A stretch of DNA of 36,912 nt, taken from IMG/VR virus record IMGVR_UViG_3300025138_000127, positions 1 to 36,912 of that record. The stretch is one strand, 5' to 3'. The notes under the pieces are model-generated. The model worked only from the letters and a program-made list of their open reading frames with translations, searched no databases and had not been told where the DNA came from. The position numbers were made by a program, and so were the translations under genes. Positions 1 to 36,912 of this stretch are shown in pieces. Position 1 is the stretch's first letter. The number at the start of each line of letters is the position of its first letter. The DNA is from a virus.

Positions 1-54
1 AAATTAAATATTGCCTCAGATATTATGGGCGAAGAATTAAAAACTTGGATTTAA
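1..54 (+). CDS. C-terminal end of a possible plus-strand gene (5' part outside window)
   Basis: From the first base a plus-strand frame stays open for 17 codons and ends in TAA at 52-54. The visible tail reads KLNIASDIMGEELKTWI. It converges on the next minus-strand gene and their stop codons overlap (51-54), a tight arrangement typical of phages. An open frame this short could arise by chance in AT-rich DNA. No function can be given. If real, it marks the switch to rightward-transcribed genes on the left of the window. Confidence 0.4.
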   Translation, partial: KLNIASDIMGEELKTWI

Positions 55-263
55 AAAAAGAAACCTTTATCTAAAACTTTCTCTAGCAACAGAAGTGATA
101 CTGCCCCAACAGTACCCAATAACACCCAATAGATCTTGTCTATCTTACCGCCCAAATCGTGTATACCATCGTGCATATGTTTAACATCTTTTTTTAATCC
201 AGTAATATATCCGTAAATAGAAAGTAAATGCTCTCTTGTAGTTTTGGGGTTTAGTTTAGACAT
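51..263 (-). CDS. small C-terminally anchored membrane protein, XhlA/holin-accessory-like
   Basis: This 70-aa protein has an amphipathic, probably coiled N-terminal part (about residues 5-43) followed by one membrane segment at about 45-61 (VLLGTVGAVSLLLLE) and a short KGFFF end. A short helix followed by one C-terminal membrane span is the architecture of XhlA-type lysis accessory proteins, so a role with a holin in lysis is a reasonable guess, based on architecture only. It is the last gene of the leftward series and its start overlaps the end of the 1331-aa gene by 8 nt, which suggests translational coupling. It could also be a virion membrane protein. Confidence 0.6.
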   Translation of the reverse strand: MSKLNPKTTREHLLSIYGYITGLKKDVKHMHDGIHDLGGKIDKIYWVLLGTVGAVSLLLLEKVLDKGFFF

Positions 264-3200
264 TTGTTATGCCTCTTGATCTTAATCTTATTGCTTTTTC
301 TTCAGGGCTCAACAACGCCTCCTCTAATGCAGTTAGTCCCCCTGCATTTGCAGAAGCCATTTGAGTTTGATTTAAAATGTTTTGTCCTTGAGTAATTGTT
401 TGATTGTTAGGCATCGCAGAAGTAACTGATGTCGGCAATGGTGGTGTAGGTGGTGCAGGTGGTATCAAAAATTCTAATGGATCAATGTTAAAAGGTTCAC
501 CTAATTCTAGCTGTCTTAATTCTCTTCTTATTGCATTTAATTCAGGTAATGCTTCTCTGAATGGATTATCTTCACCAAGATTATTTGCGATGTCTCTAAA
601 CTTATTTGCAATTTCACCTGATGGAACATAAGGATCAAATCTACCTCTTTTTAAATTATTATAATCTTCGTTACTAATTTGTCTTTCATCAAATTGTCTT
701 CTTAAATCATTAGTTCCTATACCTAATGTTTCAGCTGCATTTAAATCATTATACATATTTTGTTGTACATCAAACTTAGCTTTATTTGATTTTATATATC
801 TTAAAATAATGTCATTAGGATCAACTGAACCACCTTTTAACAAACCAAAATAACCACCAGTAAATTCTCTTCTCGCATCCCTGATACCTCTTTGGTAACT
901 AGAAATTTTAAAACCCATTGATTTTAATGGGTCAACTTTAATAGGTCTAAGTCCCATGAAGCCTGCTATCTCAGGCCCGACATCCAATACATTACCTCTT
1001 GCATCTGGTGTTTCTGTTGCAGCTTGAGCTAGTCTTACAAATTGTTTGTATGATGGGGCTAGTGCATTTCCTAAATGTAAAAATCTAATTGCAGCTTTGT
1101 CACCAGCAGATGTTTGATCTGTATATAATCTTCTACCATCTTTGGTTACTCCACCTCTAACAGTTAAATCCCCTGCAGCTTCTGTCCAAATAGATTCTGA
1201 AATAAATGGGTTCATAATTTCAGCACCGGCTTCATTAATTCCACCTACAAAACTTGCTAATAACTGTTTGTCATTTGCTTGACCATCTTGAATATTATTT
1301 AATAAAGTTCTAAGAGGTCTAGCTATTACGTCGTAAGCATTACTATGACTAAAGTCTATGTATCTTAACTCACCATCATCATCTCTAATTGGAATTAGTG
1401 TAGAGTTCTTGGACCACTCAGGTACAAATCTTCTTAATGCATCTAGTTCGTCTTGAGATATATCATACAAAGCTTTTGCACCTTCTGTTAATGCAACTGG
1501 AGCTGCTGTTGTAAACGTAGCAAGACCTAATAATCTTTTTATTCCATCACCATATGCTCCACTATCAAGAGCATTGTTCTTAACAACTTGCTCAGTACCA
1601 TCTTCTAATATCTCTGTAACTGTTAAACCTAAATTACTTCCTTTAATTCTTACACCTGCTGCTGGTATGTGTCTCATTTCATTTAAACCTAGTTCAGCAA
1701 TGTTAGTTGTAGTTCTAATCATCTCTGATGGAAAGGACATGAAGTTACCTACTGGTAATAATCTTGCAGTTCTAACTGCAGAACCTACAAATGCATAATT
1801 AGGTACAGTATTTTTTACAACGTTAGCTGCTTCTCTGTTAAGTACACTTTCAGTTACATCCAAACCTCTCTTAGCATAACGACTTTTTAGTTTAGCTTTC
1901 TCCATTACATAACTAGCTATTTTAAAAGTATCATCCTCAGCTACATACTTACCTTGAAAAAATGATCCTACTTTTTTTAACTTAGCTAACATAGGGTTTA
2001 ATACCGTGTCTACGTTTGCAGCTTGTTGACCAAATCTAATATCTTGTAACAAAGCTTTTAGATCTCCTATTTGAACTTGTGAGTTTACAACACCAAGCTC
2101 TACTAATTCTCTGTAAGCTGCTTGAGCTGTTTCATCTGCAGGACCTAGTTTTAAAAGACCTGTAGTTTCTATACCTTCTTTAAATGCTTTAGAAAATTCT
2201 ACTGGATTAAATAAATTACCATTGGCTCCAGCAAAACCAAATGCACTAATTACGTTTCTTATGTGTGTAGGTATAGAGAATACTGTCTTAGCTAATTGTG
2301 AAACTCCTTTTGGAAACAATAATAAATTTCTGTACATCCAACTAACAGCAGCCTCTGCTCCTTCTTTACCTTCACCTCTTACAAAACCTTGAAGCCCACC
2401 TGCTATGTTGTTTGCATTTTTTATAGCCTCGGCTATTTCAGGTGTAGTAATTTTACCTGCTAAAGGATTGGGTATGTTAGCTGCTTCAGGTAGTTTACTT
2501 ATAACATCATCCATTTTAACAGAAGATATACCTGTGTTTTTTTGATTTACACCTAGTCTAAAAGCATCTTCGTTATCCCAAAAAAATCCTCTACCACCAG
2601 CTCTTTGCACTTCATCATTTTTAGCTGCTACACTTTTTAAATATTCAGATGTTCTAGATACAGAAGATAGATTAGTTATACCATTGAATATAGAGTACCT
2701 TGGATCCTGAACCTCTCCAAATAATTCTCTAAGTTCTTTTGGTGGTAACTTAGTTTCTTTTATTTCTGCTCTTATAAAATCAGCGCCTGGTTTTCCCTCC
2801 ATCGTTTTGTTAATATATTCATTAAACTTTAAAGCTTTAGGCTTACCTCTAAGACTAGCTTCTCTAAGAATGTCATCTACTATAACACTAGCTTCTTTTT
2901 GATAAGCAGTGCCAGCTATATCAAAAGCTGTATCACCATTTTCTTTTGCAATTTCTCTTCTAAAAAAATTAGTAGCATTATTAATTACTTCATCAGTTGG
3001 TTCATATCTTTTAAAAAATTTAAATATACCTTTACCTTGGTCTTCAAATATTTTGTATGTACCACCTATCCAGCCATTGACTCTACCTTTTAATAAAGAC
3101 TGAAGTTCTTTAACACCTTTACCTAATTTTGATCCTGAAACATTGTTGTCTAATATATTTATTAAATTAGTAAACTCACCTCTAGCATTATTAATTCCAT

Positions 3201-4251
3201 TAACAATTAATTGTCTAGACTCCTCACCTACATTACTTTTTTTCATAAGGCCTAAAAGACTATCTAATTTTTTAGGATCAACTCTGTCTCTAATATTACC
3301 TTCAAATAAAAGTTCATTAAGACCTTTTAAAAATTTTTCTTTTTCTACTTGTACTGATTTATTAAACATTACTTCTGATTGAGGATATATATTATCTACT
3401 TCTCTTGTAATGTTATCTACAATTTCTTTTGCTCTTATTGTATCTCTAGATTTTAAAGCTTGTTTAAATGTTTCTTCTCCAAATAATTCTTTAGTCATAC
3501 CACCCTGAGGAGTAAAAGGTGCTCTTACATATTTATCTAACCATCTTGCAAATTGAGAATTACTATAAGCAAGATCTTTACCTCTGTTAGCTAATAACTT
3601 AGCTGACTTCCCTGCACCATATACAAAAGGAGTAACTAATAAAGATTCAGAACCAAACTTAAGTCTATTTAATAATTTTCTTGTAGCGTCTTCTCTACCA
3701 AAACTTTCTTCTCTGTCCATTTTAGTTGGACCACCACCAAACAAATCACCAAACGATCCAATGTTTTCTACATCAGCTACAAATGTTTCACCAGCTGCAC
3801 CACCAGCCACTGCTGCTGCGTATCTAAACTTCTTAGATTTTTTATTTAAATCTCTAGCTTTGTTTATTGCTGATAAAACAGGAGCTCCTCTTAAGTTAGC
3901 ATAGGCGTTAGCTTTCTTTGCTCTAATTGCTTTTGCTGTAAGATTTCTAGCTACTTTGTTTGCTGCTTTGAATCCAATGGCGCCTGGCACACCAACCTGT
4001 ACTAGTGTTTCTGTAAGTTTACCTATAGCTCTTTCTTCTGCTATCTCTTCAAATGGATTTAGTTTATCAAAAAATTCTTCTACGCCCGCCGCTGTATTTG
4101 TATCAGCTCCAAGATCAATTAGTTCTGCTGCAAGAGAGACTACACCTTCAGGTATTTTTAATAGACCGGATGCAATACCAGAAGCGGCAGCTGTGTACCA
4201 CGCTGTATCATTGTTTTCTTCGGCGTTATTTAAGGGTAGAAACTCTGCCAT
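256..4251 (-). CDS. giant internal virion / DNA-ejection protein
   Basis: At 1331 aa this is the largest gene in the window. It starts after a near-perfect ribosome site (AGGAGG, 5 nt spacing). The N-terminus has alternating Ala/Gly-rich hydrophobic stretches (residues about 20-50 and 80-100, and an AAAVAGGAAG patch near 145). Most of the rest is helical and charged. The C-terminus has a proline run (PPAPPTPPLP, about 1270) and a final helix LTALEEALLSPEEKAIRLRS. Size, position at the end of the late operon and lack of enzymatic motifs match the large internal proteins that podoviruses inject with their DNA. I see no lysozyme or transglycosylase motif. Homologous-looking proteins are common in marine phage genomes (family knowledge). 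The exact role is inferred. Confidence 0.75.
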   Translation of the reverse strand: MAEFLPLNNAEENNDTAWYTAAASGIASGLLKIPEGVVSLAAELIDLGADTNTAAGVEEFFDKLNPFEEIAEERAIGKLTETLVQVGVPGAIGFKAANKVARNLTAKAIRAKKANAYANLRGAPVLSAINKARDLNKKSKKFRYAAAVAGGAAGETFVADVENIGSFGDLFGGGPTKMDREESFGREDATRKLLNRLKFGSESLLVTPFVYGAGKSAKLLANRGKDLAYSNSQFARWLDKYVRAPFTPQGGMTKELFGEETFKQALKSRDTIRAKEIVDNITREVDNIYPQSEVMFNKSVQVEKEKFLKGLNELLFEGNIRDRVDPKKLDSLLGLMKKSNVGEESRQLIVNGINNARGEFTNLINILDNNVSGSKLGKGVKELQSLLKGRVNGWIGGTYKIFEDQGKGIFKFFKRYEPTDEVINNATNFFRREIAKENGDTAFDIAGTAYQKEASVIVDDILREASLRGKPKALKFNEYINKTMEGKPGADFIRAEIKETKLPPKELRELFGEVQDPRYSIFNGITNLSSVSRTSEYLKSVAAKNDEVQRAGGRGFFWDNEDAFRLGVNQKNTGISSVKMDDVISKLPEAANIPNPLAGKITTPEIAEAIKNANNIAGGLQGFVRGEGKEGAEAAVSWMYRNLLLFPKGVSQLAKTVFSIPTHIRNVISAFGFAGANGNLFNPVEFSKAFKEGIETTGLLKLGPADETAQAAYRELVELGVVNSQVQIGDLKALLQDIRFGQQAANVDTVLNPMLAKLKKVGSFFQGKYVAEDDTFKIASYVMEKAKLKSRYAKRGLDVTESVLNREAANVVKNTVPNYAFVGSAVRTARLLPVGNFMSFPSEMIRTTTNIAELGLNEMRHIPAAGVRIKGSNLGLTVTEILEDGTEQVVKNNALDSGAYGDGIKRLLGLATFTTAAPVALTEGAKALYDISQDELDALRRFVPEWSKNSTLIPIRDDDGELRYIDFSHSNAYDVIARPLRTLLNNIQDGQANDKQLLASFVGGINEAGAEIMNPFISESIWTEAAGDLTVRGGVTKDGRRLYTDQTSAGDKAAIRFLHLGNALAPSYKQFVRLAQAATETPDARGNVLDVGPEIAGFMGLRPIKVDPLKSMGFKISSYQRGIRDARREFTGGYFGLLKGGSVDPNDIILRYIKSNKAKFDVQQNMYNDLNAAETLGIGTNDLRRQFDERQISNEDYNNLKRGRFDPYVPSGEIANKFRDIANNLGEDNPFREALPELNAIRRELRQLELGEPFNIDPLEFLIPPAPPTPPLPTSVTSAMPNNQTITQGQNILNQTQMASANAGGLTALEEALLSPEEKAIRLRSRGITNV

Positions 4252-4259
4252 TTAACCTC

Positions 4260-5540
4260 CTATGCTCCAGGAAAAGGATCTGGAGGCATGTTTTGTATTT
4301 CTTCTATTATTCTTTTTTGATTAGGACTTAAAACTTCAAATCTTTTATCTATCTCTGCATCTTTTTCTTTTTGTGTACTACCTTTTGGTGCTTCTGGTTT
4401 TGTATAGGTGTTGATATCAAGTATTTTTTCAAACCCATAAGTACCATCAGTTTTTTTATTGTATATTTTAAATATACCTTCATCTACATCGTAGTAAACT
4501 TTACCAATTTTTTTATTGTTTCCCTTTTTTTCCATTTTATCTTGTTGTGGATCATTAGGTCCATTTAAAAATCCTTCATATTGAGATCCAAATTTTTCTA
4601 AAGCTTTAATTTTTAATTTTTCATTTTCAAACTTAGCTCTGTTGTTAGCTTGTACAGTATCACCGTTATAAACTTCTATATAATCTCTTTCTGTGTATAA
4701 TTTAGCAGCATCTTGTTCTTGTTTAAGTAAATCTTTTCTTGCTTGTATATCTTTATCTTGCGCTTTTTCTTTTGCTTTTAGTTCTGATTCAGATAACTCT
4801 GCTCTTGCATCTAATTCTTTATTTAATAACATTAATTGATGTGCGTTACCCTCTTCTAATAATTGTCTTTTAAATTTTTTCTGATCTTCTTCGCTTAATT
4901 TAGCAATAGCGTTAGCTTGCGTTCTTACAGCCTCATCGTAGTTTCTTTTATTTTCTGTAGATAACTGTTCATATTTTCTTTCATCATTTAAAAACTTAAC
5001 TTTGTTTTCACCTTCTAAGTCCATTAACTCTAAATTAAATCTTTTGTCCTTACTTTTATCTGCAGCAGCTAATGCAAGTTTAGTCCCAGCCATTCTAATA
5101 TCTCTATTATATTTAGCTTTTGCGTCAGCACCTTTTATTAATTGTTGAGTAGCAGGTTGTAATCTTTTAACAGCATCAGAAAAACTAGTAGCTCCTGCAA
5201 CAGATGGTCCAGCAGTTAGTAAGAAACTTGTTAAAGGGTCCATTCCTCCATAATCACCAGCACCAGCTCTAATTTCTTCTATATATTCAGCTTGACTTTT
5301 AGGAGTACCAACCATTTTATCTATGTCTATGTTTTCATAAACTGTAGGTTCAAAAGGAATCATAGAAGTATTAATTGGTGTGCTTGCTTGTAATTCAGTA
5401 AGTTGTCTTGAGTATTTAGGAACATTCATTTCTTCGCCAGTAAAACCTTCAGCAGCTTCTGTTCTATCTACAATACCAGTCATAATACCGTTACCGACAT
5501 TACCACCTTTTCTAAACATTGGTCTTTTAAAAGTTCTCAT
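4260..5540 (-). CDS. coiled-coil virion protein with N-terminal RKGG motif, probable internal protein
   Basis: This 426-aa protein opens with MRTFKRPMFRKGGNVGNGIM, a basic segment containing a KGG-x-V motif that recurs in other proteins of this phage. Residues about 140-290 are extremely rich in Lys, Glu, Gln and Leu and should form long helices or coiled coils. The C-terminal third has a short beta-like segment (GKVYYDVDEGIFKIYNKK). It lies 8 nt upstream of the 1331-aa gene and just after the Gln-rich 275-aa gene, in the stretch that looks like the ejection-protein set. No catalytic motif is seen. A virion-internal or DNA-bound role is inferred from context. Confidence 0.65.
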   Translation of the reverse strand: MRTFKRPMFRKGGNVGNGIMTGIVDRTEAAEGFTGEEMNVPKYSRQLTELQASTPINTSMIPFEPTVYENIDIDKMVGTPKSQAEYIEEIRAGAGDYGGMDPLTSFLLTAGPSVAGATSFSDAVKRLQPATQQLIKGADAKAKYNRDIRMAGTKLALAAADKSKDKRFNLELMDLEGENKVKFLNDERKYEQLSTENKRNYDEAVRTQANAIAKLSEEDQKKFKRQLLEEGNAHQLMLLNKELDARAELSESELKAKEKAQDKDIQARKDLLKQEQDAAKLYTERDYIEVYNGDTVQANNRAKFENEKLKIKALEKFGSQYEGFLNGPNDPQQDKMEKKGNNKKIGKVYYDVDEGIFKIYNKKTDGTYGFEKILDINTYTKPEAPKGSTQKEKDAEIDKRFEVLSPNQKRIIEEIQNMPPDPFPGA

Positions 5541-5541
5541 A

Positions 5542-6369
5542 TTAACTATTCAATACGCCTGGTTGATTAAATGCTCTATAAATACCGGCTAACGTTCCAC
5601 CAGCTCCTATTGCTGTTGCAAGTGGGTTTGGACTAGGTGCATTAACTTGAGTTGTTTGACCTGGGTATCCAGCTATCAAACTTGTTACACCTGTTCCATA
5701 AGCATTAGCCGCTGTTAATGGTTGTTGTAATTGTTGTTGAGCTAACTGTTGTTGTGCTCCCAATTGTGCTTGCTGTAATGCTTGGTTCTGTGAACCCAAA
5801 GTAGATAATGCTCCAATGTCTTGACCTAAAAATGATTGCGATTGACCAGCTAAGTTTAATTGATTGGCTAAAGCTTGTTGATTTAATTGTTGAGCTTGAC
5901 CAAATCCTTGTTGTAATAATTGTGCTTGTAATGCTGCTCGGTTCCTGTCGCTTGTTGTTTGATACTCTGATCTCATAACACCTTCACGTCCTCCACCAAG
6001 AACACCTTTACCTACAGCTTGAGCTGCAATACTTGGAATTCCTTTTTGTGCTTGTACATCAAATTCTCTTAGCGTCTCATTAATAACATCTTGTTGATAT
6101 GGAGACATAAATTGTTGATAAGAAGAAGGACCAGCTAAAGCTGATGCAGATTGTAAGAAAGGTTTGTATGCACCAATACCTTGAGTAGCTAAAGTTTGTG
6201 CTTGTGCTTGTAATGGATCTTGACCAGCAACAAACTGATCACCAAATGCTTTTGATAAATCTGCTGTTTTATAGCCCCCTGCTGCAGTTCCTAAATTACT
6301 TAAATAGGTTTTACCTGCTGCTTCTATAAATTCTGGTGGTAATATTCTTGTTTCTGTTACTTCTGCCAT
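5542..6369 (-). CDS. Gln/Ala-rich virion protein, possible DNA-transfer protein
   Basis: The product has 275 aa. Residues about 140-215 are a Gln/Ala/Leu-rich helical stretch (AQLLQQGFGQAQQLNQQALA and similar), and the C-terminus ends with a short Gly/Ala hydrophobic segment (ATAIGAGGTLAGIY). Composition, length and position between a Gly-rich membrane-active-looking protein and a coiled-coil protein recall the small P22-type ejection proteins, but I cannot show sequence homology. Its start overlaps the previous stop as TAATG, so translation is probably coupled. The track is compositional and not a DNA-level tandem repeat. Confidence 0.6.
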   Translation of the reverse strand: MAEVTETRILPPEFIEAAGKTYLSNLGTAAGGYKTADLSKAFGDQFVAGQDPLQAQAQTLATQGIGAYKPFLQSASALAGPSSYQQFMSPYQQDVINETLREFDVQAQKGIPSIAAQAVGKGVLGGGREGVMRSEYQTTSDRNRAALQAQLLQQGFGQAQQLNQQALANQLNLAGQSQSFLGQDIGALSTLGSQNQALQQAQLGAQQQLAQQQLQQPLTAANAYGTGVTSLIAGYPGQTTQVNAPSPNPLATAIGAGGTLAGIYRAFNQPGVLNS

Positions 6370-7637
6370 TATACTACTCTCTTTTCTGCTGTTTTCATTT
6401 GATCATATAATCTTTGGGCACCTTTTTCAATGTTTCCTCCACCCATTCCTCTAACAGCATCTGCTGTCATTACAAATTCGTTTTTACTTAACATAGCAGG
6501 TACGTCGTCTGCTTTTTCTTTTATACCAACTGGTACAAATCCACCTGTTTCTCTATAGTCTCGTTCTATAGTACCAGCTTTATTTTTTCTCATTTGACCC
6601 ATAGGCATTCCTGGAATACCACCTAAAGCTACTTCATATCTTTTAGGAGGATTACCGGTATTAAAAGTTCCTCTTTCTCCTAGAGGTTTATCAAATTCTA
6701 CTCCATCTCTTATATATTTTCTTTTTTTATTTTTATTTTTAAAAGGACCTTTTATTAAAGACTCTAATCCTTTTCTAGGTGTACCAGATTCTAATCCTAC
6801 TCTACCACCTTTAGCAAACATTTCTCCATCTAAATAATCATCAAAAGACATTTTATAATCATATTTTTCTTTTATTTTTTTAAATTCTTCATAAATATCT
6901 AAAGCCTCATCTGGAGATATTCCTTTTTCTATAGCTTTCATAACATCTCCACCTCTAGTAAGACCTACTCTGCCACCTTTAGCAAAAGTTGGATCTAAAT
7001 ATTCTTCACCATAAAATTCTCTAATATAATCATCAACCGATCCTTTATATCCTTCATTTACATTTGCCTTATATTCTTTCATTAAACTTTTACTATAACG
7101 AAGTTTATTATTAGTTCCTGGAACAATACCTGCATCTGAAAATCCTACTCTACCACCTACAGCATACTCAGATGTATTAGTTGTAACAAACTCTTCTACT
7201 TCTTCAGCAGATTTATCTGGATTTGTTTTACTATAGTAGTCTCTTAAATAAATTTTTACTTTTTCTGGATCTCTTTTAGTTTCTTCTATCTCTTCTGGAC
7301 TCATACCTGAAGCAGCTAAGATACTTCCTATCGCTCCTACTGTATATCCACCGCCAGGAATTTTACCCATTAGAGTACTTAAAATTCCTTTTTTTGTTCC
7401 ATACTGACCTGCTGGTCCAATACCTGCACCACCAAAAAGAGCTCCTCCAATTTTTGATCCAAGCCCTCCAAGCCCTGATAAAGGACCCATACCCATTAGA
7501 CCTGCACCACCAAGACCTATTAAAGCAGCCTTACCAATAGGTGACTTGACAACTTTTTTAATCGTCTTACCTATTGATTTAACTAAACTTCCTAGTCCGT
7601 ATAATTGTCTGGGTTCTTGCATTCTTGATATTGCCAT
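6369..7637 (-). CDS. Gly-rich hydrophobic virion protein with three GGRVG motifs
   Basis: The 422-aa product begins with a basic stretch (KSIGKTIKKVVKS) and a long Gly/Leu/Ala/Ile tract (about residues 33-70) that could insert in membranes. Three copies of a short motif follow: YAVGGRVGF (about 157), FAKGGRVGL (about 218) and FAKGGRVGL (about 276). The segments between them are charged and 50-60 aa long. The C-terminal domain (about 365-422) contains VPAMLSKNEFVMTADAVRG, a sequence I recognise as recurrent in marine phage virion proteins. An ejection or membrane-penetration role is inferred. A leftward promoter in the 56-nt gap upstream could not be recognised with confidence. Confidence 0.65.
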   Translation of the reverse strand: MAISRMQEPRQLYGLGSLVKSIGKTIKKVVKSPIGKAALIGLGGAGLMGMGPLSGLGGLGSKIGGALFGGAGIGPAGQYGTKKGILSTLMGKIPGGGYTVGAIGSILAASGMSPEEIEETKRDPEKVKIYLRDYYSKTNPDKSAEEVEEFVTTNTSEYAVGGRVGFSDAGIVPGTNNKLRYSKSLMKEYKANVNEGYKGSVDDYIREFYGEEYLDPTFAKGGRVGLTRGGDVMKAIEKGISPDEALDIYEEFKKIKEKYDYKMSFDDYLDGEMFAKGGRVGLESGTPRKGLESLIKGPFKNKNKKRKYIRDGVEFDKPLGERGTFNTGNPPKRYEVALGGIPGMPMGQMRKNKAGTIERDYRETGGFVPVGIKEKADDVPAMLSKNEFVMTADAVRGMGGGNIEKGAQRLYDQMKTAEKRVV

Positions 7638-7693
7638 AATTTAAATATACTTATATTGTTGAGCAGGCATAGATATCCTGAAAATACTACACT

Positions 7694-8653
7694 TTATTTG
7701 ATTTTTGTATCTTCGTCAAGTGGTTTGGCATGCTTTGCAGGTCGTGTACCTTGATATAAATCGTCAAAGAAACGACCACGATATAAAAACTCTCCAACGT
7801 GCGTAATAGTATCCATTACATATACATGTACTTTACCACCCATATCTGTCCATTTTTGACAGAAACCAAAGTCTTCTCCAAAATATCTTTTAGTTTTAAG
7901 ATCATGCCAAGTATCAAATAAATTAAAAAAATTTTGTTTTTTATCTTCTTTGCCGTTTATAAAAGTAGGTTGAATTATTTTTAATTCTGGATGATTTTCA
8001 ATCATATCCTCCAATACTTTTCTTTTAATTAACATACATCCTGTAGGAGCATGAGTTACTTCTATGATACCTTTGTCAGCTACAATGTTTTTAGAGTCTT
8101 CTACCTTAATTGGATAAGTAAAACCTGCTCTTGACATATCTTCTGCAGATGTAATTGCATCTTCTTTATTATTAACTCTTCTCCATATTTTATCCCAATC
8201 CATCATCTTCATTGGATAAGGACATGCAATAACGTCTTTGTCAGCTTTTAACATTTTTTCAATAGTAGAAAATTCAAAATCAATATCTGAATCTATAAAT
8301 AATAAATGTGTATATTTGTCTTTATGATTTAACATTTCAGCTACACTTAAATTTCTACCTTGAGTAACTAGAGAAGATTTTAACAAAGTAAAACTAACTA
8401 ACATATTTCTCTGTAAACATTCCATTTGAAACTTTAGAACAGCTTGGCAGTAATGCATAGTTACATCGCTATGACAAGGGGTACAAACCATTATTTTATA
8501 TGGAGATCTACCATCTTTACCACCTACATTTATTTCAATCACATTAGTATCACCTTCAACTTTATTAGTTTTAATAGTTTGATAGGTATCATTACTAGCC
8601 TCTGTTTTTTTATCTTCCTCAAACCAAATAGGTGTATTACTTATTCTTGACAC
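7694..8653 (-). CDS. GT-A fold glycosyltransferase (family 2 / Anp1-like)
   Basis: The product has 319 aa. After a variable N-terminus, a nucleotide-sugar domain starts near residue 52 (YKIMVCTPCHSD). The metal-binding DxD is LLFIDSDID (D121, D123), followed by IACPYPMKMMDWD and the acceptor-side motif GEDFGFCQKW near 258, with a late His (THVGEF) that could complete metal binding. These fit a retaining or inverting GT-A enzyme, but donor and acceptor are unknown. The start is GTG at 8653, supported by AGGAG six bases upstream. It overlaps the GT4 gene by 17 nt, so the two are co-translated. Probable job: modifying a virion or host surface glycan. Confidence 0.8.
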   Translation of the reverse strand: MSRISNTPIWFEEDKKTEASNDTYQTIKTNKVEGDTNVIEINVGGKDGRSPYKIMVCTPCHSDVTMHYCQAVLKFQMECLQRNMLVSFTLLKSSLVTQGRNLSVAEMLNHKDKYTHLLFIDSDIDFEFSTIEKMLKADKDVIACPYPMKMMDWDKIWRRVNNKEDAITSAEDMSRAGFTYPIKVEDSKNIVADKGIIEVTHAPTGCMLIKRKVLEDMIENHPELKIIQPTFINGKEDKKQNFFNLFDTWHDLKTKRYFGEDFGFCQKWTDMGGKVHVYVMDTITHVGEFLYRGRFFDDLYQGTRPAKHAKPLDEDTKIK

Positions 8654-9584
8654 TAATTGCTCCTGTTAAAAATCTTGTCCATGATGTGCCTATTTTATTC
8701 CAATTATAATAAGCATTAACATAACTAGACTGAGTTTCTAAATGTTTATGTATAGTTTCTTCATGTAATATATTTGCTGAAGCTTCTATTGCAGAAGCAA
8801 ATTTCATTGAAAGCCTTCTTAAATCATTATCAAAAGGTATGTACATAGGAAACTCAGCGCCTGTTTCAAACAAAGCACCAAGATTAGTTGTAACACAATA
8901 CAATCCTCCAGCCATACATTCTAATAAAGATATACAAGATGTTTCTTCAAAGATACTTGGGTACGCATACATATTATATTTATGCATGTTGTCTTTAATA
9001 TAACTATTAGGTCTATAACCTAAATAATTTACATTAGGTAATTTTTTTGCTTGTTCATAAAGCTCTGTATATTCATGATCATTTTGTTCAAAGAATTGTT
9101 TTCCATATACTTCAGTTGATGAATATACATCTAAAGTAATTAATGGATTTTTAACTAATTGCATTGCACCTAGTAAAACAGATAGCCCTCTCCAAGGTGT
9201 GTTTTGATGAATTATTTTAATAGGGTCACCTTGTTTATAAGGTTTTGCTTTTTGTATTTTATCTATACCATTTTTAATTACCAAACATTTTTCTGCAGGT
9301 AAACCAAACATCATTCTAAATTTTTCAAAGGTCCAATGAGAGTTAAATACATACCAGTCATATTTACTATGATTAGACTTATCTTGAAACCAAGGAGCTA
9401 AGTTAGGTTGGTCGTATGAATTTTTTTGCCAAAGTATATTTACTTTAGTTGGATGCAAAGGAATTTTTTCTGGTACAGAAGTTGTAATCTGCACTTGATC
9501 TAATAATTTTTTATCAACATATTCTTCTAAATAGTTGAATTGTAATTCTGTTCCACCTTTAGGGTTTTGGTTTCTTATTATCAT
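8637..9584 (-). CDS. GT-B fold glycosyltransferase, family 4-like
   Basis: The 315-aa protein has the hallmarks of GT4 enzymes. An early NPKGGTE glycine loop (residues 7-13) precedes a Rossmann-like N-domain, then NGID (105-108) at the domain junction and the C-domain. The C-domain has YPSIFEETSCISLLECMAGG with the E-x7-E pair (E214, E222) that contacts the donor nucleotide sugar, followed by VTTNLGALFETG. It is shorter than typical cellular GT4 proteins (350-400 aa), as often in phages. It lies between an oxygenase and a GT-A gene, so the three may act on one substrate. Donor and acceptor are not predictable. Confidence 0.8.
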   Translation of the reverse strand: MIIRNQNPKGGTELQFNYLEEYVDKKLLDQVQITTSVPEKIPLHPTKVNILWQKNSYDQPNLAPWFQDKSNHSKYDWYVFNSHWTFEKFRMMFGLPAEKCLVIKNGIDKIQKAKPYKQGDPIKIIHQNTPWRGLSVLLGAMQLVKNPLITLDVYSSTEVYGKQFFEQNDHEYTELYEQAKKLPNVNYLGYRPNSYIKDNMHKYNMYAYPSIFEETSCISLLECMAGGLYCVTTNLGALFETGAEFPMYIPFDNDLRRLSMKFASAIEASANILHEETIHKHLETQSSYVNAYYNWNKIGTSWTRFLTGAISVKNK

Positions 9585-9603
9585 TATTTATTCTTTCCTT
9601 TAA

Positions 9604-10128
9604 TTATTTTTCAATAACATAACTAACTGATGTTCTCCAATATGGTATTTTTTTTATTTCTTTTGATTGATGTAATTTAATAGATTCAAATAATATAAAG
9701 TCACCGGGGTTATATTTAATTACTTCTCCCTCTATATTCAATTCACCTCCCCAATTTTCGGCCCATTGTGGTGTAAAAAATCCTACAATGCTATAAGTAT
9801 TTTCTAAATTATCATGGTGAAACTCTGTGTAATGATTATCATTTTGAGCATTTAAACCAATTCTTTGTATTTTTCTATTTAGATTAAAATTATGTTGTTC
9901 TAATAACTTTTGATTTATTCTATCAAATAAACAATTAAAATATCCTATCCAATATTGATTGTTAAAAACGACTTCATTGTTTTCAACAAAACAAACTCCA
10001 GGGAAAGCACCTCCTATTGAATTACCATCAGATTTTCTATTTAAATTCCAAATGTTAGCAGAGCTTAATCCTCCATACAGAGAAAAACAATCTTGTATAG
10101 TTAAAACATTATTTATTATTTTTATCAT
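9604..10128 (-). CDS. 2-oxoglutarate/Fe(II)-dependent oxygenase (prolyl-4-hydroxylase-like)
   Basis: This 174-aa protein carries the double-stranded beta-helix iron site. FHHDN gives H104-x-D106, KLHQSK gives the distal H153, and WRTSVSY gives R165 for the 2-oxoglutarate carboxylate. Between them, WAENWGGELNIEG and YNPGDFILFES match the order of strands seen in small hydroxylases. The family hydroxylates protein side chains, nucleobases or small molecules using O2 and 2-oxoglutarate, and this substrate is unknown. It precedes the two glycosyltransferases with only 19 nt to the GT4 gene, which is compatible with hydroxylation followed by glycosylation (inference). Its start overlaps the upstream 62-aa gene by 20 nt. 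Confidence 0.85.
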   Translation of the reverse strand: MIKIINNVLTIQDCFSLYGGLSSANIWNLNRKSDGNSIGGAFPGVCFVENNEVVFNNQYWIGYFNCLFDRINQKLLEQHNFNLNRKIQRIGLNAQNDNHYTEFHHDNLENTYSIVGFFTPQWAENWGGELNIEGEVIKYNPGDFILFESIKLHQSKEIKKIPYWRTSVSYVIEK

Positions 10129-10297
10129 TATTCATTACTTTCTGAAATACATCTAAACCTTTAGGTGATACATGCACTGTAACATCAGTTACAATATCTA
10201 GTCCTTCTATTTTTTCTTTAGAAGTTTCACCTGTCTTTGTATTTCTATAAATTGTTATAGTCGTACAATCGATCTTATGTATATTATCCGTTTTCAT
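10109..10297 (-). CDS. conserved small phage protein, function unknown
   Basis: The 62-aa product reads as a compact beta-rich domain (TTITIYRNTKTGE, DIVTDVTVHVSPKG) ending in a polar helix. I recognise the general sequence type from marine phage genomes but know no function. It overlaps the 113-aa gene upstream by 14 nt and the oxygenase gene downstream by 20 nt, so it sits in the middle of a coupled run. Confidence 0.7.
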   Translation of the reverse strand: MKTDNIHKIDCTTITIYRNTKTGETSKEKIEGLDIVTDVTVHVSPKGLDVFQKVMNNDKNNK

Positions 10298-10625
10298 TCT
10301 CTCTGTTTATAAGCGCATAACTAACTATTACTTCAAGTTTATTAGCTGTTTCCGCTTGTGCTTTTATAGCATCTCCTGCTTCTAAATTCAACCCCTGTTC
10401 TGTAGCGTTGACTGTACTTGTAGCAGGTACGTCCTTTCTAAAAAATTCTACATCTGTACTAGCAGATGAATCTCTTAAATCACAATTAACCAATACAGCT
10501 CCTGTGCTGTTATTAGATACATACACAGATTTTATAATAGCCACAGCTGATGTTGATATAGTCAGAACAGTGGTCATAGCTGTTCCGTCTAATATTTTAG
10601 ATGCGTTTTTATATTGTATGCTCAT
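10284..10625 (-). CDS. small beta-rich virion-associated protein
   Basis: This 113-aa protein is rich in Thr, Ser, Val and Ala with alternating strand-like patterns (TTVLTISTSAVAIIKSVYVS, LEVIVSYALINRE). It looks like a single beta-sandwich. The pattern resembles the 100-aa protein at 20351-20653, suggesting a shared fold for small capsid or tail decoration proteins. That is a fold-level guess only. Its ATG overlaps the stop of the 54-aa micro-gene as ATGA, a classical translational coupling site. Confidence 0.65.
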   Translation of the reverse strand: MSIQYKNASKILDGTAMTTVLTISTSAVAIIKSVYVSNNSTGAVLVNCDLRDSSASTDVEFFRKDVPATSTVNATEQGLNLEAGDAIKAQAETANKLEVIVSYALINRENENG

Positions 10626-10786
10626 GATAAAAAGTAATTAAAAGTATCTAGTTCGTTTTTTAAATCTTGTTGAAAAGAAAAATTAAGCTGTTGTTTCATT
10701 GTATTTAAAGATTCCATAATCTGTCTTTGATTATCTACATCGTATTCTTCTTTTGGTTCAGGTATGTAATTAGTTATCTTAGCCAT
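10622..10786 (-). CDS. 54-aa helical micro-protein coupled to both neighbours
   Basis: Reading the minus strand from the ATG at 10786-10784 gives 54 residues beginning MAKITNYIPEPKEEYDVDN and continuing as a polar helix (RQIMESLNTMKQQLNFSFQQ), ending ...NYFLS before TGA at 10624-10622. Its start overlaps the upstream stop as TAATG and its stop overlaps the next start as ATGA. Precise overlaps at both ends are strong support that it is translated. It is probably a small structural or chaperone protein, but the function is unknown. Confidence 0.7.
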   Translation of the reverse strand: MAKITNYIPEPKEEYDVDNQRQIMESLNTMKQQLNFSFQQDLKNELDTFNYFLS

Positions 10787-11721
10787 TACTCTTCACCGTA
10801 TTCCATGTCACCAGACATGGCTCCAGGTGATGAAGTATAATTTCTACTAGGTGTAGCTGCTTTACCTGTGTCTCCTATGCCATAACCTGTATTTCTTGAT
10901 CGACGTATATTATCAATCATAGCTCCACTATCTACGTCTCCTAAACCAGCTTTATTCATAAGGTTAGCTAAATTTCTTTCATCAATTTTTTTACCAGCTG
11001 CTTTTCTTTGCATTAACTTAGATATTCTGTTAGCTCTATAATTAGTATCTCTTCTTTCAGCTCTTGCAGGTTCAGAATAATATCCACCTAAAGCATTCAT
11101 TTGATTTAATTGTTGTGGAGAATATCCACGTATTCCAGAAGTTGAAGGTCTGTAAAAATCTGATTCTTTAGGATTAAAGAAAGTTCCAATACCTTTTCCA
11201 ATCATTTGCATAGGAGAAAATTGTTGTAAAAAATCAAATATCTTTGCTAAACCTTTTTTCTCACCTGTTAATGAATCTACTTGCTCATCATTAGTTGTTT
11301 CGTCTATTACACTCATATCACTTACACCTTGAAATCTATTCATGTCCAAACCTCTTAACGTAGTTAAGTCAGGTTGATAATAATTTTGTGGAGCGTTAAC
11401 AAACTCTCTTGGTTGGTAAAAATCTTGAGTAGGACTAATATCATTTGATGGATAATAACTTTGAGGAGCGTTAATGAATCCATAGCTAGTTGGAGGGAAT
11501 AGGCTTGGTTCATAAAAATCTTGAGTAGGACTCAGATTATTTGGTTGGTAAAAATCTTGAGTAGGACTAATATCTGTTCTTGGTTGGTAAAACATTTGAG
11601 TAGAATTAGGATACTGTGGATTTTGATATTGAAAAGCTAATGGATTTAAAGTAGCAATACCACTAGGTCCTTCAAAAGGTTGTAATAATTGTGTTAATCT
11701 TAATTCATCTAATGTAGCCAT
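10786..11721 (-). CDS. Tyr/Pro-rich repeat protein of the tail module
   Basis: The 311-aa protein has an N-terminal half (about residues 30-125) built from short repeats such as ISPTQDFYQP, LSPTQDFYEP and VNAPQNYYQP, rich in Tyr, Pro, Gln and Asn. The C-terminal half is basic and helical (RADRR-type segments, NRISKLMQRKAAGKKIDERN). The repeat part should be extended or disordered and could be an adhesive or linking region. It directly follows the gp10-like gene with a 1-nt overlap (TAATG), which places it in tail assembly. No known family was recognised. Confidence 0.6.
   Translation of the reverse strand: MATLDELRLTQLLQPFEGPSGIATLNPLAFQYQNPQYPNSTQMFYQPRTDISPTQDFYQPNNLSPTQDFYEPSLFPPTSYGFINAPQSYYPSNDISPTQDFYQPREFVNAPQNYYQPDLTTLRGLDMNRFQGVSDMSVIDETTNDEQVDSLTGEKKGLAKIFDFLQQFSPMQMIGKGIGTFFNPKESDFYRPSTSGIRGYSPQQLNQMNALGGYYSEPARAERRDTNYRANRISKLMQRKAAGKKIDERNLANLMNKAGLGDVDSGAMIDNIRRSRNTGYGIGDTGKAATPSRNYTSSPGAMSGDMEYGEE
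11409..11574. repeat. imperfect direct repeats, two exact 34-bp copies
   Basis: A 34-bp unit starting TTGGTTGGTAAAAATCTTGA occurs identically at 11409-11442 and 11541-11574. A third, diverged copy lies at about 11505-11532 and a fourth, weaker one begins near 11579. They encode the SPTQDFYQP repeats of the 311-aa protein. Identity at DNA level indicates recent expansion or gene conversion and makes the tract prone to slippage. Confidence 0.85.
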
Positions 11722-13685
11722 TATCTTCGTCCGTCTGGTTGTGCATCTAATCTAAGTGTGCCATATCTCCATGACTCACCTACTGCTGTGTTGGCTATTT
11801 GTACAGAAACTAATCTGCCTCTAGCTCTTGTATCTACCTTATCAGTGGTAGAAGTTATTGTAAAGGGTCCAAGAGGTGAGCTAACTGCTACATCATCTGG
11901 ATAACTACTTACAAATAAAGTTACTTGAGCATTACCTGTTTGATATTTAAAATCAGGTATAAATCGTTTAACTGACATAAAGTATTCTCCGTCACCTCTA
12001 TAATCAGCAACCCCTGTTGCCTGACCCAAGGCGCTCTTACGTGAAGTAATATCCCAATCTCCAGATCTAATGAAAGCGTCTATAGAAGTTGTACCTGAGC
12101 TGTTTACTTGATCAGTTCCTACTTCATGAGCATAATAAATACTGGCTCCATATAAATTTGTAATGCCTAATATATCTGGAAATACAGGTGTAGCTGTATT
12201 AGTATATTCTGTTGCATAAGGAGCATTAAATACTCCTTGGTCTTGATAGGTAGTTCTAGCTAATGATGAAGTGGTCCACACATTTTCTGAATAATTATAC
12301 GTAACACATCTATCAACTTGATCAGATCCTGACTTTGGATAAAACCAGTTTATTTCTGTGTATAAAGAATTAGGTGAAGAATAAATAACATCTCTGGAAT
12401 TTAAATTAATACCTAGGTTATCTCCATCTGTATTAAATACAAAATCTTCTACAAGTGATGGCAATGATTTAACTGTACCATCATAAACAAAAAAACCACC
12501 TTCCGCTGACATCCACCATACAGCACCATTTGCATAAGACATAGCATGTTGACCAATACATCCACAATTAGTACCAACTTGTCTAACAGAGAAAGTAAAA
12601 GGCGGGCCAACAAATTGAATTACATAAGCTGCAAGATCAGTTGCTACAAAAATATAATCTTTACCTTGTATAGCTGCTCTAATCTCATTACCGGTATCTA
12701 ATCTAAAAGTACCGGCTGTGTTAGTTGCTGTTGGTGCGTACGTGTTTAAATCTTCTTGGTTTGAAAATCTTACAAACATAGGGTCTTGTGTTGTAGTATC
12801 CCCTATAGTTGTTTCTGTTCCAAGATGGAACACATGTCTATCTCTGTCCGATACAATAGAAATTCTAGTAGCCGTTGGATTGTTTGTTGTGTTAAAATTG
12901 GTTGTTGTTTGAGAAGCCCTATTACCTCTGGGTGTTGAAGCTCCAGCATCCCAAGTAAAAGTTTTGCCATTAAATACAGTTGCAACTAAGACTTCACCAA
13001 AGTTATCAAGACTCCAGTTTCCAGCATCAAGAATTACATTGCTTACTGTTCTTTCAGTTCCCCAGGTACTATCATTCCATAAGTAAGTTCCCCAACCATA
13101 ACCTGCGGTTTGAAAAGTAGGACCTACTTCAACATAAGGATTAACAGTTGCAGCGCCAGCTGCAGTCATACCTGAGCCTCCTTCATTTCTAGAAGCTAAT
13201 ATAGTGAGCTTGTCTACATCTGGAGTTGTTTGTATTTCATAAACTTTTTGTAATTCTGTAGGTGTAAAATCTGATGCACCTGTTACTGTTACACCAGACA
13301 ATGTTATATACCTTCCTTTAGCTAAACCGTGAGATCCTTTATTTATAGTTACAAGATTTGAACCATTAACAGTTGTTATAGTACATCCTGTAATGGCTGT
13401 ATCTAACGGTGTAATATCAAAAAAATCATTGCCATAATATAAAAACAAACCTTGTGATGTTCCTACGGCTGTATATCTCTCCCCAGCAAAAGAAGTAAAA
13501 GCATGTTGCTTTCTAGCTGCTCCTGGTAAAGTTAGCGATCCAGCAGTTAATTGATTCCAACCGCCTATCTTTTCAGGTAGTCCATACCTAAATCTAACAA
13601 AATCACCATCTGTCCATTGCCCTTCGGCACCGGATTCTGTATCTTGTTTGTTAAAACCAGGCTTGAAATTTAATTTTTGTAGCAT
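11721..13685 (-). CDS. P22 gp10-like tail stabilisation protein
   Basis: The product has 654 aa. The opening LNFKPGFNKQDTESGAEGQW, the mid-protein beta-propeller-like strands (RISIVSDRDRHVFHLG, VWWMSAEGGFFVYDG) and the ending WRYGTLRLDAQPDGRR match the pattern of packaged-DNA stabilisation proteins of the P22 gp10 type in marine phages. P22 gp10 is about 470 aa, so this version carries an extra beta domain, probably the Thr/Gly-rich stretch at about 105-180. It would cap the head-tail channel after packaging and link to the gp4-like factor. The start lies 47 nt from the divergent oxygenase gene. Confidence 0.75.
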   Translation of the reverse strand: MLQKLNFKPGFNKQDTESGAEGQWTDGDFVRFRYGLPEKIGGWNQLTAGSLTLPGAARKQHAFTSFAGERYTAVGTSQGLFLYYGNDFFDITPLDTAITGCTITTVNGSNLVTINKGSHGLAKGRYITLSGVTVTGASDFTPTELQKVYEIQTTPDVDKLTILASRNEGGSGMTAAGAATVNPYVEVGPTFQTAGYGWGTYLWNDSTWGTERTVSNVILDAGNWSLDNFGEVLVATVFNGKTFTWDAGASTPRGNRASQTTTNFNTTNNPTATRISIVSDRDRHVFHLGTETTIGDTTTQDPMFVRFSNQEDLNTYAPTATNTAGTFRLDTGNEIRAAIQGKDYIFVATDLAAYVIQFVGPPFTFSVRQVGTNCGCIGQHAMSYANGAVWWMSAEGGFFVYDGTVKSLPSLVEDFVFNTDGDNLGINLNSRDVIYSSPNSLYTEINWFYPKSGSDQVDRCVTYNYSENVWTTSSLARTTYQDQGVFNAPYATEYTNTATPVFPDILGITNLYGASIYYAHEVGTDQVNSSGTTSIDAFIRSGDWDITSRKSALGQATGVADYRGDGEYFMSVKRFIPDFKYQTGNAQVTLFVSSYPDDVAVSSPLGPFTITSTTDKVDTRARGRLVSVQIANTAVGESWRYGTLRLDAQPDGRR

Positions 13686-13732
13686 ATAGTAGGTTATATA
13701 TTAGTTTTTAAAGAAATAAAAGTAGGAATATA

Positions 13733-14329
13733 ATGAAAGAAAAAACAGTACAAATAAATAATTTTATAGGTATTTATGATAATTATATCACTAAAGAAGA
13801 ATGTAATAATGCCATTAAATTATATGAATCTCAAAATAATTTTAAAAATACTTTTAGTAGAATATTTGCAGAAAAAGAATCTATTTTAAGAAAACAAGAT
13901 GAACAATTTTTTGCAAACCCAGATACCATAGATATATGGTGGGAAGACTTAAAATCTTTAATGTTTAATTTTGATTTAGCCTGGAATCATTATGTTGAAC
14001 ACACAGGTGCTATGTCTGCTTACGGAGGAATCAAATTTCATTTTACTTCTATGAAAATTCAAAAAACCTTACCTACAGAAGGATATCATATTTGGCATTT
14101 AGAACATGGAAAAGGATTTCATAATGAACCCCGTGCTTTTGTATTTTCTGTTTATTTAAATGATGTAGAAGATGGTGGTGAAACAGAATTTTTAAATCAT
14201 TCAACAAGAGTAAAACCTAAAACTGGAAGAATAGTTATTTGGCCCGCTGCTTTTCCTTACGTACACAGAGGTAATCCACCTTTATCTGGTGAAAAATATA
14301 TTTTAACTTCTTGGATGTTGTTAAGATGA
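13733..14329 (+). CDS. 2OG/Fe(II) oxygenase-like protein, plus strand, HxE variant
   Basis: This 198-aa protein has the double-stranded beta-helix pattern of small prolyl-hydroxylase-like enzymes: YHIWHLEHG, VFSVYLNDVEDGGETEFLNH, VKPKTGRIVIWPAAFPYVHR and YILTSWM. The proximal iron ligands appear as H122-x-E124 instead of the usual H-x-D, with distal H178 and a basic residue K188 in the 2-oxoglutarate position. Glu at this place is tolerated in some family members, but activity is not assured. The ribosome site GTAGGA lies just upstream of the ATG. It is the first of two coupled plus-strand genes inside an otherwise minus-strand late region. Substrate unknown. Confidence 0.75.
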   Translation: MKEKTVQINNFIGIYDNYITKEECNNAIKLYESQNNFKNTFSRIFAEKESILRKQDEQFFANPDTIDIWWEDLKSLMFNFDLAWNHYVEHTGAMSAYGGIKFHFTSMKIQKTLPTEGYHIWHLEHGKGFHNEPRAFVFSVYLNDVEDGGETEFLNHSTRVKPKTGRIVIWPAAFPYVHRGNPPLSGEKYILTSWMLLR

Positions 14330-14877
14330 AACCAGTGTTATTGGATAATATTTTTTCAGAAAAAGAACTTTTTTTTATATATAAAGAAATTGTAGGTGCT
14401 CCAAATTGGTCAGTAGCAGGAAAGGCAAGTGAAATAGAATATCCTTCCAATAAACAATTTTCAAATGCACCTTTATTTAGAGTAAAAACTGAAAATGATA
14501 TATCTAACTATCCGGTTCATTTATATATACAAAGTTTAGTTTTTAGAATGGCAGAAATGCTTGACAAAAAAAATATTGGTATGCAGACTAATATCATAAG
14601 AAGTTGGTTTAACTTAACCTATGAAGGTTCTCCAAATCACTGGTTGCATCAAGATTCCATAAGTCCAACAGCACAAACAGTTTTAATATTTATGACTCCT
14701 ATATGGCAAGATGCTTGGAGAGGATCTTTACATGTTGATGGAGAAGAGTTTAAATTTAAACCTGGAAGCGCGGTAATATTTAATGCAAACGAATTTCACA
14801 CCGGAGAAACTCCAGAAAGCCAAAGCCAAAACTGGCATAGACTTACCTTAAATATTTTATTAGATAGTAATTTATGA
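14326..14877 (+). CDS. 2OG/Fe(II)-dependent oxygenase, plus strand
   Basis: I choose the ATG at 14326, which overlaps the previous stop as ATGA and gives 183 aa. A TTG at 14311 would only add five residues. The iron site is complete: NHWLHQDSIS (H108, D110), FNANEFHTGE (H158) and WHRLTLN (R172), with the core strands VLIFMTPIWQDAWRGSLHVD between. The order and spacing match the minus-strand oxygenase at 9604-10128, but the two are well diverged. Its stop overlaps the stop of the convergent 114-aa gene (14872-14877), with no terminator visible between them. Substrate unknown; protein hydroxylation is a fair guess. Confidence 0.85.
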   Translation: MKPVLLDNIFSEKELFFIYKEIVGAPNWSVAGKASEIEYPSNKQFSNAPLFRVKTENDISNYPVHLYIQSLVFRMAEMLDKKNIGMQTNIIRSWFNLTYEGSPNHWLHQDSISPTAQTVLIFMTPIWQDAWRGSLHVDGEEFKFKPGSAVIFNANEFHTGETPESQSQNWHRLTLNILLDSNL

Positions 14878-15216
14878 AGAATAAGAAGTGGGTCTTGAAC
14901 CTTTTTCAGATTCATCTCTAGTATCTGCATCCCAATCAGCTTGTAATTGTAATAAATGAGCTGCATCCCATCTAGTAATAAATTGTTGTATTTCAATACC
15001 TTGGCTAGCTAAAGAACAATGAGGTGTTGTATCTCTATGTTCTACTTCATCCGAAGTATTAGAAGTACCTGCTTGAATAGCCCAGATATTTTGAAAATCA
15101 GTAGTTGTCCAAAAAGCATTGTCATCAATTATATAACCAGTACCCGCTTCAGCGCCTGTGTTTTTAATTACACATCTGTCTTCGAATATCACTGTCCAAT
15201 TTGCGTTTGTTGCCAT
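14872..15216 (-). CDS. small structural-module protein, function unknown
   Basis: The 114-aa product starts after AGGAGA. It has a beta-strand N-terminus (NWTVIFEDRCVIKNTGA), a GYIIDDNAFW segment and a C-terminal helix rich in Trp and Asp (RWDAAHLLQLQADWDAD) ending in a Ser/Tyr tail. It follows the collar-domain fibre gene directly, so a tail-fibre chaperone or accessory role is possible. I know no family for it. Confidence 0.6.
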   Translation of the reverse strand: MATNANWTVIFEDRCVIKNTGAEAGTGYIIDDNAFWTTTDFQNIWAIQAGTSNTSDEVEHRDTTPHCSLASQGIEIQQFITRWDAAHLLQLQADWDADTRDESEKGSRPTSYSS

Positions 15217-15224
15217 AATTTCTC

Positions 15225-15821
15225 CTATGTCTTAATAATATAAATAATTGTTAAATAAGGTTGTAACACTGATGGATTAGAAGCACTACCTGAAAAGTTT
15301 GCACTCATATTGTGTTGGTGACCATTACCTGAACCTGTATTACCTGATGCTAGAGTAGAACCACCATTTGCTTTAACTCCGAATTGAACACCAGCTTGTT
15401 GAAAGTTATTTTGGTTTCCAGGGTTATTTCCGCCTAGATTGTGTTGGTGAGAAGCAAGTTGTGATTCTGATAAACTAGCATTCGCTGTTGAACCAGAAAT
15501 ATTTCCAGTAGGTGTCACTGCTACAGTGTTTGCTCCACCAGTTGATGCTAAAGCTTTATTATTAGATTTTCCGACTGCTACGTTGTCTTGTAAATTAGGT
15601 ACATTAAAAGTAGATGAGCCATCACCACCTCCATAAGTAGAAGCTACAATTGCAAATAAAGCTGAATAAGTTGATCTTGAAACTGCTTGACCATTACACT
15701 CTAAAAAACCTGTTGGCACTGATGCAGAAGACCACGGCACAATAGTCGCTGTAGGAATTCCTTCGATACCCGTAAGGTTTGCTCCAGTAAAATCGTATTT
15801 TGTTGCTTCGTAATTTGACAT
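15225..15821 (-). CDS. phage tail-collar domain fibre protein
   Basis: I start at the ATG at 15821, which has GGAGAA upstream, rather than 12 codons earlier; this gives 198 aa. The N-terminal part IVPWSSASVPTGFLECNG followed by AVSRSTYSALFAIVASTYGG and FNVPNLQDN is the classical phage collar domain. It is followed by a His/Gly/Asn-rich tip (SQLASHQHNLGG, GNGHQHNMS). Such HxH-bearing tips can bind iron in trimeric fibres. The C-terminus (SVLQPYLTIIYIIKT) is typical for collar fibre ends. It probably forms a trimeric fibre or spike that contacts the host. Confidence 0.85.
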   Translation of the reverse strand: MSNYEATKYDFTGANLTGIEGIPTATIVPWSSASVPTGFLECNGQAVSRSTYSALFAIVASTYGGGDGSSTFNVPNLQDNVAVGKSNNKALASTGGANTVAVTPTGNISGSTANASLSESQLASHQHNLGGNNPGNQNNFQQAGVQFGVKANGGSTLASGNTGSGNGHQHNMSANFSGSASNPSVLQPYLTIIYIIKT

Positions 15822-15822
15822 A

Positions 15823-16524
15823 TTATTTCTCCGTGTAAGTCCATCCTGTTGTAGCATCTCCAGAAAAAACTAATGAAAAAGCTGCACCTTGAGTATTAAC
15901 TACAAGATCAGATGCTGCATTAGTTATATTAGAAGAATTCCTACCAACAGTCAATGCGTTAGTATTGAAATCATAACCTTGATCTGCAAAATGTACTTCA
16001 TCACCAGTAGCCGGTGATGCTGGAAGCGTTATTGTAACTGCTCCGCCATTTGTATTTATTAAAAGTTTAGCTCCAGCTTGAACTGTTTCTGCTGCTGATA
16101 CCACTCTCCAATTTCTTTGTTCGTGAAGTTTTACAACATTAGTTCCATCAGAATATAATGTATAATTATTTCCTTCACATAAAAGTACACCTGTTCCAGA
16201 TGCAGTTTTGAAAGTTAAAGTATTTCCAGCATGATCACATGCGTCTTGAACTTGATAAGTTTTTTCTATTGAATTTGGAATACTAACAGTAAGGTTAGAG
16301 GCTAAGGTTCCTGTTAATTTAATAACATCATTTTTACCATTAGATACTGCACCATTAGTGAAAGTTAAAGATCTAGCAGCATTAGTTATATTAAAAGTAG
16401 TAAAACCACCAATTGCTTGTTCTAGAATTAAAAGGTTAGTATTTGTAATCTGTCCCCAAGTTCCTGAGTTCTCCCCAGTTGCTTGTACTGTAAGTTTTAA
16501 ATTTGCTGATGTTGAATTCGCCAT
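15823..16524 (-). CDS. tail fibre / virion attachment protein
   Basis: The 233-aa protein begins ANSTSANLKLTVQATGENSG, an opening I recognise from tail-fibre-type proteins of marine phages. The rest is beta-rich, with repeated NGAVSNGKNDVIKLTG and GGAVTITLPASPATGDEVHF patterns of the type seen in fibre head-binding regions, and ends GDATTGWTYTEK. It is preceded by its own strong promoter (16546-16574) and AAGGA ribosome site and is followed 1 nt later by the collar gene. Adhesion role inferred. Confidence 0.7.
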   Translation of the reverse strand: MANSTSANLKLTVQATGENSGTWGQITNTNLLILEQAIGGFTTFNITNAARSLTFTNGAVSNGKNDVIKLTGTLASNLTVSIPNSIEKTYQVQDACDHAGNTLTFKTASGTGVLLCEGNNYTLYSDGTNVVKLHEQRNWRVVSAAETVQAGAKLLINTNGGAVTITLPASPATGDEVHFADQGYDFNTNALTVGRNSSNITNAASDLVVNTQGAAFSLVFSGDATTGWTYTEK

Positions 16525-16545
16525 ATTAAATTCCTTATATCGTTT

Positions 16546-16574
16546 ATTTTATAAAAATAAAAAGTTAGTGTCAA
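16546..16574 (-). promoter_or_regulatory. sigma70-type promoter for the fibre genes
   Basis: On the minus strand, TTGACA (16574-16569) is separated by exactly 17 nt from TAAAAT (16551-16546). The expected start is near 16539, about 15 nt before the fibre ATG. It lies in the intergenic gap, so fibre genes can be expressed apart from the upstream late genes. Confidence 0.75.
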
Positions 16575-16578
16575 CTCT

Positions 16579-17409
16579 TTATGCAACGACTTCCCTCCAT
16601 CCAGGAGGATCTATTGGAGCGGAACCGGTATTTATTTCGTTCCAGATAAGAGCATTAGCACTATTTACATTCATAGTCAATCCAAAACCATTAAAGGTAG
16701 CTGTAACGTTAGTAAATGCAGTTTCATTTCCTAATGCTGCTGTTAATGCTATCCCTGTAACATCTACCGGTGTTTTTACGTCAACGGTTAAAGTCCCCAA
16801 ATTAGCACTCATCGCTATACCTGTTACACTAGGAGAAACATCCCCTTGCATTCCAAGGGTACCTAAAGCACCTATCATGAAATTACCAGTGATCATTGCA
16901 TCAGGTGCAGGGTCGACAACACCTAAAGTTAATTGTGCTACGTTTAAAGTATTTGCAACAATAGTTGCATCACCACTAACTTCTTGTGGCGAACCTAAAG
17001 CTGCGCTCATAGCGATCCCAGTAACAGGTGCTGGTACATCAATACCGGGTCTTCCCCAAGAATTTATTCCCCATTGAAGTCTACCCCAACCTGTAGTGTT
17101 AAAGGCATCTACAGTTCCAAGACCCATAGACATTGCATTACCTGTCAGCATAGCATCAGGGCCAGCATCCGCTGTTCCTAAATTTGCCGTCATAGCAATT
17201 CCTGTTATAGGAGGTTCTACTGCAATTATTGTTGTTGGAGTTGTGGTAGCTGTAGTAAGAGGAAGTCCAGTAGGAATAGGTATAACATCTGTTTTAACAG
17301 ATTCATTTCCTAAAGACGCAGTTAAGGCTTGTCCAGTTACAGGAACATTGACATCACCTAATAGGCCCCAAGTACCGAGACCCCAAGTTTGAATATTCCA
17401 TCCTGCCAT
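16579..17409 (-). CDS. repeat-built fibre protein with seven TG..(A/M)..LG units
   Basis: The 276-aa protein starts GWNIQTWGLGTWG and has a second GWGRLQWGINSWG in the middle. In between and after are about seven copies of a 14-residue unit, e.g. PVTGQALTASLGN, PITGIAMTANLGT, PVTGIAMSAALGS, SVTGIAMSANLGT and DVTGIALTAALGN. The units are spaced about 25-55 residues apart and each ends in a small Asp/Pro-rich linker. Such repeats usually build beta-helical or shaft-like trimeric fibres. It sits among fibre genes. No enzymatic motif is seen. Confidence 0.7.
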   Translation of the reverse strand: MAGWNIQTWGLGTWGLLGDVNVPVTGQALTASLGNESVKTDVIPIPTGLPLTTATTTPTTIIAVEPPITGIAMTANLGTADAGPDAMLTGNAMSMGLGTVDAFNTTGWGRLQWGINSWGRPGIDVPAPVTGIAMSAALGSPQEVSGDATIVANTLNVAQLTLGVVDPAPDAMITGNFMIGALGTLGMQGDVSPSVTGIAMSANLGTLTVDVKTPVDVTGIALTAALGNETAFTNVTATFNGFGLTMNVNSANALIWNEINTGSAPIDPPGWREVVA

Positions 17410-17426
17410 AGGAGTTTACCCCCTAA

Positions 17427-17873
17427 TTAACCAGAGATTCTTAAAATCGCTGCTGTTGATGTTGGTGCTGGAAACTGAACTGTAAACGTACCTGAAGTAG
17501 CTGTTTTGTCTCCTCCGAAATCTAAAACACAAACTGCAGAGTTAGTAGTAGCAGATGATGTGTTGTAAATTAAAGCTCCTCTTGCTGTCAGTGTAACGTT
17601 TTGAAATGACAGATCAACAAAGTCCGCTCTTGCAACACCAGCTGTTAAAGAAGTTGGTGCATTAACAAGTGCACCGCCACCAGCTGTATAATTTGCTGAC
17701 GTAACTTCGTTAGTTGGTGAAGAAGTTAATAAAGAAGTTGTTGCTGAAGTAAGAGTAGCTGAAGAAGTATAAAGAGCTAACTTATATTTATCACCACCAG
17801 ATTGTTTAAAATTAGAGTCACCCTCTAGTAGTAATTTTTTAAAGTTGTTTGCAATTGCTTGTGTTATAGCCAT
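17427..17873 (-). CDS. structural protein, beta-rich, tail or head decoration
   Basis: This 148-aa protein has a short N-terminal helix (QAIANNFKKLLLEG) followed by a Thr/Ser/Ala-rich beta domain (YKLALYTSSATLTSATTS, ARADFVDLSFQNVTLTARGA, FTVQFPAPTSTAAILRIS). The ribosome site is GGAGAA. The pattern is that of small virion proteins of marine phages. Its neighbours are the gp4/adaptor-type genes upstream and fibre genes downstream, so it probably belongs to the tail. Confidence 0.65.
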   Translation of the reverse strand: MAITQAIANNFKKLLLEGDSNFKQSGGDKYKLALYTSSATLTSATTSLLTSSPTNEVTSANYTAGGGALVNAPTSLTAGVARADFVDLSFQNVTLTARGALIYNTSSATTNSAVCVLDFGGDKTATSGTFTVQFPAPTSTAAILRISG

Positions 17874-17884
17874 AATTTATTCTC

Positions 17885-18541
17885 CTATTTACCTATACGA
17901 GGAACACCACTTTGATATTCGTCTCGTCTTCTTCTTCCCATTTGTTCAATAGAGAAGCCTTCTACTACTTGTTTATACTTTTGTTCGTATAATTGCAAGA
18001 GGTCTTGTGGACCTTTTAGAAAACCATAAGCCTCGACAAGGCTTGCATATAAAAGTCCATTGGGAAAATTTGTACTTATATATGTTGTTGTATTTGTACT
18101 CGATAATCCTGGATCTTTCAAGATATAATTTAACTGAATTATATAAGTTTGATCAGGTGTAGGAGCTACAACAATTGTATCTTTGTCCCACCAACTATAA
18201 TATTTTGGCACTCCAGTAACAGCAGTAGGGTTAAATTCAGACATAAAACTTGTGTCTCTCCATTGTAAAAAATCTCTTTCTTGATTAGTATTTCCATCAG
18301 CTAACTCAGAATCTACAATCTGAGCAGATCTAATAACTAAAGCATCTGTTGGAGTATCTATAAATCTAGTAGAGGCTATTAAATTAGCTGATACATATCT
18401 TCTATTATTATCAGAATCTATATCTCTAAATATTCTAAATTCAGCATCATTAATAATATCATCAAGAATAGTATCGGATAAAACTGTTGATCCAACTTCT
18501 GTATAATTTCTAATTTTTGTTTTTAATTCGTCGTATGTCAT
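17885..18541 (-). CDS. head-tail adaptor-like protein
   Basis: The 218-aa protein begins TYDELKTKIRNYTEVGSTVL and continues with IINDAEFRIFRDID, a helical pattern I recognise from phage head-completion/adaptor proteins (SU10-type). The middle has beta strands (YYSWWDKDTIVVAPTPDQTY, IQLNYILKDPG) and the end is basic (EQMGRRRRDEYQSG). It would sit between portal and tail accessory factors. It follows the 286-aa protein with a 2-nt gap. Confidence 0.7.
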   Translation of the reverse strand: MTYDELKTKIRNYTEVGSTVLSDTILDDIINDAEFRIFRDIDSDNNRRYVSANLIASTRFIDTPTDALVIRSAQIVDSELADGNTNQERDFLQWRDTSFMSEFNPTAVTGVPKYYSWWDKDTIVVAPTPDQTYIIQLNYILKDPGLSSTNTTTYISTNFPNGLLYASLVEAYGFLKGPQDLLQLYEQKYKQVVEGFSIEQMGRRRRDEYQSGVPRIGK

Positions 18542-18543
18542 AA

Positions 18544-19404
18544 TTATAAATTTGTACTTGTGAAGTTATTATTAACAGGACCTGCGAGACAATTCAAGCC
18601 TCCTCCTGGTCCATATACATCTAAAAATAAAGTGCCTTCATCATTCTCTTTTAAATTATAGCTATTAGCAATAGTTATTGTTGAAGGTTGCCCTGCTTGA
18701 CTTTGAGTTGTTTCATTTAAAGAATCAACTAATCTTGCTCCAAATATCTTGGCTCCGGCATCATGGGAACTAGCTGTAGTATTTACAGGACTAACTCCTC
18801 TAAATGGAGCGTTAGTTCCTCTAACTAAACCTGATAATACTTTTGTTCCAGCATTATAAGCAGTGTATTCAATCACTTCATTTTCAAAAAATCCTGTTGT
18901 AGAATTTATTTTTTCAATAACTACATAACCACCATTTGTATAGAAACCAAGATCATCAACTACAGTCATAGAAGTATCTGTAGAAGTTATGTTAGAAGCT
19001 AAGGTGGTTGATAATTCTAATTCTTGAATACTTTTTTGAAGAGCAGTTGTGCTTGATACTAAATTTGATTTTATACTCATTAACCTCACTACATCATTTA
19101 CTAATATTCTACTGTTAGGTTGAGTTACAACATAAACAGAACCAATACTAATATTGTTTGTAGTAATAGGATTTTCTTCTAATAAATCTGGAGTAGGTAA
19201 AGGTGCAACTTGTGGTCTTGCTTTATCTAAACCTTGTGGGTCTGATACAAAAGGACTTGGATCTAATTGTGGTTGTTTACGTTCGAACTCTGAGTAATGC
19301 ACAAACTGTCCATTCCATTCTGTAACCATTTCTCTCCACGGAAAAGCTAGTCCGCTTCGATCAGAGATTGCTAAAGCGTGTTTCCCTTTTGCAAACTTTG
19401 CCAT
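18544..19404 (-). CDS. virion structural protein with inserted beta domain
   Basis: The product has 286 aa. The opening AKFAKGKHALAISDRSGLAF recalls conserved virion proteins of marine phages. Residues about 140-230 form a domain (SNITSTDTSMTVVDDLGFY, GYVVIEKINS, EVIEYTAY, LSGLVRGTNAPFRG, TASSHDAGAKIF). The order and signature of this domain parallel an insertion in the neighbouring gp4-like protein. Its start overlaps the gp4-like stop by one base (TAATG). Head-tail joining or baseplate role inferred. Confidence 0.65.
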   Translation of the reverse strand: MAKFAKGKHALAISDRSGLAFPWREMVTEWNGQFVHYSEFERKQPQLDPSPFVSDPQGLDKARPQVAPLPTPDLLEENPITTNNISIGSVYVVTQPNSRILVNDVVRLMSIKSNLVSSTTALQKSIQELELSTTLASNITSTDTSMTVVDDLGFYTNGGYVVIEKINSTTGFFENEVIEYTAYNAGTKVLSGLVRGTNAPFRGVSPVNTTASSHDAGAKIFGARLVDSLNETTQSQAGQPSTITIANSYNLKENDEGTLFLDVYGPGGGLNCLAGPVNNNFTSTNL

Positions 19405-20342
19405 TAGATCTCCGGATAATAAGTTTTAGGTGATATGTAAACACTAGAAGACGAACCATCTTCAGCTAAAGCTCTTTGTAATTCATCTTCATAAAGTAAC
19501 TTCATTTCTTGAGTTCTTTGAGGAGCTTTTTTTTGTGATACATAATAAGCTAGCCCTGCACACATACAAGGTACAAATCTATTAACAACATCTGCTTCGT
19601 TAGTATATTTACCTGCATCTTGTAATCTTTGTATGTAATAAAAAAACATAAAATCTCCAACTTGAGAACTCCCTGGAGTTAAATATAAAGTTACTGTAAC
19701 TCTATTTATAAATCTTTGTACCCAATATTGAGAGGGTTGACCTGTAGCAGTCTTATTTGAAAATGCTGAATACTGTGATCTGTTTACTTTAGAGAAAGGT
19801 GAATCTACATTTGCAGCAGTTCTATAGCTAGCTTCTAAAAGATCAGAAGCCATGTTTACAAAATTATTTACTGAATCATTTTGAGCATGAGAAGCAGCAG
19901 TTGTGTCATCTATTCCTCTATCAGTTACAGCTGATAAAATTAAATTATTACCTGAAATAGAGCTGTACTGCATTATTTCATTATTGATTTTTATCTTACC
20001 AGATTCAGGCATCTGGGCCACAGAAGCAACTGGAATAGTTGTAACTGTAGCATTTATTGCAGAAGTTAAAGTAGTGGTAATTCCGTCAGAAGCACCATCA
20101 CTTGGTGATCTAAAAATTACATATTCATTTTGACCATTAACTAAACTAAAAGCATGTTCTCTTACTTGCCAAAAATGGATACCTCTATTGTCCCATTCTT
20201 GCAGCATTATATTTAATGATCTTCTAGCTGAACGCAGGTCATTACCTGAGTAATCAAAGAAACCTAATCTTTCAAAAGCTTCAGTTATAATATCATCGAT
20301 CGAGAATGTTTTCTCGAATGTAGTTGTGCCTGAAAAAGCCAA
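19404..20342 (-). CDS. P22 gp4-like tail accessory factor
   Basis: This 312-aa protein has the typical opening IDDIITEAFERLGFFDYSG followed by DLRSARRSLNIMLQEWDNRG and IHFWQV, the hallmark of P22 gp4-type tail accessory/head-completion proteins. Residues about 85-160 hold an inserted beta domain (TTIPVASVAQMPESGKIKIN, NEIMQYSSISGNNLILSAV, RGIDDTTAASH), so the protein is longer than P22 gp4 (about 166 aa). The start is TTG at 20342-20340, strongly supported by AGGAGG four nt upstream. The role would be binding below the portal. Confidence 0.8.
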   Translation of the reverse strand: MAFSGTTTFEKTFSIDDIITEAFERLGFFDYSGNDLRSARRSLNIMLQEWDNRGIHFWQVREHAFSLVNGQNEYVIFRSPSDGASDGITTTLTSAINATVTTIPVASVAQMPESGKIKINNEIMQYSSISGNNLILSAVTDRGIDDTTAASHAQNDSVNNFVNMASDLLEASYRTAANVDSPFSKVNRSQYSAFSNKTATGQPSQYWVQRFINRVTVTLYLTPGSSQVGDFMFFYYIQRLQDAGKYTNEADVVNRFVPCMCAGLAYYVSQKKAPQRTQEMKLLYEDELQRALAEDGSSSSVYISPKTYYPEI

Positions 20343-20350
20343 GTTGCCTC

Positions 20351-20653
20351 CTACGAGTTACTTCCGCCGCTATGAAAAACAGTAATAGCTAAAATCTGTT
20401 CTGTAGTAAAACCTGAAACTACTGAAGTTTTAAATAAAATCGGTACAGGAAAATTTACTGTCATATCATGAATATGAGCACCTTTATTTATTTTTACTTT
20501 TGAAACTGTATCGTCTTTAAGCTCTAAGACTCCAGCTTGGTTAGGACCAGATACATGGACTCCATATACTCTAGTTCTTCCAGTTTGAATAGTTTTAGTT
20601 TCAGTAGTTACGTTAGTTGCAACTCCATCAATTGCTGATCCAAATGTTGACAT
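20351..20653 (-). CDS. small beta-sandwich capsid- or tail-associated protein
   Basis: The 100-aa product reads KTIQTGRTRVYGVHVSGPNQ, GVLELKDDTVSKVKI, FPVPILFKTSVVSGFT, a compact all-beta pattern. Its ribosome site is AAGGAG. It lies directly after the stable UUCG hairpin and before the gp4-like gene. The overall pattern resembles the 113-aa protein at 10284-10625. Exact role unknown. Confidence 0.65.
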   Translation of the reverse strand: MSTFGSAIDGVATNVTTETKTIQTGRTRVYGVHVSGPNQAGVLELKDDTVSKVKINKGAHIHDMTVNFPVPILFKTSVVSGFTTEQILAITVFHSGGSNS

Positions 20654-20676
20654 AATTTATCTCCTTAAAATTTATA

Positions 20677-20696
20677 TGTGGGGCCGAAGCCCCACA
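20677..20696 (-). terminator. UUCG-tetraloop hairpin after the 180-aa gene
   Basis: The minus-strand transcript folds TGTGGGGC-TTCG-GCCCCACA, a perfect 8-bp stem closed by the exceptionally stable C(UUCG)G loop. It lies between the stop of the 180-aa gene and the ribosome site of the next gene. There is only a weak T-rich tail (ATATAAATTTT), so it may be a partial terminator or an mRNA end-protecting element. Confidence 0.75.
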
Positions 20697-20707
20697 CTAA
20701 TTATTTA

Positions 20708-21250
20708 TTACTGTGTATCAAAAGGTGTTGCAATTGCACCTGTTGCATTAGTCAAACCTTCAACATAGTAAAGATTAGCTGCAACTGCAGTAAACTTCAG
20801 ATAAGTTCCTTTTAAACCACCTGTTGTTGCGACAGCAGCACCAGCTTCACCATTTAGGTTAACTTCATTGTTTGCTGTTGCTGGAACCCATTGTTTACCT
20901 GACACTGATGCATCAATACCAGCAGTAATCATACCAACAAATTTATCGGCAGTGCTAGCAGTTTTGATAGTACCAGTGAAATCATCGATAAAAAGAATTT
21001 CAAAAGTAGTTCCAATCGTGCTTGGATTATTGTAATCAGTTGATCCTGCTGCCGCAGAATCAGCTTGAGAAACAATTGCTGGAATTGTAATTGCAGTTGG
21101 TGTAGCTGCAGGATCAAAAGTTAAAAGTCTTCCTGCGTGATCAGCAACAGTTAAATCAGTTGCTAAAGTTAATGCAGGGACTGCTCCCGGTCCAATTGAT
21201 TGAAAACCATTTTTTGACCTTACTGGTCCTGAAAAGGTTGTATTTGCCAT
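20708..21250 (-). CDS. abundant virion protein candidate with own promoter
   Basis: I start at the ATG at 21250, which has AGGAGA upstream, and reject a 21-codon extension that would be read through the structured leader; this gives 180 aa. The sequence opens ANTTFSGPVRSKNGFQSIGP, of a type found next to capsid genes in marine phages, and continues as a Thr/Ala-rich beta protein (TDLTVADHAGRLLTFD, TTFEILFIDDFTGTIKTAS, GTYLKFTAVAANLYYVEGL). A dedicated promoter upstream and a very stable hairpin after the stop suggest strong expression. A capsid decoration or tail protein is likely. Confidence 0.7.
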   Translation of the reverse strand: MANTTFSGPVRSKNGFQSIGPGAVPALTLATDLTVADHAGRLLTFDPAATPTAITIPAIVSQADSAAAGSTDYNNPSTIGTTFEILFIDDFTGTIKTASTADKFVGMITAGIDASVSGKQWVPATANNEVNLNGEAGAAVATTGGLKGTYLKFTAVAANLYYVEGLTNATGAIATPFDTQ

Positions 21251-21265
21251 AGTTATTCTCCTAGT

Positions 21266-21311
21266 TATTTGAATATCGTCTCTAGGCCGTCGACTATACT
21301 CGTCGATATCC
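21266..21311 (-). promoter_or_regulatory. structured 5' leader of the 180-aa gene
   Basis: The minus-strand leader contains GATATCG at its start and CGATATTC near its end as outer arms. Inside these, TCGAC-GAGTATA-GTCGA forms a second hairpin. The GC-rich paired arms stand out in AT-rich surroundings. The element lies between the predicted transcription start (about 21330) and the ribosome site, and could regulate or stabilise the message. Confidence 0.5.
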
Positions 21312-21336
21312 AAGTTAATAATTGTATAGTGTAAAA

Positions 21337-21365
21337 ACTATACACTAGTTTTTAGTAGAGTGCAA
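21337..21365 (-). promoter_or_regulatory. sigma70-type promoter with overlapping dyad (21327-21347)
   Basis: On the minus strand, TTGCAC (21365-21360) and TATAGT (21342-21337) are separated by 17 nt. A 7-bp inverted repeat, TAGTGTA-7 nt-TACACTA at 21327-21347, covers the -10 box and the expected start near 21330. It looks like an operator or a start-site hairpin. The promoter lies in a gap between the 75-aa and 180-aa genes, so it would give the latter its own transcript. Confidence 0.65.
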
Positions 21366-21413
21366 GAGAGCCTGTAGTGTGGAGTGAATTTTTCCAACGA
21401 TGTAGCTTTTTGT

Positions 21414-21641
21414 TTAAGTAGCTACGGAAACTTGCGGAGCAGAGTCTTCAACTTTATTACGCATGTGTTCTCTTTGCGCCTCTGCCATCTTAATATGACT
21501 TAAAACATCTCGAACTTTTCGATCTATTTTAACCATATCGAGAGTATATCTACCCTCTTTAAGATGCTCTTGCTCCCACTGTAGATCTAGACCCCTCTTT
21601 TGTTGGTAAAGGTCCTGTAAGTGTTGCATCATTTTTTCCAT
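21414..21641 (-). CDS. small helical protein after the capsid gene
   Basis: The 75-aa product is almost entirely charged helix (MMQHLQDLYQQKRGLDLQWE, KVRDVLSHIKMAEAQREHMR). A strong ribosome site GAGGAGG lies 6 nt before the ATG at 21641. That start lies inside the end of the preceding 90-aa frame, which overlaps it by 83 bp. It may be a coiled-coil capsid assembly or scaffold-like cofactor; function unknown. Confidence 0.65.
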   Translation of the reverse strand: MEKMMQHLQDLYQQKRGLDLQWEQEHLKEGRYTLDMVKIDRKVRDVLSHIKMAEAQREHMRNKVEDSAPQVSVAT

Positions 21642-21831
21642 CTATAACCTCCTCATAGGTTATTCTGTTTATCTTGTTATCATAAGATATTCCAAGATAT
21701 TCCCAAACTATACTTTTTTCTCCCAACTTGTCAAGTATAGCTTGTTCTAGTGAGGCTGGGTTATCATTAGCCATAACGTTAAATGTAGCGTGATGATCGT
21801 ACGCCCAGATATTTACTAGAAATTTTACCAT
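21559..21831 (-). CDS. small protein following major capsid gene; long overlap
   Basis: The 90-aa frame starts 20 nt after the post-capsid hairpin. The N-terminal part looks like a folded alpha/beta domain (VKFLVNIWAYDHHATFNVMA, VWEYLGISYDNKINRITYEE). The last 30 residues (after EEV) overlap the 75-aa gene by 83 bp and have the polar, Gly/Ser/Arg look of read-through sequence. The true protein may end earlier if a base is missing, or the overlap may be real. A promoter-like sequence lies within it. Confidence 0.55.
   Translation of the reverse strand: MVKFLVNIWAYDHHATFNVMANDNPASLEQAILDKLGEKSIVWEYLGISYDNKINRITYEEVIDGKNDATLTGPLPTKEGSRSTVGARAS
21707..21734 (-). promoter_or_regulatory. possible internal promoter inside the 90-aa gene
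   Basis: On the minus strand, TTGACA (21734-21729), 16 nt spacer, TATAGT (21712-21707). It matches consensus 6/6 and 5/6 but lies in coding sequence, so chance cannot be excluded. It would drive the 75-aa gene. Confidence 0.4.
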
Positions 21832-21850
21832 TATTCTTTCTATCAGTTAA

Positions 21851-21877
21851 TTGTGGCGAGACTATGTCCCGCCACAA
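21851..21877 (-). terminator. stem-loop after the major capsid gene
   Basis: TTGTGGCG at 21851-21858 and CGCCACAA at 21870-21877 form an 8-bp perfect stem with an 11-nt loop, 10 nt after the capsid stop. In the leftward transcript the T-run precedes rather than follows the stem, so it is not a standard terminator. mRNA protection or processing is more likely. Confidence 0.6.
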
Positions 21878-21887
21878 AAAATTACGA

Positions 21888-22796
21888 TTAACTTGCTCCT
21901 GAAGATCCGAAGATACCTCTATAGTCAGATACACCGAATCTGTATCTTTCTCTAGCTTTGTATCTTACGTTTCCAGTATCAAAATCACCTTCCATTGCTG
22001 TTCTAATAGGTGTTCTTTCAAAATACTTCATTCCGTTAGGAACATCAGTAATGAAGAAGTACGCATTAGGATCAGTTAAGAAATTGTTCACTCTGTAACC
22101 TTGAGGAACCATTCCCATAGAAACGATTGCATTGATATCGTTATCAGCAGTGCCAGTTCTACCTTGAGACTTCATAAGTCTTTCAGCTTGGAATTGAAGC
22201 TCAGAAGGAACGATCATTTTCATTCCTCTAGCAGCAATTTTAAGACCTCTTTCATCAGTCATTGCAGCGATGTCAATTAAAGACTGCTCCAATGAAGTTT
22301 CGTTAAGGTCAGCCTGTGTAGCCAAAGTGTTTGACACAGTTCCAGCGATCGTTGGGTGAGTAGTTGCAAACAAGTTGCTTCCATCTCCAGAAGTGAAACC
22401 ACCTCCAAAACCATTGATCAGTGGATTTACTGATTTGATTTGTTTAGTATTCGCCATAGATCTAGCTAGCGCTTTTGTATATCTAGACGCAAGTCTATCA
22501 TACAAGTTGTCCTCAATCGCTTCTTCAGTGATTGCGAACGCAAGCGCAACAGTTTCCATAGTGTATCTAGCTGTGTAAGTCTCTTGAGCATTGTCAAAAG
22601 TTACGCCAGAACCTTCAGGTTTAACTGCAGCATTAGCAAAACCAGATAACATAACTTCTTCTTCAAACGCTCTGTCTGAAGTTTCTGTTGTGTAGATCTC
22701 AGCATGCTGATTCTCATAACGTTTATATTCCAGTCCGAATAGTGCATTCAGGCCTGGTTCTAGTTCTTTAACTAGTTGTCCTCGTGATATAGCCAT
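21888..22796 (-). CDS. major capsid protein (HK97-fold)
   Basis: This 302-aa protein opens ISRGQLVKELEPGLNALFGL and has the segment YTMETVALAFAITEEAIEDN, which is common in gpT/HK97-type capsid proteins. It also has a Gly-rich loop (NGFGGGFTSGDGSN), MIVPSELQFQAERLMKSQGR in the A-domain region, and an ending FERTPIRTAMEGDF...YRFGVSDYRGIFGS. The ribosome site is GGAGAA. It lies after the scaffold and a probable decoration gene. Length and patterns fit; the assignment rests on pattern and position, not alignment. Confidence 0.85.
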   Translation of the reverse strand: MAISRGQLVKELEPGLNALFGLEYKRYENQHAEIYTTETSDRAFEEEVMLSGFANAAVKPEGSGVTFDNAQETYTARYTMETVALAFAITEEAIEDNLYDRLASRYTKALARSMANTKQIKSVNPLINGFGGGFTSGDGSNLFATTHPTIAGTVSNTLATQADLNETSLEQSLIDIAAMTDERGLKIAARGMKMIVPSELQFQAERLMKSQGRTGTADNDINAIVSMGMVPQGYRVNNFLTDPNAYFFITDVPNGMKYFERTPIRTAMEGDFDTGNVRYKARERYRFGVSDYRGIFGSSGAS

Positions 22797-22818
22797 GTTT
22801 TTTCTCCTATTCTAACTA

Positions 22819-23391
22819 TTATATCCCTGCCGTAGCAGAGTTGTAGATGTGTTCGTTAATCATCACAACCCAATTCAAATAACCAGCGCCAACTGTACTG
22901 TTGTCGATGTTAGTTGATGGACCTATGATTTTTAACTGACCACTTACTGTTGATAGCGTATTGTCATCTAACATTGAGTTAGAAACAAAGTTCGCTGCAA
23001 CACCAGCTGAAACAACGATATCCGCATTCATGAATACATCAGTCTGCAAAGAAGCAGTTGATATATCAGTTTGGATTTCGAATCTTTCATATGGGTCGTC
23101 ACTTACGAATGCTACTATATCAGATGCTGCAACTTGAGCATAGTGATTAGCAAACGTAGGTTTACTTGTATTTGGGTCTGTGTAGAAAACACCATTAAGT
23201 GATCCAAGTAATCTGTCTCCCGCTGCAGCTTGCTGGATAGTTCCAGTAGATACAGGTTTTACAGCATCTTGAAAAAAGATAGTAGTCGCATAGTTACTTG
23301 CGATACTATATTCACTTAAACCTTGGTTGTCTCTATTTTGACCGACTTTTCCGATCGCTCTTAGACCGAAAGGTTCGTTTTTATTAGCCAT
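22819..23391 (-). CDS. capsid decoration/stabilisation protein candidate
   Basis: The 190-aa product starts after AAGGAGG. The sequence is beta-rich with the opening ANKNEPFGLRAIGKVGQNRD and SNYATTIFFQDAVKPVSTGT, a central IVAFVSDDPYERFEIQTD and an end GAGYLNWVVMINEHIYN. Its position just upstream of the major capsid gene, and a stable hairpin before it, fit a small head protein. Marine phages often have such a gene here (family knowledge). Confidence 0.65.
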   Translation of the reverse strand: MANKNEPFGLRAIGKVGQNRDNQGLSEYSIASNYATTIFFQDAVKPVSTGTIQQAAAGDRLLGSLNGVFYTDPNTSKPTFANHYAQVAASDIVAFVSDDPYERFEIQTDISTASLQTDVFMNADIVVSAGVAANFVSNSMLDDNTLSTVSGQLKIIGPSTNIDNSTVGAGYLNWVVMINEHIYNSATAGI

Positions 23392-23409
23392 AGAGGCCTC
23401 CTTATAAAT

Positions 23410-23436
23410 GTACCTGCCCTTGCGGGCCTCCAGTAC
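23410..23436 (-). terminator. GNRA-tetraloop hairpin before the 190-aa gene
   Basis: On the minus strand, GCCC-GCAA-GGGC (23427-23416) gives a 4-bp GC stem with a GNRA loop, framed by GTAC on both sides (23436-23433 and 23413-23410). It lies in the 79-nt gap after the 154-aa gene. No T-tail is present. Confidence 0.55.
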
Positions 23437-23470
23437 GGGTTTAATTGAACTTTAATGGTTTAGAAAGTTT

Positions 23471-23935
23471 TTAAGATTTCTTTGAGCCACCAAAAGTTAC
23501 ACGAGTCTGTCTATCAATATCGATAGGCATACTTGGGTGCTCTTCCTTCATAAGATCATTATCCAGAGCTTTTTCTTTTTCATTATGCTGTGCTGCATAA
23601 TAATCTTGTCTCTGTTTAATTATCTCTTCAGGTATCCTAGCGAGCAGTAGGCCGCCAACTCCGATCACTCCTGAGTATTTCCCGTCTTCAATAACTGGAA
23701 ATTGAGTATCTGGGTATTCATCTGCACGAACTAATTCGTATCCTTCTCTTAAAGAGGCAGATACATTTTTCGTATCTTGAAATCCCATTGACTCAGCTCT
23801 AATCCATCTATGTTTAAAACCTGATGGAGCAGGTGGTGAATCTAAAGGTGATGGTGGAGTCCAAACTTTTTTATGAGCTGTTTTTTCTCTTGTTTGACTC
23901 GCACGTGAGGTCTTCTTGTCTATTGTATTTTCCAT
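23471..23935 (-). CDS. conserved capsid-region protein, function unknown
   Basis: The 154-aa product starts after GGAGGG. It has a Lys/Ser/Thr-rich, Pro-containing N-terminus (WTPPSPLDSPPAPSGFKHRW), a central fold (RAESMGFQDTKNVSASLREG, YSGVIGVGGLLLARIPEEII) and a charged tail ending RVTFGGSKKS. It lies between scaffold and decoration genes. I recall similar proteins in marine phages but no function. Confidence 0.6.
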   Translation of the reverse strand: MENTIDKKTSRASQTREKTAHKKVWTPPSPLDSPPAPSGFKHRWIRAESMGFQDTKNVSASLREGYELVRADEYPDTQFPVIEDGKYSGVIGVGGLLLARIPEEIIKQRQDYYAAQHNEKEKALDNDLMKEEHPSMPIDIDRQTRVTFGGSKKS

Positions 23936-23939
23936 ATGC

Positions 23940-24920
23940 TTATCCCTCCTTCGTGATATTTAATTGTTTCGCATACTCTTCGAGTGGCACACCTAATTTT
24001 TTGGCGATAGTAACCTGTGATGGTGTGAGCCTCACAGTTTTGCGACCAGATTTGGTACTTCGCTTCGCCGAAGCTACTGTTTGTACCGGAGCAGGTCGTG
24101 TATTTTCTCCCGAACTATTAGTATTACCAAATTTGTGCGGAAATTCAAGTCTTATTCTTTTATCTATTTCAGAATAATACTCATCACTCGATGGGTCAAA
24201 ACCCTCTGATTCAGTTAACTTTTTGTGAAGATCAAAAGCTGTGTAAGTCATAGCTGTATCTTGACCAAACCATGAATTTTTTTCACTCCATGCTTCAGCT
24301 TTAGGATCAGGTGAACCTTGCGCTGCTTGTTGTCTTCTTAAATTAACCTCAGGTCTTGCTTGTGGTTGTTTTTCTAGATTCTCTCTAGCGAGTTTTGCTT
24401 CTTCAAGTCTAGCTTTTTTAACACCTAACTCAGAGATAGAAGCCATAGCATCTGCTTCAGCGTTTAGATCATTTGCTTCTCTAGCTGCTGCAAGTTTTGC
24501 TTTTGCTGCTTCAACACCTGAAGTAATACTTTCTTCAGACACAGAAAGAAAATTAGGTTCTATTTTTTCTAATTTAGCTTCTGTTTGTTTTTTCTCTTTG
24601 ATAGTTCTTTCAGCGTAAGATAAAGCTTCATCTTTTTGTCTTTCAGCTTCTCTCCACTTTTTAGTTAACTTCGCTATTCTTTTTTGTACACTATCACTGT
24701 ACTGTTCTAATTCTTCTGTATTTTCTTTCTTGTCATCTAGTTTGACTTCTCTTTCATTTTCGTAAGTCTTATCCTCTTCAACAGGTCTTACAGCCGGGTT
24801 TTCTTGTACTTCCGGTTGTTCAACTTCTGCTTGATCTTTTTCTTCAGGTAAATCGACGTCCATTGCTGGACCAGAGGTGTCGATATCAACTGTTTTTTTC
24901 ACTTCGTCAGTGTCTGGCAT
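23940..24920 (-). CDS. scaffolding protein candidate
   Basis: The 326-aa protein has a strongly acidic N-terminus (about residues 1-75, Asp/Glu/Pro-rich) and a central coiled coil rich in Lys, Glu and Ala (about 75-190, e.g. QKRIAKLTKKWREAERQKDE). The basic C-terminus (AKRSTKSGRKTVRLTPSQV, then GVPLEEYAKQL) resembles the capsid-binding end of known scaffolds. It follows the GroES gene and precedes the capsid genes, the classical scaffold position. The ribosome site is AGGAGG. It may be cleaved or recycled; no protease is seen. Confidence 0.75.
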   Translation of the reverse strand: MPDTDEVKKTVDIDTSGPAMDVDLPEEKDQAEVEQPEVQENPAVRPVEEDKTYENEREVKLDDKKENTEELEQYSDSVQKRIAKLTKKWREAERQKDEALSYAERTIKEKKQTEAKLEKIEPNFLSVSEESITSGVEAAKAKLAAAREANDLNAEADAMASISELGVKKARLEEAKLARENLEKQPQARPEVNLRRQQAAQGSPDPKAEAWSEKNSWFGQDTAMTYTAFDLHKKLTESEGFDPSSDEYYSEIDKRIRLEFPHKFGNTNSSGENTRPAPVQTVASAKRSTKSGRKTVRLTPSQVTIAKKLGVPLEEYAKQLNITKEG

Positions 24921-24937
24921 AGTATCCTCCTATGTTG

Positions 24938-25405
24938 TTAATATTGATGAAGTATATCTTCAGGGTTATCGATTGTAGCTAATACTTCATCATCGTTTAG
25001 CAATCTAACTTCACCCCCGTCAATTTGTATACGGCTCCCTGCATATCTTGCAAAGACAACCCAATCACCTTTTTTACACCAAGGTCCTTCAGGGAATTTT
25101 TCTTTGTCATAACAATGTGGTCCCATTGCTAGAACCAAACCGCATTGAGATGCAACTTGTTGTTTCTCTAAAGTATCTTGTCCTAAAATTAATCCACCTT
25201 TAGTTTTTTCTTCCATCTTAAAAGGGAGAAGTAACATTCTCCAACCAGTGGGTTGAGGTAATCTATCTGATTCTTTTGATTTTAATCTATCGTAAGTTTT
25301 TTGTTCTTTGTCTTCGATCTCTTTATTTTCTTTTTTATATTTATCGGCCAAAGCGTATTTAATCTTTGGGTTCTCCGAATTTGATAACTGTTCCTTTTTC
25401 ATCAT
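24938..25405 (-). CDS. phage GroES-like co-chaperonin
   Basis: The product has 155 aa. After a charged N-terminal extension (1-49), residues 50-150 read as a GroES domain: LPQPTGWRMLLLPF, a mobile loop (KMEEKTKGGLILGQ, followed by DTLEKQQVA), GLVLAMGPHCYD, GDWVVFARYAGSRIQIDGG and NDDEVLATID. Cellular GroES is about 97 aa; the extension is unusual. It would cap host GroEL to fold the capsid protein, as phage T4 gp31 does. It lies just before the scaffold and capsid genes. The start ATG has GGAG upstream; the gene overlaps the preceding 77-aa frame by 47 bp. Confidence 0.85.
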   Translation of the reverse strand: MMKKEQLSNSENPKIKYALADKYKKENKEIEDKEQKTYDRLKSKESDRLPQPTGWRMLLLPFKMEEKTKGGLILGQDTLEKQQVASQCGLVLAMGPHCYDKEKFPEGPWCKKGDWVVFARYAGSRIQIDGGEVRLLNDDEVLATIDNPEDILHQY

Positions 25406-25592
25406 TGTGCTCCTTCTTGTTTAGCAGGTTAGAGATATCCTGTGATATTTTAAAGTAGGCATGTGCCTGCCCCATCATATACTTATATTTTTCCATATTG
25501 TCAACACTGCCCGCAATCATAGCGTCACCAATTTGTTGATAAGATTCTTTCAGTTCTCTCTGTATTTTAGTTATTATTGCTAGTTCGTCCAT
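25359..25592 (-). CDS. small helical protein upstream of GroES
   Basis: This 77-aa frame is largely amphipathic helix (LAIITKIQRELKESYQQIGD, YKYMMGQAHAYFKISQDISN) with a Lys-rich, Gly-containing end. It overlaps the 61-aa frame upstream by 26 bp and GroES downstream by 47 bp. A coiled-coil accessory of head assembly is possible. No family recognised. Confidence 0.55.
   Translation of the reverse strand: MDELAIITKIQRELKESYQQIGDAMIAGSVDNMEKYKYMMGQAHAYFKISQDISNLLNKKEHNDEKGTVIKFGEPKD
25476..25504 (-). promoter_or_regulatory. possible promoter upstream of the GroES gene
   Basis: On the minus strand, TTGACA (25504-25499), 17 nt, TATATG (25481-25476). The -35 is perfect and the -10 only moderate. 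It lies inside the 77-aa gene, about 70 nt before the GroES start. Confidence 0.35.
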
Positions 25593-25752
25593 TTGCTATT
25601 TTACCTTTGTTTATACCTTTCTTAATAATGTATTCTTGTGTTCCATTTGCACCTGTCTCAACTTCTTTACGAAGGTTTTTAAACAGATGTTTTTCTTTTT
25701 CTTTTTTTTCTTTTTCTATTGAAAAAGTTTGTAATAGTTTTGTATCTCTCAT
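25567..25752 (-). CDS. small Lys-rich protein, function unknown
   Basis: The 61-aa product contains SIEKEKKEKEKHLFKNLRKE and IIKKGINKGKIANGR. The start at 25752 lies only about 8 nt from the -10 box of a strong promoter, so the message may be nearly leaderless; no clear ribosome site is seen. It belongs to the run of tiny basic genes. Confidence 0.5.
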   Translation of the reverse strand: MRDTKLLQTFSIEKEKKEKEKHLFKNLRKEVETGANGTQEYIIKKGINKGKIANGRTSNNN

Positions 25753-25759
25753 AACACCA

Positions 25760-25788
25760 ATTATCTATATAATCTGTAATATTGTCAA
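25760..25788 (-). promoter_or_regulatory. sigma70-type promoter upstream of the scaffold/capsid run
   Basis: On the minus strand, TTGACA (25788-25783), 17 nt, GATAAT (25765-25760), inside the 66-nt gap between the 93-aa and 61-aa genes. Expected start near 25753. It is well placed to drive GroES, scaffold and capsid genes. Confidence 0.65.
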
Positions 25789-25818
25789 TAGTCTCACAAA
25801 CTTTATATATAAAATTAT

Positions 25819-26100
25819 CTAACATTTCCATCTTTTCCTAGCTTGTCTTAATCTTGAATTAGGATCTTTAGCAGCTTTAGGAAATTTTTTCATTTGCCCT
25901 GCACTACGTGCACAATATGACTTACGTCTATTAGCATCTTTAGAGCCAGGTTTTACTTTACCTGTCACAGCTGTTTTTAATTTTGATCCGGGATTTTTTC
26001 TTCTATAAGCAGCTACACCTTTAGCTGTCATACCTGCACCAGATTTTGTCGATCTAAAATTTTTTTTATTTCTAGCAGGCATGTTATCTTGTTTTCTCAT
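25819..26100 (-). CDS. small basic protein (DUF6321-like)
   Basis: This 93-aa protein is very rich in Lys/Arg with the recognisable core TKSGAGMTAKGVAAYRRKNP, GSKLKTAVTGKVKPGSKDAN, RRKSYCARSAGQMKKFPKAA and PNSRLRQARKRWKC. I recognise this family from cyanophages and marine phages; it has no established function. The start may be the ATG at 26100 or the one six codons later. The charge suggests nucleic acid binding or a virion DNA-neutralising role, but this is a guess. Confidence 0.75.
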   Translation of the reverse strand: MRKQDNMPARNKKNFRSTKSGAGMTAKGVAAYRRKNPGSKLKTAVTGKVKPGSKDANRRKSYCARSAGQMKKFPKAAKDPNSRLRQARKRWKC

Positions 26101-26101
26101 A

Positions 26102-26215
26102 CTATCTTTTTTTAATAACTTTTTTTAAAACCTTAGCTTGACTTGCGTGTAATTTAGAAGCTTTTTTTAAACCTTTAATTACTTTTTTTATTTTTTTTGT
26201 TTTATTTTTCATCAT
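26102..26215 (-). CDS. 37-aa Lys-rich micro-protein
   Basis: A minus-strand frame of 37 codons starts with two ATGs at 26215 and ends in TAG at 26104-26102. It reads MMKNKTKKIKKVIKGLKKAS then KLHASQAKVLKKVIKKR, a highly basic amphipathic helix. Its start overlaps the stop of the 91-aa gene as ATGA, and the next gene begins 2 nt after its stop. Junctions of this kind repeat all along this gene run, so it is probably real. Confidence 0.65.
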   Translation of the reverse strand: MMKNKTKKIKKVIKGLKKASKLHASQAKVLKKVIKKR

Positions 26216-26487
26216 ATTAAACCTCCCATGCTGACTTTTTTTCTTTTAGTAAATGTTGAAACGTTTGTTGGCTTACCACCAGGATTACCCGCCGCTCTTT
26301 TTCGTTTGACAGCACTCGCCTTTTGCGAGCTTGACATCCGTGTGGCTTTTGCAAGTGGGACGCATTTCGGATACTTCCTTTTCGAGCCTTTGCTTCTCCC
26401 GCAAGGTTGATACTTCCCGTTCTTCTTCGGAGCTCCAATGTCCACCCATTTGTCTTTTACCCATTGTCTTAATCCTTTCTCGGCCAT
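26212..26487 (-). CDS. small basic Cys-containing phage protein (DUF5872-like)
   Basis: This 91-aa protein contains QPCGRSKGSKRKYPKCVPLA, TRMSSSQKASAVKRKRAAGN and PGGKPTNVSTFTKRKK and ends in VSMGGLI. The two cysteines spaced by about 12 residues and the basic stretch recall a domain of unknown function in marine phages and some giant viruses. Two other-frame readings of this DNA are shadows. It is coupled to both neighbours (TAATG at its start, ATGA at its end). Confidence 0.7.
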   Translation of the reverse strand: MAEKGLRQWVKDKWVDIGAPKKNGKYQPCGRSKGSKRKYPKCVPLAKATRMSSSQKASAVKRKRAAGNPGGKPTNVSTFTKRKKVSMGGLI

Positions 26488-26684
26488 TAGACATCAACCA
26501 TCATCGTTAAATCTTCATCAACGATTAGACCTCCGTCAGCGGCTTTTTTTCTTTTACCTTTTTTACCACCTGGAGTAATTTTACCAGAGCACACACCGGA
26601 TGCATACATATTAGCATACGCAGAAGGATAAACTTTAAATTTTCTTTTAGCTGCTGCTTTTCCTTTTGGACATAGTTTAGCCAT
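26487..26684 (-). CDS. small basic protein with CPKGKAAAKRKFKVYPSAYA motif
   Basis: This 65-aa protein has a front part ending SGVCSGKITPGGKKGKRK and a tail AADGGLIVDEDLTMMVDV. The cysteine pattern and the tail GGLI recall the 91-aa neighbour, so they may be related. It starts at TAATG with the stop of the 87-aa gene. Function unknown. Confidence 0.7.
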   Translation of the reverse strand: MAKLCPKGKAAAKRKFKVYPSAYANMYASGVCSGKITPGGKKGKRKKAADGGLIVDEDLTMMVDV

Positions 26685-26947
26685 TATATTTTCCCCATTT
26701 TAAATCCAGGATTAGAATAGTATTTTGCGTAAGATTTATTTCCTACTTTAACACCACCTAAATCCCCTGAAACATAGCTTCCATTATAATTCCTTTGAGC
26801 TTCTTTAACCATGGAACTTTCTCCAGAACCTTTAGAAAAATATTTTCTACCCCTAAGAGCTTCTGCTCTTGGATCAGGCTTCTTGACTTTTTTCTTTTTC
26901 TTACCAGCCATTTGCTGAAGAAGTTTCTGGATATTTTTTTTAGACAT
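26684..26947 (-). CDS. small basic protein, function unknown
   Basis: The 87-aa product begins with SKKNIQKLLQQMAGKKKKKV and has a Gly/Ser/Tyr-rich second half (YNGSYVSGDLGGVKVGNKSY). It starts and ends by 1-nt TAATG overlaps. It could be DNA-binding through its Lys cluster. No family is known to me. Confidence 0.65.
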   Translation of the reverse strand: MSKKNIQKLLQQMAGKKKKKVKKPDPRAEALRGRKYFSKGSGESSMVKEAQRNYNGSYVSGDLGGVKVGNKSYAKYYSNPGFKMGKI

Positions 26948-27258
26948 TATTTTTTCTTGTTAAGGTCTTTTACTATTCTTTTCTTTTCAGCTTTTAAATT
27001 TCTTTTACCTTTTTTGGTAAAAGCTTTTTCAGCATCAACTCTTCCAAGCTCTTCAAGTTTGTTCATACGTTTAGTATTTTTTTTGACTTTGCCACCTTTT
27101 TTATACATAGCTCCGCCTTGCATACCCATGTCATCTTTGTAAAAACCAGACGCCATGTCTTTTCTAGCAGTAGACATCCCACCACCCATTTTACTTACTC
27201 TTCCACCTACTTTGTATCCTTTAGGTGTTACTTGTTTATTAAATCTATTATTTGCCAT
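26947..27258 (-). CDS. small basic protein with GGRV and KKGGKV motifs
   Basis: The 103-aa protein contains GYKVGGRVSKMGGGMSTARK and AMYKKGGKVKKNTKRMNKLE, two copies of the aromatic-x-x-GG-R/K-V motif shared with the large virion proteins. The rest is Lys-rich helix (KRNLKAEKKRIVKDLNKKK). It overlaps the holin-like gene by 11 nt. Probably a virion or DNA-associated factor. Confidence 0.65.
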   Translation of the reverse strand: MANNRFNKQVTPKGYKVGGRVSKMGGGMSTARKDMASGFYKDDMGMQGGAMYKKGGKVKKNTKRMNKLEELGRVDAEKAFTKKGKRNLKAEKKRIVKDLNKKK

Positions 27259-27646
27259 TATTTTTTCCTCCGTTTTGTTTAAATATTTGTGTACCCTTTA
27301 TACCATAGATGCTCGCCACGACAAGGATCCATAAATTTGTGAACCATTTTGGAAGCTCCGAGAACATGTCAAAAAACAATTTTACCTTGTCCATTGCTGT
27401 AGGATCTTCCGATACGACTGCCCAGGCCAGAATTGCGATGGGCAAACTTAAAATTATCAAAACTGCCTCGTCTTTCCAGTCTGACTGACGGGCCTCTAAT
27501 AATTTTCCCTGGTAAGCTTCTTTTCCTTCGGCCATACGAGATGCGTGCATAAGCTGTGCATCTGACATTGCCATTTTAGTCTTCTGTTTGTTAGCATAAA
27601 TTTTACTACCAGCAGAGACGGCTAATTTAATTGCCGAAAACCACAT
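27248..27646 (-). CDS. holin-like membrane protein
   Basis: The product has 132 aa. The N-terminal basic helix (FSAIKLAVSAGSKIYANKQK, TKMAMSDAQLMHASRM) is followed by SDWKDEAVLIILSLPIAILA (first membrane span, about 61-80) and PKWFTNLWILVVASIYGIKG (second span, about 103-122), with a Lys-rich end. This is the pattern I know for phage putative holins of marine phages, often found between structural genes. Lysis role inferred. No endolysin is seen beside it. Confidence 0.75.
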   Translation of the reverse strand: MWFSAIKLAVSAGSKIYANKQKTKMAMSDAQLMHASRMAEGKEAYQGKLLEARQSDWKDEAVLIILSLPIAILAWAVVSEDPTAMDKVKLFFDMFSELPKWFTNLWILVVASIYGIKGTQIFKQNGGKNNGK

Positions 27647-27647
27647 G

Positions 27648-27839
27648 TTAGTACCAAGTTGCTGTCTTCTTTTTGTCTTTTAGCATTCTTTTAGTTCCTC
27701 TAACCTCAGTTTTGTCTCCAGTTGGTATGTAGTTTCTTGGCATACCATTTGCAGTCGTAACAGATCTCGGATCCAACTCAATATTTTGAGAAGGAATGCC
27801 TATTTCAGACGCTTTAAAAGATTCTTCTTTTTTAGCCAT
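27648..27839 (-). CDS. small conserved phage protein, function unknown
   Basis: The 63-aa product reads KASEIGIPSQNIELDPRSVT and NGMPRNYIPTGDKTEVRGTK, then a basic tail. The ribosome site is AAGGAGA. It is polar and probably extended. Its position between holin-like and basic genes near the portal suggests a virion accessory. Confidence 0.6.
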   Translation of the reverse strand: MAKKEESFKASEIGIPSQNIELDPRSVTTANGMPRNYIPTGDKTEVRGTKRMLKDKKKTATWY

Positions 27840-27848
27840 AGTTTCTCC

Positions 27849-28028
27849 TTATTTTTTCTTCAATTTTTTTAATGTTATAGCAAATCTTGCTCTTTGTCCA
27901 AGCTTTCCTGGTTTCTTAGCTGCTGCTTTTAGTTTTGAAGCAGGAATTGTCTTACCTTTTTTTATTCCAAGAGATTTTCTTAGTGAACCAGGTTTTTTTA
28001 TTGCTTTTTTAATGTCTAGTTTAGCCAT
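27849..28028 (-). CDS. 59-aa very basic protein just after the portal gene
   Basis: A minus-strand frame from the ATG at 28028 to TAA at 27851-27849 gives AKLDIKKAIKKPGSLRKSLG, IKKGKTIPASKLKAAAKKPG and KLGQRARFAITLKKLKKK. About a third of residues are Lys or Arg. It begins 1 nt after the portal stop (TAA at 28032-28030). It resembles small basic phage proteins of unknown function, and a DNA-binding role is plausible. Confidence 0.75.
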   Translation of the reverse strand: MAKLDIKKAIKKPGSLRKSLGIKKGKTIPASKLKAAAKKPGKLGQRARFAITLKKLKKK

Positions 28029-28029
28029 T

Positions 28030-30534
28030 TTATCTATTTTCTCCTTTGTACTTTTGAATTTCTACACTTGGTATCATTTTATCAACATTTGGTATTGATT
28101 TACTAAGAATAGTTTTTTCAATTGATGTTTCAGCTCTCATTTCTGCTAAATCTGCGTTTTGATTAAGCTTATCTTCATGCTCACGTTGATTCATCATTGC
28201 TTTCATACGATCAAGATTGATTCTTTGCTCACCTTCTTTTCTTTTTCTTTCATTATCTTGCGCTCTCAGGTCTAATTCTCTTGCTCTTAACTTAGCAATT
28301 GGATCATCACCAAAACCAGAAGTAACTTCTCTCTCTTCTTTTAAGAATTCTTCCATCATTTCAGCAATCAAGACAGCTTTTCTTGCTTCAATCTTTTGAC
28401 TGATCTGTTGTGCAGCTTGTGCAATCTGTGGATTGTTTTGAGCCATCTGATTCATCTGAGCTAACTGTTGTAATTCTTTTGGAAACTCTATTTCAATTTG
28501 TTCTTGAGACATTAAACTAATATGTTCAAAAATATTTTTCTCCATTGCCGCCATAACCACAGGATTATTTCTAGCAATGTTAGTTGCCATAAAATTTAAA
28601 TGTGAAGTTATATGTGCTCTGTGATCCTGACCTGGAAAGGCTTGAAAATTTTTACCACTTAATGCCATGATGTTTTCTAAACTTGGATCAATCGGTTGTG
28701 GTTGTTCAGGCTTAACTAATAATGTGTCAATATCTTTTACACCTAATGCTTCATACATATTTCTATACGCTTGATACATGTTGTGCATCTGCGGATTAGA
28801 AGTTGCCAGCTGCAACTCTGTTTGTGCGAGGGAAATACGCTGAGTTTGAGAAAAGATGTTGGGATCAGCAACTGGCAATATATCTACCCTATCATCAAAG
28901 TCTGTTTGTTTAACTGTTCTTTGACCCCCAACTACGTCATACGGATATTCCGGTGGTAGATATAACTTGAATACTCTTCCTAACAATTTGAATTCTTGTT
29001 TTAATGAAGAGTAAATTCTTTTGTGAATAGCTGACATTGTTCTACTGCCACGTTCTAATAAAGCAACTGTAGTTCCAACTGCAGCTTGTTGATTGCCATC
29101 ACCAACTTGTAGATCAGCAATCGATGCAAATCTTTGACCAGCTTGTACCACAATACCCATAAGGTTTAGCAATGTAGCTGATGGTTCTTTGAATGGTAAC
29201 ATCATAAATGAATCTTTTAGATTTCCACCTGGTGCATCTACATCTCTAAATTCACCTGGTTGAATTGACTGTGCATCATCTCTAATTCTAATACCACGCA
29301 TTTTAAATCCAGCAGGTAGGTTAGATAAAGTTCCTGCATCTAATAACTGACGGAGTGCAGCAGTTGCAGTTCTGCTCAATCCGCCAATCATATGGATTAG
29401 ACCAAAGCCATAAAACCCTAGTCCTGGAAGAAACTTAAAATGAGTGAAGTAAGGAATTTTGTTTTTTTCTGGATCACCAATTTCATAGTTACGTCTGATA
29501 GATAAAACATTTCTTGTAGACTCATCTACTGTTACTATGTATGGAATTTTAATTCCTGATGGTTCACCTGTTTCGTCAGAGTCTTCAAAACCTTCTATGT
29601 CTAAATTAACATGACATTCTAAAAGAGTGTAGACATCATCATCTTGTGTTTTTCTTTGACCTTCTAGTTCTCTTTCTTTTTTCTCAACATCGTCTTCGAC
29701 TTGTCTTGGAGAACCTAAATCAATGTCTAAATAAAAACCTGCTACTTGTTGTTTTCTTAATTCGTTCTTAGAAATTTTTACCCGATGGATGATTGCCTCT
29801 GCATCGTCTAATGAGGTAGCCGTGTAGGGTACAATCAAATCATCTGCCGGTACGAACTTTGACACAGCTTTTTTAGATAACTCATCATAATAAGTTTTCT
29901 TAAAAGCTGATCCTGCTAAAGGTAAATAAAATAACAGTTGATCAAAGTCGGGCTCATAGTCTTTCATTTTTTCCATGAGCTCGTAGTTCATAAAATCTTT
30001 AACACGTTGTGCTTGTTTAGTTTTCTCTTCACTTGGTGCACCGATAACAGCTGTTCTAACTGGACCATCTGCTGGAAGTAATTCTTTGTAAGCTAACGCT
30101 TGGAACTGAGTAACAGCTTCTGCTAGAACTGGATGCGTTGCACCTGAAGCTCCTTGAAAAGGTTCTGTTCTCATATCATATTTAAAACCTAGTAAATCTA
30201 AACCTTGAGTGTAAGAACGTTCCCATTCTTTTCTACCCATTTGGTAATCTTGATATTTTTGAGAAAGGTCTGCACCCATCTCATCTAAAACGTCGTCTGG
30301 TAAAAACTCTGCTAAGTTTGCGTAGTGTTCATCGCCACCTTCTGGTTGCGCAGCTCGAGGATCAAAATCTATTTCTACTGATCCATCTTCTAATTCTGTT
30401 TGTTCTATGGGCCCTGGTGCCTGTTCCTGTGTTACTTGTTCTTCAATAATTGCTTCTTGAATTTGTTCTTCACCCGGTATAATTGCCGAGCCTCTTGGAC
30501 CTTGCGTCAGGGACTTGTCTACTTTGTCTGCCAT
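28030..30534 (-). CDS. P22-like portal protein
   Basis: The product has 834 aa. After an acidic, disordered N-terminus (1-80), the portal core contains DLSQKYQDYQMGRKEWERSY, PFQGASGATHPVLAEAVTQF, KELLPADGPVRTAVIG, LPLAGSAFKKTYYDELSKK, PYFTHFKFLPGLGFYGFGLI and TAALRQLLDAGTLSNLPAGF, all hallmarks of the large portal type in P22-like and marine podoviruses. The C-terminal third is helical with Gln/Glu-rich stretches, matching the barrel or crown domain. It forms the dodecameric DNA channel and binds terminase. The ribosome site is GGAG, 10 nt upstream. Confidence 0.9.
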   Translation of the reverse strand: MADKVDKSLTQGPRGSAIIPGEEQIQEAIIEEQVTQEQAPGPIEQTELEDGSVEIDFDPRAAQPEGGDEHYANLAEFLPDDVLDEMGADLSQKYQDYQMGRKEWERSYTQGLDLLGFKYDMRTEPFQGASGATHPVLAEAVTQFQALAYKELLPADGPVRTAVIGAPSEEKTKQAQRVKDFMNYELMEKMKDYEPDFDQLLFYLPLAGSAFKKTYYDELSKKAVSKFVPADDLIVPYTATSLDDAEAIIHRVKISKNELRKQQVAGFYLDIDLGSPRQVEDDVEKKERELEGQRKTQDDDVYTLLECHVNLDIEGFEDSDETGEPSGIKIPYIVTVDESTRNVLSIRRNYEIGDPEKNKIPYFTHFKFLPGLGFYGFGLIHMIGGLSRTATAALRQLLDAGTLSNLPAGFKMRGIRIRDDAQSIQPGEFRDVDAPGGNLKDSFMMLPFKEPSATLLNLMGIVVQAGQRFASIADLQVGDGNQQAAVGTTVALLERGSRTMSAIHKRIYSSLKQEFKLLGRVFKLYLPPEYPYDVVGGQRTVKQTDFDDRVDILPVADPNIFSQTQRISLAQTELQLATSNPQMHNMYQAYRNMYEALGVKDIDTLLVKPEQPQPIDPSLENIMALSGKNFQAFPGQDHRAHITSHLNFMATNIARNNPVVMAAMEKNIFEHISLMSQEQIEIEFPKELQQLAQMNQMAQNNPQIAQAAQQISQKIEARKAVLIAEMMEEFLKEEREVTSGFGDDPIAKLRARELDLRAQDNERKRKEGEQRINLDRMKAMMNQREHEDKLNQNADLAEMRAETSIEKTILSKSIPNVDKMIPSVEIQKYKGENR

Positions 30535-30540
30535 TTTTTA

Positions 30541-30638
30541 TTTTCTCCAGTTTCACTGTCTTAACAGTATTATAGTTAATATTCAACCCTTGAGGCGTGG
30601 GTCCTGATTCAGGCGGCAGGAGCCAGGTTTTAGGGTAC
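30541..30638 (-). promoter_or_regulatory. portal leader: GC-rich hairpins, orphan PPESGPTPQGL frame and TATAAT
   Basis: Between the 702-aa stop and the portal start lies a GC-richer stretch with the perfect dyad CCTGA-T-TCAGG (30603-30613), then TATAAT on the minus strand at 30574-30569 and a 5-bp dyad ACTGT-4 nt-ACAGT (30555-30568). No good -35 is seen, so the promoter is weak evidence. The +1 frame of this stretch reads WLLPPESGPTPQGL, discussed in the findings. Confidence 0.4.
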
Positions 30639-32738
30639 GTATGTTTCGGTTTCATCTTTTACACCTTTGTTTGCTTCTATCATCTCTCTAAATCTTGTAG
30701 GAATACTTTGCAACATTGATTCAATACCTTGCTTTCTTTCCATTGCATTTTTTAAAAATTGTTCTTCTTCACTTAATGCAGCTTGCTCTAAACCTATATT
30801 GACTGCTTTACCAACATTAGGATTATTCATAAACATAGATCCTGCACTTGCAGCGGCTTGAGAAAAAGGTGCTCCAGACATATACATCATTGGAAAGTCT
30901 ATTGCAGCAGCTATTGCATTATCTGCTTTACCAGGAAAAGCAGTGGTAAGAGCATCAATACCTGGTCTAATACTTCTATAAGCGTTACCTGCATTTTTTA
31001 TTTTTTGATTAAAAGAATCAAACATATTTCTTATTTTAGATTTTTCTGGCTGCTCTATTTTATCTGCAGTGGTGACGCCCGGAATTTTTGACAACTCTTC
31101 TATTTTTGGATTCTTAACTTTTAAAAATTTATCTAATTTTTTTCTTCCTTCAACCTCATCAATTAAACCTGCATCAACTGCTTCTTTTAAAGTTTGTTCA
31201 GCTAGGTTAGCTTTAATAGTTAAATCATCTATACTGTCTGTTTTAATATCACCTAGGTTTTGGTCTACTAAACCTATTCCTAATTGCCTAAAAACATTAT
31301 CTCCTCTTCTTACAGTTAAATCATTTGCATCTATTGTAATAGGATTAACTCTATCTTTTAATAAAGGATATTTTTCAACTGTCTTATTTACAAATTTTTG
31401 TATATCTTCATTTAAAGAAACAATTTTGTTTTGTAGATCTGCAGGAACCGTTTTACCGGCATCAATAAATTTTTTAGCTTCAATATATAATTTTTTTTGT
31501 GCTGGGTAAAAATTTTTATTTAAATTATTTTCCAAAGTTTGAACTCCACCTTCATATTTTGAAATACCTTTTCTATTAGCTTCAAAATATTGAGGACTTA
31601 AATCTTCGGGTCTCATTTTTTGTTTTAACAAAGATAATTGTTTTATACTCGATTGATGACCCATTTCAATTGGAAGAATTTCTTTAGATTTTCCACTTAT
31701 TGAACCTGATGTTTTATATGTTTCTAAACCTAAACCTTCTTGGACTTGTTTTTTAAACGTATATAATTTTTTTTCATATTCTTTAGAACCTAAAATATTT
31801 AATTTTTTCTTTCTTCTTTCTGAAGCTGCAGCTTGAAGAACACTTACTGGATCATTTTTTAATCTAACTCTTGGTTTTTTTTCAAACGTTAAATTTTCAA
31901 ACGCAGGTTCTTTTTTGACAAGATCTACTGTTTTTCTGAAATAGTCGTCTGTATCAAATAAACTCGTATCTACAAGTTTTCTTAAATCTTCATTAGAAAA
32001 AGACTTACCACCAGCTTTAATAATATCATTTAATGCATTTCTAATCTCAGCTTTTTTACCTGTGTCTGATACTTTTCCTTTTCGTTCTGCAGCAAGCTCT
32101 AGACGTTTTTCTGTCATAACTGTTCCTGTTTTTTTTGGAAGATTTTTTACAGAGTCTCTAAATTTATTAGCAGCTTTTAAAGCTGCTTCTTCATTAGGAT
32201 ATTTTGGTTTAGGTCCTGGTCTATTTCCATCTCCATAACTAAAACTGTCATAATATGTTTCATTGCCTCTATTAAGAGTAACTTCCAAAAGATCTTGATT
32301 TTTCTTTTTTCTAATATTAGGTCCGTACAATTTGGAAAACCCTTCACGAGTTCCTAAATCTTTTCCTGTAATAGCTCCTCCTCCAATAGCAAGTTCAGTT
32401 CTTTCTTCTACCTCTGGCAAACCAATACGACCTTCTGTAGTTTCACTTTGTTCTTTTATATAATCGTCGTAATACTTTTTTCTGCTTTTAATAAACTCAA
32501 GACCTTCTTGCATTGTGACAACACCTTCAGTAACAGCTTTGTCTAATTCTTTCTGCATTAAGTCTACAAGAAAAGCATTAGAAGATTTTCCAGTTCCATA
32601 TACACCTTGTAATAAAGTGTCTGCTTTGTTTTTAAACTGAACTGCGCTGTAAGGTTTTTTTGGTGGAGGTGTGCCGTCGGCAAATTTCTCACGTCGTACC
32701 AGATACGACATCATCTCGTTGTACTCGTGAATTTTCAA
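30630..32738 (-). CDS. 702-aa virion-type protein, possible +1 frameshift at its end
   Basis: Start is probably TTG at 32738-32736 (AGGACTG upstream); an ATG pair lies at the MMSYL residues further in. The protein opens KIHEYNEMMSYLVRREKFAD, has ELAIGGGAITGKDLG near 115, then a long helical Lys-rich body. A hydrophobic Ala/Met/Gly segment (AIAAAIDFPMMYMSGAPFSQ, about 613) lies near the C-terminus. It ends ETETYVP with CCC-TAA. The opening and the GGG motif are of the type I recall from marine phage virion proteins encoded between terminase and portal. Role unknown; an internal or ejection protein is possible. Confidence 0.65.
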   Translation of the reverse strand: MKIHEYNEMMSYLVRREKFADGTPPPKKPYSAVQFKNKADTLLQGVYGTGKSSNAFLVDLMQKELDKAVTEGVVTMQEGLEFIKSRKKYYDDYIKEQSETTEGRIGLPEVEERTELAIGGGAITGKDLGTREGFSKLYGPNIRKKKNQDLLEVTLNRGNETYYDSFSYGDGNRPGPKPKYPNEEAALKAANKFRDSVKNLPKKTGTVMTEKRLELAAERKGKVSDTGKKAEIRNALNDIIKAGGKSFSNEDLRKLVDTSLFDTDDYFRKTVDLVKKEPAFENLTFEKKPRVRLKNDPVSVLQAAASERRKKKLNILGSKEYEKKLYTFKKQVQEGLGLETYKTSGSISGKSKEILPIEMGHQSSIKQLSLLKQKMRPEDLSPQYFEANRKGISKYEGGVQTLENNLNKNFYPAQKKLYIEAKKFIDAGKTVPADLQNKIVSLNEDIQKFVNKTVEKYPLLKDRVNPITIDANDLTVRRGDNVFRQLGIGLVDQNLGDIKTDSIDDLTIKANLAEQTLKEAVDAGLIDEVEGRKKLDKFLKVKNPKIEELSKIPGVTTADKIEQPEKSKIRNMFDSFNQKIKNAGNAYRSIRPGIDALTTAFPGKADNAIAAAIDFPMMYMSGAPFSQAAASAGSMFMNNPNVGKAVNIGLEQAALSEEEQFLKNAMERKQGIESMLQSIPTRFREMIEANKGVKDETETYVP

Positions 32739-32739
32739 T

Positions 32740-33474
32740 TTACAGTCCTAGTATTGCTGCTAGACCGCCTGATTGTTTATTATCTCTATCAATAACACCT
32801 TTACCAATTAAGATATCTTTTTGTGTAATTTCTCCATCACCTGATAGATCAGGGAAAGATCCTCCAGCTAAAGTAATTCTAGTTTTATCATCTTCAACTA
32901 ATTCTTTAACAACATCCATTCCAGGATTTTTAGCTGTACCCATACTCATTTCATAAAATTCTTTTAGCTCATCTAATGAGTTTGGTTTACGACCTCTTTG
33001 TTTAATAAATTCCATTACAACTTCTTCAATTCTAATTTTAGGATCGATCGATGCTTGATCACTCATAGCTTCTCTTCTGAAACTATCAAAGTCCATAGGC
33101 TCTAAACCTTGTTCTAACATATCAAATCTGTATTTATTATATTCGTCTTCTAATAAAGGATCTCTATCTGCCATTTGCATGATGCCTGAATCTTGAGCCC
33201 TGACTTGTTCACCCATAGGCACGCCTTGGTCTTTCATTAATTCAATTGTATCTAAGTCTTCTTCTTGAAACTCTTCAACTTCATCACCTTGTGCATAAAA
33301 ATTTCTCATAATTCCTCCATTAGCCTCTTTGGTTCTTTTAGACTCTGTTGGTCTAAAGATATCCATTTCAATAATATTTATATTATTTCTTTTTATGTAA
33401 TCAGTCAAGGACTCTCCTGGTTCTACTCCTAATCCCATTTCATAAGCATCAATTACATCTTCATAATATTCCAT
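32740..33474 (-). CDS. EF-hand-bearing phage protein, function unknown
   Basis: The 244-aa acidic protein has one clear EF-hand-like calcium loop, DLSGDGEITQKD (about residues 211-222), followed by ILIGKGVID. It ends SGGLAAILGL. A helical middle (DPLLEDEYNKYRFDMLEQGL) precedes it. It sits between terminase (TAATG overlap) and the 702-aa gene, which starts right after its stop. Calcium binding is likely from the loop; the biological role is not known. Confidence 0.65.
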   Translation of the reverse strand: MEYYEDVIDAYEMGLGVEPGESLTDYIKRNNINIIEMDIFRPTESKRTKEANGGIMRNFYAQGDEVEEFQEEDLDTIELMKDQGVPMGEQVRAQDSGIMQMADRDPLLEDEYNKYRFDMLEQGLEPMDFDSFRREAMSDQASIDPKIRIEEVVMEFIKQRGRKPNSLDELKEFYEMSMGTAKNPGMDVVKELVEDDKTRITLAGGSFPDLSGDGEITQKDILIGKGVIDRDNKQSGGLAAILGL

Positions 33475-34955
33475 TAGTAATACGTCCTCTGTTGTGGAGG
33501 CATTTTTTCCTCCTCGTAATCTTCAGGGTGATTTATTAAACCTCCCTGTCTAAATCTCATTACAGCTTGAGTCATTGAGTCCACTAGATCATCATGGTCT
33601 CCATAAGGAAAAGCTGCACATTCCTCGATGACTTCTTGTGCGAAGTCCATATCTTTGGGCGCCCATATCAGTCCCGACTCAAAGAGCGGAGATACTGCGT
33701 TTACCCTCGTGTGTTTATCGTTACCACGAGATGGTGAAAAATTTATAACAGGAATACCCATCTTACGCAACTCATAAGTTAAGGGAAGCCCTGATGCCTT
33801 ACTCTCGATTATAACTGTTTCAGGATTCCAGTAGCCGTATTGCTCCATTGCAATACGCCGGAGTTCAGGGAATTCATATCTACCTTTTAATGCATCAACC
33901 AATATTAAACTTGGTGGTGAGTCTTCATTTTCTTGAAACACGCCCCAGGTTGTAATAGCTGAGTAGTCGGCAGTTTCTTTTTTCATAAAAGCTGTATCGT
34001 AAGATTGTATAATATGTTGAAGCGGTGGCATCTCATCCTCTTCCCAATTCTTCCACCATTCACGTTTTATTAATGCACCTTCTTCTGAAGTAGGATTTTG
34101 CATATACTGTGCATTCCATTTAGTCAGGGGAATACTAGCTTTAACAGATTCTAAATCATCTAACTTCCAATACTCTGGCCAAACAGGTTTACCTGATGGC
34201 AGGATAGCAGGAAATTCTACAACTTCCCATTGATCAGCTTTAACTCCTTTTTGAGCATTTAATAATCTACCTGTTAAATCTTTTTGATTCCATCTTGTCA
34301 TGATAACAACAATTGATCCACCAGGTTGAAGACGTTGACGTGGACCAGAAGTATACCACTCATAAGTTCTATCAAGAGCTTGATTGTTCATGGCATCTTG
34401 TTCAGTATGTGGGTCATCAATAATTAGTAGATCAGCTCCCCGTCCTGTAATAGCAGAACCAACACCGGCAGCATAATATTCACCACCTTGTTCTGTTTCC
34501 CATTTACCAGCAGCTTGAGAATCTGGATTAAGTCTAGTTTTAAAAACTTGTTTATATTCTGGTGAGTCCATCAAAGATTTAGCCTTACGACCAAACCTTA
34601 CAGATAATTCAGTTGTGTTAGTTGATTGAATAATTTTTAGTTTAGGATTTCTACCAACCATCCATGCAGGTAAAAGATAAGAACCAAATTCAGACTTAGT
34701 ATGTCTGGGTGGCATATTGATAATTAATCTTTTAATTTTACCTTGAGCAAGTCTATCAAACTTATCAGCAATTTTTTTATGATGGGAGCCTTCAATAAAA
34801 TCAGGCCAAACATGTTTTACAAAATCCATAAAGTTATTTTGTATACCAGCGGTCTTTTTCTTTTCACCATACTGATTAGCCAATAAGGAAAATTGTCTCC
34901 TCACATCTGCAGGTAACTTATCAAAGTTCTTTAGTTTATCTTTATCTATCTTCAT
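33474..34955 (-). CDS. terL: terminase large subunit
   Basis: The product has 493 aa. The ATPase domain has a P-loop variant PPRHTKS (82-88), Walker B LLIIDDPHTE (176-185) and coupling motif IVVIMTRW (215-222). The RNase H-like nuclease domain follows with QSYDTAF (D320), LVDALKGRYEF (353-362), VIIESKASG (381-389) and FPYGDHDDLVD (449-459), supplying the acidic metal ligands. It packages DNA through the portal and cuts it. No small subunit is seen beside it. The start ATG lacks a clear ribosome site in an A/T-rich leader. It is the first gene of the leftward late series. Confidence 0.95.
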   Translation of the reverse strand: MKIDKDKLKNFDKLPADVRRQFSLLANQYGEKKKTAGIQNNFMDFVKHVWPDFIEGSHHKKIADKFDRLAQGKIKRLIINMPPRHTKSEFGSYLLPAWMVGRNPKLKIIQSTNTTELSVRFGRKAKSLMDSPEYKQVFKTRLNPDSQAAGKWETEQGGEYYAAGVGSAITGRGADLLIIDDPHTEQDAMNNQALDRTYEWYTSGPRQRLQPGGSIVVIMTRWNQKDLTGRLLNAQKGVKADQWEVVEFPAILPSGKPVWPEYWKLDDLESVKASIPLTKWNAQYMQNPTSEEGALIKREWWKNWEEDEMPPLQHIIQSYDTAFMKKETADYSAITTWGVFQENEDSPPSLILVDALKGRYEFPELRRIAMEQYGYWNPETVIIESKASGLPLTYELRKMGIPVINFSPSRGNDKHTRVNAVSPLFESGLIWAPKDMDFAQEVIEECAAFPYGDHDDLVDSMTQAVMRFRQGGLINHPEDYEEEKMPPQQRTYY

Positions 34956-35139
34956 TTGAAAAATTTTTTCTAGAAAATTTTTACACTATTTTTTCAAAAA
35001 GTAAAAAAGTATTATAAGGCTTTAAATGTATGAAAGCTGGCATAAATACAAACTATTGGGACCCCTTTTATAAAAATAAAAAAACCCTTTTGTAAAAAAA
35101 TTTAAAAACCCGACTCGCGTTGGTACCTCTATCAATCAT
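34956..35139. promoter_or_regulatory. AT-rich gap upstream of terminase
   Basis: No gene is seen here. It contains runs of A and T and, on the minus strand, a TATAAT box at 35016-35011 without a recognisable -35 at proper distance, which may be a late-type or factor-dependent promoter for terminase. A GGGACCCC element (35059-35066) stands between two A/T runs. A packaging or origin site could lie here, but nothing in the sequence proves it. Confidence 0.3.
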
Positions 35140-35340
35140 ATGAAACCGGCTGCGTTCCGTGCACGTACTAACAGCCAGTCAAACTCCAGGTTGCTACCTT
35201 GCGGTCACTGCTTACGTACAGGGAAATGCCATCGGCAAGATTTGGACGCCCTTGAGCTTTCAGATAAAATTCTCTTGATGCCTGGCGCACAACCTATGCT
35301 TGTATGCAAAAATCACATAGGGTGCGCGCCAGACTACTAG
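35140..35340 (+). CDS. possible 66-aa zinc-ribbon-like protein on the plus strand
   Basis: A plus-strand frame in a GC-richer island encodes 66 aa with LPCGHCLRTGKCHRQ (C-x2-C-x5-C-H) and VCKNHIGC near the end, a plausible metal site. The frame stays open upstream to 35080, but ATG 35140 is the first start and has no clear ribosome site. Other genes around are on the minus strand. The alternative is a structured RNA: part of the frame is a 17-bp inverted repeat, and RNA genes often show as GC islands in AT-rich genomes. Confidence 0.4.
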   Translation: MKPAAFRARTNSQSNSRLLPCGHCLRTGKCHRQDLDALELSDKILLMPGAQPMLVCKNHIGCAPDY

Positions 35341-35343
35341 TCT
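35282..35343. repeat. large inverted repeat (17-bp arms) and adjoining palindrome
   Basis: Arms 35282-35298 (CTGGCGCACAACCTATG) and 35316-35332 (CATAGGGTGCGCGCCAG) pair at 15 of 17 positions around a 17-nt loop. AGACTA-C-TAGTCT (35331-35343) is a second perfect dyad overlapping its right end. There is no T-tail on either strand. It lies 16 nt from the end of the leftward 85-aa gene. Confidence 0.7.
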
Positions 35344-35358
35344 AACAGAACGTAGTAT

Positions 35359-35616
35359 TTAATCGAGCAATACCATGTAAGCCTCTGCATTATGTTGTCT
35401 GAAGTAATCCAAGCCTCTTCTAACTTGGTTCCATAGTTTAGAGTCGCCTGCTGATTTACCAGGCTGCTTGTCCTCTAGTGTTGCTGCTAACTCATTGATA
35501 AAGATATCATCATGTATCTTTGCCTCGTGAGGTGTAAGTAAGCAAGACTCTCCATTGAATCTATTCTTACGTTCCTCTGTTGCGTCAATCATTGTTTCTT
35601 GTTTTAGTTTTCCCAT
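35359..35616 (-). CDS. small early-region protein, function unknown
   Basis: The 85-aa product starts after the conserved leader with GAAAGG. The sequence reads as a short fold (HEAKIHDDIFINELAATLED, LWNQVRRGLDYFRQHNAEAY) ending MVLLD. It has its own strong promoter in front. It is the last of the early-type series before the gap. No family recognised. Confidence 0.65.
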   Translation of the reverse strand: MGKLKQETMIDATEERKNRFNGESCLLTPHEAKIHDDIFINELAATLEDKQPGKSAGDSKLWNQVRRGLDYFRQHNAEAYMVLLD

Positions 35617-35641
35617 TTTGTACCTTTCTGTTATGTATCCT

Positions 35642-35670
35642 ACTATATCCTATATTCTATGCGTTGTCAA
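35642..35670 (-). promoter_or_regulatory. sigma70 promoter of the 85-aa gene
   Basis: On the minus strand, TTGACA (35670-35665), exactly 17 nt, TATAGT (35647-35642). The -35 is read in the last codons of the 110-aa gene. Its leader shares 18 identical bases (ATACATAACAGAAAGGTA, 35638-35621) with the promoter at 36273. Confidence 0.85.
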
Positions 35671-35989
35671 CCCTTTCAATAGTAGTATATGGACGATAAC
35701 TATCCTCATTAGTTACCTTGCGATATCCTTGGCTCTCTCGTCTGTGTCTGATAAACTCAATCGGTCTGCCTTGTTCGATGTTTTCCATATGTACATTCAA
35801 CCACTCTGATTGACAACCTTGACTACAAAAATACTTGGACCTTGTATAATCATAATAACCAGTGTTGATGTTTCTATCTATATTAGTTTCTGCATATCTC
35901 CCACGAACCACACCTCTAGATTTTAGAAACCTATCATTAGTAGTTCTAGTATGGCAGTCTGGTCCTTGGCAAAAATGTTTGTTACTCAT
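35657..35989 (-). CDS. small zinc-finger-like protein
   Basis: The 110-aa product has two cysteine pairs, HFCQGPDCH (C7, C12) and YFCSQGCQSEW (C55, C59), separated by a basic stretch containing RNINTGYYDYTR. This is the look of a treble-clef or HNH-type zinc site, but no nuclease His pair is seen. It is an early-region gene. Nucleic-acid binding is plausible. Its start overlaps the 23-aa micro-gene as ATGA. Confidence 0.65.
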   Translation of the reverse strand: MSNKHFCQGPDCHTRTTNDRFLKSRGVVRGRYAETNIDRNINTGYYDYTRSKYFCSQGCQSEWLNVHMENIEQGRPIEFIRHRRESQGYRKVTNEDSYRPYTTIERVDNA

Positions 35990-36057
35990 GCTACTACCAC
36001 CATTCCCATTATCAAACCAAAAAATGTGACGATACAGTAAAATTCAAAGCTTGTCAT
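35986..36057 (-). CDS. 23-aa single-span membrane micro-peptide
   Basis: Reading from ATG 36057 gives MTSFEFYCIVTFFGLIMGMV followed by VVA and TGA at 35988-35986. It is one hydrophobic helix. Its start overlaps the preceding stop as TAATG (with GAGG upstream) and its stop overlaps the next ATG as ATGA. Both junctions are of the type this phage uses for true genes, but the peptide is very short. If expressed, it would sit in the membrane. Confidence 0.5.
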   Translation of the reverse strand: MTSFEFYCIVTFFGLIMGMVVVA

Positions 36058-36248
36058 TACAACCTCACTTTCCAACTGCCTTTGGCAGTTCTATAACCTT
36101 GTGCGTCATCATCAAAATATGTCATTAGATTCGCACCAACTTTTGAAGTCCAATATCTAGACTTCTCTGTCCATGTTCCATTTCTTGTAATGTGTTTCTT
36201 ATCCTTGTTAGAATAGTATGTGATTTTAAATTTAGTGTTTTCTTGCAT
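36057..36248 (-). CDS. small early-region protein, function unknown
   Basis: I start at the ATG at 36248 after AAAGG; an earlier ATG at 36293 lies in the promoter itself and is rejected. The 63-aa protein reads QENTKFKITYYSNKDKKHIT, ...WTEKSRYWTSKVGANLMTYF, YRTAKGSWKVRL: a small beta-rich, basic and aromatic domain. It is expressed from its own strong promoter. No family recognised. Confidence 0.7.
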   Translation of the reverse strand: MQENTKFKITYYSNKDKKHITRNGTWTEKSRYWTSKVGANLMTYFDDDAQGYRTAKGSWKVRL

Positions 36249-36266
36249 TTCTACCTTTCTGTTATG

Positions 36267-36301
36267 TATGGGAGTATATACTAATACTCCCATAGTGTCA
36301 A
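36267..36301 (-). promoter_or_regulatory. sigma70 promoter with 11-bp operator-like dyad
   Basis: On the minus strand, TTGACA (36301-36296), 17 nt, TATACT (36278-36273). A perfect 11-bp inverted repeat, TATGGGAGTAT-6 nt-ATACTCCCATA, spans 36267-36294, covering spacer and -10. It could bind a repressor. The leader 36269-36252 shares 18 nt with the promoter at 35642. Confidence 0.9.
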
Positions 36302-36304
36302 CCC

Positions 36305-36912
36305 TTAATTTAGACTTTCTTCATATTGTTTCCTTGCCAATAGTTTTGCCTCTCTTGTATTAGCTGATTGTTTATTCTTCATGCCTTTAATCATACTAGC
36401 CAAATTGCTTGGATTGTAGATAGTCAAACCTGTTGAGTTAGTTCTAATTAACTCTGCCTCATCAACTTGTATTCCAAGTTCTGTTGCAAGTTCAATACCC
36501 TCTGAAAGATATCTGTATGCTTTCAATCCAATCTTTAACTGATTACATTGTTTAGTGATTGTATCTATCCACGTTTGGTGTTTAGATACAACATTTGCTT
36601 TTGCAATTCTCCAAGTTTCAAATTGTGTGTACTCATCTTTAGTACAGGCTATTGCTCTTGAACGACAGTATGAAGTTCCAATGACATCAAGATAGTATGG
36701 GCTATCAAACTCTTTACCCATTCCAATAATTTCTGAACCATTGCCCAATGCTTTCATGCACTCATCAACGTGTATAGTTTTGTGTGGATTATCTTTATTC
36801 TCATTCTGTTGAGCATAAATATCTGGGTTGCAATCCATAGCTTTTAAATCTTCTCGGTAATATGCAACTGCAAACTTTCTACCCTCTTCACTACCATACT
36901 CACTACCATTTA
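36305..36912 (-). CDS. early-region protein, 5' end beyond the window
   Basis: The frame stays open from its TAA near 36305 to the window edge, so at least 201 aa are present; a start at 36838 would be internal and gives 177 aa. Upstream of it the frame continues NGSEYGSEEGRKFAVAYYRE then DLKAMDCNP. The protein has Cys residues (DCNP, DECMKAL, SYCRSRAIACTKDE) and helical segments (YTQFETWRIAKANVVSKHQT, AYRYLSEGIELATELGIQVD). No family recognised. It ends 4 nt before the promoter of the next gene. Confidence 0.65.
   Translation of the reverse strand, partial: NGSEYGSEEGRKFAVAYYREDLKAMDCNPDIYAQQNENKDNPHKTIHVDECMKALGNGSEIIGMGKEFDSPYYLDVIGTSYCRSRAIACTKDEYTQFETWRIAKANVVSKHQTWIDTITKQCNQLKIGLKAYRYLSEGIELATELGIQVDEAELIRTNSTGLTIYNPSNLASMIKGMKNKQSANTREAKLLARKQYEESLN

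Follow-up and report, generated by a model that had tools for sequence, protein, structure and literature searches.

The locus and its phage

The window analysed here, i.e., the whole stretch of 36,912 nt, is an incomplete linear virus record from IMG/VR. Its large terminase is 95% identical to gp40 of HTVC027P, a lytic Pelagibacter (SAR11) phage of the HTVC023P type (PMC12753301), and by this sequence relationship the window is an HTVC027P-like SAR11 phage, the host of the RNA-bearing phages being assigned from two cultured relatives. On the minus strand, a small gene without any match in Pfam or PHROG is followed by a strong hairpin, a small structured RNA, a T-rich run and the terminase gene (Table 1). 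No tRNA or tmRNA was found in a search of the window. Elsewhere in it (13733-14877, plus strand), two AT-rich ORFs oriented opposite to their neighbours resemble, by eye, 2-oxoglutarate/iron dioxygenases.

Table 1. Features of the window around the RNA, and modules of the arrays found in related phages
Feature	Position or sequence	Strand	Basis or remark
Terminase large subunit (terL)	33474..34955	-	next gene downstream, on the RNA's strand
T-rich run GGGTTTTTAAATTTTTTTAC	35092..35111	-	3' of the RNA; possible transcript end, weak here
Flavobacterium-1 RNA (RF02976)	35144..35259	-	cmscan and covariation in 39 relatives
P1	35181..35259 (35259-35250 pairs with 35190-35181)	-	closes the three-way junction
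P2 with P2.1 hairpin (35237-35227)	35214..35249	-	covariation alignment
P3, GNRA tetraloop GCAA at 35202-35199	35193..35211	-	covariation alignment
P4 hairpin	35145..35179	-	8/9 pairs changed on both sides, 100% paired
Apical loop GUGCAC, a palindrome; symmetric kissing loop proposed	35159..35164	-	palindrome counts and tree
Strong hairpin directly 5' of the RNA	35280..35334	-	z -5.6; 17-bp inverted repeat of the preliminary description
85-aa ORF	35359..35616	-	gene preceding the RNA
Promoter-like TTGACA-17-TATAGT	35642..35670	-	11/12 match; consensus match alone
Rejected 66-aa 'CGHC' ORF	35140..35340	+	antisense to the RNA; stops in relatives
M2	CTGATCCCT...TGGGATCAG		closing-stem module
M3	AACACTATAACA...GTAGCATAGTG		module between M2 and M4
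M4	TTATTTGCTGG...CCTGCTAATAA		closing-stem module before RF02976

A preliminary description of the sequence had singled out positions 35080-35345 as a GC-rich island. The distinct composition is real (47.2% GC at 35126-35375 vs. 34.9% over the whole record) but not unique in the genome, two further 250-nt segments being similarly GC-rich (47.6% at 26251-26500 and 46.4% at 17001-17250). The 17-bp inverted repeat noted there is a separate long hairpin (-33.4 kcal/mol, none of 200 shuffles being as stable), which stays with the RNA in the terL-adjacent relatives L006, L019, L029, L070, L086, L088, L109, and L111. The 13-nt palindrome AGACTACTAGTCT (35331-35343) and the T-rich run were likewise recovered. 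At this run no terminator-like stem or intrinsic terminator was found in the window, where it is no more stable than its shuffled versions (z +0.8); in some relatives a short perfect stem can be seen by eye at its position. The promoter-like site precedes the 85-aa ORF, the hairpin and the RNA, and at a looser threshold 2 such sites are found vs. 2.1 expected in shuffles. Past the 85-aa ORF, the fragment ATACTACGTTCTGTTAGACTAG (35331-35358) corresponds to the 3' end of another small gene, an ORF of 89-90 aa found in L006, L019, and L070; as judged from this match, the fragment is a recombination scar adjoining the RNA block.

The plus-strand frame with CGHC...C and C...C motifs, put forward earlier as a zinc micro-protein, does exist and is open in the window, but only because the RNA has GUAAGCAGUGA there, most relatives having GUUAGCGAUGA. 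In the matching antisense frame, a stop codon lies within five codons of the conserved core in 83 of the 89 distinct relatives, and the ATG start is kept in three. No conserved open frame carrying the cysteine motif is thus found and, the frame being antisense to a covarying RNA, a zinc-binding micro-protein is refuted, with next to no probability left to it.

A covarying RNA with a palindromic loop

Among all 4227 Rfam families, cmscan returned a sole match over the 36.9 kb, namely RF02976, 'Flavobacterium-1 RNA' (96.9 bits, E 7e-18). The match spans the entire model (positions 1-121 of 121) and lies above the curated gathering score of 58.9, so that sequence, length and fold of the window RNA agree with the family end to end; in Rfam, RF02976 is an sRNA candidate with function unassigned. 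The conserved unit, including a TATGA tail, covers 35136-35262 on the minus strand.

The structured RNA that had been proposed as an alternative to the micro-protein is thereby identified, and the covariation analysis suggested for it gives strong support to the helices over 39 window-type relatives. In their alignment 99.5% of the cells are paired in the proposed structure and 14 pairs have changed on both sides; none of 500 shuffles equals the observed covariation, and slid-structure controls pair in 25-41%. G-U pairs make up about 173 of 1292 summed cells, two positions being G-U in all 38 sequences. Since these conserved pairs would read as A.C mismatches on the opposite strand, the RNA is encoded by the minus strand. 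Folding by itself cannot pick the strand, as both strands of the whole 286 nt are more stable than shuffles to a similar degree (z -2.2 and -2.5); with the RNA unit alone at z -0.3, covariation is needed.

The fold is a three-way junction made of P1, P2 with its hairpin P2.1, and P3, followed by the P4 hairpin. P1 comprises nine pairs, of which three have changed on both sides, and is 100% paired in type A relatives; in L020, L046, and L086 its sequence is different and its pairing, by eye, equal. The P2 region harbors a conserved internal loop, AAUC / UUUCCC, as well as a position that is mismatched throughout, being C.U in 64 and A.G in 18 of 82 distinct sequences and never Watson-Crick. In P3, the outer pair has turned from GC to CG in 13 of 38 sequences and an inner pair from CG to GC in seven, and a GNRA loop is found in the window and in many relatives. 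The internal loop of P3 (35211-35193, minus strand) consists of three bases, then GA opposite UA, between two short stems, and looks kink-turn-like by eye in many, though not all, relatives. A likeness to SRP RNA or a k-turn, weighed by eye, was set aside, the pattern varying among relatives.

At the tip of P4, a hexamer palindrome is found in 82 of 84 distinct sequences, either GTGCAC (33), GTCGAC (16), TGATCA (29), or TGGCCA (4), as counted by pattern; of the two exceptions, one is truncated and the other, L020, is full-length without a hexamer palindrome. When this GC-rich stretch is shuffled by mononucleotides, 15% of the shuffles contain a perfect palindrome of at least 8 nt, and the test came after the pattern had caught attention. 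What counts at P4, beyond the presence of a palindrome, is the recurrent switching from one palindrome to another at a single position. On a tree built without the loop columns, whose branches are mostly weakly supported, the central dinucleotide switched between GC and CG at least nine times among window-type sequences with zero single-change intermediates; recombination could mimic such repeated switches. As the loop bases are unable to pair within one chain, pairing between two copies is indicated, and the analysis suggests an RNA homodimer formed through the palindromic loop. Both this loop and the always-mismatched position in P2 are new findings on RF02976.

Similar loops are known from much larger RNAs. 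In GOLLD and ROOL, which are large multimeric RNAs associated with phages, and in OLE, a dimeric RNA of bacteria, one loop palindrome is exchanged for another by double changes; a cryo-EM study read the GGCC/GAUC and GC/CG switches as a sign of symmetric kissing loops joining identical chains (PMC12286853). The window RNA shows identical GAUC/GGCC and GC/CG switches. In contrast to their several hundred nucleotides, it is about 125 nt long, and its multimer is a proposed one; the GOLLD, ROOL, and OLE models gave no match in the full Rfam scan of the window.

Phage distribution, neighbourhoods, and arrays

The core of the RNA was found by pattern search on at least 114 IMG/VR viral contigs, which are fragments; some searches used exact patterns, by which divergent members are missed. 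The core pattern matched four times in 84,980 cellular genomes; three of these matches (L117, L119, L120) are due to chance and lack any Rfam match. The real one (L118) lies on KB911123.1, a 6.6-kb contig of the single-cell assembly of Flavobacterium sp. SCGC AAA160-P02. This contig is phage-like: compared with their HTVC027P counterparts, its terminase small subunit is 73% and its GP88 protein 87% identical. It may stem from an infecting phage or from contamination. The RNA was in none of 165 further Flavobacterium genomes searched (one of 166 overall) and in none of 385 alphaproteobacterial genomes searched for host copies. RF02976 is a phage RNA; its name, which implies Flavobacterium and probably goes back to this contig, is misleading, the model itself being unaffected.

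Exactly one copy is present in each of 16 RNA-bearing records, several of them 47-67 kb long, and the window has one within the 36.9 kb of its incomplete record. The neighbourhoods are diverse. In the window and roughly ten close relatives, the RNA is upstream of terL; elsewhere it is flanked by a small gene and a lysis peptidase or by a 337-aa gene and a GP88 gene, comes behind two small genes, or adjoins nuclease genes. At several loci other than that of the window, the stop codon of a small gene immediately precedes it. The phages with the lysis locus encode a homologue (32% identical) of the window's 1331-aa protein, which means that the loci differ within related phages. In HTVC027P (MN698241), the RNA (17873-17753, minus strand) lies 2.6 kb from terL on the opposite strand, in a divergent intergenic region, and the site upstream of terL is empty, the block missing there. 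Two related complete phage genomes, HTVC023P and 023Pt_psg01, lack the RNA. In the latter, the small gene and the M15 peptidase abut, leaving the lysis-locus site empty, and L093 and L010 carry about 165 extra nt at this locus, consisting of a promoter-like site (TTGCAT-17-TAGGAT, by eye), the RNA and the TATGA tail. In both junction comparisons (023Pt_psg01 vs. L093/L010 and HTVC027P vs. the window), the RNA is thus inserted between genes that abut in the sister phage, as in a moron.

In many relatives, RF02976 is the last element of an array composed of M2, M3, M4, and RF02976. This order is intact in at least 34 arrays, with M2 or M4 sometimes repeated, and M2 and M3 can each be found on at least 120 viral contigs, these module counts being lower bounds. 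Arrays occur, for example, in HTVC027P (L116:5718-6120, 3' end at 17753), L032, L037, L071, and L118; the one of HTVC027P, 403 nt long, folds with z -4.5, none of 100 shuffles being as stable. The upstream modules are structured RNAs that had gone undescribed, and no credible further family was found for them in Rfam. Promoter-like sites matching at least 11 of 12 positions stand upstream of 21% of the arrays in sense orientation, vs. 5% in antisense and 1% in shuffled sequence; at 10 of 12 the two strands are equal (30% and 31%). The window has RF02976 and its hairpin and no other module. Its close relatives L006 and L111 have an M2-M3-M4 array without RF02976 elsewhere in the phage, and at least 67 occurrences of RF02976, among the matches listed, are without any of the three modules.

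M2 and M4 are conserved closing stems, or 'sockets', that enclose hypervariable interiors. Among the matches listed (loci L002-L330), 303 distinct interiors form 188 similar pairs within the same socket and 81 across sockets on the plus strand, vs. 0 on the minus strand or after shuffling. Ten interior families were found in both sockets and, on this sequence similarity, payload RNAs are swapped between the M2 and M4 stems. Compensatory changes are seen at 8 of the 27 pairs in the largest payload family, whose loop variants (GCCCGGGC, GCCTAGGC, GCTCGAGC, GTCCGGAC, ACCGCGGT, GATGCATC, and GGCTAGCC) are, as read by hand, different palindromes at one place. One M3 family likewise has GGATCC, GAGCTC, GGTACC, GATATC, or AGATCT as its loop in 24 of 26 sequences. 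Variable palindromes were also searched for automatically on gapped alignments, which recovered the M3 case and a weaker payload case and missed both the largest payload family and RF02976. In each type of module, hexamer palindromes are more frequent than in dinucleotide shuffles, the sequences not being independent of each other. Loops that vary yet stay palindromic, in the first payload family, in M3 and in P4 of RF02976, are as would be expected of symmetric kissing loops. A palindrome, TTTAGAATGATTCTAAA, often doubled, recurs 3' of arrays (L008, L018, L032, and others), where CAAGC-rich repeats can also be seen before the next promoter-like site.

Role of the RNA

The family, the strand, the covarying fold, the distribution among phages, the single copy in the scanned records, the variable position and the empty sites are established. 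For an RNA that is single-copy, independent of position and structurally conserved, and that sister phages can do without, the best explanation is an accessory RNA acting in trans. As far as can be judged from sequence, the minus-strand unit 35262-35136 would encode a small non-coding RNA belonging to RF02976 and be an accessory 'RNA moron' whose product acts in trans as a homodimer, and we give this account somewhat better than an even chance of being correct. The block would be gained and lost whole, at varying intergenic positions. In the window, it would be transcribed together with the upstream 85-aa gene from the promoter-like site, after which two copies would pair via their P4 loops; the invariant AAUC/UUUCCC internal loop and the three-way junction would bind a host or phage target, and such binding may serve takeover of the host or counter-defence.

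The main rival is a cis role between early and late genes, in which an element of the untranslated stretch separating the early operon from terL would terminate, process or stabilise the transcript coming from upstream, or allow read-on into the late genes. The put antiterminator RNA of HK022, i.e., phage RNA hairpins ahead of an operon, is the model for such a role. The window fits it, as the RNA shares the coding strand with the promoter-driven small gene ahead of it and with terL after it and is followed by T-rich DNA, and so do the loci where the RNA comes directly after the stop codon of a small gene. However, RF02976 also occurs without a downstream gene on its strand: at the lysis locus it faces a convergent gene, leaving no downstream gene to control, and at the divergent HTVC027P locus the next gene has its own promoter-like site. 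Sister phages moreover do without the RNA at identical junctions, and a cis element is considered unlikely, although it is the strongest of the competing explanations. A DNA-level signal, i.e., a packaging site, replication origin or recombination hot spot that forms hairpins by chance, would suit the terL-adjacent copies, the palindromes and hairpins typical of such sites and the exchange of the block between phages. The preliminary description had indeed seen the island as the natural place for a packaging or replication signal beside the terminase. This is not supported, as the RNA is mobile and single-copy and the matching site is empty in sisters: its position relative to terL varies, the copy of HTVC027P lies 2.6 kb off on the other strand despite the 95% identical terminase, and two related complete genomes are without it. 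With G-U pairs conserved on one strand alone, a DNA signal is very improbable. The pRNA of phi29, which is about 120 nt long, phage-encoded and assembled through loop-loop pairing, resembles the window RNA in size, in origin and in the pairing proposed here. Unlike phi29 pRNA, which has two complementary loops, RF02976 has one self-palindromic loop and no fixed place relative to packaging genes; the prohead RNA family gave no match in the full Rfam scan of the window.

The arrays raise two further possibilities. RF02976 could be a 3' domain released by processing from a longer non-coding RNA with several modules, the window having kept the last of these and one hairpin. The fixed order of the modules and the folding of the HTVC027P array as a unit speak for it, but the many copies of the RNA without modules and the arrays of L006 and L111, which sit apart from RF02976, indicate that RF02976 can act alone, and we regard a processed domain as decidedly unlikely, if less so than a DNA signal. 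Tentatively, and with a probability well short of even that still exceeds that of the cis element, RF02976 may be the terminal module of an RNA system of SAR11-type phages with socketed, swappable payloads and self-complementary loops, whose array transcripts self-assemble. Each transcript would join its own copies through several sequence-specific kissing loops, and the assemblies would perhaps sequester or organise infection components or evade a host sensor; they would be nature's equivalent of engineered RNA nanostars and condensates, or a counterpart of the GOLLD/ROOL cages. The copy of the window would be a module moved from an array to the terminase locus. Arrays of swappable self-complementary RNA modules, if confirmed, would represent a novel type of genetic organisation in phages.

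SAR11 bacteria outnumber every other bacterial group in the surface ocean, and the phages that infect them rank among the most abundant viruses. In the literature searched, which takes in no subscription journals, no non-coding RNA of SAR11 phages is reported. The trans-acting homodimer leads to a prediction from the loop covariation, namely that the dimer is lost, then restored, by paired mutations. With the orphan Rfam family now tied to a cultured phage-host pair, HTVC027P and HTCC1062, and infection RNA-seq published for this phage (PMC12753301), expression and function of RF02976 are directly testable. The text on these RNA-seq data covers coding genes, and gp33 and gp34, which peak at 6-9 h, are set apart in it as highly expressed (PMC12753301). 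Both genes lie just downstream of the HTVC027P copy of the RNA, on the same strand, and this neighbourhood is infection-regulated. The stretch L116:6196-7116 corresponds to gp34 and gp33 of HTVC027P, the unusual 'extra cluster 2' of this phage (PMC12753301), and the peptidase C33 label on gp34, a protein of 46 aa, looks doubtful.
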